Shown here in pieces: positions 1-64,000 of a stretch of 64,000 nucleotides of DNA. The translations under genes were made by a program, and so were the position numbers. The stretch's first letter is position 1, and each line of letters starts with the position of its first letter. This DNA is from Bradyrhizobium algeriense (GTDB lineage Bacteria; Pseudomonadota; Alphaproteobacteria; Rhizobiales; Xanthobacteraceae): contig NZ_PYCN01000003.1 of the NCBI RefSeq assembly GCF_003062295.1, forward strand, positions 496,001-560,000, given 5' to 3'. The notes beneath the pieces were generated by a model. That model was not told the origin of the DNA, made no database searches, and saw only the letters and a program-made list of their open reading frames with translations.

Positions 1-93
1 GACGGCATCCTCCCAGCCGAACAGGCTGAGTGGGAAATAGCTAAGCGGTTGGAAATCCGCGTTGAGCACCAGCGCGGGGCAGTTCTTAAACAT
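1..93 (-). CDS. HNH endonuclease, N-terminal part (cut by window edge)
   Basis: The leftward frame opens at the ATG at 91-93, with an AAGGAGG ribosome site at 99-105. It reads 31 residues before the window ends, including the motif LVLNADFQPLSYFPLSLF. That motif is typical of the N-terminus of a small HNH endonuclease family common in alphaproteobacteria and phages; this is from memory of the family. The catalytic HNH region lies outside the window, so activity cannot be judged. The gene directly follows the tRNA array on the same strand, 37 bp after tRNA-Asp, and may belong to the same mobile element. Confidence 0.72.
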   Translation of the reverse strand, partial: MFKNCPALVLNADFQPLSYFPLSLFGWEDAV

Positions 94-129
94 GACGACC
101 TCCTTCGCGAGAATTCTCTCGACTGAAAT

Positions 130-205
130 TGGCGCCCCTGACGAGAATCGAACTCGCCGCAACTCGATCGACAGTCGAGCCCCGTCGCCAGCTGGGTCCA
201 GGAGC
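130..205 (-). tRNA. tRNA-Asp(GTC)
   Basis: Folded by hand: acceptor GCTCCTG/CAGGGGC, anticodon stem CTCGA/TCGAG around loop CTGTCGA (anticodon GTC), T-arm GCGAG-TTCGATT-CTCGT and an encoded 3' CCA. It is the last tRNA of the leftward array. Confidence 0.9.
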
Positions 206-223
206 AATTTGAATTCTGCAAAG

Positions 224-306
224 TGGTGCGGCCGCCGAGAGTCGAACTCGGATGCACAAGGCGCGCGCCCCTCAAGCGCGGGTGTCTACCGTTCCACCAC
301 GGCCGC
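224..306 (-). tRNA. tRNA-Leu(GAG)
   Basis: Perfect 7-bp acceptor stem (GCGGCCG/CGGCCGC), anticodon stem CGCGC/GCGCG with loop TTGAGGG (anticodon GAG), a long variable arm as expected for leucine tRNAs, a TTCGACT T-loop and an encoded CCA. Length 83 nt. Confidence 0.88.
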
Positions 307-355
307 GGAATCGTCTTTTTCGAGGTCCCGACTTTCCGCAGGACATCGCTCGAAT

Positions 356-441
356 TGGAGGACCAGGTCGGACTCGAACCGACGGTGACTTGCGTCGACG
401 GATTAAGAATCCGCTCCCTTGGCCGCTGGGGGCACTGGTCC
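356..441 (-). tRNA. tRNA-Lys(CTT)-like with a long variable arm
   Basis: The acceptor stem GGACCAG/CTGGTCC is perfect. Loop TTCTTAA, in stem GCGGA/TCCGT, gives anticodon CTT with U33 in place. The T-arm is GTCGG-TTCGAGT-CCGAC and CCA is encoded. The variable region is about 14 nt and can form a GAC/GTC mini-stem with a GCAA loop. That is a class II feature, expected in Leu/Ser/Tyr but not lysine tRNAs, and the discriminator base is U. The charging identity is therefore uncertain. Confidence 0.75.
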
Positions 442-446
442 ATGAT

Positions 447-529
447 TGGAGGATCCGGGTGGTTTCGAACCACTTGCGCACGGCTTAAAAGGCCGCTCCA
501 TCTCCAGTCAGGTTTAACGCTCCGGATCC
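447..529 (-). tRNA. tRNA-Lys(TTT)-like, enlarged D region
   Basis: The acceptor GGATCCG/CGGATCC is perfect. Anticodon stem GCGGC/GCCGT carries loop CTTTTAA (anticodon TTT); the T-loop is TTCGAAA and CCA is encoded. The segment between acceptor and anticodon stem is about 8 nt longer than normal. Its first 16 nt overlap the end of a small leftward ORF (514-627), so the molecule may be altered or inactive. Confidence 0.72.
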
Positions 530-627
530 ATCGTCTTGATGGTTGCGGCGGCAAGCCGCGCCGGTTTCGTAGGGCGTGCCTTGATGGCATCGCTCCTTTC
601 CGTCAAAGTCGTGACAGCGATGGTCAT
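514..627 (-). CDS. Small 37-residue ORF inside the tRNA array
   Basis: A frame of 37 codons starts at the ATG at 625-627, preceded by a strong AAAGGAGG site (633-640), and ends with TAA at 514-516 inside the tRNA-Lys(TTT) gene. The peptide begins MTIAVTTLTERSDAIK and is basic and alanine-rich, with no domain I recognise. It is the only substantial gap between tRNAs (115 bp) and faces the same way as they do. It may be a genuine small protein or the remnant of a gene displaced when the tRNA was inserted. Confidence 0.4.
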   Translation of the reverse strand: MTIAVTTLTERSDAIKARPTKPARLAAATIKTMDPER

Positions 628-644
628 GTCGGCCTCCTTTCGGT

Positions 645-718
645 TGGTGCTCCAGTCAGGAATCGAACCTGCATCAACCGCTTATCGAGCGGTCGCACTG
701 CCATTGTGCTACAAGAGC
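645..718 (-). tRNA. tRNA-Ile(GAT)
   Basis: Acceptor GCTCTTG/CTGGAGC has one T-T mismatch; D-stem GCAC/GTGC; anticodon stem ACCGC/GCGGT with loop TCGATAA (anticodon GAT); T-loop TTCGATT; encoded CCA. Position 33 is C instead of the near-universal U. Confidence 0.85.
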
Positions 719-724
719 GTGAAT

Positions 725-799
725 TGGTGCGCTTTCACGGAATCGAACCGCGGACAACCGCCATGTCGCGGCGGTACTCTACCTCTGAGCTAAAGGCGC
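725..799 (-). tRNA. tRNA-Val(GAC)
   Basis: D-stem GCTC/GAGT, anticodon stem CCGCC/GGCGG with loop GCGACAT (anticodon GAC), T-arm CGCGG-TTCGATT-CCGTG and encoded CCA. The acceptor has one C-A mismatch, and position 33 is C, as in the neighbouring tRNA-Ile. Confidence 0.85.
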
Positions 800-804
800 A
801 TGAT

Positions 805-879
805 TGGTACCCCCGGCTCGGATCGAACGAGCGTATCTCGGTATGTAAAACCGATGCCTTACCGCTTGGCTACGGGAGC
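805..879 (-). tRNA. tRNA-Val(TAC)
   Basis: Acceptor GCTCCCG/CGGGGGT pairs with two G-U wobbles. Anticodon stem TCGGT/ACCGA carries loop TTTACAT (anticodon TAC). T-arm GCTCG-TTCGATC-CGAGC; encoded CCA. Confidence 0.87.
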
Positions 880-883
880 GTGA

Positions 884-968
884 TGGTGCGAGCGGAGGGA
901 ATTGAACGCCCACGGGCAAGCCCGTCGCAGTCTGAGTGCGGTGCGTCTACCAGTTTCGCCACGCTCGC
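884..968 (-). tRNA. tRNA-Leu(CAG)
   Basis: Perfect acceptor GCGAGCG/CGCTCGC, leucine-type D-arm, loop CTCAGAC (anticodon CAG), long variable arm ACGGGCTTGCCCGT and encoded CCA. The T-stem is weakened (GGGCG/CCCTC) and its loop reads TTCAATT, both unusual. Confidence 0.83.
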
Positions 969-997
969 GTTACGTATTGAAGATCACACACGACGAT

Positions 998-1072
998 TGG
1001 TGCTGACGGGAGGGCTCGAGTCTCCGCGCTTCGGTTTACAAAACCGTTGCTCTCCATCTGAGCTACGCCAGC
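998..1072 (-). tRNA. tRNA-Thr(TGT)
   Basis: Acceptor GCTGGCG/CGTCAGC, D-stem GCTC/GAGC, loop TTTGTAA (anticodon TGT), encoded CCA. The T-loop reads CTCGAGC rather than the standard TTCGANT, so the gene looks partly degenerate. It is the first tRNA in the direction of transcription. Confidence 0.8.
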
Positions 1073-1233
1073 GTTGAAATTCACAAACGGCCGGAAAACC
1101 CGGCCAATAGAAATTCTGCGCTGCCCTGAAACCACCGTTTGCCGCCCCACCAAAGGGGACCAGTACCGGATCAGCGGGCCATCTTATGTCCTTGCAGGGA
1201 CGGCCATCCTGAATTCGAAATCACTTCACGTCA

Positions 1234-1428
1234 TCACGCGACCTCACGACGCCGGCAGGTGTCCGCCGGGCGAGTTCGGTTGATGTAGTCGAGATAGATC
1301 TGCTCGGCCTGAGCCTCGGAAATCCCGCGGCGCTGCGTCACGATACGCACGAAGGCACGCGCTACCGGCGAGGAGAAAATCCTCTGGCGGCCACGGTTCT
1401 CGAGTGTGGTGGTGGTGTTGCGGGTCAT
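1234..1428 (-). CDS. Hypothetical 64-residue protein
   Basis: A short basic protein (MTRNTTTTLENRGR...) with an amphipathic middle segment around SPVARAFVRIV and an Arg-rich tail. I recognise no family. It lies 160 bp upstream of the tRNA array on the same strand and could belong to the same accessory element. The ribosome site is weak (GAGAGCGAAG directly before the ATG), so it could be a chance frame. Confidence 0.35.
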   Translation of the reverse strand: MTRNTTTTLENRGRQRIFSSPVARAFVRIVTQRRGISEAQAEQIYLDYINRTRPADTCRRREVA

Positions 1429-1852
1429 CTTCGCTCTCTGCCTGGAGGCAGAGGGTAGATTCCCACTGCCGATTTACGCTCTTGCTGTTCCGATCGTCCC
1501 GAGATTTTCGGGTGCCAGATAGCTCGAACCTTGCTTCGCCACGCACATGCGCGACCAATCGCACGGCCGAATAAACGGCAGCGCGCTGGCGGCTTTCGCG
1601 ACGATATGTGAGCGCAGGCTCAACATGGCTTCGGTCCTTAAGAGCGCCGGCGAATTCCGGCGAAGGGTCGTTGTGAAATCTCCTATGCGCAGAAGATTTA
1701 AAATTCGTCAAGAGATCGGCGCAAACAATTTTCTAGACGAGGTTGTGTTCTTTGCCCCCGTTCCGTGGCGTTGATGCGGGACAACCGCCTCAAGATACTA
1801 GAGATTCGAGTCGTGCGCGCCCGTTTACCTTGACGCCGCAGATCACGAAAAA
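1429..1852. other. Non-coding / decayed stretch
   Basis: No frame here has recognisable protein character and no RNA gene is apparent. It separates the tRNA-array side from the heme island. Confidence 0.4.
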
Positions 1853-1966
1853 ATGCCGTCAGGTAACCTCCTCGGTCTTTCTATCGCCAATGCGATCGTG
1901 CTCGCGCACGGAGGCGCGCTGTCGCTGCACGACCGGCAACCGCACGGACTGTTGATCTGTCAGGGC
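1853..1966 (+). pseudogene. Remnant of a sensor histidine kinase C-terminus
   Basis: The rightward frame reads LLGLSIANAIVLAHGGALSL and continues HDRQPHGLLI. This closely matches the end of a HATPase_c domain (the GLGLSIxxxIVxAHGG motif), but the residues before it are missing and the frame runs on into unrelated sequence. Only about 35 residues of the original kinase survive, so it cannot function. Confidence 0.6.
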
Positions 1967-2226
1967 GTCAATACAGGCCAGTATGGGTCACTCCATAACC
2001 GCTCATTCATTTCACTAGTCTTTTTGTATCTCAGATCCGCCATGCCCCGGAAAAGTCGATCGATGGTGCGATAACCAGGGTCGACATGGAAAGTGTCTCC
2101 CGTCGTTGGCCTTGCGTCATCAAGGGCAGGTAAAGCCGTAACCTTCAATTCGTCGCAACAGCAATGGGAGCAGCACCGTATCCTCAACGTCGTCGCAGCC
2201 CGCTCACAGAATGCGATAGACCGATA

Positions 2227-3540
2227 CTATTCCTCGCGAAACGCGCGGTTGATCTGATCCTTCAGCGGCTTGACCAGATAGGATATGACTGTTCGCTCGC
2301 CGGTCTGAATGAATGCTTCGGCCGGCATCCCGGGCACCAGCGCGAGCTTGCCGAGACGCGCAAGCTCCTTTGGCGGCACGGCGATGCGAACAACATAGTA
2401 GGATAGTCCACTCCTTTGATCCTGCGTCAGATCGGCGGCAATGCGGCTGACTTCGCCGTTCAGTTCCGGCGTGGTTCGCTGATTGAAGGCCGACATGCGC
2501 AAAACCGTCCGCTGGCCCAACCGGATCTGGTCGATATCCTGCGGCTGGATCTGCGCCTCCAACGCCAGCCTGTCGCTATCAGGCACGATCAACATGATCG
2601 TATCGGCCGGTGAAATTACGCCGCCCACCGTATGAACCGCAAGCTCGTGCACCAGACCGCTTTGCGGCGCCACGAGATCGATGCGCTTCAACTGATCCTC
2701 TGCCGCAACCTTGCGTTCGACGTACTCCGCCGTTTGCGCTTCAATCTCGCGCAGGCTGTTGGCCACCTCGCTGCGAAGATCCTGATCGACCTGGATGATC
2801 TGCAGCTGAGTCTCCGCGATCTTGCCGCCGGACTGGGCCTGCGCCGCGGCGAGCCGGCCGCGCTCGCCGTCCAGATTGGTGCCTTCGCGCTCCAGCGCCA
2901 TCATGCGCTGGATCGGCACGAGACCCTGCTCCCAGAGTTCGCGCACCCCTTTGAGTTCCCGTTCGATCAAAGCGATGCCCCGCACCTTCGCGTCTTCCTG
3001 GGAGACCAGGCCGCGTACTTCTTTCTCGTATTGAAGGATGCGTTCGCGCAACTGCGCCTTCTGCCCGAATCGCGCTTCGCGGCGAAGCTCGAATAGTTTG
3101 CGTTCCCCCGCCAGTAGCTGCGCAACATCGCTGTCGCCTGCGCGCGTCATCAGCGCCGCGGGAAATGCGATCGTTGGCGCTTCATCGCGCTCCGCTTCCA
3201 GTCGCGCGCGCCGCACTGCGAATTCGTCCAGCCGCTTGGTGACGATAGCGAGGCTGGAACGCGTTTGCGTCGCATCCAGCCGCATCACGACGTCACCCGC
3301 GGTAACGCGCTGGCCCTCGCGCGCCAGAATTTCACCAACCACACCGCCAGTTGGATGCTGCACCTTCTTCACGTAGGAATCGACGACGAAATGCCCGGTC
3401 GCGACCACAGCGCCGGCTAGATTTGTCGCCGCCGCCCATCCGCCGATGCCTGCCACGAGAAACAGACTCGCAAGACCACCGACGAGGAGATGGCGCCGGA
3501 TCGAGCGCGCGAGAGAGAGGTCGTGGTCAGCGTTCGACAT
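2227..3540 (-). CDS. hasE: Type I secretion membrane fusion protein (HasE/PrtE/HlyD family)
   Basis: A 437-residue adaptor expected to span the periplasm and connect the inner-membrane ABC exporter HasD to a TolC-like outer-membrane channel. After a short cytoplasmic N-terminus there is one membrane segment (about residues 20-42). A biotinyl-lipoyl-like half-motif (VQHPTGGVVGEILAREGQRV), a long alpha-helical hairpin with many charged residues, and a C-terminal beta-barrel segment follow. The ATG at 3538-3540 was chosen; another lies 9 nt upstream. The start overlaps the end of hasD by 14 nt, indicating translational coupling. No tolC/hasF homologue is in the window. It is last in the leftward has operon. 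Confidence 0.9.
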   Translation of the reverse strand: MSNADHDLSLARSIRRHLLVGGLASLFLVAGIGGWAAATNLAGAVVATGHFVVDSYVKKVQHPTGGVVGEILAREGQRVTAGDVVMRLDATQTRSSLAIVTKRLDEFAVRRARLEAERDEAPTIAFPAALMTRAGDSDVAQLLAGERKLFELRREARFGQKAQLRERILQYEKEVRGLVSQEDAKVRGIALIERELKGVRELWEQGLVPIQRMMALEREGTNLDGERGRLAAAQAQSGGKIAETQLQIIQVDQDLRSEVANSLREIEAQTAEYVERKVAAEDQLKRIDLVAPQSGLVHELAVHTVGGVISPADTIMLIVPDSDRLALEAQIQPQDIDQIRLGQRTVLRMSAFNQRTTPELNGEVSRIAADLTQDQRSGLSYYVVRIAVPPKELARLGKLALVPGMPAEAFIQTGERTVISYLVKPLKDQINRAFREE

Positions 3541-5377
3541 CGACTTCATCCGTATGCTGGTCCGGCGATCTGCCTGGATCCGGTTCCGTGGCAGCCGTCG
3601 CGACAACGCGGAACGGCGCGGTAGCGCGGAACCCGGTCGAGTAGCCTGCGGCTGTCGTCATGGTGGCCGGCGGCGAATTTGCACCTTTGAGGGTGCGCGA
3701 CAGCACCTCGTCGCGCGGTCCGAATGCCTTCATTCTTCCTGCCTCGATGACGGCCACGAGGTCCACCACCGCGAGCGCGCTGGGGCGATGCGCGACCACC
3801 ACGACGATGCCCTTGCGTTCGCGCACCGACGTCATTGCCTGGACGACGGCCTTCTCGCCTTCCGCATCGAGGTTCGCGTTGGGTTCGTCGAGCACGACGA
3901 GAAACGGATCACGATAAAGCGCGCGAGCGAGACCGATGCGCTGGCGCTGCCCCGCCGAAAGGGCCGAGCCCGCCTCGCCAATCCGGGTCTCGTAGCCGCT
4001 GTCAAAGCGAAGAATGAGATCGTGCGCGCCCGCCGCCCGGGCCGCAGCGACGATGGCGTCGGCATCAGCATCCGCTTCGAAACGGGAGATGTTCTCTGCA
4101 ATGGTGCCGTCGAACAGTTCGACACCCTGCGGCAAATAGCCGACGTGGCGTCCCAGTTCTTCCCGGTTCCATTGATCGAAACCCGCGCCATCGATGCGCA
4201 CCTTGCCGCTTGTCGGAGTCCAGACGCCGACCAGCCCGCGCGCAAGTGTGGATTTTCCACTGCCGCTCGGACCGATAATGCCAAGCGCACTTCCCGCCGG
4301 CAAAACAAAATTGGCTCCTGTAAGGGTGGGCTTCTTCTCGCCGGGAGGCGCGATGCTCACCGCCTCCGCGCGCAACTCGCGCTCCGGCTTCGGCAGCGCC
4401 ATGATCGCACGCGTCTCAGGCAGCAGCGCGAACAGTTCCCCGAGCCGGCCCCAGCTCTGCCGCGCCATCAGGAACGGCTTCCAGCTGGCAATCGCGAGAT
4501 CGACCGGCGCCAGCGCGCGGCCCATCATGATCGAACTCGCGATCATGACGCCGGCGCTCGTCTCCTGCCTGATGACCAGATAGGCACCGACCGCCAGCAT
4601 GGCCGATTGCAGGATCATGCGCAGCGATCTGGACACGCCGCCGAGGCCACCGGCGATATCGCCGGTGCGCCGGTTTGCGGCGAGATAGTCCGTATTCGCC
4701 TTTTGCCAGCGTTCCGCCACACGACCGCCAAGCCCCATGGCGCGGACCGCTTCAGCGTTTCGCCGACCGGCCTCCATCAGTGCGTTGCGCGCCATGCCGT
4801 GTTGCATCGCCGCGCGCGTCGGTCCACGCGACAGGGCGTCTGTAACGACCGTGAGCGCCACCAGCACGATCGCGCCGACAAGCGCCGTGATCCCGATCCA
4901 GAAATGGAACAGGAAGCAGATGCCGAGATAGAGCGGCATCCATGGCAGATCGAACAGTGCCGTGGGCCCCTGCCCGGACAGGAAGCCGCGAACATTGTCG
5001 AGGTCTCGCAGCGGCTGCAGGCCGTCGCCCGGCATCCGGGCCTTGAGTGGCAAAGAGACGATCGCCTCATGCACGCGACCGGACAATTTGCGATCGAAGG
5101 TCTCACCGATCCGCAGCAGTACGCGCGCCCGGATCACATCCAGCATCGATTGAAACGCAAATAGAACCACGGCCAGCACCGCAAGCCCGACCAGCGTGGA
5201 AACACTGCGGCTGGCCAACACGCGGTCATAGACCTGCAGCATGAACAGCGGCGACGTCAGCGCCAGGATATTGACCGCGCCGCTGACCACCGCAATTCCG
5301 GCGAACACCGGCGCCAGCGACGACACGACCGCCGCAGCCAAAGGCTGCGACGGTTTGCGATGCGGGATTTTCAGCAC
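3527..5377 (-). CDS. hasD: Type I secretion ABC transporter/ATPase (HasD/PrtD family)
   Basis: A 616-residue half-transporter that energises secretion of the hemophores. The N-terminal half carries the exporter membrane domain, with hydrophobic stretches around 20-50, 60-80, 145-185 and 255-290. The C-terminal half is the ATPase: Walker A GPSGSGKST (369-377), signature LSAGQRQR (473-480) and Walker B FLVVLDEP (492-499). There is no N-terminal peptidase domain, as expected for exporters of RTX/HasA substrates. It starts 9 bp after the second hemophore gene and overlaps hasE. The C-terminal ~40 residues are low in complexity. The family is certain; hemophore specificity is inferred from position. 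Confidence 0.93.
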   Translation of the reverse strand: MLKIPHRKPSQPLAAAVVSSLAPVFAGIAVVSGAVNILALTSPLFMLQVYDRVLASRSVSTLVGLAVLAVVLFAFQSMLDVIRARVLLRIGETFDRKLSGRVHEAIVSLPLKARMPGDGLQPLRDLDNVRGFLSGQGPTALFDLPWMPLYLGICFLFHFWIGITALVGAIVLVALTVVTDALSRGPTRAAMQHGMARNALMEAGRRNAEAVRAMGLGGRVAERWQKANTDYLAANRRTGDIAGGLGGVSRSLRMILQSAMLAVGAYLVIRQETSAGVMIASSIMMGRALAPVDLAIASWKPFLMARQSWGRLGELFALLPETRAIMALPKPERELRAEAVSIAPPGEKKPTLTGANFVLPAGSALGIIGPSGSGKSTLARGLVGVWTPTSGKVRIDGAGFDQWNREELGRHVGYLPQGVELFDGTIAENISRFEADADADAIVAAARAAGAHDLILRFDSGYETRIGEAGSALSAGQRQRIGLARALYRDPFLVVLDEPNANLDAEGEKAVVQAMTSVRERKGIVVVVAHRPSALAVVDLVAVIEAGRMKAFGPRDEVLSRTLKGANSPPATMTTAAGYSTGFRATAPFRVVATAATEPDPGRSPDQHTDEVDVER

Positions 5378-5386
5378 GGGCCGTTC

Positions 5387-6142
5387 TCAGACCAGGATAT
5401 TGCCGCAGAGAATCAGGTTGGCAATGTCGGTCCCGACATAACCATCCAACTGGAGTGTGTTCGCGCCGTCGGTGATGGTGAGAACGCCGGTGTTGTCCCA
5501 CCAGTTGCTGTGGTTGAAGACCAGATCGACATAGTTCGAAATGCCCGTCACCGCCTGCAGATCGATGACATCGTCATTTCCGGTATCGGTACCCAAATCG
5601 GCGATGACGTCGTTGGCCCAGCCGTCAGCAAAGGTGAACGTATCGTCGCCGAGATTGCCGGTGAACGTGTCATCGCCGGCAAAACTCAGCATGACATCGT
5701 TGCCCACGGTGCCGTTCTGGATAGTCCCCTGCTCGGCAAAATAGCCGTAGAGGCCATCCAGGCTGCCGTTCTGCGATAGATCGGCAATCGCAGCATCGAA
5801 AGCCGGCGTCAGCGTCGCGGCGCCGAAACTGACCGACAGGCCTTCATCCTGCACCCACTGATCGGTGGACGACACATAAGCGAGATTGCTGCCGAGCGTG
5901 AGCGTGGAGACCGTGCCATCGACAACGCCGGGCGTATAGCTGAAATCGGTTCCGTTCACGATCACGGACGACTTGTCATTGTCCACGCCGCCGACGATGC
6001 GCGTCCCAGCATACCACTGGTCCGACACGTTCCTGACGGCGTTGAAGCCGCCAGTGCCGCGATACTCGAAATTGTCGATCCAGTTGTCCAGGAAGACCGG
6101 AAGGTTGCTGCTCGCGCTTGAGTAGTTCAGTACCAATGCCAT
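5387..6142 (-). CDS. HasA-like hemophore fused to an RTX/serralysin-type C-terminus (copy 1)
   Basis: A 251-residue secreted protein, predicted to bind extracellular heme and deliver it to the HasR-type receptor. Residues 1-145 resemble HasA: the start MALVLNYSSASSNLPVFLDN and the strand pair around DFSYTPG and STLTLGSN. Tyr69 aligns with heme ligand Tyr75 of Serratia HasA; I see no equivalent of its His32 or His83. Residues 148-172 carry Asp/Gly-rich calcium-binding-like repeats, followed by a beta-roll tail as in serralysin C-termini, probably the type I secretion signal. There is no Sec signal. A GAGGAG site precedes the ATG. It is a tandem paralogue of the next gene upstream. Confidence 0.8.
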   Translation of the reverse strand: MALVLNYSSASSNLPVFLDNWIDNFEYRGTGGFNAVRNVSDQWYAGTRIVGGVDNDKSSVIVNGTDFSYTPGVVDGTVSTLTLGSNLAYVSSTDQWVQDEGLSVSFGAATLTPAFDAAIADLSQNGSLDGLYGYFAEQGTIQNGTVGNDVMLSFAGDDTFTGNLGDDTFTFADGWANDVIADLGTDTGNDDVIDLQAVTGISNYVDLVFNHSNWWDNTGVLTITDGANTLQLDGYVGTDIANLILCGNILV

Positions 6143-6198
6143 TCTCTAACTCCTCGGATTTTCTTGATGACGATAATCGGAATTGTTGCAGGCTTCCG

Positions 6199-6220
6199 CC
6201 GCGTTCACAGACGAACGCGG
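6199..6220 (-). promoter_or_regulatory. Intercistronic hairpin between the two hemophore genes
   Basis: The 8-bp inverted repeat CCGCGTTC/GAACGCGG has a 6-nt loop and no following U-run, so it is probably an mRNA processing or stability element rather than a terminator. It could uncouple the level of the first hemophore from downstream genes. Confidence 0.5.
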
Positions 6221-6248
6221 CGCGCCTTTGCAAAAGTCGGGATGTCTC

Positions 6249-6968
6249 TCACGCAAACTCAAAGTTCGCGGCCGTCAGCCCCGTTACGCCGGTGATCGTG
6301 ATACCGTCCGTAAAATCGGCGCTGCTGATGACGGTGTCAGTTCCGATCGTGGAAATAAACAGGTCTCCCAATCCCGTTGCACCCCACGCCGAGACGTCGA
6401 GGATATCGGCAGCCAGATCGAAGCTGTTGACGGTGTCGAACGAGGAGCCGTCCTGGAATACGAAAGTATCCTGACCGCCGAAACCGAGCAGCGTATCGTC
6501 GAGGCCCAGATTCCCGACCTGCATTGTGCCCTGCTCGGCAAAGTAGTCCGTCAGACCTGGGAAGGTCCCCAGACCGTCAACGGCTCCGCCGTGCGACAGG
6601 CTGTAGATCGCATAGGCGAACGTGGTCGTATCCGGCATGTAGCCGCTCACATTGGTGATGATGAGCTCTTGATCCTGCACCCACAGATCCTGGCCTGCAT
6701 CATACTCGAGGTTTCGGCCGAGCGTGAGCGAAGTGACATCGCCGTTGAACAGGCCCGGTGAATAACTGTAGTCGTCGATCTCCATGATGACCGAGGGAAT
6801 GTTGTTGTCGACGCCTTCGGTATCGACACCGGCGGACCACTGATCCTGGCCGGTGGAGAATGACCGGGAGAACCAACCGTTACCGTTGTAGGAGAAGTTC
6901 GTGTCATAGGCCGCCAGGTAGGATGGAAGGTTGCTGCTCGCTGCGGTCAGCTCAATCAACAGTGTCAT
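6249..6968 (-). CDS. HasA-like hemophore fused to an RTX/serralysin-type C-terminus (copy 2)
   Basis: A 239-residue paralogue of the following gene, in the same two-part layout. The HasA-like half starts MTLLIELTAASSNLPSYL and keeps the candidate heme ligand Tyr69 in DYSYSPG, with no His32 or His83 equivalent. An Asp/Gly-rich RTX-like stretch (DTLLGFGGQDTFVF) and a beta-roll tail ending NFEFA follow. I chose the start at 6966-6968 because its N-terminus matches the other copy; an in-frame ATG lies 57 nt upstream. It lies 77 bp downstream of the receptor gene and is probably secreted by HasD/HasE. Confidence 0.8.
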   Translation of the reverse strand: MTLLIELTAASSNLPSYLAAYDTNFSYNGNGWFSRSFSTGQDQWSAGVDTEGVDNNIPSVIMEIDDYSYSPGLFNGDVTSLTLGRNLEYDAGQDLWVQDQELIITNVSGYMPDTTTFAYAIYSLSHGGAVDGLGTFPGLTDYFAEQGTMQVGNLGLDDTLLGFGGQDTFVFQDGSSFDTVNSFDLAADILDVSAWGATGLGDLFISTIGTDTVISSADFTDGITITGVTGLTAANFEFA

Positions 6969-7021
6969 TTCTTGTTTCCCTTTGCCTGTTTCATCTGTTC
7001 GCCCCACGACGAACCTCGCAT

Positions 7022-7040
7022 CCACAGCCTGCGACTGTGG
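7022..7040 (-). promoter_or_regulatory. Hairpin between the receptor and the first hemophore gene
   Basis: A 6-bp stem CCACAG/CTGTGG with a 7-nt loop follows the receptor stop codon. No U-run follows. As with the hairpin at 6199-6220, it may tune relative mRNA levels in the operon. Confidence 0.4.
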
Positions 7041-7045
7041 AATTC

Positions 7046-9763
7046 CTAGAATTTGTAATTGAGCGATACCGTTGCCGTTCGTCCGGGCGCGGCGAAAAAG
7101 TTGGCGCCAAGGGCCGGAGCGTAAGCTACGTCCGTGAGATTGGTGACCGCGAAGCGCAGCTTCGTGTTCGGATCGAAGGCATAGGATCCGTAGATGTCGT
7201 AAACCCGGTAGCCGGCCATTTCGTAGCCGGTCCGAAGGGAGCCCAGCGCCGGCTCCGTCTTCGATACGTCGGTGACCCGTCCGCCCAACGTCAGCTTTTC
7301 TTCGAACAGGCGCACACCCGCATCAAGCGTGACCCGCAGCTTGGGTTGTTCGAAGATCACGGCGGCGCCCCTGCCGCGGTTGATCGGGATGCTGTTTCCT
7401 GAAGGCGAGGTAAAGCTATCGGCAAATTCGGTATCGATGCGCGTCAGCGTGCCCCCGATGTAAATCATCCGGGCGTCGTAGTTGCCCTCGATCTCAAGAC
7501 CCTTCATTCGCGTCACGCCATCGAGATTCACGTATGAAGTATACTGGTGCTGGGCCGCCGAATTGTAGATGTAGCCGAAACTGATGTAGTCCGTGATCTC
7601 ACGATAGAAGCCGACAGCCTTGAAACGGAAGGTGTCGCGCTCCGAAAATATTCCATTGCGAAGAATGTTGGCGCCGAGCTCATAAGTGTCGCCGCGTTCC
7701 GGCCTGAGATACGGATTCGGCGCATAGCCATTGACGGCGGGCCCGCCGTGCCCACCGTTTAGAAACGACTCCATGATGGTCGGCGGCCGGTAGCTCTTCG
7801 AGTATTTGACGAACGGCTGAAGCCAATCGACGGGCTTCACCGCGATGGTCATTGTCGGCAGCAACGCTCCGCCGGAGTTATCGACCTTGACGTCATGCCT
7901 CTTGTAGTATTCCGGCCCGTATATCGGCTCGGTTCGAGCGGGAATGCCAGGAGTGGGACCGGTGCATCGGAAATTGGGAGGGAACGGCGGTGAAGGCCAG
8001 CAGACCCGCGGCGTAGGCGGCACAGCAGGAATAACAACGTAACCTATGATGTCCTTCGTCTTGTTGCCGTAGATCGTCGTTGTGCCCTCCGCATGGTACC
8101 AGTCGTAACGCAAGCCGCCTGAAACGGTCAGCCAGTCTGTGGGCGTATACTTCGCGTTGCCGAAACCACTGACGATCTCGCGCTTGCCACTCGGTGTGCC
8201 GCCCGAAAGCGTGCTTGAGTAATCGACGCCGTCGTCTGCTACATAGCCACGGGTGAGAGCGGTCTTGCCGTCGTCGCTGAAGGCTTCCATGCCGTAGTTG
8301 AGGGCGAGAGCTCCCAGAAGCGTATCGAAGCGGCTGGTGTTCTCGACGCTGCCGCCGAGTGTCCCCATAACGTAGTTCGACGGTCCCGTCGAAAGGATCG
8401 AGCCTTCCTCGACCTTGTTGTTCCTGATGTTGTTGTAGTAGAGGCGGGCCTTCAGATCGATCAGCTCGTTGTCGGGCTTCCAGTCGAGTGCAGAGGTGAA
8501 GGTGTTATTGACAACGCCTTCCGTCGCCTTCTGCAGGTTGCCTTGGCTCCCTGGGGAGTCGTAGTTTCCGGTGTTGAACCTGGAATCGTTCCGCACCCAG
8601 CCAAGCGTGACCTTGACGTCTTCCGTAACCTGGCCTTCGGCTTTCAGAATGGTGGAGCGAACTTCCTGGCCGGAGAACAGCAACACATCCCCGGCATAGG
8701 TTGCCGCGCTATTGATGGTGCCGTTCTTGCCGATGTCATAGGCGCCGATGTTCTTGTAGCTGATGCCGCCGAGAACGGAAAATCGGTCGGACAGACGCAC
8801 CGCGGCCGCCGTCGACCCGTCGAAATTGAACTGGTTGGTCCCCGTGGTGAGGTTGACCTGACCGCCGTACTGCTTGCCCGGCGCTATCAGGTCCTCAGCC
8901 AGAAGGGTTCGGTAATTGACAGAACCGCCCAGCGCACCGGCGCTGCCGACGCCCGATGTCGTGCTTTTCTCGATGTCGATGGCGCGAATAAAGGCCGTGT
9001 CGATATAAGTGCGCTGCGTGGAGCCATGCGCACTGCGCTGAAAGCTTTGCCGTGCACCATCGATCATGGTGGCGATGCGATCCTGGTCCTGAAGGCCACG
9101 GATATTGACGCTGATGCCCGGGTTCTGCGCTTCCGAGCGGTTGGCATAGACACCGGCGACGTTGTCGAGCAGGTCGCGGGCGTTGCGGGTCGGACTGTTC
9201 TCGATCGCCTCGCGCGAAATCACGCTGACGGCCGCCGGTGCCTCATAGACCCAGTCCGGCGTACCCTGGTAACCGGACCCCGAAATGGCATTCCGGCCGC
9301 CCGATATAACCAGTGGATCGAGCTGGGTTGCGCCGGGGACATACACCTCCGCGGCCGGCGAGGTCGTCGCCCCGATAACAGCTGTACGGTCGGCCGTGAC
9401 GCGAAATGCGATACCCGTGTTTCGCAACATCAGCGCCAGCGCTTGCTCCGGTGTAAAGCTGCCGTTGACAGCATTGGACGTCAGCCCGCGCGACGTTGCG
9501 GCGGACAATGTCACCTGCAATCCGGACTGGCGGCCGAAGGCATTGAGCGCAAGACCCAGTGGCTGCGCCGGAATGTTGAAGTTGCGCGGCGCCGCCGCGT
9601 CACCACCCTGAACTTGAACTATTCCAGAACCGGGCACCGTCTGCGCGAATGCACGCGAGGCACTGTCCGCCGCGACCAGCGCCGCAACAAGGCACGCAAT
9701 GTGTGCGACGTTCGCAATCTTTTCGTTGATTTCATTGAAAATAGTCTTCTTCGAAACGCACAT
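7046..9763 (-). CDS. hasR: TonB-dependent heme/hemophore receptor with STN signalling domain (HasR-like)
   Basis: An outer-membrane receptor of about 905 residues expected to take heme from the hemophores into the periplasm using TonB energy. It has a signal peptide ending near SRAFAQ, then an STN signalling domain (FNIPAQPLGLALNAFGRQSG and a following AQPLG-type fold). A plug domain (NARDLLDNVAGVYANRSEAQ) and a long beta-barrel ending in the terminal aromatic YKF complete it. The STN domain implies cell-surface signalling through the FecR/FecI pair directly upstream. The ATG at 9761-9763 was taken; an alternative in-frame start lies 33 nt upstream at 9796. HasR identity comes from the adjacent hemophores and exporter; the family alone would also allow a siderophore receptor. 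Confidence 0.88.
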   Translation of the reverse strand: MCVSKKTIFNEINEKIANVAHIACLVAALVAADSASRAFAQTVPGSGIVQVQGGDAAAPRNFNIPAQPLGLALNAFGRQSGLQVTLSAATSRGLTSNAVNGSFTPEQALALMLRNTGIAFRVTADRTAVIGATTSPAAEVYVPGATQLDPLVISGGRNAISGSGYQGTPDWVYEAPAAVSVISREAIENSPTRNARDLLDNVAGVYANRSEAQNPGISVNIRGLQDQDRIATMIDGARQSFQRSAHGSTQRTYIDTAFIRAIDIEKSTTSGVGSAGALGGSVNYRTLLAEDLIAPGKQYGGQVNLTTGTNQFNFDGSTAAAVRLSDRFSVLGGISYKNIGAYDIGKNGTINSAATYAGDVLLFSGQEVRSTILKAEGQVTEDVKVTLGWVRNDSRFNTGNYDSPGSQGNLQKATEGVVNNTFTSALDWKPDNELIDLKARLYYNNIRNNKVEEGSILSTGPSNYVMGTLGGSVENTSRFDTLLGALALNYGMEAFSDDGKTALTRGYVADDGVDYSSTLSGGTPSGKREIVSGFGNAKYTPTDWLTVSGGLRYDWYHAEGTTTIYGNKTKDIIGYVVIPAVPPTPRVCWPSPPFPPNFRCTGPTPGIPARTEPIYGPEYYKRHDVKVDNSGGALLPTMTIAVKPVDWLQPFVKYSKSYRPPTIMESFLNGGHGGPAVNGYAPNPYLRPERGDTYELGANILRNGIFSERDTFRFKAVGFYREITDYISFGYIYNSAAQHQYTSYVNLDGVTRMKGLEIEGNYDARMIYIGGTLTRIDTEFADSFTSPSGNSIPINRGRGAAVIFEQPKLRVTLDAGVRLFEEKLTLGGRVTDVSKTEPALGSLRTGYEMAGYRVYDIYGSYAFDPNTKLRFAVTNLTDVAYAPALGANFFAAPGRTATVSLNYKF

Positions 9764-9901
9764 TACAGCCCCGTACTCCAGTCTGCCGCCGCGCATTTTC
9801 TTTTCGAATGCGCTTCCCGACTAAAGACGATCGGCTCGATACTTTTTTTCAGGATTGTCGCGCATCCGGCGCGAGAAACGGCTTCGCAGTTTAGATTCGA
9901 C

Positions 9902-10933
9902 TTAAAGTCGCGAAACGATGCGAGCGAAGCGGGAGACTTCGTGAACCTTGCCGCCATGCGGTTGCACCAGCGCACGCAGCGCACGGTCGGGGTCGCGCAG
10001 ATCATACAGGCCGGTGACCGTCTGCTGCGCCAGCGTGACGTCGGGAACGGCGATCCATGCAGCGTGATAGCGCTGTATCTGTTCGACGACGGCGCCGATC
10101 GTTGCATCGTTGACGAACAATCTCCCCTCGCGCCAGGCGCCAATGTCCTCTGGCGCGATATCGCTCTTCGTCATTGCACCCGACTTGCGATCGACGACCA
10201 GCATCTGGCCCGGAGCCAGCCTGGCGAGGGGCGTGTGCTGGGCCGCGTCGAAGGAGACACCGACTGCGCCCCGCGCGAGCTCCACATGCGTTGCCGACGA
10301 TGAAAGACGGACATCAAACGCCGTGCCCGTCACCTCGACCTTCACGCCGCTCGCATCGACGACGAACGGCCGCCCCGGATTGCGGATCACATCAAAGAAC
10401 GCCTCCCCCGCGAGCAAACGGACCTGCCGCCGGCTTGCCGAAAAGTCCGTCTTGATGGCGCTGTCAGCGGCGAGATAGACGGTCGTTCCATCTTCGAGCG
10501 TTACCAGCCGGCTTTGTGCGGTCGTGGTGAGATAATCCGCTTCCAGCCGCAAGAGAAGCGAAGGGACGGCAACGACAAGCAGACAGGCAGCGAGACCAAT
10601 GGCTGAAGTAGTCGCCGCCCACCGCCATCGCCGCCGCGCCGCACGCGAATGACCTCCAGGCTGGACGCGGGGTCCTTTGCCGACGCCAGTTGACGGTGTC
10701 TGCAGCGACTGTGGCCGCCAGACATGCTCGTACACTGGCTTACCCTCGCCCAGCAGATGCCAGCTTTCCCGAACCCGGTGCCACGCAGCGCGGTGCTCGC
10801 TGGAGCGCGAAAGCCAGGCGCTGAAGTCATCCTGCACGCGCGGGTCGCCTGCCGCTTCCCGAAGATGCAACAGCCAGCGCGCCGCTTCGTCCAGCAGGGC
10901 TTCGGGCTTGCCTCCATTCCTGTTCAGCGACAT
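9902..10933 (-). CDS. FecR-family anti-sigma factor (HasS-like)
   Basis: A 343-residue inner-membrane regulator. The N-terminal DUF4880-type cytoplasmic region (EALLDEAARWLLHLREAAGD) probably holds the sigma factor. An Arg-rich stop and one membrane segment (about 108-130) follow. The periplasmic FecR domain (DGTTVYLAADSAIKTDF and GEAFFDVIRNPGRPFVVDA) probably contacts the STN domain of the receptor. It lies between the sigma factor gene (107 bp gap) and the receptor gene, the classic FecI-FecR-receptor order. A GAGGATC site lies upstream of the ATG. Confidence 0.93.
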   Translation of the reverse strand: MSLNRNGGKPEALLDEAARWLLHLREAAGDPRVQDDFSAWLSRSSEHRAAWHRVRESWHLLGEGKPVYEHVWRPQSLQTPSTGVGKGPRVQPGGHSRAARRRWRWAATTSAIGLAACLLVVAVPSLLLRLEADYLTTTAQSRLVTLEDGTTVYLAADSAIKTDFSASRRQVRLLAGEAFFDVIRNPGRPFVVDASGVKVEVTGTAFDVRLSSSATHVELARGAVGVSFDAAQHTPLARLAPGQMLVVDRKSGAMTKSDIAPEDIGAWREGRLFVNDATIGAVVEQIQRYHAAWIAVPDVTLAQQTVTGLYDLRDPDRALRALVQPHGGKVHEVSRFARIVSRL

Positions 10934-11040
10934 CCCGTGATCCTCGTCCCGAGCCCCATCCCCAGAGCACGCGATTCATGTCTCGCCTGCTTTGAATAGA
11001 CGAATAGGTCGGAATTTTTTTTCACACCGGGAGAATTATG

Positions 11041-11553
11041 TCACGTTTGCTCGCGACCGGTCCGCTTTGCGATGTCCACCAGAGCCGTTTGGATCATCCG
11101 GTGCACCGTTGCGACCGAGAGTCCAAGATGCACCGCAATGTCCTGCAGCTTGTGCCCTCCAAAGCGGTGCATTTCGACCGCGATCCTGGTCTCTGTCGGC
11201 ATTTCAGCGAGCATCGCAGCGATCTGGCGGATGTCGTCGCGCAACAACGCGCTCTGTTCCGGCGAAGCCTCGGGGCGCGGCACCGCCCAATAGGACGTTT
11301 CGTCGAGTGGATCCCGGCTTTCGAGTTTTTTGCGTCGCAGGAGATCGAGCGAGAGATTGCGGACGATGCGGTAGAGATAGGCTGCGGGCTGCTCGGGCGC
11401 GTCGGCTGCCGGCCGAGGCGGCACGAATTTCAGGAATGCTTCCTGCACGATGTCCTCGGCGGTCTCGCGCGAGCCGAGAATTGGTGTCGCATATTCGATG
11501 AGAGCTGCACGATGTGCGAGAAAAATTACGCTTCGGGCGTCGTTCCCCTTCAC
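11041..11553 (-). CDS. ECF sigma factor, FecI type (HasI-like)
   Basis: A 170-residue sigma factor. Region 2 covers about residues 10-75 (GSRETAEDIVQEAFLKF, then YLYRIVRNLSLDLLRRKKLE). Region 4 covers about 105-165 (EMPTETRIAVEMHRFGGHKL, then the helix-turn-helix around LGLSVATVHRMIQTALVDIA). It probably directs transcription of the downstream receptor operon when the receptor signals through the FecR protein. Confidence 0.93.
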   Translation of the reverse strand: MKGNDARSVIFLAHRAALIEYATPILGSRETAEDIVQEAFLKFVPPRPAADAPEQPAAYLYRIVRNLSLDLLRRKKLESRDPLDETSYWAVPRPEASPEQSALLRDDIRQIAAMLAEMPTETRIAVEMHRFGGHKLQDIAVHLGLSVATVHRMIQTALVDIAKRTGREQT

Positions 11554-11878
11554 GTCAAGCGCTCCACCGGACGACTGGCGCGGGCCGATCGCAGGATTAC
11601 GAAAAGGTCGCGCAAATCACATTCCCCACTTGCGAATTTCGTCGCACGCGCGGTCGTCACAATAAATGCTGGTCCCTCTCATCCCTGCCCGGACGTCAAA
11701 GCCTGGACTATTCGACAGGCAGCTACCGCGAGGCCCCAACCCGCTTTCTCTCTAATAGTGCCTCAGGCGTTTCACAACTGCGGATGTTTAGATAGGCTCC
11801 AAGCAGCGCAGGCCGTTTCATGCGTTGCTTCCCGGAAATCCTGAGATCGATCTGTTGATTTTACGCCATCGTCCCGCT
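11554..11878. other. Intergenic region upstream of the sigma factor gene
   Basis: About 325 bp between the tonB stop and the fecI-type start. It must hold the iron- or heme-responsive promoter of the sigma factor if transcription does not come from tonB. I could not find a convincing Fur or Irr box by eye. Confidence 0.35.
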
Positions 11879-12757
11879 TCACGGGTCGTATCGGATGGGA
11901 ACGGTGATCGTGAGGGCACTTTCTGCGACATCCGGCGGGGGAGCCGGCACTGGACTGGCGCGACCGGGCGTCGAAACAGCCTTCGCGTCCAGCACCGGAT
12001 TTCCGGAGCTTCGGACGAGACGCGAACTCACCACGCCGCCCGAACGATTGATAATGAAAGCCACCACGGCCGTGCCCAATGCCCCATTCGAGCTTCCACC
12101 TTTGTACCGATTGAGGTGAGCGTTGACGCTGCTCCGCCATGTGGCGGGTGATGTCGAGGGATTAAAGGCCGAACTCGACGACGGCGCGGCCGCCCGATCC
12201 GCGCGGGGATTTGACGTGGCCAGCGGGGCCGTGGTGCGATCCACTGTCCGATCTTCCGGCTTCTTGCGCTCTGCCTTCTTTTTTGGCGGTGGCTTCGTGG
12301 CGGCCTTTGGCTCCGGCGGTGGCGGCGTCAAGGTGACTTCCGCGTTCGCCACTTCCGGCAGCTTCGGCGTCTCGATTTCCGGCGGCGGCGTCTGCGGCAA
12401 GGGAACGTCCTCAACGGGCTTCTTCGCCTCCGCGACGACCGGCTCGGGCTTCTCCTCCGGCCGTTCAACAGGCTTGTCGTTCTTCTCCTCCATCGGGGAA
12501 AGCTGCGCTTCGGTCATCCGTTCATCGGGTGGCAGCTGATCCGGCGGCGCTTCGGGCGCAACGGCCAGCGGCGCCAACTCCATCATCACAGCGGCTGGCG
12601 GCTCACCCGCAGCGGTGGCTTCTTCGCGGTTGAGCGCCAGCCATATCCCGCCCGCATGCAGCCCTGCGACTGCGGCACCCGCCAGCGTCCATCGCAGCAC
12701 GGAACGCAACGCGACGCCGTCCGGCCGCGCGTCGGGATCACGCCAGCCAAATCTCAT
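11879..12757 (-). CDS. tonB: TonB-family energy transducer
   Basis: A 292-residue TonB/HasB-type protein. One N-terminal membrane anchor (about 22-44) is followed by a long Pro/Glu/Lys-rich periplasmic spacer (about 60-190). The C-terminal domain has the motif WRSSVNAHLNRYK (about 210), then VVAFIINRSGGVVSSRLVRS and a PVRYDP-like end. It transmits proton-motive force from ExbB/ExbD to the heme receptor. Its start overlaps the exbD stop by 4 nt, so the genes are translationally coupled. Confidence 0.92.
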   Translation of the reverse strand: MRFGWRDPDARPDGVALRSVLRWTLAGAAVAGLHAGGIWLALNREEATAAGEPPAAVMMELAPLAVAPEAPPDQLPPDERMTEAQLSPMEEKNDKPVERPEEKPEPVVAEAKKPVEDVPLPQTPPPEIETPKLPEVANAEVTLTPPPPEPKAATKPPPKKKAERKKPEDRTVDRTTAPLATSNPRADRAAAPSSSSAFNPSTSPATWRSSVNAHLNRYKGGSSNGALGTAVVAFIINRSGGVVSSRLVRSSGNPVLDAKAVSTPGRASPVPAPPPDVAESALTITVPIRYDP

Positions 12758-13251
12758 GGCTGCGTCGCCGGCCCGGCCTGTTGCGCCGCCGATGATGCGC
12801 CGGGTAACTGTCCGCCGATTGCGCTGCCCTGCCCGGTATCTTCCAGCCCGACCAGCGCGACCTTGAGATAACCCGCGCCGCGCAGCAGATTCATCACGCC
12901 CATCAAATCGCGATAGGCGACCACGCCGTCAGCGCGCAGGAATATCCGCTGCTGGCGATCGCTGCTCGTCTGCCTGTCGAGCGTTGCCTGCAGCGCTCCA
13001 CGCGGCACATCATCGTTGCCGAGCGCAAGCGTGAGGTCCGGTTTGACGCTGAGAAAGATCGGCTTGTCCGGCCGTGCGTGCGTCGGCGCGCTGGAAACCG
13101 GTAAATCCACCGCGACATCGACGGTCGACAAGGGAGCCGCCACCATGAAGATGATGAGAAGGACGAGCATGACGTCGATAAAGGGCGTGACGTTGATCTC
13201 GGAGAGTTCGGCGAGGTCGCCGTCCTGCGGGTCCCTGAGCGAGACTGCCAT
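12754..13251 (-). CDS. exbD: ExbD biopolymer transport protein
   Basis: 165 residues. The N-terminal EINVTPFIDVMLVLLIIFMV stretch is the ExbD/TolR membrane helix with the conserved proton-carrying Asp. A periplasmic domain follows (SVKPDLTLALGND, then IFLRADGVVAYRDLM). It lies 6 bp after exbB and overlaps tonB by 4 nt, giving a complete energising complex for the heme receptor. Confidence 0.95.
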   Translation of the reverse strand: MAVSLRDPQDGDLAELSEINVTPFIDVMLVLLIIFMVAAPLSTVDVAVDLPVSSAPTHARPDKPIFLSVKPDLTLALGNDDVPRGALQATLDRQTSSDRQQRIFLRADGVVAYRDLMGVMNLLRGAGYLKVALVGLEDTGQGSAIGGQLPGASSAAQQAGPATQP

Positions 13252-13257
13252 GATCGC

Positions 13258-14355
13258 TCACTCCGCCGCCGATGCGACAGTGCTCATACTCGGAACGATA
13301 CGGATGGCTCTTGCGGGCGCAACGCCTTTCTCCTGCCATTCCAGATCGCGCGACATGTGCTGCAGGACTTCACCCGAAGCGTCCGACAGCAATGCGCGGT
13401 AACCGGTTATGGCGCGGGCAAATACGTTGTAGATGATGACAGCCGGAATAGCCGCGACAAGGCCGATCGCGGTGGCGAGCAGTGCTTCGGCGATGCCGGG
13501 CGCAACGACGGCGAGGTTCGTCGTCTTCGATTGCGAGATGCCAATGAACGAATTCATGATACCCCACACGGTGCCGAACAGGCCGACGAACGGCGCCGTC
13601 GCGCCGATCGTCGCGAGAAGCCCGGTGCCCCGCGCCATGTCGCGGCCCGCTTTCGCTTCGATGCGGGACAACGCGATCGCGAGACGTTCCTTGATCCCCT
13701 CGGCGGACAAGTCGGTCGAGCGCTGCAATTCCGCAAGTGCAGCGTTGACAAGATCAGCGACGCGGCCATTCCTCGTCCACGCGGCATTGATCTGCCGTGA
13801 CGCGTCCGCAAGGCTTTCGGCGTCATTCAGCTTGCGCGTGGCGCTACGTGCGTTGCGCTTGGCGCCTGTGAGTTCGATGCCCTTGGCCAGCCACACCGTC
13901 CAGGTCAATAACGACGCGAAGGCAAGGCCTACCATAACCGCCTTCACGACCATGTCCGCCTGCATGAACATGCTCCACGGCGACAGATCGTGCGGAAGCG
14001 TCGCGGGGCCGGCTGCCTGAGCGGCGGCTGGCGCACTCGGAGATACCGGCGCGGCGGCCGAGGGTTCGGCCAGTGCCGGCGGCGCTTGCGGCATCGGCGC
14101 CGCGGATACCGAAGCGTCAGCGCCTACAGATGCAGTTGATGATGACGGTGCCGCTGGCCGCTCCGCGCCGGGCGCGGAAGATGCAGCAGAGGACGGCAGC
14201 GGCGGTGCGGGTTGCGCCTGAGCCGATGGCTCCGCCTGCTGGGCCACTACCGGGCCGGCAACACCAGCCGACACGACAAGCGCCGTCAACACGATCCACG
14301 CAACCCGGCGTCCTGCCACCAGGGCTCCGGCCAGTTTCGTCATCACACACGTCAT
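13258..14355 (-). CDS. exbB: ExbB proton channel protein with extended Ala/Pro-rich N-terminus
   Basis: 365 residues. A signal-like hydrophobic start (to about residue 38) precedes a Pro/Ala/Ser-rich periplasmic extension (about 40-120), common in alphaproteobacterial ExbB. Three membrane segments carry the MotA/TolQ/ExbB domain: around MVVKAVMVGLAFASLLTWTV, GLLATIGATAPFVGLFGTVW and AEALLATAIGLVAAIPAVII. An alternative start lies at 14343. It is the first gene of exbB-exbD-tonB. Confidence 0.95.
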   Translation of the reverse strand: MTCVMTKLAGALVAGRRVAWIVLTALVVSAGVAGPVVAQQAEPSAQAQPAPPLPSSAASSAPGAERPAAPSSSTASVGADASVSAAPMPQAPPALAEPSAAAPVSPSAPAAAQAAGPATLPHDLSPWSMFMQADMVVKAVMVGLAFASLLTWTVWLAKGIELTGAKRNARSATRKLNDAESLADASRQINAAWTRNGRVADLVNAALAELQRSTDLSAEGIKERLAIALSRIEAKAGRDMARGTGLLATIGATAPFVGLFGTVWGIMNSFIGISQSKTTNLAVVAPGIAEALLATAIGLVAAIPAVIIYNVFARAITGYRALLSDASGEVLQHMSRDLEWQEKGVAPARAIRIVPSMSTVASAAE

Positions 14356-14762
14356 CGTTTCAATCTTTCATCTTCGTTCGCCAGCCCACGTCATGAGGCG
14401 CCCAAGCGCCTCGCGCCGTACTTGGCTTGCTGTCGTATGAACGATCCCGTCAAACCAGCGGTGGCCCTACAGCGCCTCCAAGTTAAGACGTTTGACGACG
14501 ATGTTTTTCCCACCGGGAGCCGCACTATTTTTGAACGGCGGCCATATGATCGCGGGGCACTTGCGCCTGTTCTACGTGCCATGACTGCACTTATGCTTCT
14601 GCAGCAGGCGAAATTAGAAACACTCAAAATCGGCCGAGCGAATGATCGCATGAGATTGCGATCTGGCTTCAGAAATGCGCTTATGCGGCGGGATCAACCT
14701 GGACGGCGGCGCCGAACCCAACCGCTATGCGCGAGGTCGGCGGGGATCGCGCACGTCATGGC
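14356..14762. other. Intergenic region upstream of exbB
   Basis: Roughly 400 bp with no convincing gene. It is relatively AT-rich around 14600-14640 and is the likely promoter region of exbB-exbD-tonB. I could not assign a regulator site. Confidence 0.35.
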
Positions 14763-15068
14763 TCATGCACGTCCGACAGCCTGCATAACACGCAAGTCGA
14801 CAGACGGGACAGCTTGTATTGTCGCTGCCAGCGCTGCCTGCAGAGCCTCGACATCCGCACGCAGATTCGGCTGCCAGCCGCAGGGACAACCGCCTTCGGA
14901 ACGATGCTGATCGGCGACTTCCCTGTAGACGGCTCCGAGAGCCGACGCGGCGAGACCCATCACCGTCATGGGCGGAAGCTGGGTGGTACGAAGGACATCG
15001 CAGAAAGCTGTCATGATGGACCGATGCATCTCTGCGCCGGCAGATTCACTGTCAGTATCTGGCTGCAT
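14763..15068 (-). CDS. Hypothetical protein with a CPCGW motif at the head of the heme island
   Basis: A 101-residue protein of unknown function. The ATG at 15066-15068 has an AGAGGA site upstream; a longer frame extends to 15191 without a better site. The middle (TAFCDVLRTTQLPPMTVMGL) looks helical. GGCPCGWQPN carries a Cys-x-Cys pair that could bind metal or heme. A second helical region (DVEALQAALAATIQAV) closes the protein. It lies upstream of exbB on the same strand, so a role in iron or heme handling is suggested by position only. Confidence 0.6.
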   Translation of the reverse strand: MQPDTDSESAGAEMHRSIMTAFCDVLRTTQLPPMTVMGLAASALGAVYREVADQHRSEGGCPCGWQPNLRADVEALQAALAATIQAVPSVDLRVMQAVGRA

Positions 15069-15353
15069 GACTGCTCGCGTCCTCTTTCCTGTTCGCGCCT
15101 GGCGGGCGGCCGCAGAGGCCACAATGCGCTCACTCTGCGCGATCGCCCGTCGACGCCAAGGACCGATACGCCCTGACGTAATTGCCATCAAGCTGTCGGC
15201 TGCGTTTAGTAATTTGAATGCCTCGAAACTGTCCGAACGACGGGCGCCTCGCCGTTACAGGACTTTCCACGCGATTGAGTACCTCTTCGGCGACGCTTCC
15301 GGGGGTCAGCGCCCACCCTTGACGTCAGCGCAAACAGGCCGATCGGCCGGCAA

Positions 15354-17051
15354 TCACTTCGGCTTGGGTCGGCGCGGATCCGGCCAGAACGACGTGTTAG
15401 CGCGCGCCAGACCACCGCCGATCCCGGCCGCTACGCCATCAGCACGCCAGCACCCCGCGCCTGTCATCGTGCCGTCTGGAGCAAAGGCGATGGCGCACAT
15501 GCCACCGGCGACATGATCGACGGGAACCACATCATGCCCTCGCGCGGCGAGCTCAGCGCGCACGCTTTCCGGAAATCCGCGCTCGACTTCGGCTTCGAGA
15601 CCCCAGCTGAAAACGCGCGGCGCCTCGACGACCTCCTGCACGCTCATGCCGTGGTCGACGATGTTGAGCACCGCCTGCAGCACGCATGACGGGATCCGGT
15701 GTGCACCGGGGAGCCCAAGCGCGAACAAGGGTTTGCCGTCCTTCTTGCCGATCAGCGCCGAGATGCCGCTGGTGATGCGCTTGCCCGGCATCAACGACAG
15801 CGCCAGGCCGGGATGCGGATCGAACAGGAACATGTAGTTGTTGGGAATGATGCCGGTTCCCGGGATCACGAGACGTGAACCGAACAGGCTGTTGATCGTC
15901 TGCGTCGACGTGACGATGTTGCCGTCGCCATCGGCGATCGTGACATGCGTCGTGTTGGCGGATTCGTTCGACAACACTTTCGACGTGTAGGCGCCTGCCC
16001 GCTGCAGATCGATTTCCGCACGGCGCTGTTTCGCATAACCCTTGGAAATCAGCCTTTCGATCGGGACATCGACAAATGCCGGGTCGGCGGTGGCGGCGCG
16101 GCGATCGGCAGCGGCGATCTTCAGCGCCTCGAGTACCAGATGCAGCGTTTGCGGCGTACCGAAGCCGGATGCGCCGATATCGTAGGCTTCCAGTATGTTG
16201 AGAATCTGAATGGTATGCACACCACCCGAACACGGCGGCGGCGGACCGATGATCTCGACGCCGCGATAAGTGCCGCGCACCGGCTCACGCTCAATGGTCC
16301 GGTAGTTGGCCAGATCCTCCAGCCGGATGAACGATCCGGCTTGCTCGAGCTTACCGGCGATGGCGCGACCAAGTTCGCCGCCGTACATGACGCCGGGACC
16401 GGATTGCGCGATCGTGCGCAACGTTGCGGCATAGTCGGATTGAATTAGCCTGCTGCCTGCCCGAAGCGGGGTGCCGCTCGGCAGAAATATCGCTGATATG
16501 GCCGGATCAAGCGCCAGATCCGCCGCGGTTTCCTCGATGCAGGTGGCCAGATAGGGCGTAACCTCAAAGCCTCGCGCGGCGTGGCGAATGGCCGGTTCCA
16601 TCAGCATCGGCAAATCGAGCTTGCCGAAGCGCTCCGCGATCTCGCACCACGCCATCAGATTGCCGGGCACCGCGATGGCCTTGGCGCCGACGCGATTGGC
16701 GCGGCCCTCGGTCTCCATGTAGTCCGGCCATTTATCGGAGACCGGCGTATAGCTGTCCGGTCGCGTCATCGCCGGCGCCGTGGCGAGACCATCGATTACC
16801 AGTTCGCGGCCATCGGCAAGTCTTATCACCGCCGTACCGCCGCCGAAGATGCCGACCATCATCGGTTCGACGACGGTCAGCGTGAACAGCGCGGCGACCG
16901 TGGCGTCAATGGCATTGCCGCCTTGTGCCATGATTTCCAACGCGGTAGCGGAAGCCAGCGGATGATTGGTTACGGCCATGCCGCGCGATGCGGAGACCGG
17001 CGTCTTCTCGCAATCAAACGTGCTGGTGGTTCGATCTCGCCAATGTGCCAT
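15354..17051 (-). CDS. ggt: Gamma-glutamyltransferase family protein
   Basis: A 565-residue Ntn-hydrolase of the GGT family, which cleaves or transfers gamma-glutamyl groups, for example from glutathione. The precursor self-cleaves before a catalytic Thr, here most likely Thr367 in ESANTTHVTIADGDGN. Other family motifs are NAIDATVAALFTLTVVEPMM, PPPCSGG (about 270) and the glycine-rich FGSRLVIPGTGIIPNN. The start at 17049-17051 was chosen for its AAAGGAG site and because it gives the usual length. I see no Sec signal, so the protein may be cytoplasmic. The adjacent peptide importer and peptidase suggest a role in small-peptide scavenging. Confidence 0.9.
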   Translation of the reverse strand: MAHWRDRTTSTFDCEKTPVSASRGMAVTNHPLASATALEIMAQGGNAIDATVAALFTLTVVEPMMVGIFGGGTAVIRLADGRELVIDGLATAPAMTRPDSYTPVSDKWPDYMETEGRANRVGAKAIAVPGNLMAWCEIAERFGKLDLPMLMEPAIRHAARGFEVTPYLATCIEETAADLALDPAISAIFLPSGTPLRAGSRLIQSDYAATLRTIAQSGPGVMYGGELGRAIAGKLEQAGSFIRLEDLANYRTIEREPVRGTYRGVEIIGPPPPCSGGVHTIQILNILEAYDIGASGFGTPQTLHLVLEALKIAAADRRAATADPAFVDVPIERLISKGYAKQRRAEIDLQRAGAYTSKVLSNESANTTHVTIADGDGNIVTSTQTINSLFGSRLVIPGTGIIPNNYMFLFDPHPGLALSLMPGKRITSGISALIGKKDGKPLFALGLPGAHRIPSCVLQAVLNIVDHGMSVQEVVEAPRVFSWGLEAEVERGFPESVRAELAARGHDVVPVDHVAGGMCAIAFAPDGTMTGAGCWRADGVAAGIGGGLARANTSFWPDPRRPKPK

Positions 17052-17154
17052 GAGCTGGTGGGTCTCCTTTGATGGCCTTTGTCGTTCGTTGTGGATCATG
17101 CCGCGAAGCAAGTCGAATTGTGTCGCGTATCACGCGAAGCGGCCTCGCGAAAGG

Positions 17155-17370
17155 CCGCGCAATCGACCGGCGGTTCGATTGGCCCGCGGGGAAGCCTCGA
17201 TCAACCGGAAGAGCGATAACAGTTGCAAACGAGGCATCGTCAGACGCCAGCCACAACACGGCATGGGCGACTTCCTCTGCCTTGCACAACCGTCCCATCG
17301 GGATTGATGCGAGCAAACGCGCTTGATTGGCGGCGGCTTCGGTCGGATCCCCGAACGGCCAGAATCCCAT
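17155..17370 (-). pseudogene. Remnant of a short-chain dehydrogenase C-terminus
   Basis: The leftward frame contains IPMGRLCKAEEVAHAVLWLA, then SDDASFATVIALPVDRGF. This is the recognisable end of an SDR (usually IPMGRxGxPEEVAxAVxFLAS...TGxxLPVDGGF). The Rossmann fold and catalytic YxxxK are absent and the glycine positions are altered, so this is a decayed fragment. It lies between ggt and the AraC regulator gene. Confidence 0.7.
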
Positions 17371-17379
17371 CTGACCCGC

Positions 17380-18255
17380 CTACCGCAACACGATCTCCTG
17401 GTCGGCCCAACGTAGATAGCGGCGCGGCGCAGCGCCGAGTTCGCGCCTGAACATCGCCGTAAAGGCGCTTGGGCTGTCATAGCCGACATCAAGTGCGACA
17501 TTGGTTACGGATTCGCCGGCGCCGAGGCGCGCGAGCGCTTCCAGCAAGCGGACGCGCTGGCGCCAGGCCGAAAAGCTCTGCCCGGTCTCACGACGGAACA
17601 GGCGCGTCAAAGTGCGCCGGCTCATGCCGCTGCGATCAGCCCAATCGTCGAGGGTAAGGTCGGAGCTGGTATCGGCGAGGACCGCTTCGCAGATTCGGGC
17701 GAGCCGTGGGTCCAGCGGAATCGGCACGTGCAGCGATACTTCGGGCATGCGGCCGATCTCGCCGAGCAGGAGATCGACCAGCTGCCCGTCGCGCCCGTCC
17801 TCGTCGTAGTGCACCGGCATCCGGACGGCTTCATCCATGAGCGCCTCGAGCAGCATCGAGGCGCGGATCACGCGGCAGGTCGCAGGATAGCGCGGCACGT
17901 GATCCGGCTCGATATAGATGGTTTGGGCCTCGACATCGCCCCAGGCGCGCGATTGATGCACGATTCCGGCGGGAATCCAGAGGCCATGCCCCGGCGGGAT
18001 GACGAAATTACCGCGATCCGTCATCATCGAGGTGACGCCGACGGTCTGGAGGATGAACTGCCCCCGCCGGTGCGCGTGCCGTGTGCTCATGCTCTCGGAA
18101 GGGTAGGTCGCTGCCATGGCGACGACCGGTCGCTTCTGCGTCTGCAAGTGACCAGCATAATTCGCCGCGGCTATCGGTCCGCATCGCTTATGACACGGGC
18201 GCTCGAGACCATCGCCCTCGGTCGGTGCCGTGCCGACTCTTACATTTATGTTCAT
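17380..18255 (-). CDS. AraC-family transcriptional regulator with cupin domain
   Basis: About 291 residues from the ATG at 18253-18255; the true start is uncertain and an ATG at 18115-18117 would give 245. The N-terminal half is a cupin-type sensor domain (STRHAHRRGQFILQTVGV, then VIPPGHGLWIPAGIVHQSRA). The C-terminal half holds two helix-turn-helix motifs (LTLDDWADRSGMSRRTLTRL and VTNVALDVGYDSPSAFTAMF, the latter the AraC signature). It is divergent from the ABC importer operon, its likely target. Confidence 0.88.
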   Translation of the reverse strand: MNINVRVGTAPTEGDGLERPCHKRCGPIAAANYAGHLQTQKRPVVAMAATYPSESMSTRHAHRRGQFILQTVGVTSMMTDRGNFVIPPGHGLWIPAGIVHQSRAWGDVEAQTIYIEPDHVPRYPATCRVIRASMLLEALMDEAVRMPVHYDEDGRDGQLVDLLLGEIGRMPEVSLHVPIPLDPRLARICEAVLADTSSDLTLDDWADRSGMSRRTLTRLFRRETGQSFSAWRQRVRLLEALARLGAGESVTNVALDVGYDSPSAFTAMFRRELGAAPRRYLRWADQEIVLR

Positions 18256-18408
18256 CTGGACTCGTGATGTGAGGTGCCTGATTTCCTCACAGCCCCATGC
18301 ATCTTCCGGGCCAGATGGCCCGATCGCGATGATTGCTGTCCCCTTCCGTGTAGCACGGAACATGGGGCTCCGTCACGATGGGCAAATCCAGAACCAAGGG
18401 GTAGGCCC
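18256..18408. promoter_or_regulatory. Divergent promoter region between araC-type gene and ABC importer operon
   Basis: About 150 bp between divergent start codons. It must contain the importer operon promoter and probably the regulator's operator. No clear repeat was found by eye. Confidence 0.4.
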
Positions 18409-19986
18409 ATGAACAGGCGCGAATTCACTGCTGCAATGCTGGCCGCCAGCGCGGCCATCCCGCTCGGCATCACCAGAGCAGCCGGTCAGGCGAAGGGCGG
18501 CACGCTCAACACGATCATCCAGCCCGAGCCGCCGATCCTCGTGACGGCGTTCAACCAGCAGCAGCCGACCCTCACGCTCGGCGGCAAGATCTACGAAAGC
18601 CTCCTGAAATACGGCGCCGATTTGAAGCCGATGCCGGGCATGGCGCAATCGTGGGAGGTCTCGCCGGACGGCCTCACCTACACGTTCAAGCTGTTCCCGG
18701 GCATCACCTTCCACGACGGCAAGCCGATGACGTCCGAGGACGTCGTCTTCAGCTGCATGAAGGTGCTGACGGAGACCCATCCGCGCGCACGCCAGAACTT
18801 CGCCCGCGTCGCGTCCGCCGAGGCGCCCGATCCGCTGACCGTCGTCTTCAAGCTGAAGCAGCCGTTTGCGCCCTTCCTTGGCTGCTTCGACTGCACCTCC
18901 GCCCCGATCGTGCCCAAGCACATCTATGAGGGCACCGACTTCCGCAAGAACCCGATGAACGACAAGGCGATCGGCACCGGTCCCTTCAAGCTGAAGGAAT
19001 GGGTGCGCGGCTCGCATGTCCATCTCGTGCGGCACGACGGCTACTACCGCAAGGATGAGCCGCATCTCGACGAGATCATCTACCGCATCATCCCGGACAG
19101 CGCCTCGCGGGCGCTGGCACTGGAGAACGGCACGGTGCAGCTTGTGCAATGGTCCGACGTCGAGTTCTTCGACGTGCAGCGCTTCAAGTCGCAAAAGAAC
19201 CTCGAATACACCACCAAGGGCTACGAGTATTTCGCGCCGCATCAGTGGCTCGAGATGAACAATCGCGTCGCGCCGATGAACGACAAGCGGTTTCGGCAAG
19301 CGATAATGCATCTGATCGATCGCGACGCGCTCAACAAGCGCGTCTATTTCGGCAACGCCAAGATCGCGACCGGCCCGATTTCGTCAAAAACCCGCTTCTA
19401 TGACAGCAAGGTTAAGCGCTACGAGTTCTCGGTCGAAAAGGCCACGGCGCTGCTCGACGAAATGGGCCTGAAGCCCGGCGCCAACGGCAAGCGGGCCGAG
19501 ATCAAATACATCGTGCCGCCTTATGGCGAGGTCTATCAGCGCGCCGGCGAGTTCTTCCGCCAGAGTTTCTCCAAGGCCGGCATCGATCTCGTTCTTGTCG
19601 GCACCGACATGGCGGGTTGGGCCGAGAAGGTCGGCAACTGGGACTACGAGATGACCCAGAACCTGCTCTATCAGCTCGGCGATCCCGCACTCGGCGTCGC
19701 CCGCACCTACATCTCGTCGAACATCAAGAAGGGCATCCTGTTTTCGAACACCCAGGGCTATTCGAACCCCGAGGTGGACAAATTGTTCGAGGAAGCGGCC
19801 GTCGCGCTCGACGAGGCCAAGCGGCAGGAACTCTATTCCAAGGTCCAGCAGATCCTCGTCGAGGAAGTTCCCGTCGCCTGGACGCTGGAGCTCGAGTACC
19901 CCATCATATACGACAAGGCGTTCAAGAACGTCGTGACGACGGGGATCGGGTCTCACGAGACCTTCGGCGCGGTTTACAAATCGTGA
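18409..19986 (+). CDS. ABC transporter substrate-binding protein, family 5 (dipeptide/oligopeptide type)
   Basis: A 525-residue periplasmic binding protein. The start has an AAGGGG site and leads into a Tat-like signal (NRREFTAAMLAASAAIPLG). Family 5 motifs are LTYTFKLFPGITFHDGKPMT (about 85), AIGTGPFKLKEW and RFRQAIMHLIDRDALNKRVY. Ligands for this family include di- and oligopeptides, nickel and opines; the particular ligand cannot be read from sequence. The stop overlaps the GTG of the first permease, so the operon is tightly coupled. Confidence 0.93.
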   Translation: MNRREFTAAMLAASAAIPLGITRAAGQAKGGTLNTIIQPEPPILVTAFNQQQPTLTLGGKIYESLLKYGADLKPMPGMAQSWEVSPDGLTYTFKLFPGITFHDGKPMTSEDVVFSCMKVLTETHPRARQNFARVASAEAPDPLTVVFKLKQPFAPFLGCFDCTSAPIVPKHIYEGTDFRKNPMNDKAIGTGPFKLKEWVRGSHVHLVRHDGYYRKDEPHLDEIIYRIIPDSASRALALENGTVQLVQWSDVEFFDVQRFKSQKNLEYTTKGYEYFAPHQWLEMNNRVAPMNDKRFRQAIMHLIDRDALNKRVYFGNAKIATGPISSKTRFYDSKVKRYEFSVEKATALLDEMGLKPGANGKRAEIKYIVPPYGEVYQRAGEFFRQSFSKAGIDLVLVGTDMAGWAEKVGNWDYEMTQNLLYQLGDPALGVARTYISSNIKKGILFSNTQGYSNPEVDKLFEEAAVALDEAKRQELYSKVQQILVEEVPVAWTLELEYPIIYDKAFKNVVTTGIGSHETFGAVYKS

Positions 19987-20984
19987 CCGGCACCGGGAGC
20001 GCCGCAAGGATCGGGCTCTTGGTGATCACCTGGGCGATGCGGCTCGTGGCCGTGATCCTGGTGATCGCGACCTTCAACTTCGTGCTCGTCCGCGCGGCGC
20101 CAGGCGATCCGGCCATGGTCATGGCAGGGCAATCGGGTGCGGCCGATCCCAAGATCCTCGACGATCTGCGCAGGGAATACGGGTTAGACAAGCCGTACCT
20201 GGTGCAGCTCGGCACGCATCTCGGGCGCGTGCTCACCTTGGATCTCGGCTATTCCTATCGCCAGCGCCGGCCGGTCCTCGACCTCATCCTCGAGCGCCTG
20301 CCGGCGACACTGCTGCTCACGCTCACGGCATTCTGTCTCGCGCTCCTGATCGGCACGACGCTCGGAGCACTCGCGGGTCTGGCGGCCGGAAGCATCGTCG
20401 ACACGCTATTCACGGTGCTCTCGCTGCTGCTTTACGCCACGCCGGTGTTCTGGCTCGGGCTGATGCTCGTCCTCGTCTTCTCGGTGACGCTCGGCTGGCT
20501 ACCGCCTTTCGGCTACGAGACGATCAACGCAAAGATGACGGCGATCGAACGCGTCCTCGACATCATGAAGCACATGATCATGCCGGTCACATCGCTCGCC
20601 GCGATCTATCTCGCGATCTACGCCCGCCTGATGCGCTCCTCGATCATCGAGGTCTCGCACCAGGATTTCATCAAGACCGCGCGCGCCAAGGGCCTCGCCG
20701 GCCCACGCATCGTCGTCGGCCACATGCTGCGCAACGCGCTGGTGCCGGTCGTGACCGTCGCCGGCATGCAGGCCGGTGCGCTCGTCGGCGGTGCGGTCGT
20801 GATCGAGACGGTGTTCGCCTGGCCCGGCCTCGGCCGGCTCACCTTCGAGGCCGTGCTCCAGCGCGACTATCCAGTGCTTCTCGGCATCTTCCTGATCCTG
20901 TCCATCATCGTGATTGCTCTCAACCTCGTGACCGATTTGATCTACAGCCTGATCGATCCGCGCATGACGACGGGAGCAGCCTGA
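19983..20984 (+). CDS. ABC transporter permease (DppB/OppB type)
   Basis: 333 residues from a GTG that overlaps the upstream stop by 4 nt. Six membrane segments are visible. The cytoplasmic EAA-type loop is HQDFIKTARAKGLAGPRIVV, and the family motif APGDPA occurs near the N-terminus. It forms the channel together with the next permease. The stop overlaps the following ATG by 1 nt. Confidence 0.93.
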   Translation: MTGTGSAARIGLLVITWAMRLVAVILVIATFNFVLVRAAPGDPAMVMAGQSGAADPKILDDLRREYGLDKPYLVQLGTHLGRVLTLDLGYSYRQRRPVLDLILERLPATLLLTLTAFCLALLIGTTLGALAGLAAGSIVDTLFTVLSLLLYATPVFWLGLMLVLVFSVTLGWLPPFGYETINAKMTAIERVLDIMKHMIMPVTSLAAIYLAIYARLMRSSIIEVSHQDFIKTARAKGLAGPRIVVGHMLRNALVPVVTVAGMQAGALVGGAVVIETVFAWPGLGRLTFEAVLQRDYPVLLGIFLILSIIVIALNLVTDLIYSLIDPRMTTGAA

Positions 20985-21817
20985 TGGACGCGGTCCGGGC
21001 TTTTCTGCGGCACCCGAGCGGAGTGGCGGGGCTAGTGCTGCTCATCATCGTACTCGTCGTCGCGATCACGGCGCCAATTATCTTCCCGGTCTCGCCGTGG
21101 GAGATGATCGGCGCGCCCTTCACGGCCCCCGGCGAGGACGGGATGTGGCTCGGCGGCGATACGCTCGGGCGCGATGTAGCAGCGGGCGTAGCGCACGGCG
21201 CCCGGGTCTCGCTGCTGATCGGCATCGCATCCGCCCTTGCCGCCATGACGATCGGCGTCGTGATCGGCGCCATTTCAGGCTATTTCGGCGGCAAGGTCGA
21301 TCTCGTGCTGATGCGGGTGACGGAGCTGTTCCAGACGGTCCCGGCCTTCATCCTGGCGATCCTGCTGGTTGCGACCTTCAGCCCGTCGCTGCTCACCATC
21401 ATTATCACGATCGGCGCGGTGAGCTGGCCGCCGCTCGCGCGGCTGACACGCGCCGAATTCCTGCGGCTGCGCGGGCGCGAGTTCGTCGAAGCCGCGCTGT
21501 GCCAGGGCGAGAGCACGACCCGCATCGTGCTCGGTCACATCCTGCCGAACGCGATCTCGCCGATCCTCGTCGTCGTTTCGCTGACGGTCGCGACCGCGAT
21601 CCTGCTGGAGAGTGCGCTCTCCTTCATGGGACTCGGCGATCCGAACCTGATGTCCTGGGGCTTCATGATCGGCGCCGGGCGCACCGTCATCCGGCAGGCC
21701 TGGTGGATGAGCGTGTTTCCGGGCCTTGCGATCCTGATCACGGTGCTTGCCATCAACCTCTTCGGCGAGGGGCTATCGGACGTCCTCAATCCGCGTGTAT
21801 CGAGGCGCCGGGCATGA
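20984..21817 (+). CDS. ABC transporter permease (DppC/OppC type)
   Basis: 277 residues with the DppC-type layout: an N-terminal helix (about 15-35), the periplasmic LGGDTLGRDVAAGVAHGARV motif, five more helices and the EAA loop REFVEAALCQGESTTRIVLG. It partners the preceding permease and overlaps the ATPase start by 4 nt. Confidence 0.93.
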   Translation: MDAVRAFLRHPSGVAGLVLLIIVLVVAITAPIIFPVSPWEMIGAPFTAPGEDGMWLGGDTLGRDVAAGVAHGARVSLLIGIASALAAMTIGVVIGAISGYFGGKVDLVLMRVTELFQTVPAFILAILLVATFSPSLLTIIITIGAVSWPPLARLTRAEFLRLRGREFVEAALCQGESTTRIVLGHILPNAISPILVVVSLTVATAILLESALSFMGLGDPNLMSWGFMIGAGRTVIRQAWWMSVFPGLAILITVLAINLFGEGLSDVLNPRVSRRRA

Positions 21818-23484
21818 CGAGCGCAGGCGTGCAGGACCGGGCATCCGTGCTCTCGGTCGAAAACCTCTCGATCGCGTTGCCCGAAGGCGGCGACCGGCCG
21901 TTCGCAGTCGAGGACGTGTCGTTTGCGATCGGTCGCAACGAAGTGGTGTGTCTCGTCGGCGAATCCGGTTCCGGCAAATCGATGATCGCGCATGCGATCC
22001 TCTCGCTGCTGCCGAAAGGCGTCGACATCGTGTCGGGCGCTGTGAAGGTCGTCGGGCAGGATACGGCGGCACTCGACAGGCGCGCCCTGCGCCGTCTGCG
22101 CGGTGGTCAAGCCGCCATGATCTTCCAGGAGCCACTATCCTCGCTGAATCCGCTAAAGCGCGTCGGCGAGCAGGTCGAGGAGACGATCCTCACGCACCAG
22201 CGCCCCGTACCGTCCGCAGACGACATCAAGGCGAAGGTGCAAGTACTCCTGACCCAGGTCGGCCTGCCAAACCCGTCCCTTCTTGCCAACAGCTATCCGT
22301 TCGAACTCTCCGGGGGTCAACGCCAGCGCGTCATGATCGCGATGGCCACGGCGAACCAGCCTGCACTCCTGATCGCGGACGAGCCGACGACCGCGCTCGA
22401 TGTCACCACCCAGCGCCAGATCCTCCGCCTGATCGACGATCTCAGGCGCGAGCGCGGCATGGGCGTGTTGCTCATCACCCACGATTTCGGCGTCGTGGCC
22501 GACGTCGCCGATCGCGTCGTCGTGTTGCGCCACGGCAAGGTGGTCGAGCACGGCACAGTCGAGGAAGTGTTGCGCAACCCGCGCGAGCCCTACACGCGCG
22601 AGCTGATCGACGCGGTTCCGAAGGCGCGCGTGAAGCACCGCGAGAGCGCAGCGCGCGCCGCACCGCTGCTCGACGTCGTGGATCTGCGCAAGACTTTCCG
22701 CGTCAAGCGCGGCTGGTTGCAGCCGCCCCGGGAGGTGCTCGCGGCCGACGGCATCTCGCTCACACTGCATGAAGGCGAGACGCTGGCGGTAGTTGGCGAG
22801 TCCGGCTCCGGCAAGTCGACCCTCGGCCGCATGATCATGCGGCTGACGGAGCCCGATTCCGGCGCTATCCGGCTCGGCGACCAGGACCTGCGGCGACTCC
22901 GCGGCGAGGCTCTGCGCCAGGCGCGCCGGGGACTCCAGATCATATTCCAGGACCCCTTCTCCAGCCTCGACCCGCGCCAGAAGGTGGGCGACGCCGTGGC
23001 GCGCGGCCCGATGGCCTATGGCACCACCCGCGCCGAGGCGATGGCGCAGGCAAAGCAACTGCTCGCGCGCGTCGGGCTGACAGCCTCGGCGGCCGATCGC
23101 TACCCGCACGAGTTCTCCGGCGGCCAGCGCCAACGCATCTGTATTGCGCGCGCACTCGCGCTGCGGCCGAAGGTCCTGATCGCGGACGAAGCCGTGTCGG
23201 CGCTCGACGTTTCGGTCCAGGCTCAGGTCCTTGCGCTGCTCGCCGAGCTGCGGCGCGAGATGCGCCTTGCGATGATCTTCATCACGCATGACCTGCGTAT
23301 CGCGGCCGAGATCGCCGATCGCGTCATCGTTCTGCAGCACGGCCGCATTGTCGAGGAAGGACCGACCGCAGCCGTGTTCACCAATCCGCGCGAGGCCTAT
23401 ACGCGCGACCTGCTTGACGCGATCCCGGGCCGCCGTTTCTTCGAGCAGCCGAGCTTCGCGCGGCAACGCGAGGTGCTCGCATGA
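21814..23484 (+). CDS. ABC transporter ATPase with two fused nucleotide-binding domains (DppD-DppF type)
   Basis: 556 residues carrying two complete ATPase domains in tandem, as in GsiA/YejF-type importers. Domain 1 (about 1-265): Walker A GESGSGKS, signature LSGGQRQR, Walker B LLIADEP. Domain 2 (about 285-540): Walker [10 protein letters not shown], signature FSGGQRQR, Walker B VLIADEA followed by VSALDVSVQ. The second domain has Ala-Val after DE instead of Pro-Thr/Ser, a frequent variant. Each domain ends with the oligopeptide-type PREPYTREL / PREAYTRDL motif. Confidence 0.93.
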
Positions 23485-23557
23485 CGCGGACGCTCAGCTT
23501 GATCTCGAGACGCGCCGCCGACCATTTCTCCGCTATGGAACCCTGAAGGACCGATCC

Positions 23558-24859
23558 GTGTCTCAAAGCAACATCATCCCCCTTCCCGCCGGCGCCCGCG
23601 AGCGCATCGAAGCGGCGGTCGAAGCCGCCTTCGAGACACAGATCGCGACGACGATTGCCTTCTCGGCGATTCCGAGCACCCGCGGCCAGGAAGGACCGTG
23701 CCAGGATATGTTCGCACGCCTGCTGCGCGAGCGCGGCTACGAGGTCGACGACTGGATCATCAATCAGGACGACCTGAAGGCCCTGCCCGGCTATGGACCG
23801 GTCGAGACCGATTTCTCGCGCGCCCGCACGGTCGTCGGCACCTATCGGCCGGCGCAGGAAACCGGGCGCTCGCTGATCCTTCAGGGCCATTGCGACGTCG
23901 TGCCAACCGGCCCGCTCGACATGTGGCAGCGGCCACCGTTCCGGCCTGTCGTCGAGGACGGCTGGCTCTACGGCCGCGGCGCCGGCGATATGAAGTCCGG
24001 CACCATCGCGGCGCTCTACGCCCTCGATGCGCTGAAGGCGGCCGGGCTGGCGTTGAAAGGCCGCATCCATCTGCAGTCGGTGATCGAGGAGGAAAGCACC
24101 GGACTCGGTGCCCTCTCGACGCTCCAGCGCGGCTATCGCGCCGATGCCTGCCTGATCCCCGAACCCACCGACGGAAAGCTGATGCGTGCCCAGGTCGGCG
24201 TGATCTGGTTCCGCCTGAAGGTTCGGGGACTGCCGGTCCACGTCTCGCGCGCCGGCACGGGCTCGAATGCCATCAAGGCCGCCTATCACCTGATCCTGGG
24301 CCTTGAGGAGCTGGAGGCCGAATGGAACGAGCGCGCGAAGACCCATCGCTTCTTTGGAAAGGTCAAGCACCCGCTCAATTTCAACCCCGGCATCATCAAA
24401 GGCGGAGACTGGGCCTCAAGCGTCCCGGCCTGGTGCGACGTCGATTGTCGCATCGGCATCCTGCCCGGCTGGACGATTGCCGATTGCCAAGCCGAGATCG
24501 TCGCCTGCGTCGAGAAGGCCGCCAAGACCCATCCGTTCCTCGCCGAGAACGCGCCCGAGGTCGTATGGTCCGGCTTTCTATCACCCGGCTACGAGGTGAC
24601 CGGCGCGCAGGAGAGCGAAGCGGTGCTTGCTGCGGCGTATGAGGCCGTGTTCGGTGGTCCGCTTGAGGACGCCAGCTTCACCGGCCTCACCGACACGCGC
24701 TTCTACGGGCTCGATTACGGCGTTCCCGCATTCTGCTTCGGCGCCAGAATGGAAAATGCGCACGGCTTCGACGAGCGGGTGGAAATCGACTCGCTGAAGA
24801 AAACCACCAAGACGCTGGCCCTGTTCGTTGCCGGCTGGTGCGGCGTCGAGGTGACGTGA
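23558..24859 (+). CDS. M20-family metallopeptidase/deacylase (ArgE/DapE type)
   Basis: 433 residues from a GTG at 23558 with a GAAGGA site 7 nt upstream. Di-zinc catalytic motifs are LILQGHCDVVPTG (first His and catalytic Asp), GRGAGDMKSG (bridging Asp) and VIEEESTG (catalytic Glu pair). A dimerisation domain with GLPVHVSRAGTGSNAIKAAY and a final zinc His near NAHGFDERVEI follow. It hydrolyses an amide or peptide bond, and its place behind the importer suggests it processes the imported substrate. The exact substrate is unknown. Confidence 0.9.
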   Translation: MSQSNIIPLPAGARERIEAAVEAAFETQIATTIAFSAIPSTRGQEGPCQDMFARLLRERGYEVDDWIINQDDLKALPGYGPVETDFSRARTVVGTYRPAQETGRSLILQGHCDVVPTGPLDMWQRPPFRPVVEDGWLYGRGAGDMKSGTIAALYALDALKAAGLALKGRIHLQSVIEEESTGLGALSTLQRGYRADACLIPEPTDGKLMRAQVGVIWFRLKVRGLPVHVSRAGTGSNAIKAAYHLILGLEELEAEWNERAKTHRFFGKVKHPLNFNPGIIKGGDWASSVPAWCDVDCRIGILPGWTIADCQAEIVACVEKAAKTHPFLAENAPEVVWSGFLSPGYEVTGAQESEAVLAAAYEAVFGGPLEDASFTGLTDTRFYGLDYGVPAFCFGARMENAHGFDERVEIDSLKKTTKTLALFVAGWCGVEVT

Positions 24860-24883
24860 GCACACAACAAACAGGAGGAGACG

Positions 24884-25519
24884 ATGGAGAGCAACGGCGC
24901 CGGCGGCAAGCCCCTGGTCAGGACGCAAGATGACCTGCGTGCGCATTTTGGACCGCAGGCCCCGCTCGTCGAGAAGAAGATCCTGCACCATCTCGACAAG
25001 TTCTGCCGCGACTTCATCGCGCTCTCCCCCTTCCTCGTCCTCGCATCGAGCGATGGGAAGGGCAATGCCGATGCAAGCCCGCGCGGTGACGGGCCGGGCT
25101 TTGTCGCGGTGCTCGACGACAAGTCGCTGTTGATCCCGGACCGGCGCGGTAACAACCGGGTCGATACGTTCGGCAACATCCTGGCCTCGCCCGGTGTTGG
25201 ACTGATCTTCCTGGTGCCGGGCATCAATGAGACGCTGCGCGTCAACGGAAGAGCGGAGATCACGCAGGATACGGCGCTGCTGACGCCGTTAGTTGTACAG
25301 AACGTCGCGCCGACGATCGGCCTCAAGGTGCATGTCGATGAGTGCTATTTCCATTGCGGCAAGGCGCTGATGCGCTCGAAGCTGTGGGATCCCAAGGTGC
25401 AAGTTGAGCGCCACAGCTTCCCGACCCTCGGCCGCATCATCTCCGAGCAGACGGCGGCCGTGTCAGTAGACGTGGCTGAGAAGACCATGGAGGAGGCGTA
25501 CCGATCGAGGCTTTACTAG
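24884..25519 (+). CDS. Pyridoxamine 5'-phosphate oxidase-like FMN-binding protein (MSMEG_1061-like)
   Basis: 211 residues with a split-barrel PPOX fold. Recognisable stretches are FIALSPFLVLASSDGKGNAD, SPRGDGPGFVAVLDDKSLLI and NRVDTFGNILASPGVGLIFL. They resemble the subfamily often annotated as MSMEG_1061-type. It probably binds a flavin and reduces a small molecule. An AGGAGGAG site precedes the ATG. It starts 24 bp after the peptidase gene, so it is probably the last gene of the importer operon. Confidence 0.85.
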   Translation: MESNGAGGKPLVRTQDDLRAHFGPQAPLVEKKILHHLDKFCRDFIALSPFLVLASSDGKGNADASPRGDGPGFVAVLDDKSLLIPDRRGNNRVDTFGNILASPGVGLIFLVPGINETLRVNGRAEITQDTALLTPLVVQNVAPTIGLKVHVDECYFHCGKALMRSKLWDPKVQVERHSFPTLGRIISEQTAAVSVDVAEKTMEEAYRSRLY

Positions 25520-25876
25520 TAAGCTCCACTTATTGAAATTTCTCCGAGCATTCCATCAAGAAAAGTGAGGCGTGGCCTCATTGCTCGGCGCATCCGCTGC
25601 AGCGACCATGGTCGGGACTCACCTGACGCGGGATCAAAACGTGAGGGAACTGGCGAAATTGAATCATGCAGTGTCAGCGGTGGGAGCCGCGTCAAATTTT
25701 TAAACCGCGCATCCGGCTCGGGACTCTTCATGATTTGACAGCCACGCGATCAAGCGATTCGGCATTCTGTCGTTTTTAGCGCGCCACGCGGCGTGCCCAT
25801 CCTGGCTGACAAGCGCAGATCACACTGCCTGTGATCGAGGCAATTCCCATTCGCGTTGCGAGATTCCAATCTCGCT
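25520..25876. other. Intergenic region, no gene seen
   Basis: Converging ends of the importer operon and the LuxR-type regulator. Frames here lack protein character and no clear terminator hairpin was found. Confidence 0.35.
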
Positions 25877-26563
25877 CTACGTACGTTCACGACGAATCCG
25901 CGATGATTCATGTTCCGGAACGATACCGGCACCGTCATCCTGCGAGATCGCCATGGCCGCGAGTACCGTCCGGTTGCTGATTTCAAGCTTCTGAAAGATG
26001 TGATGAAGATGCACCTTGATGGTGCCGTCGGTAATGTTCAGGCGCCGGCCAATTTCCTTGTTCGACAGCCCTTCGGACACCAACCGCATGATCTGGCGCT
26101 CCCGGTCTGTCAGCACAGCCAGTGCGTTCTCCGTAATCACGCTTTGCTCCCGACAAACGGCCTGATCGGCTGTGGGCAGCGGCAACAGCCGCCGACCTCC
26201 CGCAACCTGACGCAAGGACCGCACGAGAATTTCGGGCGCCACATCCTTCGAGATGTAGCTGTAACCGTCGGCCGCGGCTAGCATGACCATCTCACGTTCC
26301 ACCTCGGATGCGGTGAAAAAGACGAACCGCGTTGAAGGATTCTCGGCATTTTTAATGGAGAGGATCTCCGGCCCGGTCACGCCAGGCATCGAGCCGTCGA
26401 GAATAGCTATGTCCGGTGCCAGATTCCGAATTGCTTCGATGCAGCCCGCACCATCGGTGCAAGATGCAACAATGTTGAAATCGGAATGGGCCCCAAGCAC
26501 ATTGCTCAAACCCTGCAACACGACGGGATGCCGATCCGCAATAACGACGGTGATACGACGCAT
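25877..26563 (-). CDS. LuxR/NarL-type response regulator
   Basis: 228 residues. The receiver domain (about 1-120) has the phosphoacceptor Asp56 in DIAILDGSMPG, an N-terminal acidic Asp10 and a switch Thr/Ser in VFFTAS; Lys is conserved in SYISKD. The GerE helix-turn-helix domain (about 150-210) contains LTDRERQIMRLVSEGLSNKE and IGRRLNITDGTIKVHLHHIF. A GAGGAC site precedes the ATG. No partner kinase is adjacent. Its position beside the EPS locus suggests it may control EPS genes, but no target site was identified. Confidence 0.92.
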   Translation of the reverse strand: MRRITVVIADRHPVVLQGLSNVLGAHSDFNIVASCTDGAGCIEAIRNLAPDIAILDGSMPGVTGPEILSIKNAENPSTRFVFFTASEVEREMVMLAAADGYSYISKDVAPEILVRSLRQVAGGRRLLPLPTADQAVCREQSVITENALAVLTDRERQIMRLVSEGLSNKEIGRRLNITDGTIKVHLHHIFQKLEISNRTVLAAMAISQDDGAGIVPEHESSRIRRERT

Positions 26564-27239
26564 TGGGCAGTCCTCAGCCTGTCCCCAATGTTAAACCCCG
26601 CCCCCCAGCCTTTGTTCATCTCCCCCTGCTCGATACCCCAATACATAATATATCGACCAGGACAGCATGGCTAATGCCACATCGCAAAAGACGAAGGCAG
26701 AGAGGTTGGCTTCCCCCCTGCCGGCGCTTCATTAAGACTCTACACATTCCTGGACGACGAAAGCACCCGTAGAACTGCGGGATTAGTTAGCGAGTTGCGG
26801 GATTGGTTAGCGCGAGAGGCCTTTTTCACCCCTCAATCGCGCGGATTAAGTTCTGGCAAGTGGTAGCTTCAATCGAATTTCTGCAACGCTCGATGGACTT
26901 CGCACTATTAACTCGCTCAGAGAGTGTCGCGAACCCGGCTTGCTACTATGAATGACATGCCTCCGCGCGTACGCAGGGACTATTACCAAAGGTATATAGG
27001 GATAGCGGCAATTCGAATCTAACATTCACAAACGCTTATTAGTTTTGGGCGCTCAAAATATACCAACCCGATGTTGTGAGAGGAGAAAAATTCCACCCGA
27101 CTGAAGCTGCCAAATTCCAGAAACAAGACGACGGAGAAAAAGACTCAATCATTCGGAAAAGCGCTAATTCCAATTTCGAAATTACAGTGTCTTCGGAAGT
27201 GTTGATATTGTCAATTTGCGTAATGGCTGGGAGAGTAAA
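26564..27239. promoter_or_regulatory. AT-rich divergent regulatory region between two LuxR-type regulators
   Basis: 676 bp, clearly AT-richer than its surroundings, with no gene. It contains the direct repeat at 26776-26816 and should hold the promoters of both flanking regulators. Confidence 0.45.
26776..26816 (+). repeat. Two direct copies of a 19-21 bp motif
   Basis: TGCGGGATTAGTTAGCGAG (26776-26794) and TGCGGGATTGGTTAGCG (26796-26812) repeat with a 20-bp period, roughly two helical turns. This fits a binding site for a dimeric regulator, possibly one of the two flanking LuxR-type proteins. Confidence 0.45.
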
Positions 27240-28133
27240 ATGCCGAAGCGGCAATCTTTTGCAACGTTCATCGTCGGGAAAAGCGTTCTAATCAGAGAGG
27301 GAATTGCTAGAATTCTAAGCGCGGCAAATTTTCGCACCCTTGCCTCGGTGTCATGTGCTGACGATTTGTCGCCGAGCAAACTCCAATCGCACCCATTGCT
27401 GGTTCTCCTTGTTCACGCGGGCGATGATTTCGAAGCCGCGGTTGAACAGATCGAGCTCTTGCGGGAGCGGAATCCAAAAGCACGCATTGCGGTGGTAGCC
27501 GATCACTACCGGCTAGACGAGATGGTTTCCGCATTTCGGGCGGGCGCCAGCGGCTATTTCATCGACGTCATGACGTGCGACGTATTCGTCAAATCCATTG
27601 AACTGGTGATGATGGGCGAAACAATCTTCCCGCCGGCATTCATGGCATCCATTCTCCATTCCGAAAACGACCACTTCGCCAAGGCAGAACCGCGCAACGA
27701 CAATGCGCGGGCGATCCCCTTCACGCCGGAGCGCAGCATTACGCAACAACTGTCCCCCCGGGAAAAATCAATCATGCAATGCCTGATCGCAGGCGATTCC
27801 AACAAGTGCATAGCGCGCAAGATCGATATCGCTGAGGCGACCGTGAAGGTCCACGTCAAGGCGATCCTTCGCAAGATCCGGGTCCAGAACCGGACTCAAG
27901 CGGCGATTTGGGGCATGAACAACGGTTCACTGGTGCGACCGATAAGTGACGACTCTAGTACAAGCGAACAACTTCCAAATTCGATCGAAATGGCCTCAAA
28001 CATCAAGCAAATCGATGGACCCGAGCGAATGGAAGTGAACCACCAAACAAGTCACGTGGAGGTTCCTGGTATCAGCCTGATGCGCAAGAACATCCACCGA
28101 AGGTCCAACGGATTGCTGCGACTCGGCAAATAG
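27240..28133 (+). CDS. LuxR-type regulator with degenerate receiver domain
   Basis: 297 residues from the ATG at 27240 (GGGAGAG upstream). Residues 8-125 have receiver-like periodicity, but where the phosphoacceptor Asp is expected the sequence reads LLVLLVHAGDD, with His59 at the end of the strand. The usual N-terminal acidic pair is also missing (FIVGKSVLIREG). The GerE DNA-binding domain (about 175-240) is intact: LSPREKSIMQCLIAGDSNKC and IDIAEATVKVHVKAILRKIR. A further ~60-residue tail follows. It is probably phosphorylation-independent. Its position at the head of the EPS locus makes it a candidate local regulator. Confidence 0.88.
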   Translation: MPKRQSFATFIVGKSVLIREGIARILSAANFRTLASVSCADDLSPSKLQSHPLLVLLVHAGDDFEAAVEQIELLRERNPKARIAVVADHYRLDEMVSAFRAGASGYFIDVMTCDVFVKSIELVMMGETIFPPAFMASILHSENDHFAKAEPRNDNARAIPFTPERSITQQLSPREKSIMQCLIAGDSNKCIARKIDIAEATVKVHVKAILRKIRVQNRTQAAIWGMNNGSLVRPISDDSSTSEQLPNSIEMASNIKQIDGPERMEVNHQTSHVEVPGISLMRKNIHRRSNGLLRLGK

Positions 28134-28249
28134 GCGGAGCAGGAGCCGGCGATCTCGGACGCGTGCGTCAGCGCGCGGATCGAGGCGTGCCAATCGAAAT
28201 GCTTTCGAGCGGTGCTGGTAGTCGCCAGCGAGCTTTCGAAGCCGCGGCC

Positions 28250-29305
28250 CTACCCGACCTTGAGTTTCAGTTTATTCGCCTGGTACTGCAACGGCTGCGT
28301 ACCGCGATAGCCATCCGGATTGTTCGATTGCCAACGCCAATGATCCGCGCACATTTGCGCCAACGATCGCACTGAATTCCAACCCAGCGCTTTTTCCGCA
28401 AATGTCGGGTCAGCATAACAGGCGGCGACATCCCCCGCCCGGCGTTCGCCTATCTGATATGGAACGGACCTCCCGCTCACGGCCTCAAATGTCCGGATCA
28501 CTTCCAAAACGCTGTGGCCGTTGCCTGTTCCAAGGTTGACCGTGAGCACCCCGGACTGTTTCAGGTGGTTCAAAACACTTAGATGACCGGATGCAAGATC
28601 GACGACATGAATGAAGTCGCGGATGCCGGTGCCATCTGGAGTGTCATAGTCGTTTCCGCAAATCAGTACTTTCTCACGCTTTCCAACGGCCACTTGTGCC
28701 ACAAGTGGCAACAGATTGTTCGGAATGCCCACTGGGTCTTCTCCGATGAGCCCACTTTCGTGCGCGCCAACCGGATTGAAGTACCGCAGGATACCAACCC
28801 GCCAGTCGGCGTCGGACCTGTAAATATCTCTCAGCATCTCCTCGATAAAGAACTTCGTGCGACCGTATGGATTTGTCGGTCCGAGGGGATGTTTCTCATC
28901 GAGCGGCAGGTACGCGGGAATCCCGTAGACAGTTGCGGACGAACTAAAGACAAGCGTCTTCACACTTGCTCTCTTCATGGCTGACAAAAGCCGCATCGTT
29001 CCCAGGACGTTGTTCTCGTAATAGGTCATCGGCTCCGCGTTGGATTCACCCACGGCCTTCAGCCCCGCCAGATGGATAACCGCCGTCACTTCGCAATCAC
29101 GCAGTATCTTGTATATCGCCTCTTCATTGCGGATGTCGGCGTGCCAAAAGGCGAGCGACCGCCCGCTGATCGATTGCACCCGTTCGAGCGAGGCCCTGTT
29201 GCTGTTGGAGAGATTGTCGACTGCGACGACATCGAGCCCGGCATCAAGTAACGCGACAGACACATGGGAACCAATGTAGCCGGCGCCTCCGGTTAATAAG
29301 ATCAT
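28250..29305 (-). CDS. galE: UDP-glucose 4-epimerase (GalE/ExoB)
   Basis: 351 residues. It interconverts UDP-glucose and UDP-galactose for EPS synthesis in the cytoplasm. The NAD-binding motif TGGAGYIGSH is at the N-terminus, the catalytic Tyr/Lys in NPYGRTK, and other GalE motifs are FSSSATVYG, YFNPVGAHESGLIGEDP and RDFIHVVDLA. The ATG at 29303-29305 has a GGAAAG site; a GTG 9 nt upstream is an alternative but sits too close to the site. Rhizobial EPS loci commonly carry this gene as exoB. Confidence 0.95.
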   Translation of the reverse strand: MILLTGGAGYIGSHVSVALLDAGLDVVAVDNLSNSNRASLERVQSISGRSLAFWHADIRNEEAIYKILRDCEVTAVIHLAGLKAVGESNAEPMTYYENNVLGTMRLLSAMKRASVKTLVFSSSATVYGIPAYLPLDEKHPLGPTNPYGRTKFFIEEMLRDIYRSDADWRVGILRYFNPVGAHESGLIGEDPVGIPNNLLPLVAQVAVGKREKVLICGNDYDTPDGTGIRDFIHVVDLASGHLSVLNHLKQSGVLTVNLGTGNGHSVLEVIRTFEAVSGRSVPYQIGERRAGDVAACYADPTFAEKALGWNSVRSLAQMCADHWRWQSNNPDGYRGTQPLQYQANKLKLKVG

Positions 29306-29337
29306 ATCGGACACTTTCCGTATCGCTCAAATTGATG

Positions 29338-31662
29338 CTACCGGCGCAGCGCCTCAAGCCGCGCTTTCGCCTCCTTGATTCCTGCGGCGTCGGCTTTCGC
29401 ATAGAGGTCTTGCGCTCTGACTGCATCGCCGCGCGTTCCAAGAGTTCCCCATTTGGCAAGGATCAAGGGATCATAAGTTTCTGCGAGCGTGAAGCTTGCC
29501 TGGACGCTACCCATCTCGACGGCGCGCTCCAGCACAATCCGCGCCGCGCCTATGTCTCCCTGCCCAAGCAGCGCGGTCGCGCGCGCAAGCAACGCTGCCT
29601 CCACTGCGGAGTTCTTGGAATTGGGCTGGCCATCACTCCGAACGCGAGCCGCTGGTGACCGGTCGGCGACTGACTTCGCGTTTTCCGTGGGCTTGTCCCG
29701 CGCGCTCGAACCAACCGTGGGCGCAACCTGCTTCGCAAGCGCGAGATCCCGCTCGAGCTGTTCTGCCCGAACCCGCTCCTGCTGCAGTGAGCTGCGCAAC
29801 GAGGCGGTATCGCGCTCCGCCGTCTGCCTCGCCTGCGTGACCTCCTCGTTCACCTTGGCCACCAAGGCAGCCTGCGTATCGAGATCGCGACGTGCGATTA
29901 CGAGATCCTGCTCCAGGCGCGCCGCCCGATCGCGCTCTTCCTGTGCGGATTTGCGAAGCGACGGCGCGCCGTTTGCAGCCGCCTTTTTGAGTTCGGCCGT
30001 CTCGTCTTCAAGTTTGCGGGCGCGGGCCTCATATGCATAGAGTGCGCTACGCGTCATCGAGAGGCCTTGCGCAAGTGCCTCGGCCCTTTCGCGCTCCTTC
30101 TGCATCGATTTCCTGAGTTCGGCAGCATCTGCTTCCGCAGCCCCCTTCGCCCGCATAACTGCCTCGGTTACCTTTGCCGCCAGGGCCGTCTGGGTTTCGG
30201 CGTCGCGCCGCGCCGCCGTAAGATCCTGCTCCAGCCGCGCGGGCCGCTCACGCGCCTGCTGCAGGGACTTCTTCAGCTCGGCTTCGCTGCTCTCGCTTGC
30301 CTGTTTCAGCCGGGAAGCTTCCTCGCTTGCTTTCGCCGCCAATGCCGTTTGGGTCTCGACGTCGCGCAGCGCCGCCGCGAGATCCTGATCCAGCCGCGTG
30401 GACCGCTCGCGCGCCTGTTGCAGGGACTTCTTCAGCTCGGCTTCGCTGCTCTCCCTTGCCTGTTTCAGCCAGGATGCTTCTTCGGTTGCTTTGGCCGCCA
30501 GTGCCGTCTGAGTTTCGACATCGCGCCGCGCCGCCGCAAGATCCTGCTCCAGCCGCGCGGACCGCCCGCGCTCCTGCTGCAGGGGCTCTTGCAGCTTCGC
30601 TTCGCTGCTCTCGCTTGCCTGTTTCAGCCGGGACGCTTCTTCGGTTGCTTTGGCCGCCAGTGCCGTCTGAGTTTCGACATCGCGCCGCGCCGCCGCAAGA
30701 TCCTGCTCCAGCCGCATGGACCGCTCGCGCTCCTGCTGCAGGGGCTTCTGCAGCTCCGCTTCGCTGCTCTCGCCTGCTTGTTTCAGCCGGGAAGCTTCCT
30801 CGGTTGCTTTTGCAGCCAATGCCGTCTGGGTTTCGACGTCGCGCCGCGCCGCCGCAAGATCCTGCTCCAGCCGCGCGGACCGCGCGCGCTCCTGCTGCAG
30901 GGGCTCTTGCAGCTCCGCTTCGCTGCTCTCGCTCGCCTGTTTCAGCCGGGACGCTTCCTCGCTTGCTTTCGCCGCTAGTGCCGTTTGGGTCTCGACATCA
31001 CGCCGCGCTGCCGCGAGATCCTGTTCCTGCCGCGCGGACCGCTCGCGCTCCTGTTGCGAAGGCGTTTGCACCTCCGCCGTGCCACTCTCCCCCACCTGTT
31101 TCAGCCGGGACGCTTCCTCGCTTGCCTTCGCCGCCAGCGCGGTCTGCGTTTCGACCTCGCGCCGCGCCGCCGCAAGAGCCTGCTCCAGCCCCTCGGCTCG
31201 ATCGTGCTCCTGCACGAGACGTTGCAGCAATTCGATGTCGCGTCTTGCAATCGTGAGCTCAAGTAGCTGTGTCTCCGCCCAGTGGTGTTCCCGTTCCGGA
31301 GGGTGTCCTGCATCGCCGGTTGTTGCTTGCGCAACCTGCACCGATTTGTCGTTGCTGCCCCGGCCCGGCGACAAGGGCTCGAAGTCGCCATAACCCGCTA
31401 TTCCATCGGAAGCGAAACTGCGGGCAGCCATCGCGTGTTGCGCATCCGCCAGGCGCCGGGCGTGATCGGGGTAGGACTGGGTTTCCGACGCCCATGTCAT
31501 AGCGAGCATGGTCGCGGCTATCCATGCCGCGCATCGACCCTGCGTAGGCAGCTGCTTCATTGCCTTCTGCGCAAGGGGCGCCTCGCCCGATTCGCTGCGT
31601 GAGGCACCCGCGACGTCGCAGGCGGTCTTTACTTTCTCGTTGAGAATGATGGCGCGCCCCAT
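29338..31662 (-). CDS. Repeat-rich coiled-coil protein with Sel1/TPR-like C-terminus
   Basis: About 774 residues from the ATG at 31660-31662; the frame is open a further 27 codons upstream. A hydrophobic segment (CAAWIAATMLAMTWAS) suggests a membrane anchor or signal. The centre is seven 53-residue units (LEQDLAAARRDVETQTALAA, then KATEEASRLKQ...), strongly predicted to be coiled coil. The C-terminus (ATALLGQGDIGAARIVLERA) resembles Sel1/TPR repeats as seen in periplasmic scaffold proteins. I know no function. It shares the strand of galE, 33 bp upstream of it, so a structural role in EPS assembly or export is only an inference. Confidence 0.75.
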   Translation of the reverse strand: MGRAIILNEKVKTACDVAGASRSESGEAPLAQKAMKQLPTQGRCAAWIAATMLAMTWASETQSYPDHARRLADAQHAMAARSFASDGIAGYGDFEPLSPGRGSNDKSVQVAQATTGDAGHPPEREHHWAETQLLELTIARRDIELLQRLVQEHDRAEGLEQALAAARREVETQTALAAKASEEASRLKQVGESGTAEVQTPSQQERERSARQEQDLAAARRDVETQTALAAKASEEASRLKQASESSEAELQEPLQQERARSARLEQDLAAARRDVETQTALAAKATEEASRLKQAGESSEAELQKPLQQERERSMRLEQDLAAARRDVETQTALAAKATEEASRLKQASESSEAKLQEPLQQERGRSARLEQDLAAARRDVETQTALAAKATEEASWLKQARESSEAELKKSLQQARERSTRLDQDLAAALRDVETQTALAAKASEEASRLKQASESSEAELKKSLQQARERPARLEQDLTAARRDAETQTALAAKVTEAVMRAKGAAEADAAELRKSMQKERERAEALAQGLSMTRSALYAYEARARKLEDETAELKKAAANGAPSLRKSAQEERDRAARLEQDLVIARRDLDTQAALVAKVNEEVTQARQTAERDTASLRSSLQQERVRAEQLERDLALAKQVAPTVGSSARDKPTENAKSVADRSPAARVRSDGQPNSKNSAVEAALLARATALLGQGDIGAARIVLERAVEMGSVQASFTLAETYDPLILAKWGTLGTRGDAVRAQDLYAKADAAGIKEAKARLEALRR
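30076..31188 (-). repeat. Seven in-frame 159-bp tandem repeats
   Basis: Seven consecutive units of 159 bp (53 codons) lie inside the coiled-coil gene. The middle units are nearly identical at protein level, while the first and last are more diverged. This suggests growth by unequal recombination from the centre. Copy number probably varies between strains. Confidence 0.85.
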
Positions 31663-32020
31663 AGGAAATCCCGTCGCATGCTGACAAGGCCTGTTGCGAT
31701 GCGTCATTATGCGCCCAGCCGACGCGAATCCTATAGCTCGCAAGGAGGAGCCTTCCTACCTCTTCGGGATTAGGGTACCGAGCGCTGCGTCCGCATGCCG
31801 ATACCGGGAACCGCGGGTTTCCTTGAGCAACCCGACGCTCGGCGCCCGACTGAATGATCAAGAACAGCGGGGGCCGTACCGCGAGATCCTCTTAATCGCG
31901 AATTGCGGACCGGGCGATGCTTGGTCAACTAAGTGTGTCTCAAATGCCGCCAACACATCCGGGAGTACATTAACGTCAAACGTAGTGTCGTCGCCTGACT
32001 TGTGGTGCCAATTTAGTTCG
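31663..32020. other. Intergenic region, no gene seen
   Basis: About 360 bp upstream of the coiled-coil gene. On the minus strand it contains a TAATCCCGAAGAGG stretch, about 110-120 bp upstream of the chosen start, that weakly resembles the EPS promoter-like element described elsewhere. It is not close enough to call a copy. Confidence 0.3.
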
Positions 32021-32029
32021 GCCGCCCTC

Positions 32030-32299
32030 TACTAAGTTAATCGGGCTCATTCGGCGCCGCCCAATACTCTCGTAAGTGAAGCCGAGAGCAGCCATATTGT
32101 CGGGTCGATAGATGTTGTGCAGATCGACGATCACAGACTGCGCCATTTCGCGCTTCGGGCGCTTCGGGCGCTTCAAATCACGTGCGCAGAACTGCGCCCA
32201 TTCCGTGATAATTACGAGCGCATCGGCGCCGCGGACGCAAGCGTAGGGGTCTTCGCAATAGTCGATGTCAGGCAGTTCCTTGGCAAAACAGGCAGACAC
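32030..32299 (-). pseudogene. ugd: C-terminal remnant of UDP-glucose 6-dehydrogenase
   Basis: The leftward frame reads PDIDYCEDPYACVRGADALV, then IITEWAQF and IVDLHNIYRPDNMAALGFTY. These are the conserved final ~80 residues of UDP-glucose dehydrogenase. The NAD-binding and catalytic Cys regions are absent. A 9-bp unit (GCGCTTCGG on the plus strand near 32152-32175) is repeated and adds an Arg-Pro-Lys tract in the middle, further evidence of decay. Confidence 0.8.
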
Positions 32300-32504
32300 A
32301 AAATCCTGGCAGAGGTCAAGGATCTCCCGAACAACAAGAGGAGCCTACGCCATCAACTGGCCCCCCGATGCGCGTGGCCATCATCGCCTCCGCGCGCGTG
32401 CGGCGCAGGAGTCCGGCTACGCGCCAAAAGGCGCTCGGGCGCATCTGGCGCGGTCATCTGGTGCGGGATGCACCGAACACAACAGCCCCGCGCAGAATCG
32501 CGGG

Positions 32505-32812
32505 GATTGGCGGCGGAACGTTTGCGCCCCTGACCTTACTCGTCATCACCATCTGCGCCGGTGGTCGCACTCACTCAGATCAAATCCCTGAAAAGCGAAA
32601 TCGACCCGCTCCAACGCGAATTGCTTTCCCTGAGGGAACGGCTGGCGAGATTTGATCGGCCGGAGAAGGCCAAGGAGGCGGAGATCAACGCCGCCGCCGA
32701 AAAGGCCAAGGCCTTGGCGCAAAATCTGTCGCAACAGGCGCCGCTCACGTTTTCGCGCGAAGAAGTTCAGTTAATCCGTGATTACATCAAGCCGGCGCCG
32801 TTTGCGGGCTAA
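32505..32812 (+). pseudogene. Small coiled-coil hypothetical protein, probably frameshifted
   Basis: The frame from about 32561 reads VALTQIKSLKSEIDPLQREL, then LSLRERLARF and ends FSREEVQLIRDYIKPAPFAG. It has good protein character (a short coiled coil and a conserved-looking tail). A hydrophobic stretch (PLTLLVITICAGG) lies directly upstream in a different frame. The pair looks like one small membrane-anchored protein broken by a frameshift near 32560. No function known. Confidence 0.45.
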
Positions 32813-33650
32813 GCAGCACCCGCCGTTAGTGTCGGCGATCCCGTCCCCGGGGGCACGATTCCCTTCTCTCACCGACAAAGTGCCCAAACTGCTCGGCGCC
32901 CGATTTGCCATTCGCAATGGCGCAATTGTCATTGTCAGGAAAGACAGCCGCCAGGCTGATGCTGTTCTGGCGCCAAACTAGCAGCACCAGCACCTTGGTT
33001 CGGCTAGGGCGACGCAAGCGCACTGATTTTCCTAAAGAAAATTGGGTTCGTTCTGCGAAAATCCGTCCTCCTCATTTCTTCAGGCTGAGTGAAATCAACT
33101 CGCAAATTGCTCGATCGCGGCACGCGATAGCTCGAGCTTCATACCTTTGAAGCTTGGCTGTCTCGGGCAACGCACGGCGAATGGCCTCTGCCAAGCGTTC
33201 GGGTCCAGGTGGGGGCATTGTTATTCGCGGGCTGAAAAGCTCGCGCCAATTCGGTGAAGCCAGCATTGTTTTTAAGTCATCAGGATCCTGGCCCGGGCGT
33301 TCTGTGAAACCGAAGATTTAGGCACGTTGGATCCAAGCGGCCCTCAACATCCTTATCTCCGTTAGATCGAATTGAGCATGAGCGGGCCAAGAGCGAGCTA
33401 AAGGCGCTGGTGCCCGAGGATGCCAGAGAGGCGGCTGGACACGGCGTACGCGCCAAGCGCTCCAAGTCCGGCGCCATCAGCTTCGCGCTGTTGCCGATGG
33501 AATAGCTGGGGCTGAGCTCAGCGCTGAGACGCCCTCCGACCCGCCCTTTGCTTGGATGCGGGGCATTGTTTACGGAAGCGTGAACTACTCAAAGTTCCAT
33601 TATGATTCCAGGTCATTGAGCGACGCGCAGTCGAGGCTGGTTTCTGAACC
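32813..33650. other. Decayed intergenic region
   Basis: Over 800 bp without an intact gene. On the plus strand, 33362-33504 reads DRIEHERAKSELKALVPEDA and ends SGAISFALLPME, which looks like a real protein end, but I cannot assign it. The rest shows no recognisable content. Confidence 0.4.
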
Positions 33651-33682
33651 GGAAAATCCCCGCCGACAGCGGCGGAGGATTT
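33651..33682 (-). terminator. Rho-independent terminator of the ExoF-like gene
   Basis: On the minus strand a GC-rich stem (AATCCTCCGCCG / CGGCGGGGATT, one bulge) with a CTGT loop is followed by TTTTCC. It lies about 45 bp after the stop codon of the export gene. Confidence 0.6.
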
Positions 33683-33725
33683 ATATCGTCACGTGACTTA
33701 CGTTCCGGAGTTGCGGCAGCCCTCG

Positions 33726-35138
33726 TCACCTGGTGCCGACGCGCGGCGAATCGGCTGCGGTTAAGTCGGTCCAGCCCGTCCCTGTTGGGAGATTTGAACT
33801 GCTTTGCCTTCGGAGAGGCGCGTCAGAACCGTCCTGGTATCGCAGGGTGACCTCGACGGCGTCACCCGGCTGCAACTCGGTATCTTCGCTCGCGATAATC
33901 CGTTCCGGCCCTTTCTCGCCTTTTCTAATGATGGCAATGTCCGGTTTGCTGCCGGCTCCTCGTGCGAGTTGCGACCGAACCATCGCAGTGTACTGAAGCT
34001 TCTCTCCGACGCTCTGCAGCTTCTCGCGAATTTGGTTGAGCTTTAAGCTCGTGTCTTGCAGCTCACGGAGCAGGTCAAGCCTCCGCTGATCGTCGAGCTT
34101 TACAAGCTTTCTAGAGAGCTCGTCCTGTTGCCTCTTGACCTGCATTAGTAGCGCAGCGGTCTGCAGCTTCCGTGTTGAAGACAGCAGCACCGCGCGCCGC
34201 GCATCTGTAACGCGAGGGCCGATCACGGAACCCTTGGCAAAGAGGTCGGACGCTTTCTGCAGTTCTTCGAGATCTGACTGAAATCCCTCTTCCTCTTTCT
34301 TCTGCTGCTCTGAGAGCACGCGGACCTGAGCCTCTCCCTGTCGGACGCCGCCCTGAAGGAACGCCTTTTCCTGCTGAAAATCACTCTGCTTCGTCTTCAA
34401 GTATTCCGTTTCTGCATTGACGATTTCCGAAATCGCCGATCGAGCTATGGGTACGTCCGTCGGAATGCCTGGATTGAGCTGCGTCGCCTCTCCGAGCTCA
34501 TTCTTGATGCGCCACATACGCGCCTGTTCTTTGGCGAGTTCTGTCCAAAGCGATGCGTACTCACTTCTCAAGTCCGCTGACTCGAGATAGGGATTATTCA
34601 TTCTGATGCGCATGATGTCGTAGCCGCCCGCCACAGCGACGAGTTGGCGTACGGTGGTGGCGGGACGATAAGGGTACTCGCCCGGCTTAGACACGTCCCC
34701 GTTTATGTAGACCGGCCTGTATTCCGCCACGATCGTCGTGACCTCACCCGCGTCGATCACGATGACGGCCTCGCGACCATCCGAAGTCCTCTGTCGAAAC
34801 ACCTTGCTCGCCAGTGCGGCCCCGATTTGGGCTCGGATCTGCGGCAAAGGCAGGCCGGCTACGGGAAGCATTCCGACCAGTGGCAACGAAATATTCCCGT
34901 CCATTTGGACGGGAGCACGATGCCGTAGCTCCGGCACGCCCGCCACCGCGACCTCTAGCACGTCTCCGATGCTTATTCGATATTCGGCTTTAGCTTGAGT
35001 GACGGAAATTGTCAGGCCAAAAGCCACCAAGCCCCATTTGATGCAGCGGCCCAGGTTACTGCCGAACACATCGGTATGGAACCGATTGCGCAACATCGAG
35101 TTCGGTAAGACGGCAACTCTCTGCACCAACGTGCTCAT
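33726..35138 (-). CDS. Polysaccharide export protein, ExoF-like (Wza/OMA family)
   Basis: 470 residues. A hydrophobic signal or anchor (about 33-50) is followed by the Poly_export domain (YRISIGDVLEVAVAGVPELR) and an SLBB-like segment (YINGDVSKPGEYPYRPATTV). A coiled-coil region of over 150 residues (about 225-400) and a second SLBB-like tail (LQPGDAVEVTLRY) follow. This layout is that of rhizobial ExoF, which helps move the growing EPS through the periplasm. It is divergent from the priming sugar transferase gene. The symbol is left blank because the ortholog cannot be confirmed. Confidence 0.87.
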   Translation of the reverse strand: MSTLVQRVAVLPNSMLRNRFHTDVFGSNLGRCIKWGLVAFGLTISVTQAKAEYRISIGDVLEVAVAGVPELRHRAPVQMDGNISLPLVGMLPVAGLPLPQIRAQIGAALASKVFRQRTSDGREAVIVIDAGEVTTIVAEYRPVYINGDVSKPGEYPYRPATTVRQLVAVAGGYDIMRIRMNNPYLESADLRSEYASLWTELAKEQARMWRIKNELGEATQLNPGIPTDVPIARSAISEIVNAETEYLKTKQSDFQQEKAFLQGGVRQGEAQVRVLSEQQKKEEEGFQSDLEELQKASDLFAKGSVIGPRVTDARRAVLLSSTRKLQTAALLMQVKRQQDELSRKLVKLDDQRRLDLLRELQDTSLKLNQIREKLQSVGEKLQYTAMVRSQLARGAGSKPDIAIIRKGEKGPERIIASEDTELQPGDAVEVTLRYQDGSDAPLRRQSSSNLPTGTGWTDLTAADSPRVGTR

Positions 35139-35482
35139 CCGGCGAAATCCTTCCTCATCCGGTGAAATCCTTCAAGTCCGTCCGCCGACAGCAGCGCGTC
35201 GACATCGCTACCGTCGAAGAACCGTCGACGGACGACCGCAAACTCATCGTTCTATTTCCTCACTGGCGAGGGGCCGCTCAGTGCCTTGTTCGCCATGTTC
35301 GTTTGATTTGTCTTCTACTGACTATTGAGATCGATTCCGACAATTTAGTCCCGCACCGGCGCAGCTCAATCGACCATCGTAGTTACTCCTCACGCTACCC
35401 ATTTATAGGCAATTTCCACCCAGTGGTCCGAATGCTACTGACTTCTTAGAAGTCGGAGTGATTGGCCGGGTGGCAGAGTGCT
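35139..35482. promoter_or_regulatory. Divergent promoter region between export and priming-transferase genes
   Basis: 344 bp between divergent starts. The two regions close to the exoF-like start contain a short direct repeat (TCATCCGGCGAAATCCTTC, about 35137-35155, and TCATCCGGTGAAATCCTTC, about 35156-35174). Confidence 0.5.
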
Positions 35483-36967
35483 ATGACTTATGCGTCCTTT
35501 TCCAATTTGCCGGCCTCCACCAAGCCTCCGGCACGTTCCATCGATGCCGGAAGAGCGATCCCAGCAGGCGTCGGAAGGCGCCGATTGGCTGCCCTATTAG
35601 TATTGGTAGCAAGTACCGAATTCCTACTGGTAGCCTTGGCGGCATATTCCGCAGCCGTCCTCTATCATCTGATCCTGCAGGACACGCCGGATGCCTCCAA
35701 GTACATCCCGGAATCCCTTCTGATTTCCACATTGCAGTTGCTCGCTTCCCTGGGGCTCCGGCAATATTCCCGGATCCAGACAAAGCCCCGGCACGTGTTC
35801 CTATGGAGCGGCGCCAGCAGCGTCTTCTTCGTATTCTCCTTCTTCATCTCGGCGATATTCGTTCTGAAGGTTTCGGAAGGCTACTCGCGCGCTACTGTCA
35901 TAGCTCAAGCTGTGAGCGTCCTCCTTACGGTGGTCTGCACACGGGCAATATGGTTCTCATTGCTACAGCCTGCCATTGCATCCGGGCTTATCGACGCCAG
36001 ACGCGTCATTCTTATAGGAGAGCCGAGCCACTGCCTGAATTTTTCCGCTCGAGCAATTGCCACCGGTATTCGGACCATCCGCTCGTTCGACCTTCCGACG
36101 TTTCGCGCCGACTCTTCAGTACCGGCCGCGATCCAAGTGCTCCCTCATGCCCGCCAGCTGGTCGCGGATTGCCGGCCCGCCCGAGCGGATGACATTGTCA
36201 TTTTGATTTCGGAGTCGGATGTTCCTGCCGCCCTCGCGCTTGCCAGCGCCCTATCAGAGCTGCCGGTTGACGTTCACGTCGTCCCTGTTGGTGCTATCGA
36301 TCTCATGGCCGTGTCGCGGATCACTCAGTTCGGCAACATGGTGACAATGCGGATCTTCCAATGCCCCCTCAATCCTTTCAACCGAGCAATCAAGCGAGCA
36401 TTCGATGTTGCCGCTGCAATCGCTGGACTTATTGTGGCCAGCCCCCTTTTCGTCATGGTTGCGCTGGCAATCAAGCTCGATTCTCGTGGGCCGGTGCTAT
36501 TTCGCCAGGCGCGGCACGGCTATAACAACGAGCCCATTCGCGTGCTGAAATTCAGAACGATGACAGTGATGGAGGATGGCGACAATTTCAAACCTGTCAC
36601 CAGACACGATCCACGTGTGACTCGTCTGGGACACCTCCTGCGCCAGAGCAATATCGATGAGCTTCCGCAGTTATACAACGTCCTGGTCGGCGACATGTCG
36701 CTCGTCGGGCCCCGTCCGCACGCGACCTCGCAAAACGAGGCGTTCGCTGAGTTGATTTCGTTGTTTTCCCGTCGCCACAACGTCAAGCCTGGCATTACCG
36801 GTTGGGCCCAAGTCAACGGCTACCGTGGCGACACCGATACCCTCGAGAAGATGCAGCGGCGTGTGGAGCACGATCTATACTATATCGACAACTGGTCACT
36901 CCTTCTCGATATCAAGATCATGATCATGACCCTCTTTTCCAGAAAGGTGTATTGGAACGCCTATTGA
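35483..36967 (+). CDS. Undecaprenyl-phosphate sugar phosphotransferase (WcaJ/ExoY-like)
   Basis: 494 residues. It starts EPS repeat-unit assembly by moving a sugar phosphate onto undecaprenyl phosphate at the inner membrane. Four N-terminal membrane segments (about 40-160) are followed by a soluble Rossmann-like region and a fifth helix ([20 protein letters not shown]). The catalytic bacterial sugar transferase domain has [34 protein letters not shown] and [15 protein letters not shown]. The ATG at 35483 has a GGCAGAG site. The five-helix type usually transfers Glc-1-P or Gal-1-P; which one applies here is not readable. Confidence 0.93.
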
Positions 36968-37016
36968 CGACTTTCCGTCTGCTGCACACCTTCTACTAAT
37001 CGACCTTTGATTTAGC

Positions 37017-37094
37017 TTGGTAGCCGCTGCGGAATCGTCCAAGAACGCCTATGATAATTTTCGCCACGTGCTGCGTAAGCCGAAAGCCACGCGA
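37017..37094 (+). repeat. Stub copy of the chain-length gene (direct repeat, unit 1)
   Basis: This ~78-bp stretch (TTGGTAGCCGCTGCGGAATC...) matches 37865-37942 with about a dozen substitutions. The second copy is the normal position inside the chain-length gene, so this upstream one is the leftover of a second or rearranged copy. It encodes AAAESSKNAYDNFRHVLRK but is cut off from any gene. Confidence 0.85.
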
Positions 37095-37139
37095 CTTGCC
37101 GCAGTGTGTTTGAGCATCCACTATCAGGCTGGTAGGAAA

Positions 37140-38246
37140 ATGTTGCAGAACAACAGGACCGATAATTGGATAGATCGCGACGATAGGCCGCCTGAATTTC
37201 GTCCAGGGCCGGTCGTGTCGCCGGCAGACGTCTTGGCCGTGCTGGCATTCATACGACGACATGTACCGATCATATCGCTGACAGGTTTCGCGGTGCTTGG
37301 CGTTGCTACACTTTACCTCTTCACCGCGGTACCGACGTTCACCGCCAAGGCGCTACTGATCGTAAACTCGAAAGGGAGCCTTGGGGACGCTGCGGCGGTG
37401 TCAACGGTCGTGGAAAGCCAGATCGGAATCATGAAGTCTGAGAGCATCGCCAGCGCCGTGATCGAGAAGCTCGGCCTTGCTCAAGACCCGGAATTTGCGA
37501 CCGGCCAAGGTAGCGGCATGATATCCCGGCTGCTCGGCTGGAGTAAACCGGAGACGGAAGCTAGCGCTGCGCGCTATGCCGTGGAACGGTTCGAACGCAA
37601 GCTTTCGGCCAAGCGTGTCGGCCCTACGTATCTTGTCGAGATTACCTTCGATTCCAGAGATCCGGATCGAGCGGCGCAGATCCTAAACGCCGTTGCAGAA
37701 AAATATGTTACCCGTCAAATGGACAAGGCCGGCTTGCAAGACGAGAAATGGGTTAAGGATCGACTGATCGAATTGAGCACTCAAGCATTAGCTGCCCAAA
37801 AGGCATTGGAGGATTATAGCAAGAATCGGAAAGAGCCAGCGGATTCAGCTGCTACCATCGATAAATTGGCAGCCGCTGCGGAATCATCAAAAAACGCCTA
37901 TGATAATTTTCGCCGCGTGCTGCGTAAGACAGAAGCGACGCAACAACAATCCTCGCCGGTGTTTGAGGCGAGTATCGTCGCCGGGGCGTCGCCTCCTTTG
38001 AGGGCAAGTTCGCCAAAACCTAGAAACGTGCTTGGAATAGCGATCGGTGGAGGGTTACTTCTTGGCATCGCTATCGCAATGCTGCGCGATCTCTTAGATC
38101 GAGGCATCCGCGCGAGCGGGCTGGAACATCGTCTAAGCACAGAGAAGGGCAGGATCGAGCGACCGCTTCCGGACGCGGTTCGACCGGATCATCAATCCGA
38201 AGCATCGGCAAAGGCAACGTCAGTACGCCTCACGGGTTCGGGGTGA
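37140..38246 (+). CDS. Wzz/GumC-type chain-length protein without kinase domain
   Basis: 368 residues. The Wzz domain has an N-terminal membrane helix (about 45-65, SLTGFAVLGVATLYLFTAVP), a periplasmic region (FTAKALLIVN, then TYLVEITFDSRDPDRAAQIL) and a short coiled coil. The Pro-rich motif SPPLRASSPKPRN leads into the second helix (VLGIAIGGGLLLGIAIAML). The cytoplasmic tail is short and has no Walker motifs, so it lacks the BY-kinase part of ExoP/Wzc and is shorter than most GumC proteins. It should set EPS chain length together with the Wzy polymerase. The ATG at 37140 follows TAGGAAA. Confidence 0.83.
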   Translation: MLQNNRTDNWIDRDDRPPEFRPGPVVSPADVLAVLAFIRRHVPIISLTGFAVLGVATLYLFTAVPTFTAKALLIVNSKGSLGDAAAVSTVVESQIGIMKSESIASAVIEKLGLAQDPEFATGQGSGMISRLLGWSKPETEASAARYAVERFERKLSAKRVGPTYLVEITFDSRDPDRAAQILNAVAEKYVTRQMDKAGLQDEKWVKDRLIELSTQALAAQKALEDYSKNRKEPADSAATIDKLAAAAESSKNAYDNFRRVLRKTEATQQQSSPVFEASIVAGASPPLRASSPKPRNVLGIAIGGGLLLGIAIAMLRDLLDRGIRASGLEHRLSTEKGRIERPLPDAVRPDHQSEASAKATSVRLTGSG

Positions 38247-38983
38247 AGAGTGCCATCTTCACCGACGATCGGCATCCGCCCGGCCGGTCGGTTCGTGCTG
38301 AACACGAAGGCGTGCAGGCGCCATAGGGCGGGCGGGATTAGGCGCAATGGCATCCTCAGCCAGGCGAGGACGAGGCGAAGGTTGTCGCGGCGCGTTTGAG
38401 GATGCGCAGATACGATTGCCGCAGCTTAAGGCTGTGCTGGCGGCCAGGCTTGAGCCCTCCTTGATCGCCGCATGGACGAGCTTGGCGTCGGTCGGGAACT
38501 TCGGATCACGCTTGAGAAGCTCGATGCGCGCTTCTTTCAACTTGGGATCGTAGTAGGCATTGACACTGTCAGCGCCGACCATTTCGCGACCATTAGCCAA
38601 AAGCCGTCGAGCAACGTGAAAACCAATGAATCACCAGCACCTTGTCGTTCGGCATCTTATCTCCGGATCAGAGCCGCCACAGTCGAATGACGGCGGGCTT
38701 TGCGGCACGAGTATTGACGTCTAGCACGAGGCCCGAGCCATCGCGCAGCAGCCGCTGAAGTCGCGCCATAGCGGTCTTTGTCGGTTCACGCCAGACGCCG
38801 ATGCCAAAGTATTACTCACGAAGAGCAACGGGGCGAAACGCTGCGCTGCACTGGGGAGCGCCGCCTCCCGTTGCGTCAACGAGCCAACTGGGCTCCAATC
38901 AACACAGGCCGAGTCAAAGGCCTGGTCAGCGAGCATCGCGCCGTGTGTGATTCCGCCCAATTGACAATCAATGAGTCCTCGTG
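38247..38983. other. Decayed intergenic region
   Basis: 737 bp with only fragments. On the minus strand, 38450-38600 reads DSVNAYYDPKLKEARIELLK, then RDPKFPTDAKLVHAAIKEG, and 38680-38830 reads REPTKTAMARLQRLLRDGSG. Both have protein character but are broken by stops and frameshifts, and I recognise neither family. Confidence 0.4.
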
Positions 38984-40204
38984 ATGCGCATCCTGGTGAT
39001 AACTCATAAACGGCTCGCTAACCTACGCAACGGCCATGATCTTCGCGTATGGCACCTGTGCCGCGAATTAGCGAAGCAGCATGAGCTGTACCTTTTGATG
39101 CTTAATCTCAGTTCGCTCGATAGCTGCAATGACGGTCTGGCCGGTTTGGCCGATGTCTTTAAAAAGATCAGCAACGCACCGAATCTTCCTACAACCAGGC
39201 CCTCGCTGAAACGGCACTACCGTCGAAATGATTCAAATTACTATTCACTTTCCTACCCGCATCATTTTTCAAAGGTTACCGAAGCCATAGCCGACATCTG
39301 TCAACAGAACAGTATCAGCCATATGATTGTCTTTGGCCTTTTCCTTGCGGAATTCGTCAGGCCGTTTTCGAGCAACAAGAAGATACTCTTCGATCTCATG
39401 GACAGTGAAGTTCTAACACTGACCAGAGAAATACAGTTTTTTCCACCTTGGCCCCTGCAGCTAAAAACACGTCTAAAGGCGCATCTAATGCGCGCCCGCC
39501 TTGCCAAGGCGGAAGCGTGTTTGCCTCATTGGTTCAACCACGTAACAACAATCAATGATGCGGATTCTCATACCGTCTGTAGATTGTCCGGTACTAGTAC
39601 AAACATTAGCACAATACCGAACGGAGTTTCGACCGACCTTGCGGAGACATTTGACGCAAATGGTCACGTCGCAAAACGGAGGGGGGTGGCTTTTTGGGGA
39701 AATCTTTCCTTCAAACCGAACAGCGACGCGGTTCGCTTCTTCTACGAGAATGTCTATCGACCGTACTTGGCACCGGCCGGAATTGAGTGGTGCGTGGTGG
39801 GCAGGGATGCGGAACGTTGGCTTGTAGAGGAGGCAAAGCGAGACCATGGTATTCGTCTCACTGGGTTCGTTGACAATATTTGCTCAGTACTGGCTGAATA
39901 CCCCATCATGGTGAATCCAATGCGAATTGGCAGTGGATTGAAGAATAAAGTGCTTGAGGCGTTCGCCATGGGATTGGCTGTGGTTTCAACCGGACTAGGC
40001 GTTGAAGCCGTTAGCATGGCACGCGAAGGCATCGACTACATGCGAGCTGATGAACCCGAGAAGACAGCGTCTGCGATCAAGTTGCTTATCGAAGATGAAT
40101 GCCTTCGGCTCTCTATGATCGAGAGTGCTCGAAAAGTCGTGTTGGAGCACTACACTTGGAGCAAGGTTGCTGGCGATTTGGATGCACTTTTGTGCTCGTT
40201 GTGA
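38984..40204 (+). CDS. Glycosyltransferase family 4-type protein
   Basis: 406 residues, GT-B fold. The N-terminal acceptor domain starts RILVITHKRLANLRNGHDLR. The C-terminal nucleotide-sugar domain contains GVAFWGNLSFKPNSDAVRFF, RIGSGLKNKVLEAFAMGLAV and VVSTGLGVEAV, similar to the PelF/WsaF-type 'Glyco_trans_1_4' group. It probably adds one sugar to the lipid-linked EPS unit. Codon use is AT-richer than the heme island. A GTG directly precedes the chosen ATG. Confidence 0.87.
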   Translation: MRILVITHKRLANLRNGHDLRVWHLCRELAKQHELYLLMLNLSSLDSCNDGLAGLADVFKKISNAPNLPTTRPSLKRHYRRNDSNYYSLSYPHHFSKVTEAIADICQQNSISHMIVFGLFLAEFVRPFSSNKKILFDLMDSEVLTLTREIQFFPPWPLQLKTRLKAHLMRARLAKAEACLPHWFNHVTTINDADSHTVCRLSGTSTNISTIPNGVSTDLAETFDANGHVAKRRGVAFWGNLSFKPNSDAVRFFYENVYRPYLAPAGIEWCVVGRDAERWLVEEAKRDHGIRLTGFVDNICSVLAEYPIMVNPMRIGSGLKNKVLEAFAMGLAVVSTGLGVEAVSMAREGIDYMRADEPEKTASAIKLLIEDECLRLSMIESARKVVLEHYTWSKVAGDLDALLCSL

Positions 40205-40225
40205 ACGCCGGACGAGGCGACCGTA

Positions 40226-40437
40226 ACCCGGATGCACATCTACATTGTGCCCGGCAATCCGCAGCAGAATGCCTTCATCGAAAGCTTCAACGGTCGGTTG
40301 CGCGATGAGCTGTTGAACGAAACGCTGTTCAGCTCTCCCGTGCATGTCAGCGAGGTTCTGTCGCTCTGGAAACAAGACTACAACACCGTCCGACCGCGGC
40401 CGATCTCCCAAGCGGCGCCCAGGCGACCGAGGTCGCC
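40226..40437 (+). pseudogene. C-terminal remnant of an IS3-family transposase
   Basis: The rightward frame reads [20 protein letters not shown], then [13 protein letters not shown]. This is the catalytic Glu region of the IS3/IS407-group OrfB ([26 protein letters not shown]). Everything upstream of this segment is missing. It begins 22 bp after the glycosyltransferase stop and runs directly into a beta-helix protein fragment. Confidence 0.85.
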
Positions 40438-40669
40438 ATGAGCAACATTTTTTATCCCGACGGCGTCTCGCCCTACGTGACAACCGTCCATGGCGCAAAA
40501 CCGACTCAGCTCACCGTAGATGCCAAGCTGTATTAGGGCTACCAACGAACAGCAGCCCGTTCCCAATAAACATGCGGTGAAACGCTCTGCAGTTCGTGGT
40601 GCCGCGAACGGGGACTTCAGGCTGCGTCCGAACAGCCCCGCTATTGACCCCCGATTTGAATCAAACCAC
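40438..40669 (+). pseudogene. Beta-helix repeat protein, 3' part (left of the insertion sequence)
   Basis: Fragments [20 protein letters not shown] and, in another frame, GAANGDFRLRPNSPAID are typical of the C-terminus of right-handed parallel beta-helix proteins. The reading frame is broken more than once, including by one apparent extra C in the run near 40648-40652. The coding sequence resumes to the right of the insertion sequence. Confidence 0.65.
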
Positions 40670-40673
40670 AGAC
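40670..40673. repeat. Left target-site duplication (AGAC) of the IS3-family element
   Basis: AGAC here is repeated at 41942-41945, immediately outside the two inverted repeats. A 4-bp duplication is typical of the IS407 group. Confidence 0.8.
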
Positions 40674-40699
40674 TGACCTTGTCCCCAAGTTTTATCCAA

Positions 40700-41622
40700 T
40701 CCCGAGTTCGCCTGTCGGCTGGGTTCGACCGATTGGGCGGTGGTAGCGACGGGAGCTGGCGCGGAGCCTTCGGCATAGCGCAGCGCCAGATCCCGGCGCG
40801 GATGGCAGGTGACGGCGAACTCGGAGGGGGCCTTCCATCTGAGCTGCGAGTGTGGTCGCGTATCGTTGTAGTCGGCACGCCAGCATCCGACCGTGACGCG
40901 GGCCTGGGCCAGCGACGTGAACAGCGTCTCGTTCAACAATTGATCCCGCAGCCGACCATTGAAGCTCTCGATGAAGGCGTTCTGCATGGGCTTGCCGGGC
41001 GCGATGTAGTGCCAGACGACGCGGCTCTGATCGGCCCGGGTCAGGATGGCGTTGCTGGTGAGTTCGGTGCCGTTGTCGCTGACCACCCTTTTTGGGCTTG
41101 CCGCGCTCGATGATCAGCCGGTCTAGTTCCCGCGCCACGCGGATGCCTGAGAGCGAGGTGTCGGCCACCAGAGCCAGACACTCGCGGGTGCAATCGTCGA
41201 CGACGGTCAGGATGCGGAAGCGTCGGCCCTCGGTGAGCCTGATCGGAGACGAAATCGAGCGACCAGCGGTCGTTCGGTGCCTGCGGCAACGTCATCGGCG
41301 CCCGCGTCCCGATCGCCCGCTTGCGGCCGCCACGGCGACGCACCGCGAGCCTCTCTTCCCGGTAGAGCCGGAACAGCTTCTTGTGGTTGACCAGGTATCC
41401 CTCCCGCTCGAGCAGCACGCGCAGGCGACGATAGCCGAAGCGGCGGCGCTCCTGGGCGATCGCTTGCATCCGTTGGCGAAGGCCGGCATCGTCCGACCTG
41501 GCCGTCCGGTATCTCATGGTCATGCGGCAACAGCCGATGGCTTTACACGCCCGCCGTTCGCTCATCCCGAAGGATTCCCGCAGATGCGCGACAGCTTTCC
41601 GCTTGGCCGGGGGCGTCACCAT
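40700..41622 (-). pseudogene. IS3-family transposase OrfB, frameshifted
   Basis: Three frames must be joined to recover the DDE transposase. The HTH_21 part (RESFGMSERRACKAIGCCRM) leads to the first catalytic Asp in WSLDFVSDQ. The next section ([18 protein letters not shown]) is in another frame, and the final section has the second Asp in [10 protein letters not shown] and the Glu in [16 protein letters not shown]. Shifts lie near 41240 and 41085. Confidence 0.85.
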
Positions 41623-41840
41623 TTCTTTCCCAAGAGATCTTTCAAGGCTGCGTTGTCCAGCATGGCGCCGGCCAAAAGCCGCTTCAGCCGCGTGTTCTCA
41701 TCCTCCAGCGTCTTCAGCCGCTTGGCTTCCGAGACCTCCATCCCGCCGAACCCGGCCTTCCACTTGTAGATGCTCGCGTCGCTAACGCCGTGCTTGCGGC
41801 ACAGCTCGGCGACGGAAACGCCGGCCTCGTGCTCCTTCAA
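41616..41840 (-). CDS. IS3-family transposase OrfA
   Basis: 74 residues: helix-turn-helix (HEAGVSVAELCRKHGVSDAS) followed by a leucine-zipper-like coil (LKTLEDENTRLKRLLAGAML). This is the standard OrfA that fuses with OrfB by programmed frameshifting. It appears intact and overlaps OrfB by 7 nt. The true start may lie a few codons upstream, nearer the element's end. Confidence 0.88.
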   Translation of the reverse strand: MKEHEAGVSVAELCRKHGVSDASIYKWKAGFGGMEVSEAKRLKTLEDENTRLKRLLAGAMLDNAALKDLLGKKW

Positions 41841-41941
41841 AATCCCGATGATCTGCCGAAAAGCGGTTGCGCGTCATGCTCTGGTCCTTGTCTTGGGCCA
41901 GAGCGAACTTCAAACTGGATTAGACCCAAGGGGCAAGTTCA

Positions 41942-42060
41942 AGACGCCTCGAAATTCGATTACGATGGAACGCCGCGGCCCCAGGGCAAAGGCGTCGATA
42001 TCGGTGCATTCGAGGCGGCAACGACTTGGGGCAGCCAGGTAGCCTCAGACGACGAATTTG
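41942..42060 (+). pseudogene. Beta-helix repeat protein, 3' end (right of the insertion sequence)
   Basis: The frame reads DASKFDYDGTPRPQGKGVDI, then GAFEAA, the signature C-terminus of secreted right-handed beta-helix proteins (DxDGxPRPxGxxVDIGAFE). After removing the insertion sequence it joins the fragment at 40438-40669. The target gene may have been an EPS-modifying or surface protein. It is now inactive. Confidence 0.8.
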
Positions 42061-42076
42061 AAACGGAGAAACACAG

Positions 42077-42832
42077 ATGCGTACCGTTTTCGATATCGGC
42101 ATGTACGACGGAGCGGACAGCGCGTACTACTTGCAGTCCGGATATCGGGTAGTCGCGGTGGAGGCCAATCCGGAACTGGCGCAACGCGCCACCGAGAAGT
42201 TCGCCGCCGAGATCGCGTCGGGACAAATGATATGCGTCAACGCAGCGATCTCGACGAGTCGCGATCCCGTTGAGCTGGTGCTGAGCGGCGCCGACCCCGG
42301 CTCGAGTTCCGTGTTCGGCGACCGCGTGGCGCACAAGCTCCCGATCGGTTCAATCACGGTGCCTAGCATGATAATGCAGGACCTGCTCTCCCGCTATGGT
42401 GCGCCGTTCTATGTCAAGGTCGATATCGAAGGGGCGGATCGGATATGCGTGCTCTCCCTCAATTCGGAAAACCGCCCAGAATACCTGTCGTTCGAAGTCG
42501 GGGACGACGTCGAAGAACTGGTCGAGCACGCGCGAAAAATCGGCTTCGGCAAATTCAAGATTGTCAGTCAGACGTCGTTCCGCGAGCTCGCCAACCAGGA
42601 CTGTCTCTACGACCGGATCATACAGCGCTTCGTGCGAGAGCTCGGCTATGCCGACTGCCGCCAAATCAGGCGCGCCGGGCGCTTTTTCGTCTCCGGACAC
42701 AGTTCCGGACCCGGCCCCTGGGAGAGTGACGGCAAGTGGTACTCTGCAGATAAGAGCCTGTCACGGTGGCGCCGGGCGAAGGCGACTGGCACCTTGTCCG
42801 GTTGGTACGACATACACGCCACGCTTCGGTAG
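42077..42832 (+). CDS. FkbM-family methyltransferase
   Basis: 251 residues. SAM-binding motif I is VFDIGMYDGADSAYYLQSG; FkbM markers are VVAVEANPELAQRA, a middle VKVDIEGADRICVLSL and FEVGDD. These enzymes O-methylate sugars or related groups; in this locus the target is probably the EPS. The start has a GGAGAAA site. Confidence 0.9.
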   Translation: MRTVFDIGMYDGADSAYYLQSGYRVVAVEANPELAQRATEKFAAEIASGQMICVNAAISTSRDPVELVLSGADPGSSSVFGDRVAHKLPIGSITVPSMIMQDLLSRYGAPFYVKVDIEGADRICVLSLNSENRPEYLSFEVGDDVEELVEHARKIGFGKFKIVSQTSFRELANQDCLYDRIIQRFVRELGYADCRQIRRAGRFFVSGHSSGPGPWESDGKWYSADKSLSRWRRAKATGTLSGWYDIHATLR

Positions 42833-42844
42833 CGAAGCGACGCG

Positions 42845-42983
42845 CGCCGGGCAGCCTCGCGTGCAGATACGCGGTAGTGCGCCGCTTGACTTGGATATCG
42901 GCATAGATCACCCGCGCCTGCTCCTCGTTCAGACCGGTATGCGGCCCGAGCTTGGCGTGAGCGACGGCGTATTGAGCGCCCAA
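42845..42983 (-). pseudogene. nadE: Probable remnant of NAD(+) synthase C-terminus
   Basis: The leftward frame reads TGLNEEQARVIYADIQVKRR, then TTAYLHARLPG. From memory it resembles the end of rhizobial ammonia-dependent NadE (TGxxxEQVxxVYxDIxxKRxxTxYLH). No other part of NadE is nearby. The family call is moderate. Confidence 0.4.
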
Positions 42984-43112
42984 AACGCGAGATCAATTTT
43001 TCGTACGGCAGCGAGAAGGTAGCGCGCCATCGCGTACCCTGCGCTTACGAACAAAGTTCGCTCAGGGCAAGACCATTATGTTGGGTGCAACGATCGAGAA
43101 TTAGCGCATTAC

Positions 43113-43151
43113 GGAGTACTTACAATTGGGTAGCCACTCAGCCTCCGGTGA
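43113..43151 (+). repeat. Element shared with 62378-62416 (direct copy)
   Basis: A block with core TTGGGTAGCCACTCAGCC recurs on the minus strand at 62378-62416 with about six differences over ~37 bp. It lies about 230 bp upstream of the flippase gene. It may be an IS end or a regulatory site; I cannot tell which. Confidence 0.5.
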
Positions 43152-43380
43152 ATTTGATCGAGTGCTTTTTATTCTCAACCGTTCTGCTTACACTTGCTCA
43201 AATCTCGCCCTCGGCGATGGTCACACAACGAACACGTGAGTTTTTAGGGCTTTGTTTGCTGCCCGAAGGAGCACGGTCAGTTTTGACCTTCTTTGCGGTC
43301 GAGCCTCGGGGCGGGCCGACGTCCCTGCCAACTTCGTTTTCATCGGCGCCATCGCCGCTAGCGTCTAGGTCGCTGATTCC

Positions 43381-44922
43381 ATGGCATCAATATCACGTCA
43401 AGGCATTGCACTCTCCGCTGCGCGCTATATCGAACAGGCCATCATGCTGTTGACGCCGGTCGTTCTAGTGCGAACGATCGACCCCGCAGCGTTCGGCGAA
43501 TATCGGCTGTTCTGGCTACTTGTAAATACCGTGGCTCTGTTGTTCGCCTTTGAACTGCCCCGCAGTTTGCTTTTCTTCTTTGTCCGTTTGGATTCAGAGG
43601 GACGCCGGCTTTATGTCGGGCAGACGGCGCTGTTCTTGCTTGCCACAACGATGGTTGCGGCGCTCCTCGTCTTTGTCTTTGGTAATGCCCTGCCCTCGGC
43701 CATGAGAGACCTGCTGCGCCAGCATGGGTTTTTGATTGCGGTTTTCCTGCTTGCCTCGAATTTGGGCTTGTTACTCGACGTGTTACCCAACGCCGCAGGG
43801 CAGATTCGATGGCAGGCACAAGCTATCGCGGCCACATCCGTGCTCAGGGCCGCGCTCATAATTTCCGCAGCAGTAATCTTTCGGCGGCTTGAAGAGGTGC
43901 TGGTCGCCACATCGCTTGCTGCCTGCATCCGACTCGGGCTTTTGGGTTATTTCATTGCACGCTATTGCGGTATTCGACTGTTCCCGCTGGACAAGCAGCA
44001 ATTCCGCACGCAGCTTCGTTATGCTCTTCCATTTGGCGTGGCTGGTTTGCTATGGAACATGCGAAAACAAGCCGAGCAATGGATCGTGGCCACGGTCTTT
44101 TCATCAGGGGTGTTCGGAATATTTTCAGTTGCAACTACGCTCCTCATGCCCTTTGAAGTCCTGAGAGGCGTACTGGCGAATTTGCTTTTGCCCAAGATGA
44201 GCCATCTTCATTCAGTTGGCCGCCACGAAGAGCTAATGCTGCTGAACAACCAAGGCAATGTGATAATTAGCGCGATTATGTTTCCCGCTATTGCGGCGTT
44301 ATTCGCCTTTTCTTATGAAGTCATCCAGCTTCTATTTACAAACGAGTACGTCAGCGGCTCGCCGGTACTGCGCATTTATCTGGTTCAGACGTTGATATCG
44401 GCTGAAATTACCACCCTGCTGAGCGTGTTCGGACAAGGGTCGGCTAACATGCGTTATGAAGCCTCGATCTTGCCCTTTGCCGTAATAACCAGCTTGGTCG
44501 GTGTTTGGTATTGCGGCTTGCCGGGCGCGGCTGTGGGATCGGTACTGGCCACCTTCGTAGTGTATGCGCTCTGCCTTAGACGACTCTCAAAAGTAATGAG
44601 CGTTCCGATCGCAAGGGTGCAGGATTGGAAGAATCTTGGAAAAATTTTGAGCGTATCTGCGGCGTGCGCAATCGCGGTACGTTTGTCGGTCGACGTGCTG
44701 AACCCGTCGGCGCCAATTGCTGCGACGGTCGGGCCTGCTGCCGTTTTGGCGACTTATGCTGCTATCTTGTTTGTGACAGGGTATTATCGAACACTTGCTG
44801 AGATGCGAAGAGAAGGAAATGCATTAGCTAATACATCTCGTCCCGTTGGGGAGTTGGCCTCCTGGATCTCGAGTGACCATGCGCCAACAAAACCTCTTAG
44901 CATTGTTTCACGTCGCTGGTAG
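43381..44922 (+). CDS. Oligosaccharide flippase (Wzx-like)
   Basis: 513 residues with about 12-14 hydrophobic segments along its length. The start ISRQGIALSAARYIEQAIML resembles polysaccharide-synthase/MOP-superfamily flippases. It should move the lipid-linked repeat unit across the inner membrane for polymerisation by the Wzy protein at 48091. About 545 bp of mostly gene-free sequence lie upstream. The ribosome site is weak. Its base composition is AT-richer than that of the heme island, as is common in EPS clusters. Confidence 0.88.
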   Translation: MASISRQGIALSAARYIEQAIMLLTPVVLVRTIDPAAFGEYRLFWLLVNTVALLFAFELPRSLLFFFVRLDSEGRRLYVGQTALFLLATTMVAALLVFVFGNALPSAMRDLLRQHGFLIAVFLLASNLGLLLDVLPNAAGQIRWQAQAIAATSVLRAALIISAAVIFRRLEEVLVATSLAACIRLGLLGYFIARYCGIRLFPLDKQQFRTQLRYALPFGVAGLLWNMRKQAEQWIVATVFSSGVFGIFSVATTLLMPFEVLRGVLANLLLPKMSHLHSVGRHEELMLLNNQGNVIISAIMFPAIAALFAFSYEVIQLLFTNEYVSGSPVLRIYLVQTLISAEITTLLSVFGQGSANMRYEASILPFAVITSLVGVWYCGLPGAAVGSVLATFVVYALCLRRLSKVMSVPIARVQDWKNLGKILSVSAACAIAVRLSVDVLNPSAPIAATVGPAAVLATYAAILFVTGYYRTLAEMRREGNALANTSRPVGELASWISSDHAPTKPLSIVSRRW

Positions 44923-45037
44923 CCAAGTTCTGGATCGACTGCCCGCACTTCGACCCGAAGTGGCGCTCTTTCGCATTTATGATTTGATCTAAAGGCAAGT
45001 CTGGGATTTGCGCATTGCGAGATTTTTGGAGGCCGGC

Positions 45038-45952
45038 ATGATCTTGAATGCAAGGAGTTTTTTGACAGCAGGTCATACGTTTACGCAAAGGCAGGAGGCG
45101 GCATTCTTTGCTTCGATTCGCCTGCGCAACGGCACCTTCAAGACCACCGACCACCATCGGCTCGATGATCTCAATTTGCTGGTTATCGGCGAGTGGCAGA
45201 AACTCGACCGTAAGCCGCGCGAGATCATGGACGTAGGTGTATCCTCGGGGATTTCCTCGCTCGAATGGGCGGACGCTCTAGCCCGCGCTGGCATCGATGC
45301 GAAAATCGTCGCAACTGACCTGTGCATGCACGCGAGCCTCGTGCCCCTATTGCCGGCATATGAGGTTCTTCTCGACCGCGACGGCAAGGTGATTCAGCAC
45401 ATTCTCGGCAATCGTCCGGTACGATGGTCCTTGGATGGGCCGCGGGATTTCTTCAGGGGTACCGGATTCCTGGTCGCCGCGCTCAATGCGTTTGCAAGCA
45501 CACTGTTGCTGTTGACCAATGGGAGGCGAAGAGGGAAGGATGTACTGCTGGTGAACCCGGATGCGCGCGACAACGCCCGGCTGAGTTTTGCCGAGGACGA
45601 CATACTGGCGCCGAACCCGGAGCATCTACGCGGTCGGTTCAACGCAATCCGCGTGGCAAATCTGCTTAATCGTGGCTATTTCGACGAGGCGCAGTTACGC
45701 CGCGCCGTGGACAATCTCAAGGATCGGCTAATGGGTGCCGGTTCGTTCCTGATTGTGAACCGAACGCACGCAGACGGCAACAATAACGGCACTATCTTCC
45801 AGCTTAGCGAGGCGAACAAATTTGAGATCGTGGCCAGGATGCGGGACGGGAGCGAGATTGAGGATATCGTGTTGTCGCCTGACGCGGACGGAGCGCAATT
45901 GCGCGCGGCAAGCCAAAACCGGTCGCTCTCAACGCCCAGCCGTCCCAGGTGA
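45038..45952 (+). CDS. SAM-dependent methyltransferase-like protein
   Basis: 304 residues from the ATG at 45038 (GGAGG upstream). Motif I-like IMDVGVSSGISSLEWADALA and the acidic strand end KIVATDL indicate a class I SAM fold. FNAIRVANLLNRGYF followed by AVDNLKDRLMGAGSFLIVNR resembles CheR-type enzymes. The substrate is unknown. The C-terminal ~20 residues (QLRAASQNRSLSTPSRPR) are basic and low in complexity. A good frame continues just after the stop in another phase (RILMYWLARGHLPKSLRQLR), so the 3' end may have been frameshifted. Confidence 0.72.
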   Translation: MILNARSFLTAGHTFTQRQEAAFFASIRLRNGTFKTTDHHRLDDLNLLVIGEWQKLDRKPREIMDVGVSSGISSLEWADALARAGIDAKIVATDLCMHASLVPLLPAYEVLLDRDGKVIQHILGNRPVRWSLDGPRDFFRGTGFLVAALNAFASTLLLLTNGRRRGKDVLLVNPDARDNARLSFAEDDILAPNPEHLRGRFNAIRVANLLNRGYFDEAQLRRAVDNLKDRLMGAGSFLIVNRTHADGNNNGTIFQLSEANKFEIVARMRDGSEIEDIVLSPDADGAQLRAASQNRSLSTPSRPR

Positions 45953-46186
45953 GGTACGGGGGCAGCGGATACGGAGTTTATTGCGAGATGATCGCGCCAA
46001 TCAAAGGATGCTTTCACGCTTCCCTGTTGGAGACGCGCTACGGCTGGCCTGTCGTATTTTGATGTATTGGCTCGCACGCGGGCACCTGCCTAAGAGTCTC
46101 CGTCAACTACGCTTTGAAAAGCACTGGACCTTAACGAGTAGCTGACGGCCACGGCGAAAGTTCGTCGGCGCCGCCGTGAGGCCGAG

Positions 46187-46218
46187 TGACCTTGCCCCCA
46201 CTTTTATCCAGTTCTCAA
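46187..46218 (+). mobile_element. Solitary IS407-like end (orfB side)
   Basis: TGACCTTGCCCCCACTTTTA followed by TCCAGTTCTCAAGC matches the left (orfB-side) inverted repeat of the insertion sequence at 40674. No transposase follows; oxidase-derived sequence starts at once. It is the relic of an old insertion or deletion event. Confidence 0.6.
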
Positions 46219-46730
46219 GCGGGAGTGCTCCTGGCCGACGTTATCCCCGGTACGAGATACGCGGTGCGATCGCCTCCGACGTTCAGGGCAAGAACCACCA
46301 TAGGCGGGAATATGTAGCGGGCCTCACCCTGCCGACGGGCGCCGGCGACATCATGCGCGCCTCGCCAGAGGACAACGCACAGCTCCTCTGCGCCACTATC
46401 GGCGGCATGGGCTGACAGGCAAGATCCTCGAAGCGACAATTCAGCTCCGCTGGGACGAGACCAGCTGGATTCGCCAGACAATCGTTGTGGCGCGCGATCC
46501 CGCGGCGCCCATGGCGGCCTTCGACGCCGGCGACAGTTCAACCTATTCGATCGCGTGGATCGACTGCATTCCCAAGGGCGCTCAGCTTGGCCGCTCGCTC
46601 GTGTTCCTTGGCGAACACGCGACTCGGCACGAGCTGCGGGGCCGTTCGGCGGAGAACCACTTCCCTCGCTCGGCGATCCAAAGCTCTCCATTCCGGTTGA
46701 CTTCCCGGCTTAGCGCTTACCCCATTCCGC
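46219..46730 (+). pseudogene. DprE1-like FAD-binding oxidoreductase, truncated and frameshifted
   Basis: The frame before about 46413 reads IRGAIASDVQGKNHHRREYV and EDNAQLLCATIGGMG. The frame after it reads LTGKILEATIQLRWDETSWI and STYSIAWIDCIPKGAQLGRS. Together these are the central part of a decaprenyl-phosphoryl-ribose-oxidase-type FAD enzyme (ASDVHGKNHH, GGMGLTGxI, AWIDC, GEHA). A single base appears lost at GGC-ATG-GGC-TGA. The N-terminal FAD loop and the C-terminus are missing. Confidence 0.8.
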
Positions 46731-46813
46731 GATCTGCTGGTCTGGGCTTCTCCTGTGATCGAGAATGGGTACTCCGAAAGGGTCGAGCCGCGGACCGGTT
46801 CAAAATACTATGG
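46731..46813 (+). promoter_or_regulatory. EPS promoter-like element, copy A
   Basis: Core 46761-46813: GGGTACTCCGAAAGGGTCGA, then the near-palindrome GGACCGGTTC (46792-46801), then the -10-like TACTATGG. The homology to copy C continues about 35 bp upstream (CTGGTCTGGGCTTCTCC). It lies 63 bp upstream of the GTG of the glycosyltransferase at 46876, in its orientation. Confidence 0.65.
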
Positions 46814-46875
46814 TGCTAGGGTGTGAGTTTGGGTGCCATGTTGATATTGCGGTCCCATTAAACTCGGGGTGTCAG

Positions 46876-48036
46876 GTGCGAATTCTCTCGATAGATTTTT
46901 CCATTCCCTATCTACTGAAGGATGATGACCATCCGATCGGCGGCTGGGCCGTCCAACTTTCAATATGGCTTCGCGCGCTTGAAAACGCCGGTCACGACGC
47001 CGCTCTCCTTACCTGGAAGGGTGCCTTGGCCCATGTCGGTTCGGGCCAGCAAATCAAGCTTATCGAAACCTATGATCCCGCGCATGGGGTGCGGGTTGCG
47101 AAGTACTTCTACTCATATATCCCAAAAATATTGGCAGCCGCCCGCGCCTATCGTCCAGATATTATGATCCAAGGCGTATGTGGGGTTCATACCGCCATCA
47201 TGGCTTTCGTCGCCGGCCAACTCGGGATTCCGTTCGTTCACCGCGTCGTCAACGACAAGGACGTCGATGAACGATGCAAAATCGGTCTTCGATCTTATGA
47301 ATGGTTGGCATATTCGTGGGCTCGGAATCGAACAACTGCATTTCTCTGTCAAAATGAGTATCAGCGCGGAAAATTGGCAGCGCTTTTTCCAGGCAAGCCT
47401 GTTCACGTCCTTCATAATGCCGTTGTCGTAGCAGAGGACGCGGCCGCTCCTTTGCCCCGCGCAGAACGCAGATATGTCGCCTGGCTTGGCGTCTTCCGCT
47501 ATGGAAAGAACCTGCCATTGCTTTTTCGGATCGCCCAGGAACTCCCGACCGTCAAATTCCGCGTGGCAGGGATGCCAGACCGAGTTGTTGATCAAGCGAC
47601 GCTGGACGCCGTGAATGGCCTGCGCCATCTGCCAAACGTGGAACTGATTGGCTATATCCGGCGGGCAGACGTTCAACGATTTCTGTCAGAAGCGACGATG
47701 CTTCTCTGCACATCAGATTTCGAGGGCTTTTCGAACGTGTTCCTCGAGGCTTTTGCCGTGGGCACGCCTGTCATGACGCGCCGGCAAGTCGATCCGGACT
47801 CGATCGTCGTGCGTCATACCCTTGGCGCATCGGCCGAGGACGAGTTGGCACTTACCAAATCCGTGAAGGCATTCTGGGACATGGACGCGAATGAATACAA
47901 CGCGCTCACTCGACGATGTCAGACCTATGTTAAGGCCAATCACTCGCCGACGGCAAAAGCTCGCGAGTTGATTGCGGCTTTGACCCCTCTTGTCGCTAAG
48001 TCAAAACACCCAGTTTCCTCACGGCGACCTGACTAG
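46876..48036 (+). CDS. Glycosyltransferase family 4 protein
   Basis: 386 residues from the GTG at 46876; the frame is open further upstream, but the conserved N-terminus (RILSIDFSIPYLLK) begins here. The GT-B C-terminal domain has WLGVFRYGKNLPLLFRIAQE, VELIGYIRRADVQRFLSEAT and CTSDFEGFSNVFLEAFAVGT with the EX7E-type motif. It adds a sugar to the EPS unit, identity unknown. It is preceded by promoter-like element A, which overlaps the open frame and argues for the shorter start. Confidence 0.87.
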   Translation: MRILSIDFSIPYLLKDDDHPIGGWAVQLSIWLRALENAGHDAALLTWKGALAHVGSGQQIKLIETYDPAHGVRVAKYFYSYIPKILAAARAYRPDIMIQGVCGVHTAIMAFVAGQLGIPFVHRVVNDKDVDERCKIGLRSYEWLAYSWARNRTTAFLCQNEYQRGKLAALFPGKPVHVLHNAVVVAEDAAAPLPRAERRYVAWLGVFRYGKNLPLLFRIAQELPTVKFRVAGMPDRVVDQATLDAVNGLRHLPNVELIGYIRRADVQRFLSEATMLLCTSDFEGFSNVFLEAFAVGTPVMTRRQVDPDSIVVRHTLGASAEDELALTKSVKAFWDMDANEYNALTRRCQTYVKANHSPTAKARELIAALTPLVAKSKHPVSSRRPD

Positions 48037-48090
48037 ATGGCGAGACGATTAAGCGACGGTTAGAGTAGATCAACCAATTTCGATAGGTCG

Positions 48091-49452
48091 ATGAGTGCAT
48101 CTTTGAGCCATAGCGGCCGAGCGCCTTATCATCTCACGTTGCCGCATTCGGTCGCGCGAGCTGGCACCTTTTTCTTTCTCTTGTTCGTCTTCATGTTGCC
48201 CTTCCAGCGAATGACGGACAATTTGTTCGGCATCCAAGGGCTTAAGCCATTTAACTTGTTATCAGCAGTCGTCTTGGCTTATGTGGTGTTCCACACTGCG
48301 CCCCTGCACGCGACCGACAAACTCGAACGAACATCCATCAGACTTCTTCTCCTGTACTTCGCCACCTTTGCCATCGCCCTCATTAGATCGATTCCAAACG
48401 CGCCCCTTTTGCACAGCCGCTTCCCTGATTCATTTCCAGAATCCTACTTTGACTTTTTACTATCGTGCATTGTGCCGAGCTTTTATCTTCTACCCTTCCT
48501 CTTTATCCTTAAGCGCATGTGCTCCTTTCAGGAGCTCGAGAGGATCACGACGGTCATCTGCCTTTCGATACTTTTGCTATCAATTGCTTTCGTCGCTCTC
48601 GTCCTGATGAATCCGTCCGTTCTGCTTTCAGGTGAGCGAAGCGGAATGGATGACCTTGTTCCAGCTAACCGGGACGAATGGGCCAAGTTCTGCGTCACGT
48701 ATTTTGGAGTCCATTACAATACAATTGGAACCATATACATTTGTACTATACCGCTGTTGCTCTATAGAGCTCTTACGCGGAGCGCTTTTTGGATCGTACC
48801 GCTCGGTCTAGCGCTCGTGGCAATTCTCCTTCTCCAGTCACGCAGCGCGCTTGTCACAGTAGCAGCTTCGTGTTCCCTATTCTTGATCCTGCGGCGCAGG
48901 TTTGTCATTTTGGTCGTCGGTGCTGCGGCGGCTGGCCTCACATCGCTCCTGTGGATCGGACCAACCGTTCAAGCTCTTCTTTCGATCGGGTTTGATAGCG
49001 GTTCCGACGTCTCGGCCGATGCCTTGTTCACGGGCCGTGTCGCTTCCGTTTGGGTTCCGCTGCTAAATGAATGGACGACCGATACCGGCCTGTTCCTGTT
49101 TGGCGCTGGTCGCTATGGAACGGGGACGAGCTCACTTTGGGAATCAGGAACCCTGATGCCGGTCACCCATGCGCACAATGCAATTATCAACTTCTTTCTT
49201 GATTGCGGGGTGATCTTAACCGGTGTGCTTCTCATTTTCCTTATGTTTGGAACAGCTACTGCCTGGCGAGTTGGGCGAAGGCTGAATAGTGACCTGTATT
49301 GGGCTCTGTTCGCGTGCATCTTTGGTTGTGGAATTAGCATGGCGACTGAGTGTGACATCCTTCCAACAATTGAAAACATGTACGCATTTCCGATCATTGC
49401 GATGATGATCAACCTGGCGCGGTTGCGCGATCTGGATGCCTATCACCGTTGA
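48091..49452 (+). CDS. O-antigen/EPS polymerase, Wzy/O-antigen ligase family
   Basis: 453 residues, about 10-12 hydrophobic segments and one large periplasmic loop (about 340-395) with the conserved THAHNAIINFFLDCG motif. It polymerises the flipped repeat units in the periplasm. It starts 55 bp after the glycosyltransferase and probably shares its transcript. Confidence 0.88.
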   Translation: MSASLSHSGRAPYHLTLPHSVARAGTFFFLLFVFMLPFQRMTDNLFGIQGLKPFNLLSAVVLAYVVFHTAPLHATDKLERTSIRLLLLYFATFAIALIRSIPNAPLLHSRFPDSFPESYFDFLLSCIVPSFYLLPFLFILKRMCSFQELERITTVICLSILLLSIAFVALVLMNPSVLLSGERSGMDDLVPANRDEWAKFCVTYFGVHYNTIGTIYICTIPLLLYRALTRSAFWIVPLGLALVAILLLQSRSALVTVAASCSLFLILRRRFVILVVGAAAAGLTSLLWIGPTVQALLSIGFDSGSDVSADALFTGRVASVWVPLLNEWTTDTGLFLFGAGRYGTGTSSLWESGTLMPVTHAHNAIINFFLDCGVILTGVLLIFLMFGTATAWRVGRRLNSDLYWALFACIFGCGISMATECDILPTIENMYAFPIIAMMINLARLRDLDAYHR

Positions 49453-49546
49453 TCCAGTCCGACCAAATTGGTCTGACGTGAACTCCAAGACGATTCAAAG
49501 GCCGGGACATCGTTGCGAAGCAAGCGTGATGGTGTTCGATTATATC

Positions 49547-49620
49547 TGACCTTGCCCCACGCGCTTAGTCCGGCTTGACGTTCGCTCTGGTCCGCGACGA
49601 GGGCCAGAGCGATCATGTCA
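49547..49620 (+). mobile_element. Solitary IS407-like end (orfA side)
   Basis: TGACCTTGCCCCACGCG, then GACGTTCGCTCTGGTC and GGCCAGAGCGATCATG, match the right (orfA-side) end of the insertion sequence at 40674, read inward and rightward. No orfA follows. Its innermost bases supply the stop codon region of the convergent lyase-like gene. Confidence 0.65.
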
Positions 49621-51226
49621 GCGGTGGCACCGGCAGCGGATTGTTGATGCGCGATGCAAACGGCAGCGAGCCCGATGCATCTATTTCGATGTTCGCATAC
49701 CAAACGGCCAACGGCAGGCCATTTAGGTTATTCCCTCGATACAACGCCAGATTCCACCAGAATGGTGCCCTGGCTTGCGTGCCGACTTGCACGCCGCTCC
49801 GATTCCAGAGCTGATTGCCATCGAGCCAAGTCTGCACAAACCCATTGGGAGAATTATCCATTCGGAATGTTGTCCTCACGAAATGCCAACGGCCAGTCGC
49901 GCAACTGACATAGGGAGAACTCCAGGTCGTCGGATTGATATGGACCCAGACGCCATAATTCCCGTTACGAGGATAGAGCGCATGGGTCGGTCCGGAATTG
50001 ACGCCGCCAGTCTGATCGTGAAGATCGGGAAGATCACAGAAGGTGCAGTCGAAGGTCGAGCCAGGCTCTATGAAGAATGCAAACGAGATGTCGCCGGTCA
50101 CTTGCCACGGAATCAAGAGATGAGCGGTATTGAATTGAATCCGATCGATGCTGGCACCATCGAATGGGGCAGGATCACCTTTATGCACCTCGAAGCGATA
50201 TAGATTGAGATAATTTGGATCGTTCACCTTGATCAGACAATAGGGATAAGCCCCGGCACGACCCTGCAAGGACCCATTAAGAGCACTAGTCGACGTCGTG
50301 ACCGGATAAATTAGGTTGTTTCCGCTCCCGGTCGGGAGATGTTTATAGGGCGCGACATTGGTCGGCCCCGTACTTAAGCCAAGACCGCCGATCTTCGGCC
50401 TGACATCCATCGCGGTCAGGAAGCTATAGAGTGCCTTGCTGAAATCGAGCTGCTGCTGCGCTGTCAGCTTCGATCCATAATGCACGAAGGCAACCTGACG
50501 CGACGTGCAATGACCACGCGCGCTTTTGAGGATCTGAACGGTGCCGACGCTCGCAGCGTGGGTTGCGGTGCCGGTGCCGATCGATGAGCCATCGAGAAAG
50601 ACCTGAATCTGCGCCGTCGTGTCATTCTGTTGTATCGCCCAATGTCCAACGGTCGAGCCGTAGATGCTGCTGAGGGAAATTCCATCCGAAGTATTGAGGC
50701 CCGCTATGATGTTACTAATTACAGAGCCATTGGCCTTGTGACCGATAAACAGTTTCTCGCCGCTGCACTGGAACGGACTAACATCGTCGGCTGTGCACTC
50801 ATTTAGACAAAAGTGCCCAAATGCGGAATTGCCATCGGTAGCCTTGCCGCTGTTGACCTGGAAGTTGGTCGAGAACCAGCCTGTTGAGCCATCGCCTGCC
50901 AGGTAACTGTTGGCATTATAAGCAATGGCACCACTAGCAGTGAGGCGGCCTGTGGCTGTGTCGACCCAGTTGTAGCTGCAAGCACTCTGGGATGGTGCGG
51001 CGAAGCAATAGAACAGATCGAGCGTCGCCCAGATGCCGCTCTGCTTGAGTGTAGTAATCAAGATATCGACCTGCTGCAGCCAAGTGCTGCTCGGTGCAGG
51101 CGAGATGACAGAAGCGAGCGCATTGGTCTCATCGTTGATGGCGGGCCATGATAGCCCGGCGGCCGTCTGCATGGCGCTCGCCGTTGTGGTGGCCAACAAT
51201 CCGGTAAGAAGATCGCGCCGTCGCAT
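49613..51226 (-). CDS. Secreted LamG/polysaccharide-lyase-like protein with Tat signal
   Basis: 537 residues. The ATG at 51224-51226 follows GAGAGGGGGG and opens a Tat-type signal (MRRRDLLTGLLATTTASAMQ). Residues about 90-270 look like a concanavalin/LamG-type beta sandwich. Residues about 320-530 resemble the heparin-lyase-like Polysacc_lyase fold (PF14099-type): RFEVHKGDPAPFDGASIDRI, RWHFVRTTFRMDNSPNGFVQ and PFWWNLALYRG. It probably cuts or binds the EPS outside the cytoplasm. The last codons lie at an IS407-like relic, so the C-terminus may be shortened or altered. Confidence 0.75.
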   Translation of the reverse strand: MRRRDLLTGLLATTTASAMQTAAGLSWPAINDETNALASVISPAPSSTWLQQVDILITTLKQSGIWATLDLFYCFAAPSQSACSYNWVDTATGRLTASGAIAYNANSYLAGDGSTGWFSTNFQVNSGKATDGNSAFGHFCLNECTADDVSPFQCSGEKLFIGHKANGSVISNIIAGLNTSDGISLSSIYGSTVGHWAIQQNDTTAQIQVFLDGSSIGTGTATHAASVGTVQILKSARGHCTSRQVAFVHYGSKLTAQQQLDFSKALYSFLTAMDVRPKIGGLGLSTGPTNVAPYKHLPTGSGNNLIYPVTTSTSALNGSLQGRAGAYPYCLIKVNDPNYLNLYRFEVHKGDPAPFDGASIDRIQFNTAHLLIPWQVTGDISFAFFIEPGSTFDCTFCDLPDLHDQTGGVNSGPTHALYPRNGNYGVWVHINPTTWSSPYVSCATGRWHFVRTTFRMDNSPNGFVQTWLDGNQLWNRSGVQVGTQARAPFWWNLALYRGNNLNGLPLAVWYANIEIDASGSLPFASRINNPLPVPPLT

Positions 51227-51409
51227 GTGCCCCCCTCTCAAGGATCTCGCCTGTGCGGAGGAAGGAAGCCTAGCACTTTCTCACGCACCTGATTCCATCG
51301 GCGTTGTCTCATCCTGATTGTCGTTGATCTCCTGCTCAGCAAGGAACCACAAATGATTCGTTCGACGCAAGATTTCGGGCGATCAGCGGGATCAGCCCGA
51401 GTGCTCAAA

Positions 51410-51622
51410 TTAGGTAATTGAAAGCCTCGCCGGATGCTTACGCAGCAACGAGCGCGAATATCGTCGCGCCGTCGCCGCGACCTGGCGCGGGGCCTGCAAG
51501 CTCTCCAGAACGATCCTGAGCTTCTCGTCCTCGGAACAGCGTCGCCGACGATCCGTTTCAACCGCCTCGAGCCGCCCGACTTCGGCGCTGACCTTATCAC
51601 GTTCTCCAATACCGCGCCTCAC
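51410..51622 (-). pseudogene. IS66-family TnpA remnant
   Basis: The leftward frame reads [20 protein letters not shown], then [20 protein letters not shown]. This matches the helix-turn-helix region of IS66 TnpA (RRRWSxEEKLRIVxES...VSxTARRHGISRSLL), with a small deletion in the last helix. The rest of the element is absent. Confidence 0.75.
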
Positions 51623-51703
51623 CTGACAATGCGGCCTTCAGCGGAAGGGATCAGCCCTAGCAATCGTGATCTCCCAGATTTCGAGAATCCGAAAAATCAC
51701 AGC

Positions 51704-52543
51704 CTATCGCTCAACAATATGTCCAGTCGGCGCCATCAAAACCTCCCGCGCAGAAACGTCCGTAAAAAAAATCTCTCTGGTCTTAATTTCAGGAGGTGCG
51801 CTTAAGTTGATCCAACCAGGAGCATAGGCTCCAAATTTAAGGTAGGGAGCCAGCAAATTGTCGTAACAGTTCGCGCCGCGCTTCTGAAGAACTGCATTAC
51901 CGTCTTTTTCCACCTCGATAATTCCATCCTCATCAAGCGACCACTTGGTACGAAAAGTCCAGGTGGTCCACTTTCCACGTTCAAACGGCTGCGACCATGG
52001 AATGTCACGACGAGTGTCTCCTTTTGGGTCGAGCCACGTTGGAGCTCGCCCCCAAGCTGTCCGGATAACCCAGCTGTCATTGGCTAAGCTCAATTCTAGC
52101 GGAGGCTGGAGCCCCGGCTCACCTTTCCAATTGTCTGGCACGTTGTGCATCTGCGTCACTATGACCTGATTATTATCGGACTGCCAATCAGGTGGCACGA
52201 AAATCTTCAATCCATATTCGTACAGCCGGTGAAACTCTGTCGCTTTCAATCGGAACTCGGATCGATGACTCCCCTTAACGAGGGGATCATAGAAGCCTAT
52301 CGTGAATCTCACGGCGCTCTTGGAATTCCAGTTGGGCGCGTCAACAACTATTGCCGAGCCACTGCAGCAAATTTGTTTTGCCAAGCGGTTCCATTGTGAA
52401 AAATCGCGGGTTACGAATTCATCGTGCATGGGGAAGCGCCCCATCATGAAAATGCTTGAAAATAGGAAAACAGCCTCGGCCGCACACGCGAGTAGTAGGC
52501 AAAGGACTATGCTTGCGGTCGCGAGCTTGACAATCTTGTGCAC
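51704..52543 (-). CDS. Membrane-anchored or secreted polysaccharide-lyase-like protein
   Basis: About 279 residues from the GTG at 52541-52543; the exact start is uncertain. An N-terminal hydrophobic segment (ASIVLCLLLACAAEAVFLFS) is a signal or anchor. The body resembles the same heparin-lyase-like fold as the preceding protein: FTIGFYDPLVKGSHRSEFRL, QMHNVPDNWKGEPGLQPPLE, FERGKWTTWTFRTKWS and CYDNLLAPYLKFGAYAPGW. It may cleave EPS during export or turnover. Promoter-like element D lies just upstream. Confidence 0.72.
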   Translation of the reverse strand: MHKIVKLATASIVLCLLLACAAEAVFLFSSIFMMGRFPMHDEFVTRDFSQWNRLAKQICCSGSAIVVDAPNWNSKSAVRFTIGFYDPLVKGSHRSEFRLKATEFHRLYEYGLKIFVPPDWQSDNNQVIVTQMHNVPDNWKGEPGLQPPLELSLANDSWVIRTAWGRAPTWLDPKGDTRRDIPWSQPFERGKWTTWTFRTKWSLDEDGIIEVEKDGNAVLQKRGANCYDNLLAPYLKFGAYAPGWINLSAPPEIKTREIFFTDVSAREVLMAPTGHIVER

Positions 52544-52579
52544 GGCATATCTCAAGTTCCGGTGACTCGACGCTCTTTC

Positions 52580-52632
52580 GCATAATTCAAAACTCGCGCC
52601 ATGTGTGGACCCTTTGGGATTACCCACATCGG
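52580..52632 (-). promoter_or_regulatory. EPS promoter-like element, copy D (partial)
   Basis: GTGGGTAATCCCAAAGGGTC followed, after a diverged centre, by the -10-like GAATTATGC. It lacks the GGACCGG palindrome of the other copies. It is oriented leftward, about 37 bp before the lyase-like start. Confidence 0.5.
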
Positions 52633-53165
52633 CTTCGTGTTTCTCATGTGCGAACCCGGAGGTTCATCGTCCAAACATCCATGAAGCATCGGAGAGCTCA
52701 ACTCGGCAAGCAGGTTGGCGACGCCCGAGCACGTCACGGTCTTCGCCAGCCCGGACGCCGTGGAATCTGGTTCGAGCAAAACGATCCCGAAAGCATGGCC
52801 TTTGCGCACGAGGCCGTCCTCGAATGAAAGAAGCCGCCAACCGAGGTGGCCTCGTTTCTTGTTTTCGTTCACCATCGATCGGATTCCTTTTGCACCTTGT
52901 TTGGCGTATCAGGAATATCGAAGGCAAAAGGGGCGACGGGGGTGCCACATTGTGGCGGGTCATGAAGTCATCGAAAGAATCGTAGTATGCGACCGATGTA
53001 CCTTTTACCCGCTTCATGGCCCGTACAAGCAAGGTTTCGCTGATCAGCCGAGCGCGTTGATAGCATGTGAAGTTGGATGTCCGCCTTCTGCATAGACGGG
53101 CAACGTTACAGGCTCTTCGGGTATGGCACTCTCGGGCTCATCGACAGGGCTCCAATTGTCGGCTT
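52633..53165. other. Intergenic region, no gene seen
   Basis: About 530 bp between the acyltransferase stop and element D. No frame has convincing protein character and no IS end was recognised. Confidence 0.35.
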
Positions 53166-54452
53166 CTAGTACTGTCTGTTGGACCAGTCATCGACCGTCG
53201 GCTCGTCGCGGCGGTATTCCCACTTTCCGTCTTTGCGCTGGCGACGCCACGTCTGCGCAAGACCGGTCCAATTCCCGTCGATGGTGCGGCGGGGAAATAT
53301 CGGATTGCATTTGTGCCAGATCGCTAGATTGAGGACTGAGGAGCCGCCGCGGAAGAGTCTCGTCCACTGCGCCCAAGCTGGGAGATGTCGAATGCCGATT
53401 GCTTCGATCGTCGCGAAGGAAATAGCTGACAGCAGCAAGGTGCCAAACGCGAAGCGACCGAAGGCCAGCAGTGTTTCGAGATCGAGCCCCTTCGGCCAGT
53501 CCATGTTGCTGAGGAGAAGAGCGTGGATGACATAAGCCGAATAGCAGACGGTGCCGGCAAAGACGAAGGGCTGGGAGGCCCAGCTATCCCAGATTTTCGA
53601 GCGCCGAACCGCCAAGATCAGCGTTACGCTGCAGATCGCGAACCCGGTATGGTTTGCTGACGCAAGCACCGACTGCGGCCAGCCGCGCGGGACGGCTTCG
53701 AGATATGACCAGGAATAGCCGACAAGCAGTAGTCCGGGGAGAGCCAGCCAGCCGCAGGCCGATCTGATCGTGACGCCGTTGCGGACCGCTCGCATCGCGG
53801 CCATTCCGAACAGGAAATCGTCAAGTCGCCCGATGAAATTGTCCTTGAGGGGATTTATGAAAGGATTGGGGTAATCAGGGTGCCGGGTCATCCAGACGTG
53901 GTCGCCGACGATGCGATAGACGAAGCAAAATACGACCGCCAGAATGAGAACGCGGGCAAGGCCGAGCCGTCGCTCGGCGAGCAGAAGCCCCGGCAACGAG
54001 ATTGAAAAGATGATCTCTACGCCAAGCGACCACAGCACCCAAAGCGCCCAGGATGGTTCCCAATATTTAGGAATGAAGTCGTGAATGCCGGTCAGCAGCA
54101 GTGCGAAACTCTTGGCGAAGGTGAAGAGGTCGTACTGCTTGAGGTAGCCCAGGAGCAAAATTGTCAGGATGTAGAGAGGCCATAAGCGAAGTGCTCGCTG
54201 GAAGTAGAACCGCAGCACTTTTCCCCAGTCATCAGCGATGTTGGGTCGATAGAAAACCATCCCGCTAAGAATGAAGAACAGGCCGACACCGAGATGTCCG
54301 TGATTGATTGCTGCCGGAGACAGCAACCGGGACGCATCGAACGGGTATGCCGCAGCGATCTGCCGGTAGAAGAAATGGTGGAACAGCACGGCGAGAATCG
54401 CAAAGCCGCGGAAGGCATCGATGTAGGAACTGCGCTCTGATTTTCCTGCCAT
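53166..54452 (-). CDS. Acyltransferase family 3 (OafA/ExoZ-like)
   Basis: 428 residues with about ten membrane segments. The N-terminal signature RSSYIDAFRGFAILAVLFHH and GHLGVGLFFILSGMVFYRP is typical of acyltransferase 3 enzymes that acetylate or succinylate exported polysaccharides. A cytoplasmic C-terminal tail of ~50 charged residues (WRRQRKDGKWEYRRDEPTVD) is an unusual extension. Element B and a palindrome over the ribosome site lie directly upstream. Confidence 0.92.
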   Translation of the reverse strand: MAGKSERSSYIDAFRGFAILAVLFHHFFYRQIAAAYPFDASRLLSPAAINHGHLGVGLFFILSGMVFYRPNIADDWGKVLRFYFQRALRLWPLYILTILLLGYLKQYDLFTFAKSFALLLTGIHDFIPKYWEPSWALWVLWSLGVEIIFSISLPGLLLAERRLGLARVLILAVVFCFVYRIVGDHVWMTRHPDYPNPFINPLKDNFIGRLDDFLFGMAAMRAVRNGVTIRSACGWLALPGLLLVGYSWSYLEAVPRGWPQSVLASANHTGFAICSVTLILAVRRSKIWDSWASQPFVFAGTVCYSAYVIHALLLSNMDWPKGLDLETLLAFGRFAFGTLLLSAISFATIEAIGIRHLPAWAQWTRLFRGGSSVLNLAIWHKCNPIFPRRTIDGNWTGLAQTWRRQRKDGKWEYRRDEPTVDDWSNRQY

Positions 54453-54459
54453 GAAGAGT

Positions 54460-54475
54460 CCCGTTGATTAACGGG
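54460..54475 (-). promoter_or_regulatory. Palindrome in the leader of the acyltransferase gene
   Basis: CCCGTT-AATC-AACGGG on the minus strand, ending 7 nt before the start codon and covering the place of the ribosome site. It could fold in the mRNA and limit translation, or serve as an operator just downstream of element B. Confidence 0.45.
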
Positions 54476-54478
54476 AAC

Positions 54479-54531
54479 CATAAATCCATTGAGCCGGTCC
54501 GCTGCTCGACCTTTCGGGTTACCCAATATTC
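54479..54531 (-). promoter_or_regulatory. EPS promoter-like element, copy B
   Basis: Leftward: TTGGGTAACCCGAAAGGTCG, then GGACCGGCTC (54491-54500), then the -10-like ATTTATGG, 27 bp before the acyltransferase start codon. Spacing and parts match copies A and C. Confidence 0.65.
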
Positions 54532-54798
54532 GCTGTCCGCAATCCACGAGAAAGTCCGCAGCGGAAGGCAGTGCAGGCTATGATGCGGTCGGCCTAAGCA
54601 AATCCACGAGCGGCATGCCCGAAAGCAAACCTATCCGGAAGCGACCCGTTCGGATTGCGCGTCCTGAAACTGCCGCGTCGTTGGCGGTATGCATGTCATA
54701 CAATGCTCCGCCAGGCGCGCGACGCCATCCTAGAACCCGGAGCGTTGTCGGCGTACCTTTTTTCTATTCCTCCAGGGATCAAGACGGAGGGTGACTTT

Positions 54799-55983
54799 AT
54801 GCGAGTGATGTTTGTGCTTAACTGTCTTGGAACGGGAGGTGCTGAGCGTCATACATATCAGCTTGCGAATGCGCTGGCGGCCCACGGCGACATCTGCACG
54901 ATCGTGGGCCTCACAAGCAGCTATTCGGCGGCAGATCTAGGCCAAAAATCTATCAAGCCGGCACATCTCAGCCAAAGCTCTATCAAGCAGGCAAATCTCA
55001 GCCAAAGCTCCGTTGAGATGCTTAATGGCAATCGGATTTACGACATTCGCACAGCATTAGGCGTGTCGCGAATGATCCGCACCCACGCCCCCGAAGTAAT
55101 TGTCGCGGTAGACGAGCGGCCATTGCTGTTCGCGACTATTTCACGGCGATTGGCAGGCTCAAATACTAAACTCGTTTTGATCCTGCATAACCCTGACATT
55201 CTAACCGCGAGGGATCGGGTACTCCAACCCATTTACCGCTATGTTGTCGCACGGGCGGACGCAATGATCTACGTTGCCCAGGATCAGCGCAAGCTATGGG
55301 AAGATCGAGGATATCTACCTCCGACCTCCACCGTCATTCGGAATGGTGTGGACCTGCGTCGATTCTCAACCCATTCAATCACTGAATGGAGAGACCGGAC
55401 CCGCTCAATGCTGGGATTGGGACCAGGCGATTATGTAATCGGCTTGTGCGCTCGCTTTTATCCGCAGAAAAATCATCGTCAGTTGATTGACGCCATACGA
55501 ATACTTCGAAGTCAAGGGCATCCGGCCAAGGCCCTGCTCGTAGGAGGTGGCCCTACGCAAGCAGGTATCGAGCAGTATGCCAGCGAAAGCGGGGTGTCGG
55601 AGCACATTGTCTTCGCCGGCTTCCAGCAGGACGTGCGACCTTACACAAGCGCTTTTGACGTTGGCGTTCTGTGTAGTATCTCCGAAGCGGCGTCTCTTGT
55701 CGCTTTGGAAATGATGGCAATGGGTCTGCCGGTCATTCTCAGCAACGTCGGCAATGCTGCCGAAATGGTACTTCCTGGGGAGACCGGCTTTCTATTCCCG
55801 CCCGGAGATACGATGTCCTTGGTAAACTTTCTCCAGACGCTGAGCGACCCGCTTAAGCGAGAAACCGTTGGACGTGCTGCATCCAAATTTGTGACCGAAA
55901 ATTTTGCAGCCGGCCCCATGCTCGAGAGTTACAGGGATTTTTTGACTGGGCTTTTGGTGGAAAGCCGTCGATGCGAGATCTAA
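54799..55983 (+). CDS. Glycosyltransferase family 4 protein
   Basis: 394 residues. The start has an ideal GGAGGGTGAC site. N-terminal motif MRVMFVLNCLGTGGAERHTY is the GT4 glycine-rich loop. The C-terminal domain has GLCARFYPQKNHRQLIDAIR, HIVFAGFQQDVRPYTSAFDV and SISEAASLVALEMMAMGLPV with the EX7E motif. An unusual insertion in the N-domain (residues about 45-74) comes from three 30-bp DNA repeats. The sugar transferred is unknown. Confidence 0.92.
   Translation: MRVMFVLNCLGTGGAERHTYQLANALAAHGDICTIVGLTSSYSAADLGQKSIKPAHLSQSSIKQANLSQSSVEMLNGNRIYDIRTALGVSRMIRTHAPEVIVAVDERPLLFATISRRLAGSNTKLVLILHNPDILTARDRVLQPIYRYVVARADAMIYVAQDQRKLWEDRGYLPPTSTVIRNGVDLRRFSTHSITEWRDRTRSMLGLGPGDYVIGLCARFYPQKNHRQLIDAIRILRSQGHPAKALLVGGGPTQAGIEQYASESGVSEHIVFAGFQQDVRPYTSAFDVGVLCSISEAASLVALEMMAMGLPVILSNVGNAAEMVLPGETGFLFPPGDTMSLVNFLQTLSDPLKRETVGRAASKFVTENFAAGPMLESYRDFLTGLLVESRRCEI
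54931..55020 (+). repeat. Three 30-bp tandem repeats inside the glycosyltransferase gene
   Basis: Units at 54931-54960, 54961-54990 and 54991-55020 encode ADLGQKSIKP, AHLSQSSIKQ and ANLSQSSVEM. The second unit is closest to both others. This is an in-frame local expansion in a surface loop. Confidence 0.85.
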
Positions 55984-56310
55984 CACGGTCGAACGCAGAT
56001 CCGCAGATATGCGAGCTGCCTCGAAGGTGCTTATCGGTCTGCTGGCATATGTGATTTCCGGACCCGAACTGACTGTTACGAAGGAAGGGTAATCAGAGAC
56101 TAAAAATAGTAAGCTACAGGTGGCGTTCCTTTTTTGCCTCGCGCTTGGCTTGATGTACCGTGGCCGCCGACTGTTTCTACCTTCCCGGTACGATCATCAT
56201 TTATCCCATGACTGGCGCGATCTCACCTTGAGATTGAACATGCCGAGCGTCGGATACTTGGCGCCGACTTCATTGCTTTTTTCTTTGCGCAATCACGGTG
56301 GGGCGTCTCT
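55984..56310. other. Intergenic region, no gene seen
   Basis: About 330 bp following the glycosyltransferase. No gene or terminator is clear before promoter-like element C begins. Confidence 0.35.
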
Positions 56311-56402
56311 ACCATTCGCCGACGGGCTGGTCTCGGCTTCTCGTCGATCGAGAATGGGTAATCCGAATGGGTCCGAGCCACGAACCGGTCCAAGGGACTA
56401 TG
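56311..56402 (+). promoter_or_regulatory. EPS promoter-like element, copy C
   Basis: Core 56350-56402: GGGTAATCCGAATGGGTCCG, GAACCGGTCC (56382-56391) and the -10-like GACTATGC. The upstream flank (CTGGTCTCGGCTTCTC) also matches copy A. It is oriented rightward, about 165 bp before the wecB-wecC fusion. Confidence 0.65.
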
Positions 56403-56568
56403 CTTGCCCGGCTTTTTCAAGGATGCGCAAACTCTCCGGCATTTTGTACCGGCAATTACTCAGCCCGCAAACACCTTGAACGGGCGCAGCTGTGCGATAC
56501 GCAAAGCCCTGAGCCACCGCGGGCAAAGCGTAGTGACATTTGGTTGAGAAGCCTCTCATGGAGGACCG

Positions 56569-58926
56569 ATGAAAATCGCCATTCTGGTTGGAACTCGCCC
56601 GGAAATCATCAAAATGGCGCCGGTTATCCGCGAATGCCAGAAGCGAAAACTCGATTACCTCATCATCCATTCGAAGCAACATTACTCCGAGAGACTCGAC
56701 GGGATCTTTTTCTCGGAACTCGATCTTCCCGCACCGAAGTACAATTTGAATGTCGGCTCCGGCGGTCACGCGAACCAAACGGGCCGCATATTGATCGCGC
56801 TTGAGCCGATCCTGATGTCGGAGAAGCCCGATGTATTGCTCGTTCAAGGAGATACGAACACCGTGGTGGCAGGCGCACTCGCGGCGCGCAAACTTCATAT
56901 CAAGGTCGGGCATATCGAGGCCGGATTGCGCTCGTTTGACCAAACGATGCCGGAAGAAAGCAACCGAATCATCGCCGATCATATTTCGGATTATCTTTTT
57001 GCTGTCACCGACTTGCAGGTCGGTTACCTTAAAAAAGAAGGTCTTCCGGATTCGAAAATCTTCAAGGTCGGTAACACGATCGTCGACGCTTTACTTTCTC
57101 ACCGGGTCCGCGCGGAGAAAACGAGTCAGATTCTTTCTGAACTGAAATTACAAACGAAGGGATATTACCTCCTTACGTCCCACCGGGCCGCGAACGTCGA
57201 TGATCCGGATGCGCTGAAGGAAATCATCCAACTGATTGCGAAAATCCCCGGCCAAGTGTGCTGGCCGATCCACTATCGCACACAGAAGGTTCTCAAGGAA
57301 AACAAGATTGATTTGCCTGGGAATCTGACCTGGACCGACCCAGTCGGCTATTCGGATTTCCTGAATTTGCTTTCGAATTGCACCGCCGTTATTACTGATT
57401 CCGGCGGTGTCCAGGAAGAAGCTTGTATCCTCGGCGTACCTTGCGTGACGATTCGCGATAACACGGAACGGCCTGAAACCGTCGACGTCGGCGCGAATGT
57501 TTTGGTACACCGAGATGCGGAGGCGATGGTCGCGGCTCTCAATCGCCCGATGACCCCTTGGACGAATCCGTTTGGAGACGGCCACACCGCCGAGAGAATT
57601 CTCAACATCGTCATGGACCAACATGTGCAGCCGGTGCCGCAAAAGCAGGATACCGTTTGCGTTGTGGGCCTTGGCTACATGGGACTTCCGACGTCCCTCT
57701 TGTTTGCGAACGCGGGCATAAAGGTCGCCGGCTTTGATCTCAGCGAGAAGAAAGTGAATGAGATCAACAGCGGCCACTGCCCGTTCGAAGAAACCGGCAT
57801 TCCGGAATTGTTGACGGCGGCCTTGAAGACGGGAAACTTCAAAGCTCAAACGAAGCCTGCGGCAGCGGACGTTTTCGTTGTGGCAGTACCGACCCCGCAC
57901 GAAAATAAGAAATGCGATTTGTCCTTCGTTCTTTCGGCCGTGACCAGCCTGCTTCCCGTTATGAAAGACGGAAATCTCCTTATCATCGAATCGACGATCA
58001 AGCCGAAGACCTGTGAAGATATCGTACTTCCAATCCTCCAATCGAAACATTTGAAAGTCGAAGTCGCGCATTGTCCGGAGCGAGCGATTCCCGGCAACAC
58101 GCTCCATGAGATTGTGCACAATGATCGCATCATCGGTGCCATGTCGCCGGAACCAGCCCAGAGAGCGGCGCGCCTTTATTCGACATTCGCGAAGGGTGCG
58201 ATTCACCAGACAAACCTCGTGACGGCGGAGTGCGTAAAGCTCATGGAAAATACTTTCCGCGACGTCAATATCGCTCTCGCGAACGAGTTTTCCCTGATTG
58301 CCGATAGATTCAGGTTCGACATCTCGGCTGCGATTCAGCTTGCGAACAAACATCCGCGCGTCGACATTTTGCAACCGGGAATAGGCGTCGGGGGCCACTG
58401 CATCGCCATCGATCCGTGGTTCTTGACCGAAGACATCGGCGGTGATTTGAATCTTATAAGAACGGCGCGCGAACTGAATGACGAAATGCCGAAGCGCACC
58501 GCCGAGCGAATTCAAAACAAGATCGCCTCGTCCGCCAGGAAAATCGGAATTTTGGGAGTGAGTTACAAGCCGGATGTTGACGATGCTCGCGAAACTCCGG
58601 CTTTGGAGGTCGCAAGGCTTCTATCGAAAAGATACGAAATCCGCTGCCACGATCCCTTCGTGAAAGATTGGGATCTCGACCTCTTCCCCATCGAAGAAGT
58701 CGATGGCTGGGCGGACGTGCTGGTCATTCTTTCGAATCATACGGTCTACGCATCCAGGAAATTCGGATCCCCGCTGCTTTCGTTTGAAAAGTTGATCAAC
58801 GCCGAGGTGACCCAGGACCGGCGAACCGTGGCAATCCGGGCTAGGAGAAGCCGTATCCGAACTCAATCGCGGCGTATCAATGATGGACGACCTCGTTCAG
58901 AGACAGATGTTCAACAAGCTTCATAG
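56569..58926 (+). CDS. Bifunctional UDP-GlcNAc 2-epimerase / UDP-ManNAc dehydrogenase (WecB-WecC fusion)
   Basis: 785 residues joining two enzymes usually made separately. Residues 1-355 are WecB: VGTRPEIIKMAPVIREC, HIEAGLRSFDQTMPEESNRI, SHRAANVDD, TDSGGVQEE and NTERPETVDVG. After a short linker (QPVPQKQD), residues ~363-765 are WecC: VCVVGLGYMGLP (NAD), ESTIKPKT, CPERAIPGN, KLMENTFRDVNIALANE and the catalytic Cys in GVGGHCIAIDPW. It would convert UDP-GlcNAc to UDP-ManNAcA. Base composition is AT-richer than its neighbours, suggesting transfer. The last ~35 residues are unrelated and Arg-rich, and the usual final VxDTRN motif is missing, so the 3' end was probably replaced by rearrangement. 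That end is not catalytic, so activity may survive. Confidence 0.92.
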   Translation: MKIAILVGTRPEIIKMAPVIRECQKRKLDYLIIHSKQHYSERLDGIFFSELDLPAPKYNLNVGSGGHANQTGRILIALEPILMSEKPDVLLVQGDTNTVVAGALAARKLHIKVGHIEAGLRSFDQTMPEESNRIIADHISDYLFAVTDLQVGYLKKEGLPDSKIFKVGNTIVDALLSHRVRAEKTSQILSELKLQTKGYYLLTSHRAANVDDPDALKEIIQLIAKIPGQVCWPIHYRTQKVLKENKIDLPGNLTWTDPVGYSDFLNLLSNCTAVITDSGGVQEEACILGVPCVTIRDNTERPETVDVGANVLVHRDAEAMVAALNRPMTPWTNPFGDGHTAERILNIVMDQHVQPVPQKQDTVCVVGLGYMGLPTSLLFANAGIKVAGFDLSEKKVNEINSGHCPFEETGIPELLTAALKTGNFKAQTKPAAADVFVVAVPTPHENKKCDLSFVLSAVTSLLPVMKDGNLLIIESTIKPKTCEDIVLPILQSKHLKVEVAHCPERAIPGNTLHEIVHNDRIIGAMSPEPAQRAARLYSTFAKGAIHQTNLVTAECVKLMENTFRDVNIALANEFSLIADRFRFDISAAIQLANKHPRVDILQPGIGVGGHCIAIDPWFLTEDIGGDLNLIRTARELNDEMPKRTAERIQNKIASSARKIGILGVSYKPDVDDARETPALEVARLLSKRYEIRCHDPFVKDWDLDLFPIEEVDGWADVLVILSNHTVYASRKFGSPLLSFEKLINAEVTQDRRTVAIRARRSRIRTQSRRINDGRPRSETDVQQAS

Positions 58927-58935
58927 GCAATCTGC

Positions 58936-59078
58936 GCCGCGGCAATGGACAAGATCCTTCCGCCGAAGTCGTGCGGCGGAAAACGGTCGGATTCCGTGTG
59001 CTGGTCGCAGAATGGTTTAGAGGCCCTTACCGTGATTTCGTACAGGACATGCTGGTGAGCCGAGCTTCCAGTTTAGCG
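58936..59078 (+). pseudogene. Inverted duplicate of an asnB segment
   Basis: This stretch (AATGGACAAGATCCTTCCGC...) matches the minus strand at 59544-59686 inside the AsnB-like gene, with scattered substitutions. It encodes a broken MDKILPP...GFRVLVAEWFRGPYRDFVQD. It ends where the IS66 remnant begins. Confidence 0.9.
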
Positions 59079-59414
59079 TCGAACTCGAGATCAACGGCCT
59101 CGCGCCGCAGGAGTGTTTGCGCGTGCGCCAGGAGCGTAGCCAACCCTTGATCGTCGAGTTGGAGGCGTGGTTGTGTGAACAGCGCGCCAAGCTCTCCAAG
59201 AACAGCGATACGACCAAGCCAATCAATTACTGCCTCAGCCGCTGGAATGCAGCCATCCGCTCTCTTGATGATGGCGCCTGGGCATGTCGAACAATGCCGC
59301 CGAAACGCGAGCTACGCTCCGATGAGAGCGGCCGGCGCGCGGCTGCGATCTACAGTCAAAATAGTTCGATCGCCCGGACTCCGCAGACGGAGTCAAAAAG
59401 CGAGCCGGTCATTT
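59079..59414 (+). pseudogene. IS66-family transposase (TnpC) C-terminal remnant
   Basis: The frame reads QERSQPLIVELEAWLCEQRA, then KLSKNSDTTKPINYCLSRWN and LDDGAWA. This is the end of the IS66 TnpC DDE domain (xxRxxxSxPxxxxLxxWLxxQRxxLSxxNDTxKAINYxLxRWxAxxRFLDDGR). A frameshift follows near 59280 (SNNAAE region), then RRAAAIYS. The N-terminal four-fifths are absent. Confidence 0.85.
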
Positions 59415-61289
59415 TCATGTGCACTTGAATGTACGCAAGAAGATCTCGAGATTTATCAATGACCAAAGATTCTTCTCGTGGTTCTGTCGACCGCTAAGGT
59501 GCTCTGTCACAAGCCTACGGAGCCCAGGGCCGCTTATCATTTGCGCTAAACTGGAGGTTTCGCTCACCAGCATGTCCTGCACGAAATCACGGTAAGGGCC
59601 TCTAAACCATTCTCCGATCGGCACACGGAATCCTATCTTTTTCCGCCGTACGATCTCCGGTGGAAGGATCTTGTCCATTGCCGCGCGCAGCACAGTCTTG
59701 CCGCCCTTGCCTCCCGTCAGAAATTGGTCCGGAAAGCGGGCCACGACGCCGGCCAGTATCGTGTCCATAAATGGCATCCGGCCCTCGATCGACCCCGCCA
59801 TCATCATTCGATCGCCTCGTTCCAACAGATCATCTGGAAGCCAGGACGTCTGATCGAAGAATAGTGTACGACGCAGACTAGATTTGAGCCCAGACGAGTA
59901 CGGATAGACGTCTGGCGGCGTTGCCGACAGGGGCCGGCCTAGCATCGCCTCAACTTCAGCAACCGTAGTGCCGCCGAACCACACTCGCATTCGGTTCACA
60001 AGGTCGCGCTCGCCCGCGGCCAACGCAAGAATCTTTATGCGCCTCATCCCATAGGGCAATGAACGCACCAGCGGATAGATCAGCCGCTCGTGCAACAGCC
60101 GGGGCATCAGCCATTGGTACAGACCTATCCATTGCTCAGCCCGATGCTTCGGATATCCACCCATCAACTCATCGGCGCCTTCTCCCGTGAGTACCATCTT
60201 CACGCTGCTAGAGGCCATCTCCGAAAGCATGAAGATCGGGATGTCAGATGTCTCGCTGACCGGAGCACCACGGCGCAAGACGGCGGTTGACCAATGTTCC
60301 ATGAAGGAGTCGGGTTCGACGAATAGTTCATTGTGAATCGTACCGAACTGACCTGAAACGACGCGCGCATGATCGAGCTCCGAATATTCCGCCTCCCGAA
60401 AGCCTACTGAGAAAGTTCGCACGGGCTCCGCGCTATGCCTAACCATGGTTGCCACGACCGCCGACGAGTCAATGCCCCCCGAGAGATAAGCGCCAAACGG
60501 CGCGTCGCTACGCATGCGAATGCGAACAGCCTCATCGAATGCCCCTTCGAACAGGCGAATTGCATCGTCGAAGGACTTAACGTCCGGCACTGTTGTCGCA
60601 AACGGTGGCGTGAAATAGCGTGTCGTTCTCAGCGTTCCGCCCTGCCATACGGCATAGTGACCAGGCTGCAGCTTCTTCACCGTGCGGAAAAAAGTGGAAG
60701 GTCCCGGAACATAACGATTAAGAAGATAGTGGCCCAGCGCTTCGGAATCGAACGCTCGGTTAAAGCCCGGAAACTGAACGAGCGGCTCAATTTCCGAGCC
60801 GAAGAGAAGAACACCCTGCAGTTCGGCGAGAAACAGTGGTTTTTTGCCGAAGGCGTCGCGTGCAAGTACTAGTCGCTGCTCTGCTTCATCCCACAACGCA
60901 AAGCCGAACATGCCGCGCAATCTGCGTACTGCGTGGAGCTGCCAGGCGCGATATGCTTCGATAAGCACCTCCGTGTCAGAGTTCGTGCGAAAACGATGGC
61001 CAAGGGCAACGAGTTCCTCTCGCAGTTCGAGGTAATTATAGATTTCGCCGTTGAGGATTAAGGTGAAGCGGCCATCCTCACTCGACATTGGTTGCGCGCC
61101 GCCACCGATGTCAATGATCGAGAGCCGGCGGTGGCCGAGACCGATTTGAAATCGCTCATCAGTCGTCTTGTAAAGCCGGTAGCCCGAGCCGTCCGGCCCC
61201 CGATGAGCCAACAAATCGGTAAGGCTGACAAGAGTCTTGCGATCCTGATGCGTCGCGGCCCCAAGAACCCATCCAAATATCCCACACAT
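59415..61289 (-). CDS. asnB: Asparagine synthetase (glutamine-hydrolysing) AsnB-like amidotransferase
   Basis: 624 residues. Cys2 after the initiator Met is the glutaminase nucleophile (MCGIFGWVLG); other glutaminase motifs are LAHRGPDGSGY, GHRRLSIIDI and LNGEIYNY. The synthetase half has the PP-loop SGGIDSS (about 263), LTGEGADELMGGYPKH and RGDRMMMAGSIEGRMPFMD. It transfers ammonia from glutamine to a carboxylate. In polysaccharide loci such paralogues often amidate a uronic acid instead of making free asparagine. The ManNAcA produced by WecB-WecC is a plausible substrate (inference). The 3' end abuts IS66 debris and ends in RTFKCT. Confidence 0.93.
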   Translation of the reverse strand: MCGIFGWVLGAATHQDRKTLVSLTDLLAHRGPDGSGYRLYKTTDERFQIGLGHRRLSIIDIGGGAQPMSSEDGRFTLILNGEIYNYLELREELVALGHRFRTNSDTEVLIEAYRAWQLHAVRRLRGMFGFALWDEAEQRLVLARDAFGKKPLFLAELQGVLLFGSEIEPLVQFPGFNRAFDSEALGHYLLNRYVPGPSTFFRTVKKLQPGHYAVWQGGTLRTTRYFTPPFATTVPDVKSFDDAIRLFEGAFDEAVRIRMRSDAPFGAYLSGGIDSSAVVATMVRHSAEPVRTFSVGFREAEYSELDHARVVSGQFGTIHNELFVEPDSFMEHWSTAVLRRGAPVSETSDIPIFMLSEMASSSVKMVLTGEGADELMGGYPKHRAEQWIGLYQWLMPRLLHERLIYPLVRSLPYGMRRIKILALAAGERDLVNRMRVWFGGTTVAEVEAMLGRPLSATPPDVYPYSSGLKSSLRRTLFFDQTSWLPDDLLERGDRMMMAGSIEGRMPFMDTILAGVVARFPDQFLTGGKGGKTVLRAAMDKILPPEIVRRKKIGFRVPIGEWFRGPYRDFVQDMLVSETSSLAQMISGPGLRRLVTEHLSGRQNHEKNLWSLINLEIFLRTFKCT

Positions 61290-61349
61290 GCTAGACGCCT
61301 TATCTGGACCACTGTGCTCCTTCTGGGGACGCTGCGATCAAGCTATCAA

Positions 61350-61484
61350 CTAAAACGAACCAGCTGCGCCATTGCCGCAGGCGGTGATGGCGATACCCCT
61401 TTCGGCCTTGAGACGGCTGATCACCGGAAGCAGCTTGATCGCTTCCGGATAGGTACCTGACAGAACTAGAAAGTGCTTCTGCAC
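61350..61484 (-). pseudogene. wecB: N-terminal remnant of a UDP-GlcNAc 2-epimerase
   Basis: Directly after the wecG stop a GTG-initiated frame of 44 codons reads HFLVLSGTYPEAIKLLPVIS, then RLKAERGIAITACGNG before a stop. It aligns with the WecB N-terminus (GTRPEAIKLAPVIxxLKxxxxIxxxxCxTGQ), and the rest of the gene is gone. The Arg of GTRPE is replaced by Tyr. It suggests a wecG-wecB operon once existed here. Confidence 0.7.
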
Positions 61485-61487
61485 GCC

Positions 61488-62282
61488 TCACCCGCCCGCC
61501 TGGCTCGTTCCAGGCGGCAGCGCGCTGCTCGCTCGCGGTGCCATGCCCAGGCTCCGGCGTACAATAGCTTGGGCCAGAATTCCGGCGAACAACGTATTGG
61601 TCTTGGCATATCGCCACCACATGCGCCCCGGCTCCTGATAGACGCGGTACAGCCATTCGAGCCCAAGGTGCTGCATGCGAACCGGCGCCCGCCGTACTGC
61701 GCCGGCAAGAATATCGAACGCCCCACCGACCCCCATGATAAAGGGAACGCCGAGCGCATCGCGATGGGACGCAAGGAAGTGCTCTTTGCGCGGCGTCGGC
61801 ATGCCGATAAAAAGGCAGTCGGCGCGACTGGACCGAATTTCACAGACCACGTCGGCCTCCTGCTCGCGCGTGAAGTAACCGTCCCTGAGGCCTGCGAACG
61901 CGATCGAGGGATGCTTGTCGAGGACTCGCTGCGCGGCCTGTTGCAACACGCCGGGCGTCGCCCCGAGAAAATACGGTTTGAAGCCCTCGCTTGCACAGAG
62001 TGCGAGAAGCTCGGTGAGCAGATCGATGCCGGTTACCCGCGACTTGACCGGCAGGCCGAGTGCCCGCGCGCCCCACACGATGCCCATGCCATCGATGCTG
62101 ATCACATCGCTACTAGCGACATCGGCAGCGAGCACCGGATCAAAGCGCATGCTGACGAACTTGTTGACGTTGAGCGCAACGTGTTGCAAGCGCTGCTGGC
62201 TATGCATCGCCTTGCGTGCGAGTTCGACCGTATCGGCCATCGTCAGGACATCAATGGGGCACCCTAGAAGTGACGCACGCAT
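61488..62282 (-). CDS. WecG/TagA/CpsF-family glycosyltransferase
   Basis: 264 residues. Family motifs are NVNKFVSMRFDPVLAADVAS, ISIDGMGIVWGARALGLPVK, RVTGIDLLTELLALC, the nucleotide-binding DCLFIGMPTPRKEHFL and MGVGGAFDILAGAVRRAPVR with a closing LEWLYRVYQEPGRMWWRY. These enzymes transfer ManNAc or ManNAcA to lipid-linked GlcNAc. Together with the WecB-WecC fusion this supports a ManNAc(A)-containing repeat unit. A GTG 6 nt upstream is an alternative start. Confidence 0.92.
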   Translation of the reverse strand: MRASLLGCPIDVLTMADTVELARKAMHSQQRLQHVALNVNKFVSMRFDPVLAADVASSDVISIDGMGIVWGARALGLPVKSRVTGIDLLTELLALCASEGFKPYFLGATPGVLQQAAQRVLDKHPSIAFAGLRDGYFTREQEADVVCEIRSSRADCLFIGMPTPRKEHFLASHRDALGVPFIMGVGGAFDILAGAVRRAPVRMQHLGLEWLYRVYQEPGRMWWRYAKTNTLFAGILAQAIVRRSLGMAPRASSALPPGTSQAGG

Positions 62283-63059
62283 CTCCACCCCCGCGGCCGC
62301 TAGCCAAGTCTGAACACCTCAAGATTCATCCCACTACAATAGCATTCGGGCGTGCCGAGCTAGTGCGAGCAAAAGGGTTGTTACGGGGGCTGAGTGGCTA
62401 CCCAGTTGTGAGTACCCAGCTGCCGTCTACGTAAGGCCGCAAGCTGAACATCGAGCCGAGCCGATGCGCATTGAAAACGGATTGGAATCAGGCGGCGCCA
62501 TTAGGTAGTGGATGCAAGTTTCTACCCAGCTGCTACCTGGTGTGGCGCGAAGGTAGCACGAACATTACCCCGTGTTGCATACTACCCTTGGCGTCGGGGA
62601 AGCCCGACATCACAAATTTCGACGAAGCGGTTAGGACGTTCAGTAACGCAACTATTGGAGCGAACGTCGTCTCACTACGGCAAACGTCCGGGTGAATCGT
62701 TGGAAGGCTGCGAAATTCGCGTTCTATCGGACTGTCGCTATAAGGCAGGCCGCGGGTCTGTCCTCCCTACGTCGTCCAATCAAGCAGGATCATCTTTCAT
62801 TTAGCGCTCCACATTGGATTAGAAGCCGGTCTCGCCAGCTGGACACCACGCTTGTGAGTAAGCCACTAAAAGTAGTAAGGTCATAGAGAGAGCCTTAGGA
62901 TCTTCAGGCTGGTTGGGTACCAAGGATATTATCGCGCATCGCTGCGCAGCGTTCTCAGAAGAGCGTCGGATTGATCTTCGCCGTTAAAGCCCGCACTGTT
63001 AGGCGGGAATTGCCAAGGATGGCTCCGCCGGAGCTTATTGACGGACTTCGGTGTATTTG
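62283..63059. other. Intergenic region, no gene seen
   Basis: About 780 bp. It contains the shared element at 62378-62416 and three TACCCAG-type boxes (62398, 62413 and 62522). No intact gene is present. It must hold the divergent promoters of wecG and the last glycosyltransferase gene. Confidence 0.4.
62378..62416 (-). repeat. Element shared with 43113-43151 (inverted copy)
   Basis: On the minus strand it reads GTACTCACAACTGGGTAGCC followed by ACTCAGCCCCCGT, matching 43113-43151. It lies about 100 bp upstream of wecG and points toward it, as the other copy points toward the flippase gene. Confidence 0.5.
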
Positions 63060-64000
63060 ATGAGTACGACCCAGGACACCCTTCGGTTGATCGTGGCCAC
63101 GCCCTACGGCCTGCATGGCCGAGGAGGAATTGATCGCCTTACGGATCTCATCATCGATACAATCGACCAACGCGGAGATCTTGGCGTCAAGGCCGAGCGA
63201 CTGGTAACCAGGGGACAGAAGAGCAAATGTTGGGGAGTGGTGGTCTTTGCGCGGGCACTGATTCAATTCTGTGTCGCCGCGGGACGCGGGAAGGTTGACC
63301 TAATCCATTTTCAGCTTGCATGGCGCGGGAGCGCGTACCGCAAGCTGATCATCGCGGCTATAGCGCGCTATTTTGGGGTGCCCTATGTCGTTCATCTTCA
63401 CGCCGGCCAGTTTGATCAATTCTGGGCAAGAGCCGGGACATATTTGCGTCGAAGCATCAATCGATTGTTCGTGGATAGTGCGGCGATTATTGTGCTAGGC
63501 GACTATGGTGCGCGCGTCATTCTCGATCGGCTTCCCAGCCTTCGCGATAAAATAACGATTCTTCCGAACGCAAGCACGTCCCCGAGCCAACCAAACCTGG
63601 GCCGATCGGAATCCGGGCAAATTCGCATTACCTTTCTCGGTTTCCTTGAACCAGATAAGGGTGTGCCACAACTCGTTGATGCCCTCGGAAAACTGGCATG
63701 CCGCACTGACTGGACCGCGACTCTAGCTGGAAGCGGAGAAATAGAGCAAACCCGCGATCAGGCTCAACGGCTCAAAATCGCCGATCGCGTGGATTTCCCA
63801 GGCTGGCTCGGCCCTTCAGAAACCGCGGCGCTGCTCCAGCAGACCGATGTTCTCGCGCTCCCATCTTTTGTCGAATCTCTGCCAATGGCGGTCATCGAAG
63901 CCTTCGCTTACGGTGTAGCTGTGGTCGCAACACCTGTTGGTGCGGTTCCCGAAGTCGTTGCTCATGAACGCAACGGGCTCCTGGTGCCTGTGGGGGACGC
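63060..64000 (+). CDS. Glycosyltransferase family 4 protein (cut by window edge)
   Basis: The frame opens at the ATG at 63060 and is still open after 313 codons. N-terminal RLIVATPYGLHGRGGIDRLT holds the GT4 glycine loop. The C-terminal domain shows ITFLGFLEPDKGVPQLVDAL, RVDFPGWLGPSETAALLQQT and PSFVESLPMAVIEAFAYGVA with the EX7E motif, then VVATPVGAVPEVV. About 60-80 residues are probably missing at the end. It is divergent from wecG and most likely part of the same EPS pathway. Confidence 0.9.
   Translation, partial: MSTTQDTLRLIVATPYGLHGRGGIDRLTDLIIDTIDQRGDLGVKAERLVTRGQKSKCWGVVVFARALIQFCVAAGRGKVDLIHFQLAWRGSAYRKLIIAAIARYFGVPYVVHLHAGQFDQFWARAGTYLRRSINRLFVDSAAIIVLGDYGARVILDRLPSLRDKITILPNASTSPSQPNLGRSESGQIRITFLGFLEPDKGVPQLVDALGKLACRTDWTATLAGSGEIEQTRDQAQRLKIADRVDFPGWLGPSETAALLQQTDVLALPSFVESLPMAVIEAFAYGVAVVATPVGAVPEVVAHERNGLLVPVGD

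Follow-up and report, generated by a model that had tools for sequence, protein, structure and literature searches.

A fused UDP-GlcNAc 2-epimerase and UDP-ManNAc-type dehydrogenase gene in a polysaccharide locus of Bradyrhizobium algeriense

The 64,000 nucleotides of Bradyrhizobium algeriense DNA analysed here (the window, which lies within contig C271 of an 8.9-Mb genome) contain a gene in which an epimerase domain and a nucleotide-sugar dehydrogenase domain follow one another in a single open frame. The product is very probably a natural bifunctional enzyme that converts UDP-GlcNAc to UDP-ManNAcA for a surface polysaccharide, although the substrate, product, polymer and any kinetic coupling are inferred. 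Both reactions are textbook steps to UDP-ManNAcA, which goes into many capsules and into enterobacterial common antigen, and the one-chain epimerase-dehydrogenase is a variant of this well-known enzyme pair.

Two domains in one open frame

The fused gene (56569..58926, forward strand) begins with an ATG at 56569, ends with its stop at 58926 and encodes 785 amino acids plus the stop in one frame, both halves of which are matched by Pfam and NCBIfam models. As the first-pass annotation had proposed, a WecB-like and a WecC-like domain are thus both complete in this frame. The non-hydrolysing UDP-GlcNAc 2-epimerase domain (residues ~1-350, 56569..57618), supported by TIGR00236, the structures 4neq and 4nes and dN/dS, is matched by Pfam Epimerase_2 over residues 22-348 (364 bits) and scores 375.8 bits against the wecB equivalog TIGR00236, for which the cut-off is 210.15 bits (residues 1-350, profile positions 1-364 of 366). 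The dehydrogenase domain (residues ~360-745, 57646..58803), supported by TIGR03026, Cap5O and dN/dS, carries the N, central and C domains of UDPG_MGDP_dh at residues 362-532, 552-638 and 660-730, all above the Pfam cut-offs (162.7, 80.6 and 47.9 bits). Between them lies a linker (residues ~351-359, 57619..57645), recognised as the gap between domain matches and as a stretch of low pLDDT, in agreement with the roughly eight residues originally suggested. The chain ends in a variable C-terminal tail (residues 746-785, 58804..58923), which is natural and whose length differs among relatives.

The name of the second half requires more caution. TIGR03026, a model of the nucleotide-sugar dehydrogenase subfamily, matches residues 362-729 at 389.2 bits (cut-off 189.8), and the best structural relative is the UDP-ManNAc dehydrogenase Cap5O; however, the half scores below the WecC equivalog NF008286 (338.5 vs 459), so that the original label WecC claims slightly too much, and likewise below NF040825, the archaeal type UDP-ManNAc dehydrogenase equivalog (332.9 vs 750). 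Because these equivalog cut-offs lie above its scores, we file it as a UDP-ManNAc-type dehydrogenase and not as WecC proper.

The genome holds one further epimerase (matching at 37%) and three further dehydrogenases (27-31%), and no second fused copy was found in it. An antisense open frame of 455 codons lies opposite the gene (57148-58515, reverse strand), is without a Pfam match and is probably a shadow frame. The gene had also been described as AT-richer than its surroundings, which is true only slightly: its GC content is 0.531, whereas the window as a whole has 0.590 and three neighbours have 0.541, 0.562 and 0.577.

Taxonomic spread of the fused frame

Genome searches, in which 2 to 4 candidates were scored per genome and thresholds beyond the genus were strict, place the fused architecture in two groups. 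Within Bradyrhizobium, a match covers both halves in 18 of 265 genomes, the present one included, and in every one of the 18 a frame that includes both domains stays open for at least 746 codons; the match crosses one stop in four of them, and since all 18 frames are unbroken over that length, this stop falls in the variable tail. Fifteen loci come from named contigs, and the frame is fused in 11 of them, all Bradyrhizobium, some of them from genomes also among the 18; three of the remaining loci match in nothing but the epimerase half, and the last (L017, Bacteriovoracaceae) begins at a contig edge inside the dehydrogenase half. The present genome is the sole carrier of an unbroken fused frame found among 248 genomes of the family (1e-60) and 297 of the order (1e-90), while a sample of 398 genomes of the phylum (1e-90) adds one other, G1063; five further spanning matches in that sample are interrupted by stops and represent separate genes.

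The second group is the gammaproteobacterial family of G1063, here called f83, where both halves are matched in 28 of 246 genomes at 52-55% identity. The two halves are fused in all 14 of the 28 genomes whose frame was read; the remaining 14 are known from search rows, four of which count 1-2 stops in the match with open frames of 754-766. No further fused family was found in the order and class of G1063 (247 genomes at 1e-140 and 258 at 1e-110, respectively). The 16S sequence of G1063 is nearest to Pseudoalteromonas (90.7%, in a plasmid collection with few chromosomes), which suggests that f83 is probably the marine family Alteromonadaceae.

This distribution bears on the possibility that a sequencing or assembly error deleted a stop codon and so joined two adjacent genes. 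Several other genomes do carry wecB and wecC as adjacent open frames in one reading frame with a stop between them, which is the arrangement that such an error would convert into a fusion. Yet the same frame recurs in 18 of the 265 genus genomes, on the 11 named contigs and in the 28 f83 genomes (14 of them read), and the join is conserved; many independent genomes therefore exclude the loss of a stop by sequencing error, and we regard an artefact as vanishingly improbable. Since the frame is the same throughout the 18 genomes, the resequencing near position 57630 that had been advised is not needed. The search for the taxonomic spread, also advised, thus identifies a minority of Bradyrhizobium together with a minority of f83.

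Elsewhere, the statement that epimerase and dehydrogenase are mostly separate genes is borne out, as the wecB/wecC pairs outside the fused clade whose open frames were examined all consist of two adjacent open frames. Several apparent fusions proved to be of this kind. For example, Sinorhizobium meliloti H20 gives one piece in tblastn and yet has two open frames of 396 and 430 codons, and the spanning matches with an internal stop at L052, L064-L068, L092 and L093 are separate adjacent genes when their open frames are examined. One place covering at least 80% of the query was found in 75 of 1090 records of a plasmid collection and in 4 of 44 of a phage collection, all at below 60% identity; among the best 20 of the 75 plasmid records, H2 and H20 were followed up and both have separate genes, while fused copies may occur among the others. 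In viral contigs, 14 loci were matched, all by the epimerase half alone. A decayed relative of the gene, interrupted by six stops and 50% identical over residues 300-600, is present in a further genome of the genus, G240 (L086; G240:C1:7180400-7181269).

Full-text literature searches found no description of a WecB-WecC-like fusion among the matches listed, a search including PEP-CTERM returned nothing, and a search for Bradyrhizobium with ManNAcA gave nothing to the point among the matches listed. The genomes are public, so architecture-database entries for the fusion probably exist. Three candidate papers were set aside: in the passages retrieved, the fused enzyme of PMC9723798 is Fae-Hps and not WecB-WecC, the Alteromonas paper PMC6361997 names wecB and wecC apart, and PMC11237513, on archaeal fusions, has a single unrelated passage for the terms sought.

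Selection and the 3' end of the gene

Purifying selection acts strongly on each half (dN/dS ~0.1) and is mostly absent from the linker and the tail. Comparison of the window with 11 relatives gives 0.06-0.22 for the epimerase half and 0.08-0.15 for the dehydrogenase half; values for the nine-codon linker are noisy (0.06-2.24), and those for the tail are 0.69-1.10 in five of the 11 pairs and not computable in the other six. The linker is variable among relatives and longer in the marine family f83. An AlphaFold model (mean pLDDT 71, pTM 0.47, 16 rows) falls below a pLDDT of 50 at linker residues 352-359 and to about 30 in the tail, with part of the dehydrogenase also at low confidence; as the model is mediocre, we make no claim on the arrangement of the domains.

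The first-pass annotation held that the gene had lost its natural 3' end to a rearrangement, which would make it a truncated and decaying gene. Rearranged DNA does lie directly downstream (58938-59685), starting 6-14 bases past the stop: between the fused gene and asnB are a partial, inverted duplicate of the 3' end of asnB (58938..59078), which is outside the gene and pairs with 59544-59685 at 89-94%, and an IS66-type transposase remnant (59117..59425, forward strand; PF03050, 37.9 bits, profile positions 199-273 of 284). Moreover, the Pfam match to the C domain ends at position 80/103. Against truncation, the DNA of the window from 58700 through the stop to ~58940 aligns with two relatives (L028/L090 and L006/L089) at ~83% each, so that homology runs past the stop. 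At the protein level, the tail can be aligned with that of B. jicamae PAC68, which has the same tail type, as does L006. Bradyrhizobium fused proteins share a common core, ~'...SPLLSFDKLINA', followed by tails of 2 to ~53 residues, and the marine f83 relatives stop close to the corresponding position ('...KPLLNTRG' in L084). The dehydrogenase half is, in addition, under the strong selection described above. Because the tail and stop are common to two relatives and the rearrangement begins only after the stop, the claim of a lost end does not stand: truncation is very unlikely, and the 3' end of the fused gene is natural as judged from these alignments. In four relatives (L006/L089, L015, L016 and L090), asnB adjoins the fused gene and points towards it, and there the only blastn match to the inverted copy is the asnB gene itself; in the other relatives examined, asnB is more distant or outside the stretch.

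Closest known enzymes and the predicted substrate

The solved structures nearest in sequence and fold are the M. jannaschii UDP-GlcNAc 2-epimerase for the first half and S. aureus Cap5O for the second. Residues 1-348 align with the M. jannaschii WecB/MnaA-type enzyme (4neq, 4nes) at 391 bits, with a Foldseek target TM of 0.88, whereas known WecB/MnaA epimerases are stand-alone proteins of ~370 amino acids and the window protein continues into a dehydrogenase. Likewise, residues 363-728 align with Cap5O (3ojl, 3ojo; 328 bits), whose cysteine motif GVGGHC..DP is also present in the window protein, and residues 363-732 align with P. horikoshii 4r16 (280 bits), but both of these are stand-alone proteins (431 and 418 amino acids in the PDB). 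Among gene pairs, those on haloarchaeal plasmids (Haladaptatus, L022) have the same order, wecB then wecC, but in two separate genes; the L022 epimerase (50% identical, 375 bits) is the nearest epimerase of any unfused pair seen, while its dehydrogenase (41%, 303 bits) is equalled or exceeded by some proteobacterial pairs, up to 316 bits. A different fusion offers a partial parallel: in it, an epimerase of such kind is reported to be joined to the enzyme that acts after it, and 4zht is a weak sequence match. Unlike in the present protein, the epimerase there is a hydrolysing one, the second part is a kinase and the product is another.

Residues of both predicted active sites are retained. When 10 fused proteins, drawn from the two lineages, are aligned, D95, E117, E129/E130 and H205 are invariant, as are K557, N561, C611 and D615. 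The epimerase motifs around the first set align with 4neq, and we take these residues to correspond to the WecB catalytic residues Asp95, Glu117, Glu131 and His213 (E. coli numbering). C611, D615, K557 and N561 line up with the same residues of Cap5O, and C611, K557 and N561 presumably serve as the catalytic cysteine in GxGGHCxxxDP and the conserved Lys/Asn.

On these comparisons, the N-terminal half would epimerise UDP-GlcNAc to UDP-ManNAc without hydrolysis, and the C-terminal half would convert UDP-ManNAc with two NAD+ to UDP-ManNAcA. The same architecture could in principle act on another sugar, such as a 2,3-diacetamido or other N-acyl UDP-hexose, and yield a different mannosaminuronic acid. 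UDP-2,3-diacetamido-glucuronic acid 2-epimerases are among the matches of the epimerase half, with 285 bits compared with 391 for the UDP-GlcNAc enzyme, and the score below the WecC equivalog cut-off leaves some room for such a substrate. In WbpI-type pathways, however, oxidation precedes epimerisation, which fits poorly with a UDP-ManNAc-type dehydrogenase, and the best matches in both sequence and fold are a UDP-GlcNAc 2-epimerase and a UDP-ManNAc dehydrogenase, with the wecB equivalog cut-off exceeded. Another sugar is therefore unlikely, and the route from UDP-GlcNAc to UDP-ManNAcA is the one that we prefer.

Phylogeny of the halves and the meaning of the fusion

Trees were built from 69 epimerase and 65 dehydrogenase sequences, each with 31 fused proteins, after identical, weak and short hits were dropped. 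The fused proteins form one clade in both trees (support 1.0 for the epimerase, 0.999 for the dehydrogenase). The clade also holds L082, a stand-alone protein, and L083, cut by a contig end, in the epimerase tree, and L017, likewise cut by a contig end, in the dehydrogenase tree. A single fusion with later transfer is the simplest reading of one clade in both trees, and the topology suggests one old fusion followed by transfer, in a sampling that is almost all Pseudomonadota. The stand-alone epimerase (L082:5304-6407, genome G1196 of f83) has 367 amino acids and no dehydrogenase beside it. The second half of the fusion has apparently been lost from it later, which indicates that the fusion is not indispensable.

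What the fusion provides is a separate question from what the enzyme makes. Tying epimerisation to oxidation would pull the product forward and fix the ratio at 1:1. According to a passage in PMC10919079, the equilibrium of a Campylobacter non-hydrolysing epimerase is 88:12, on the UDP-GlcNAc side. Since epimerisation favours UDP-GlcNAc, coupling to oxidation would help, although this is an argument and not a result. On balance we lean towards a plainer account of mechanism, compatible with a bifunctional enzyme, in which the fusion serves only equal dosage or shared oligomer assembly and the sites are independent, with neither channelling nor coupling. Both halves have stand-alone relatives, the linker is short, fast-evolving and of differing length between lineages, and a stand-alone epimerase is nested in the fused clade; nothing speaks directly against this account, but that the fusion has persisted in two lineages suggests that it brings some advantage. 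A natural enzyme with both activities on one chain would allow the coupling of an unfavourable epimerisation to an irreversible oxidation to be tested directly, would supply UDP-ManNAcA conveniently from a single enzyme, and would mark the transfer of polysaccharide modules between marine and soil bacteria.

In four of four wider loci of f83, the gene next to the fused one encodes a long protein that resembles a TPR protein (TPR by Pfam in L084); a PEP-CTERM protein is a neighbour in L084, and a sigma-54 response regulator and a histidine kinase are neighbours in L085. We take this neighbourhood to resemble PEP-CTERM exopolysaccharide systems. A bolder scenario, which we consider possible but doubt, is that a single ancient fusion created a true UDP-ManNAcA synthase passing UDP-ManNAc directly between its sites. 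In this scenario, the PEP-CTERM-associated exopolysaccharide loci of marine gammaproteobacteria were either where the fusion originated or a stage on its way, and it would have moved between these bacteria and soil Bradyrhizobium as a polysaccharide module open to exchange.

Surrounding locus and upstream element

The genes around the fused gene are those of a predicted surface polysaccharide locus: a flippase, glycosyltransferases, a polysaccharide lyase (with a second, sub-threshold one), an acyltransferase and a protein that matches O-antigen ligase below threshold, tentatively a polymerase or ligase. UDP-ManNAcA would enter the polysaccharide of this locus through the flippase, the tentative polymerase or ligase, the glycosyltransferases and a WecG-family transferase. 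The last of these, a WecG/TagA/CpsF-family glycosyltransferase (61488..62288, reverse strand; PF03808, 200 bits), lies 2.6 kb from the fused gene and is a candidate user of its product. The whole order of acyltransferase, glycosyltransferase, fused gene, asnB, WecG and glycosyltransferase is kept in L015. PF03808 occurs within ~13 kb of the fused gene in six of the 18 fused genomes, one of these being a fragment, and is present somewhere in all 36 genomes searched (the 18 fused and 18 hand-picked unfused controls), so that the link to the transferase is weak. The WecG-family gene beside asnB is in two pieces in L016 and reduced to a 60-residue remnant in L090, although L015 shows it as one match and the window copy is intact.

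The first-pass annotation also placed a promoter-like element ahead of the gene. The element is present as a 24-base sequence, GAGAATGGGTANYCCGAANGGGTC, at 56350..56373 on the forward strand, ~195 bases before the start, but no sigma-70 site turned up when 56000-59300 was scanned (0, with 1.5 expected). With up to 2 mismatches allowed, the 8.9-Mb genome contains just two copies (46761-46784 and 56350-56373), both in the polysaccharide locus. Weaker copies, with 2 mismatches to an 18-base core, occur at two further genes (52610-52627 and 54509-54526, both on the reverse strand). A loose pattern of the element has 6 matches in the window where 1.25 are expected, a count also reached by 1 of 100 shuffles. 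The element is likely a shared regulatory one. Its 20-base core lies upstream of the fused gene in L006, L016 and L028 and elsewhere in L010 and L086, and all four copies in the window are on the strand of the gene that they precede or of the open frame whose start they overlap.
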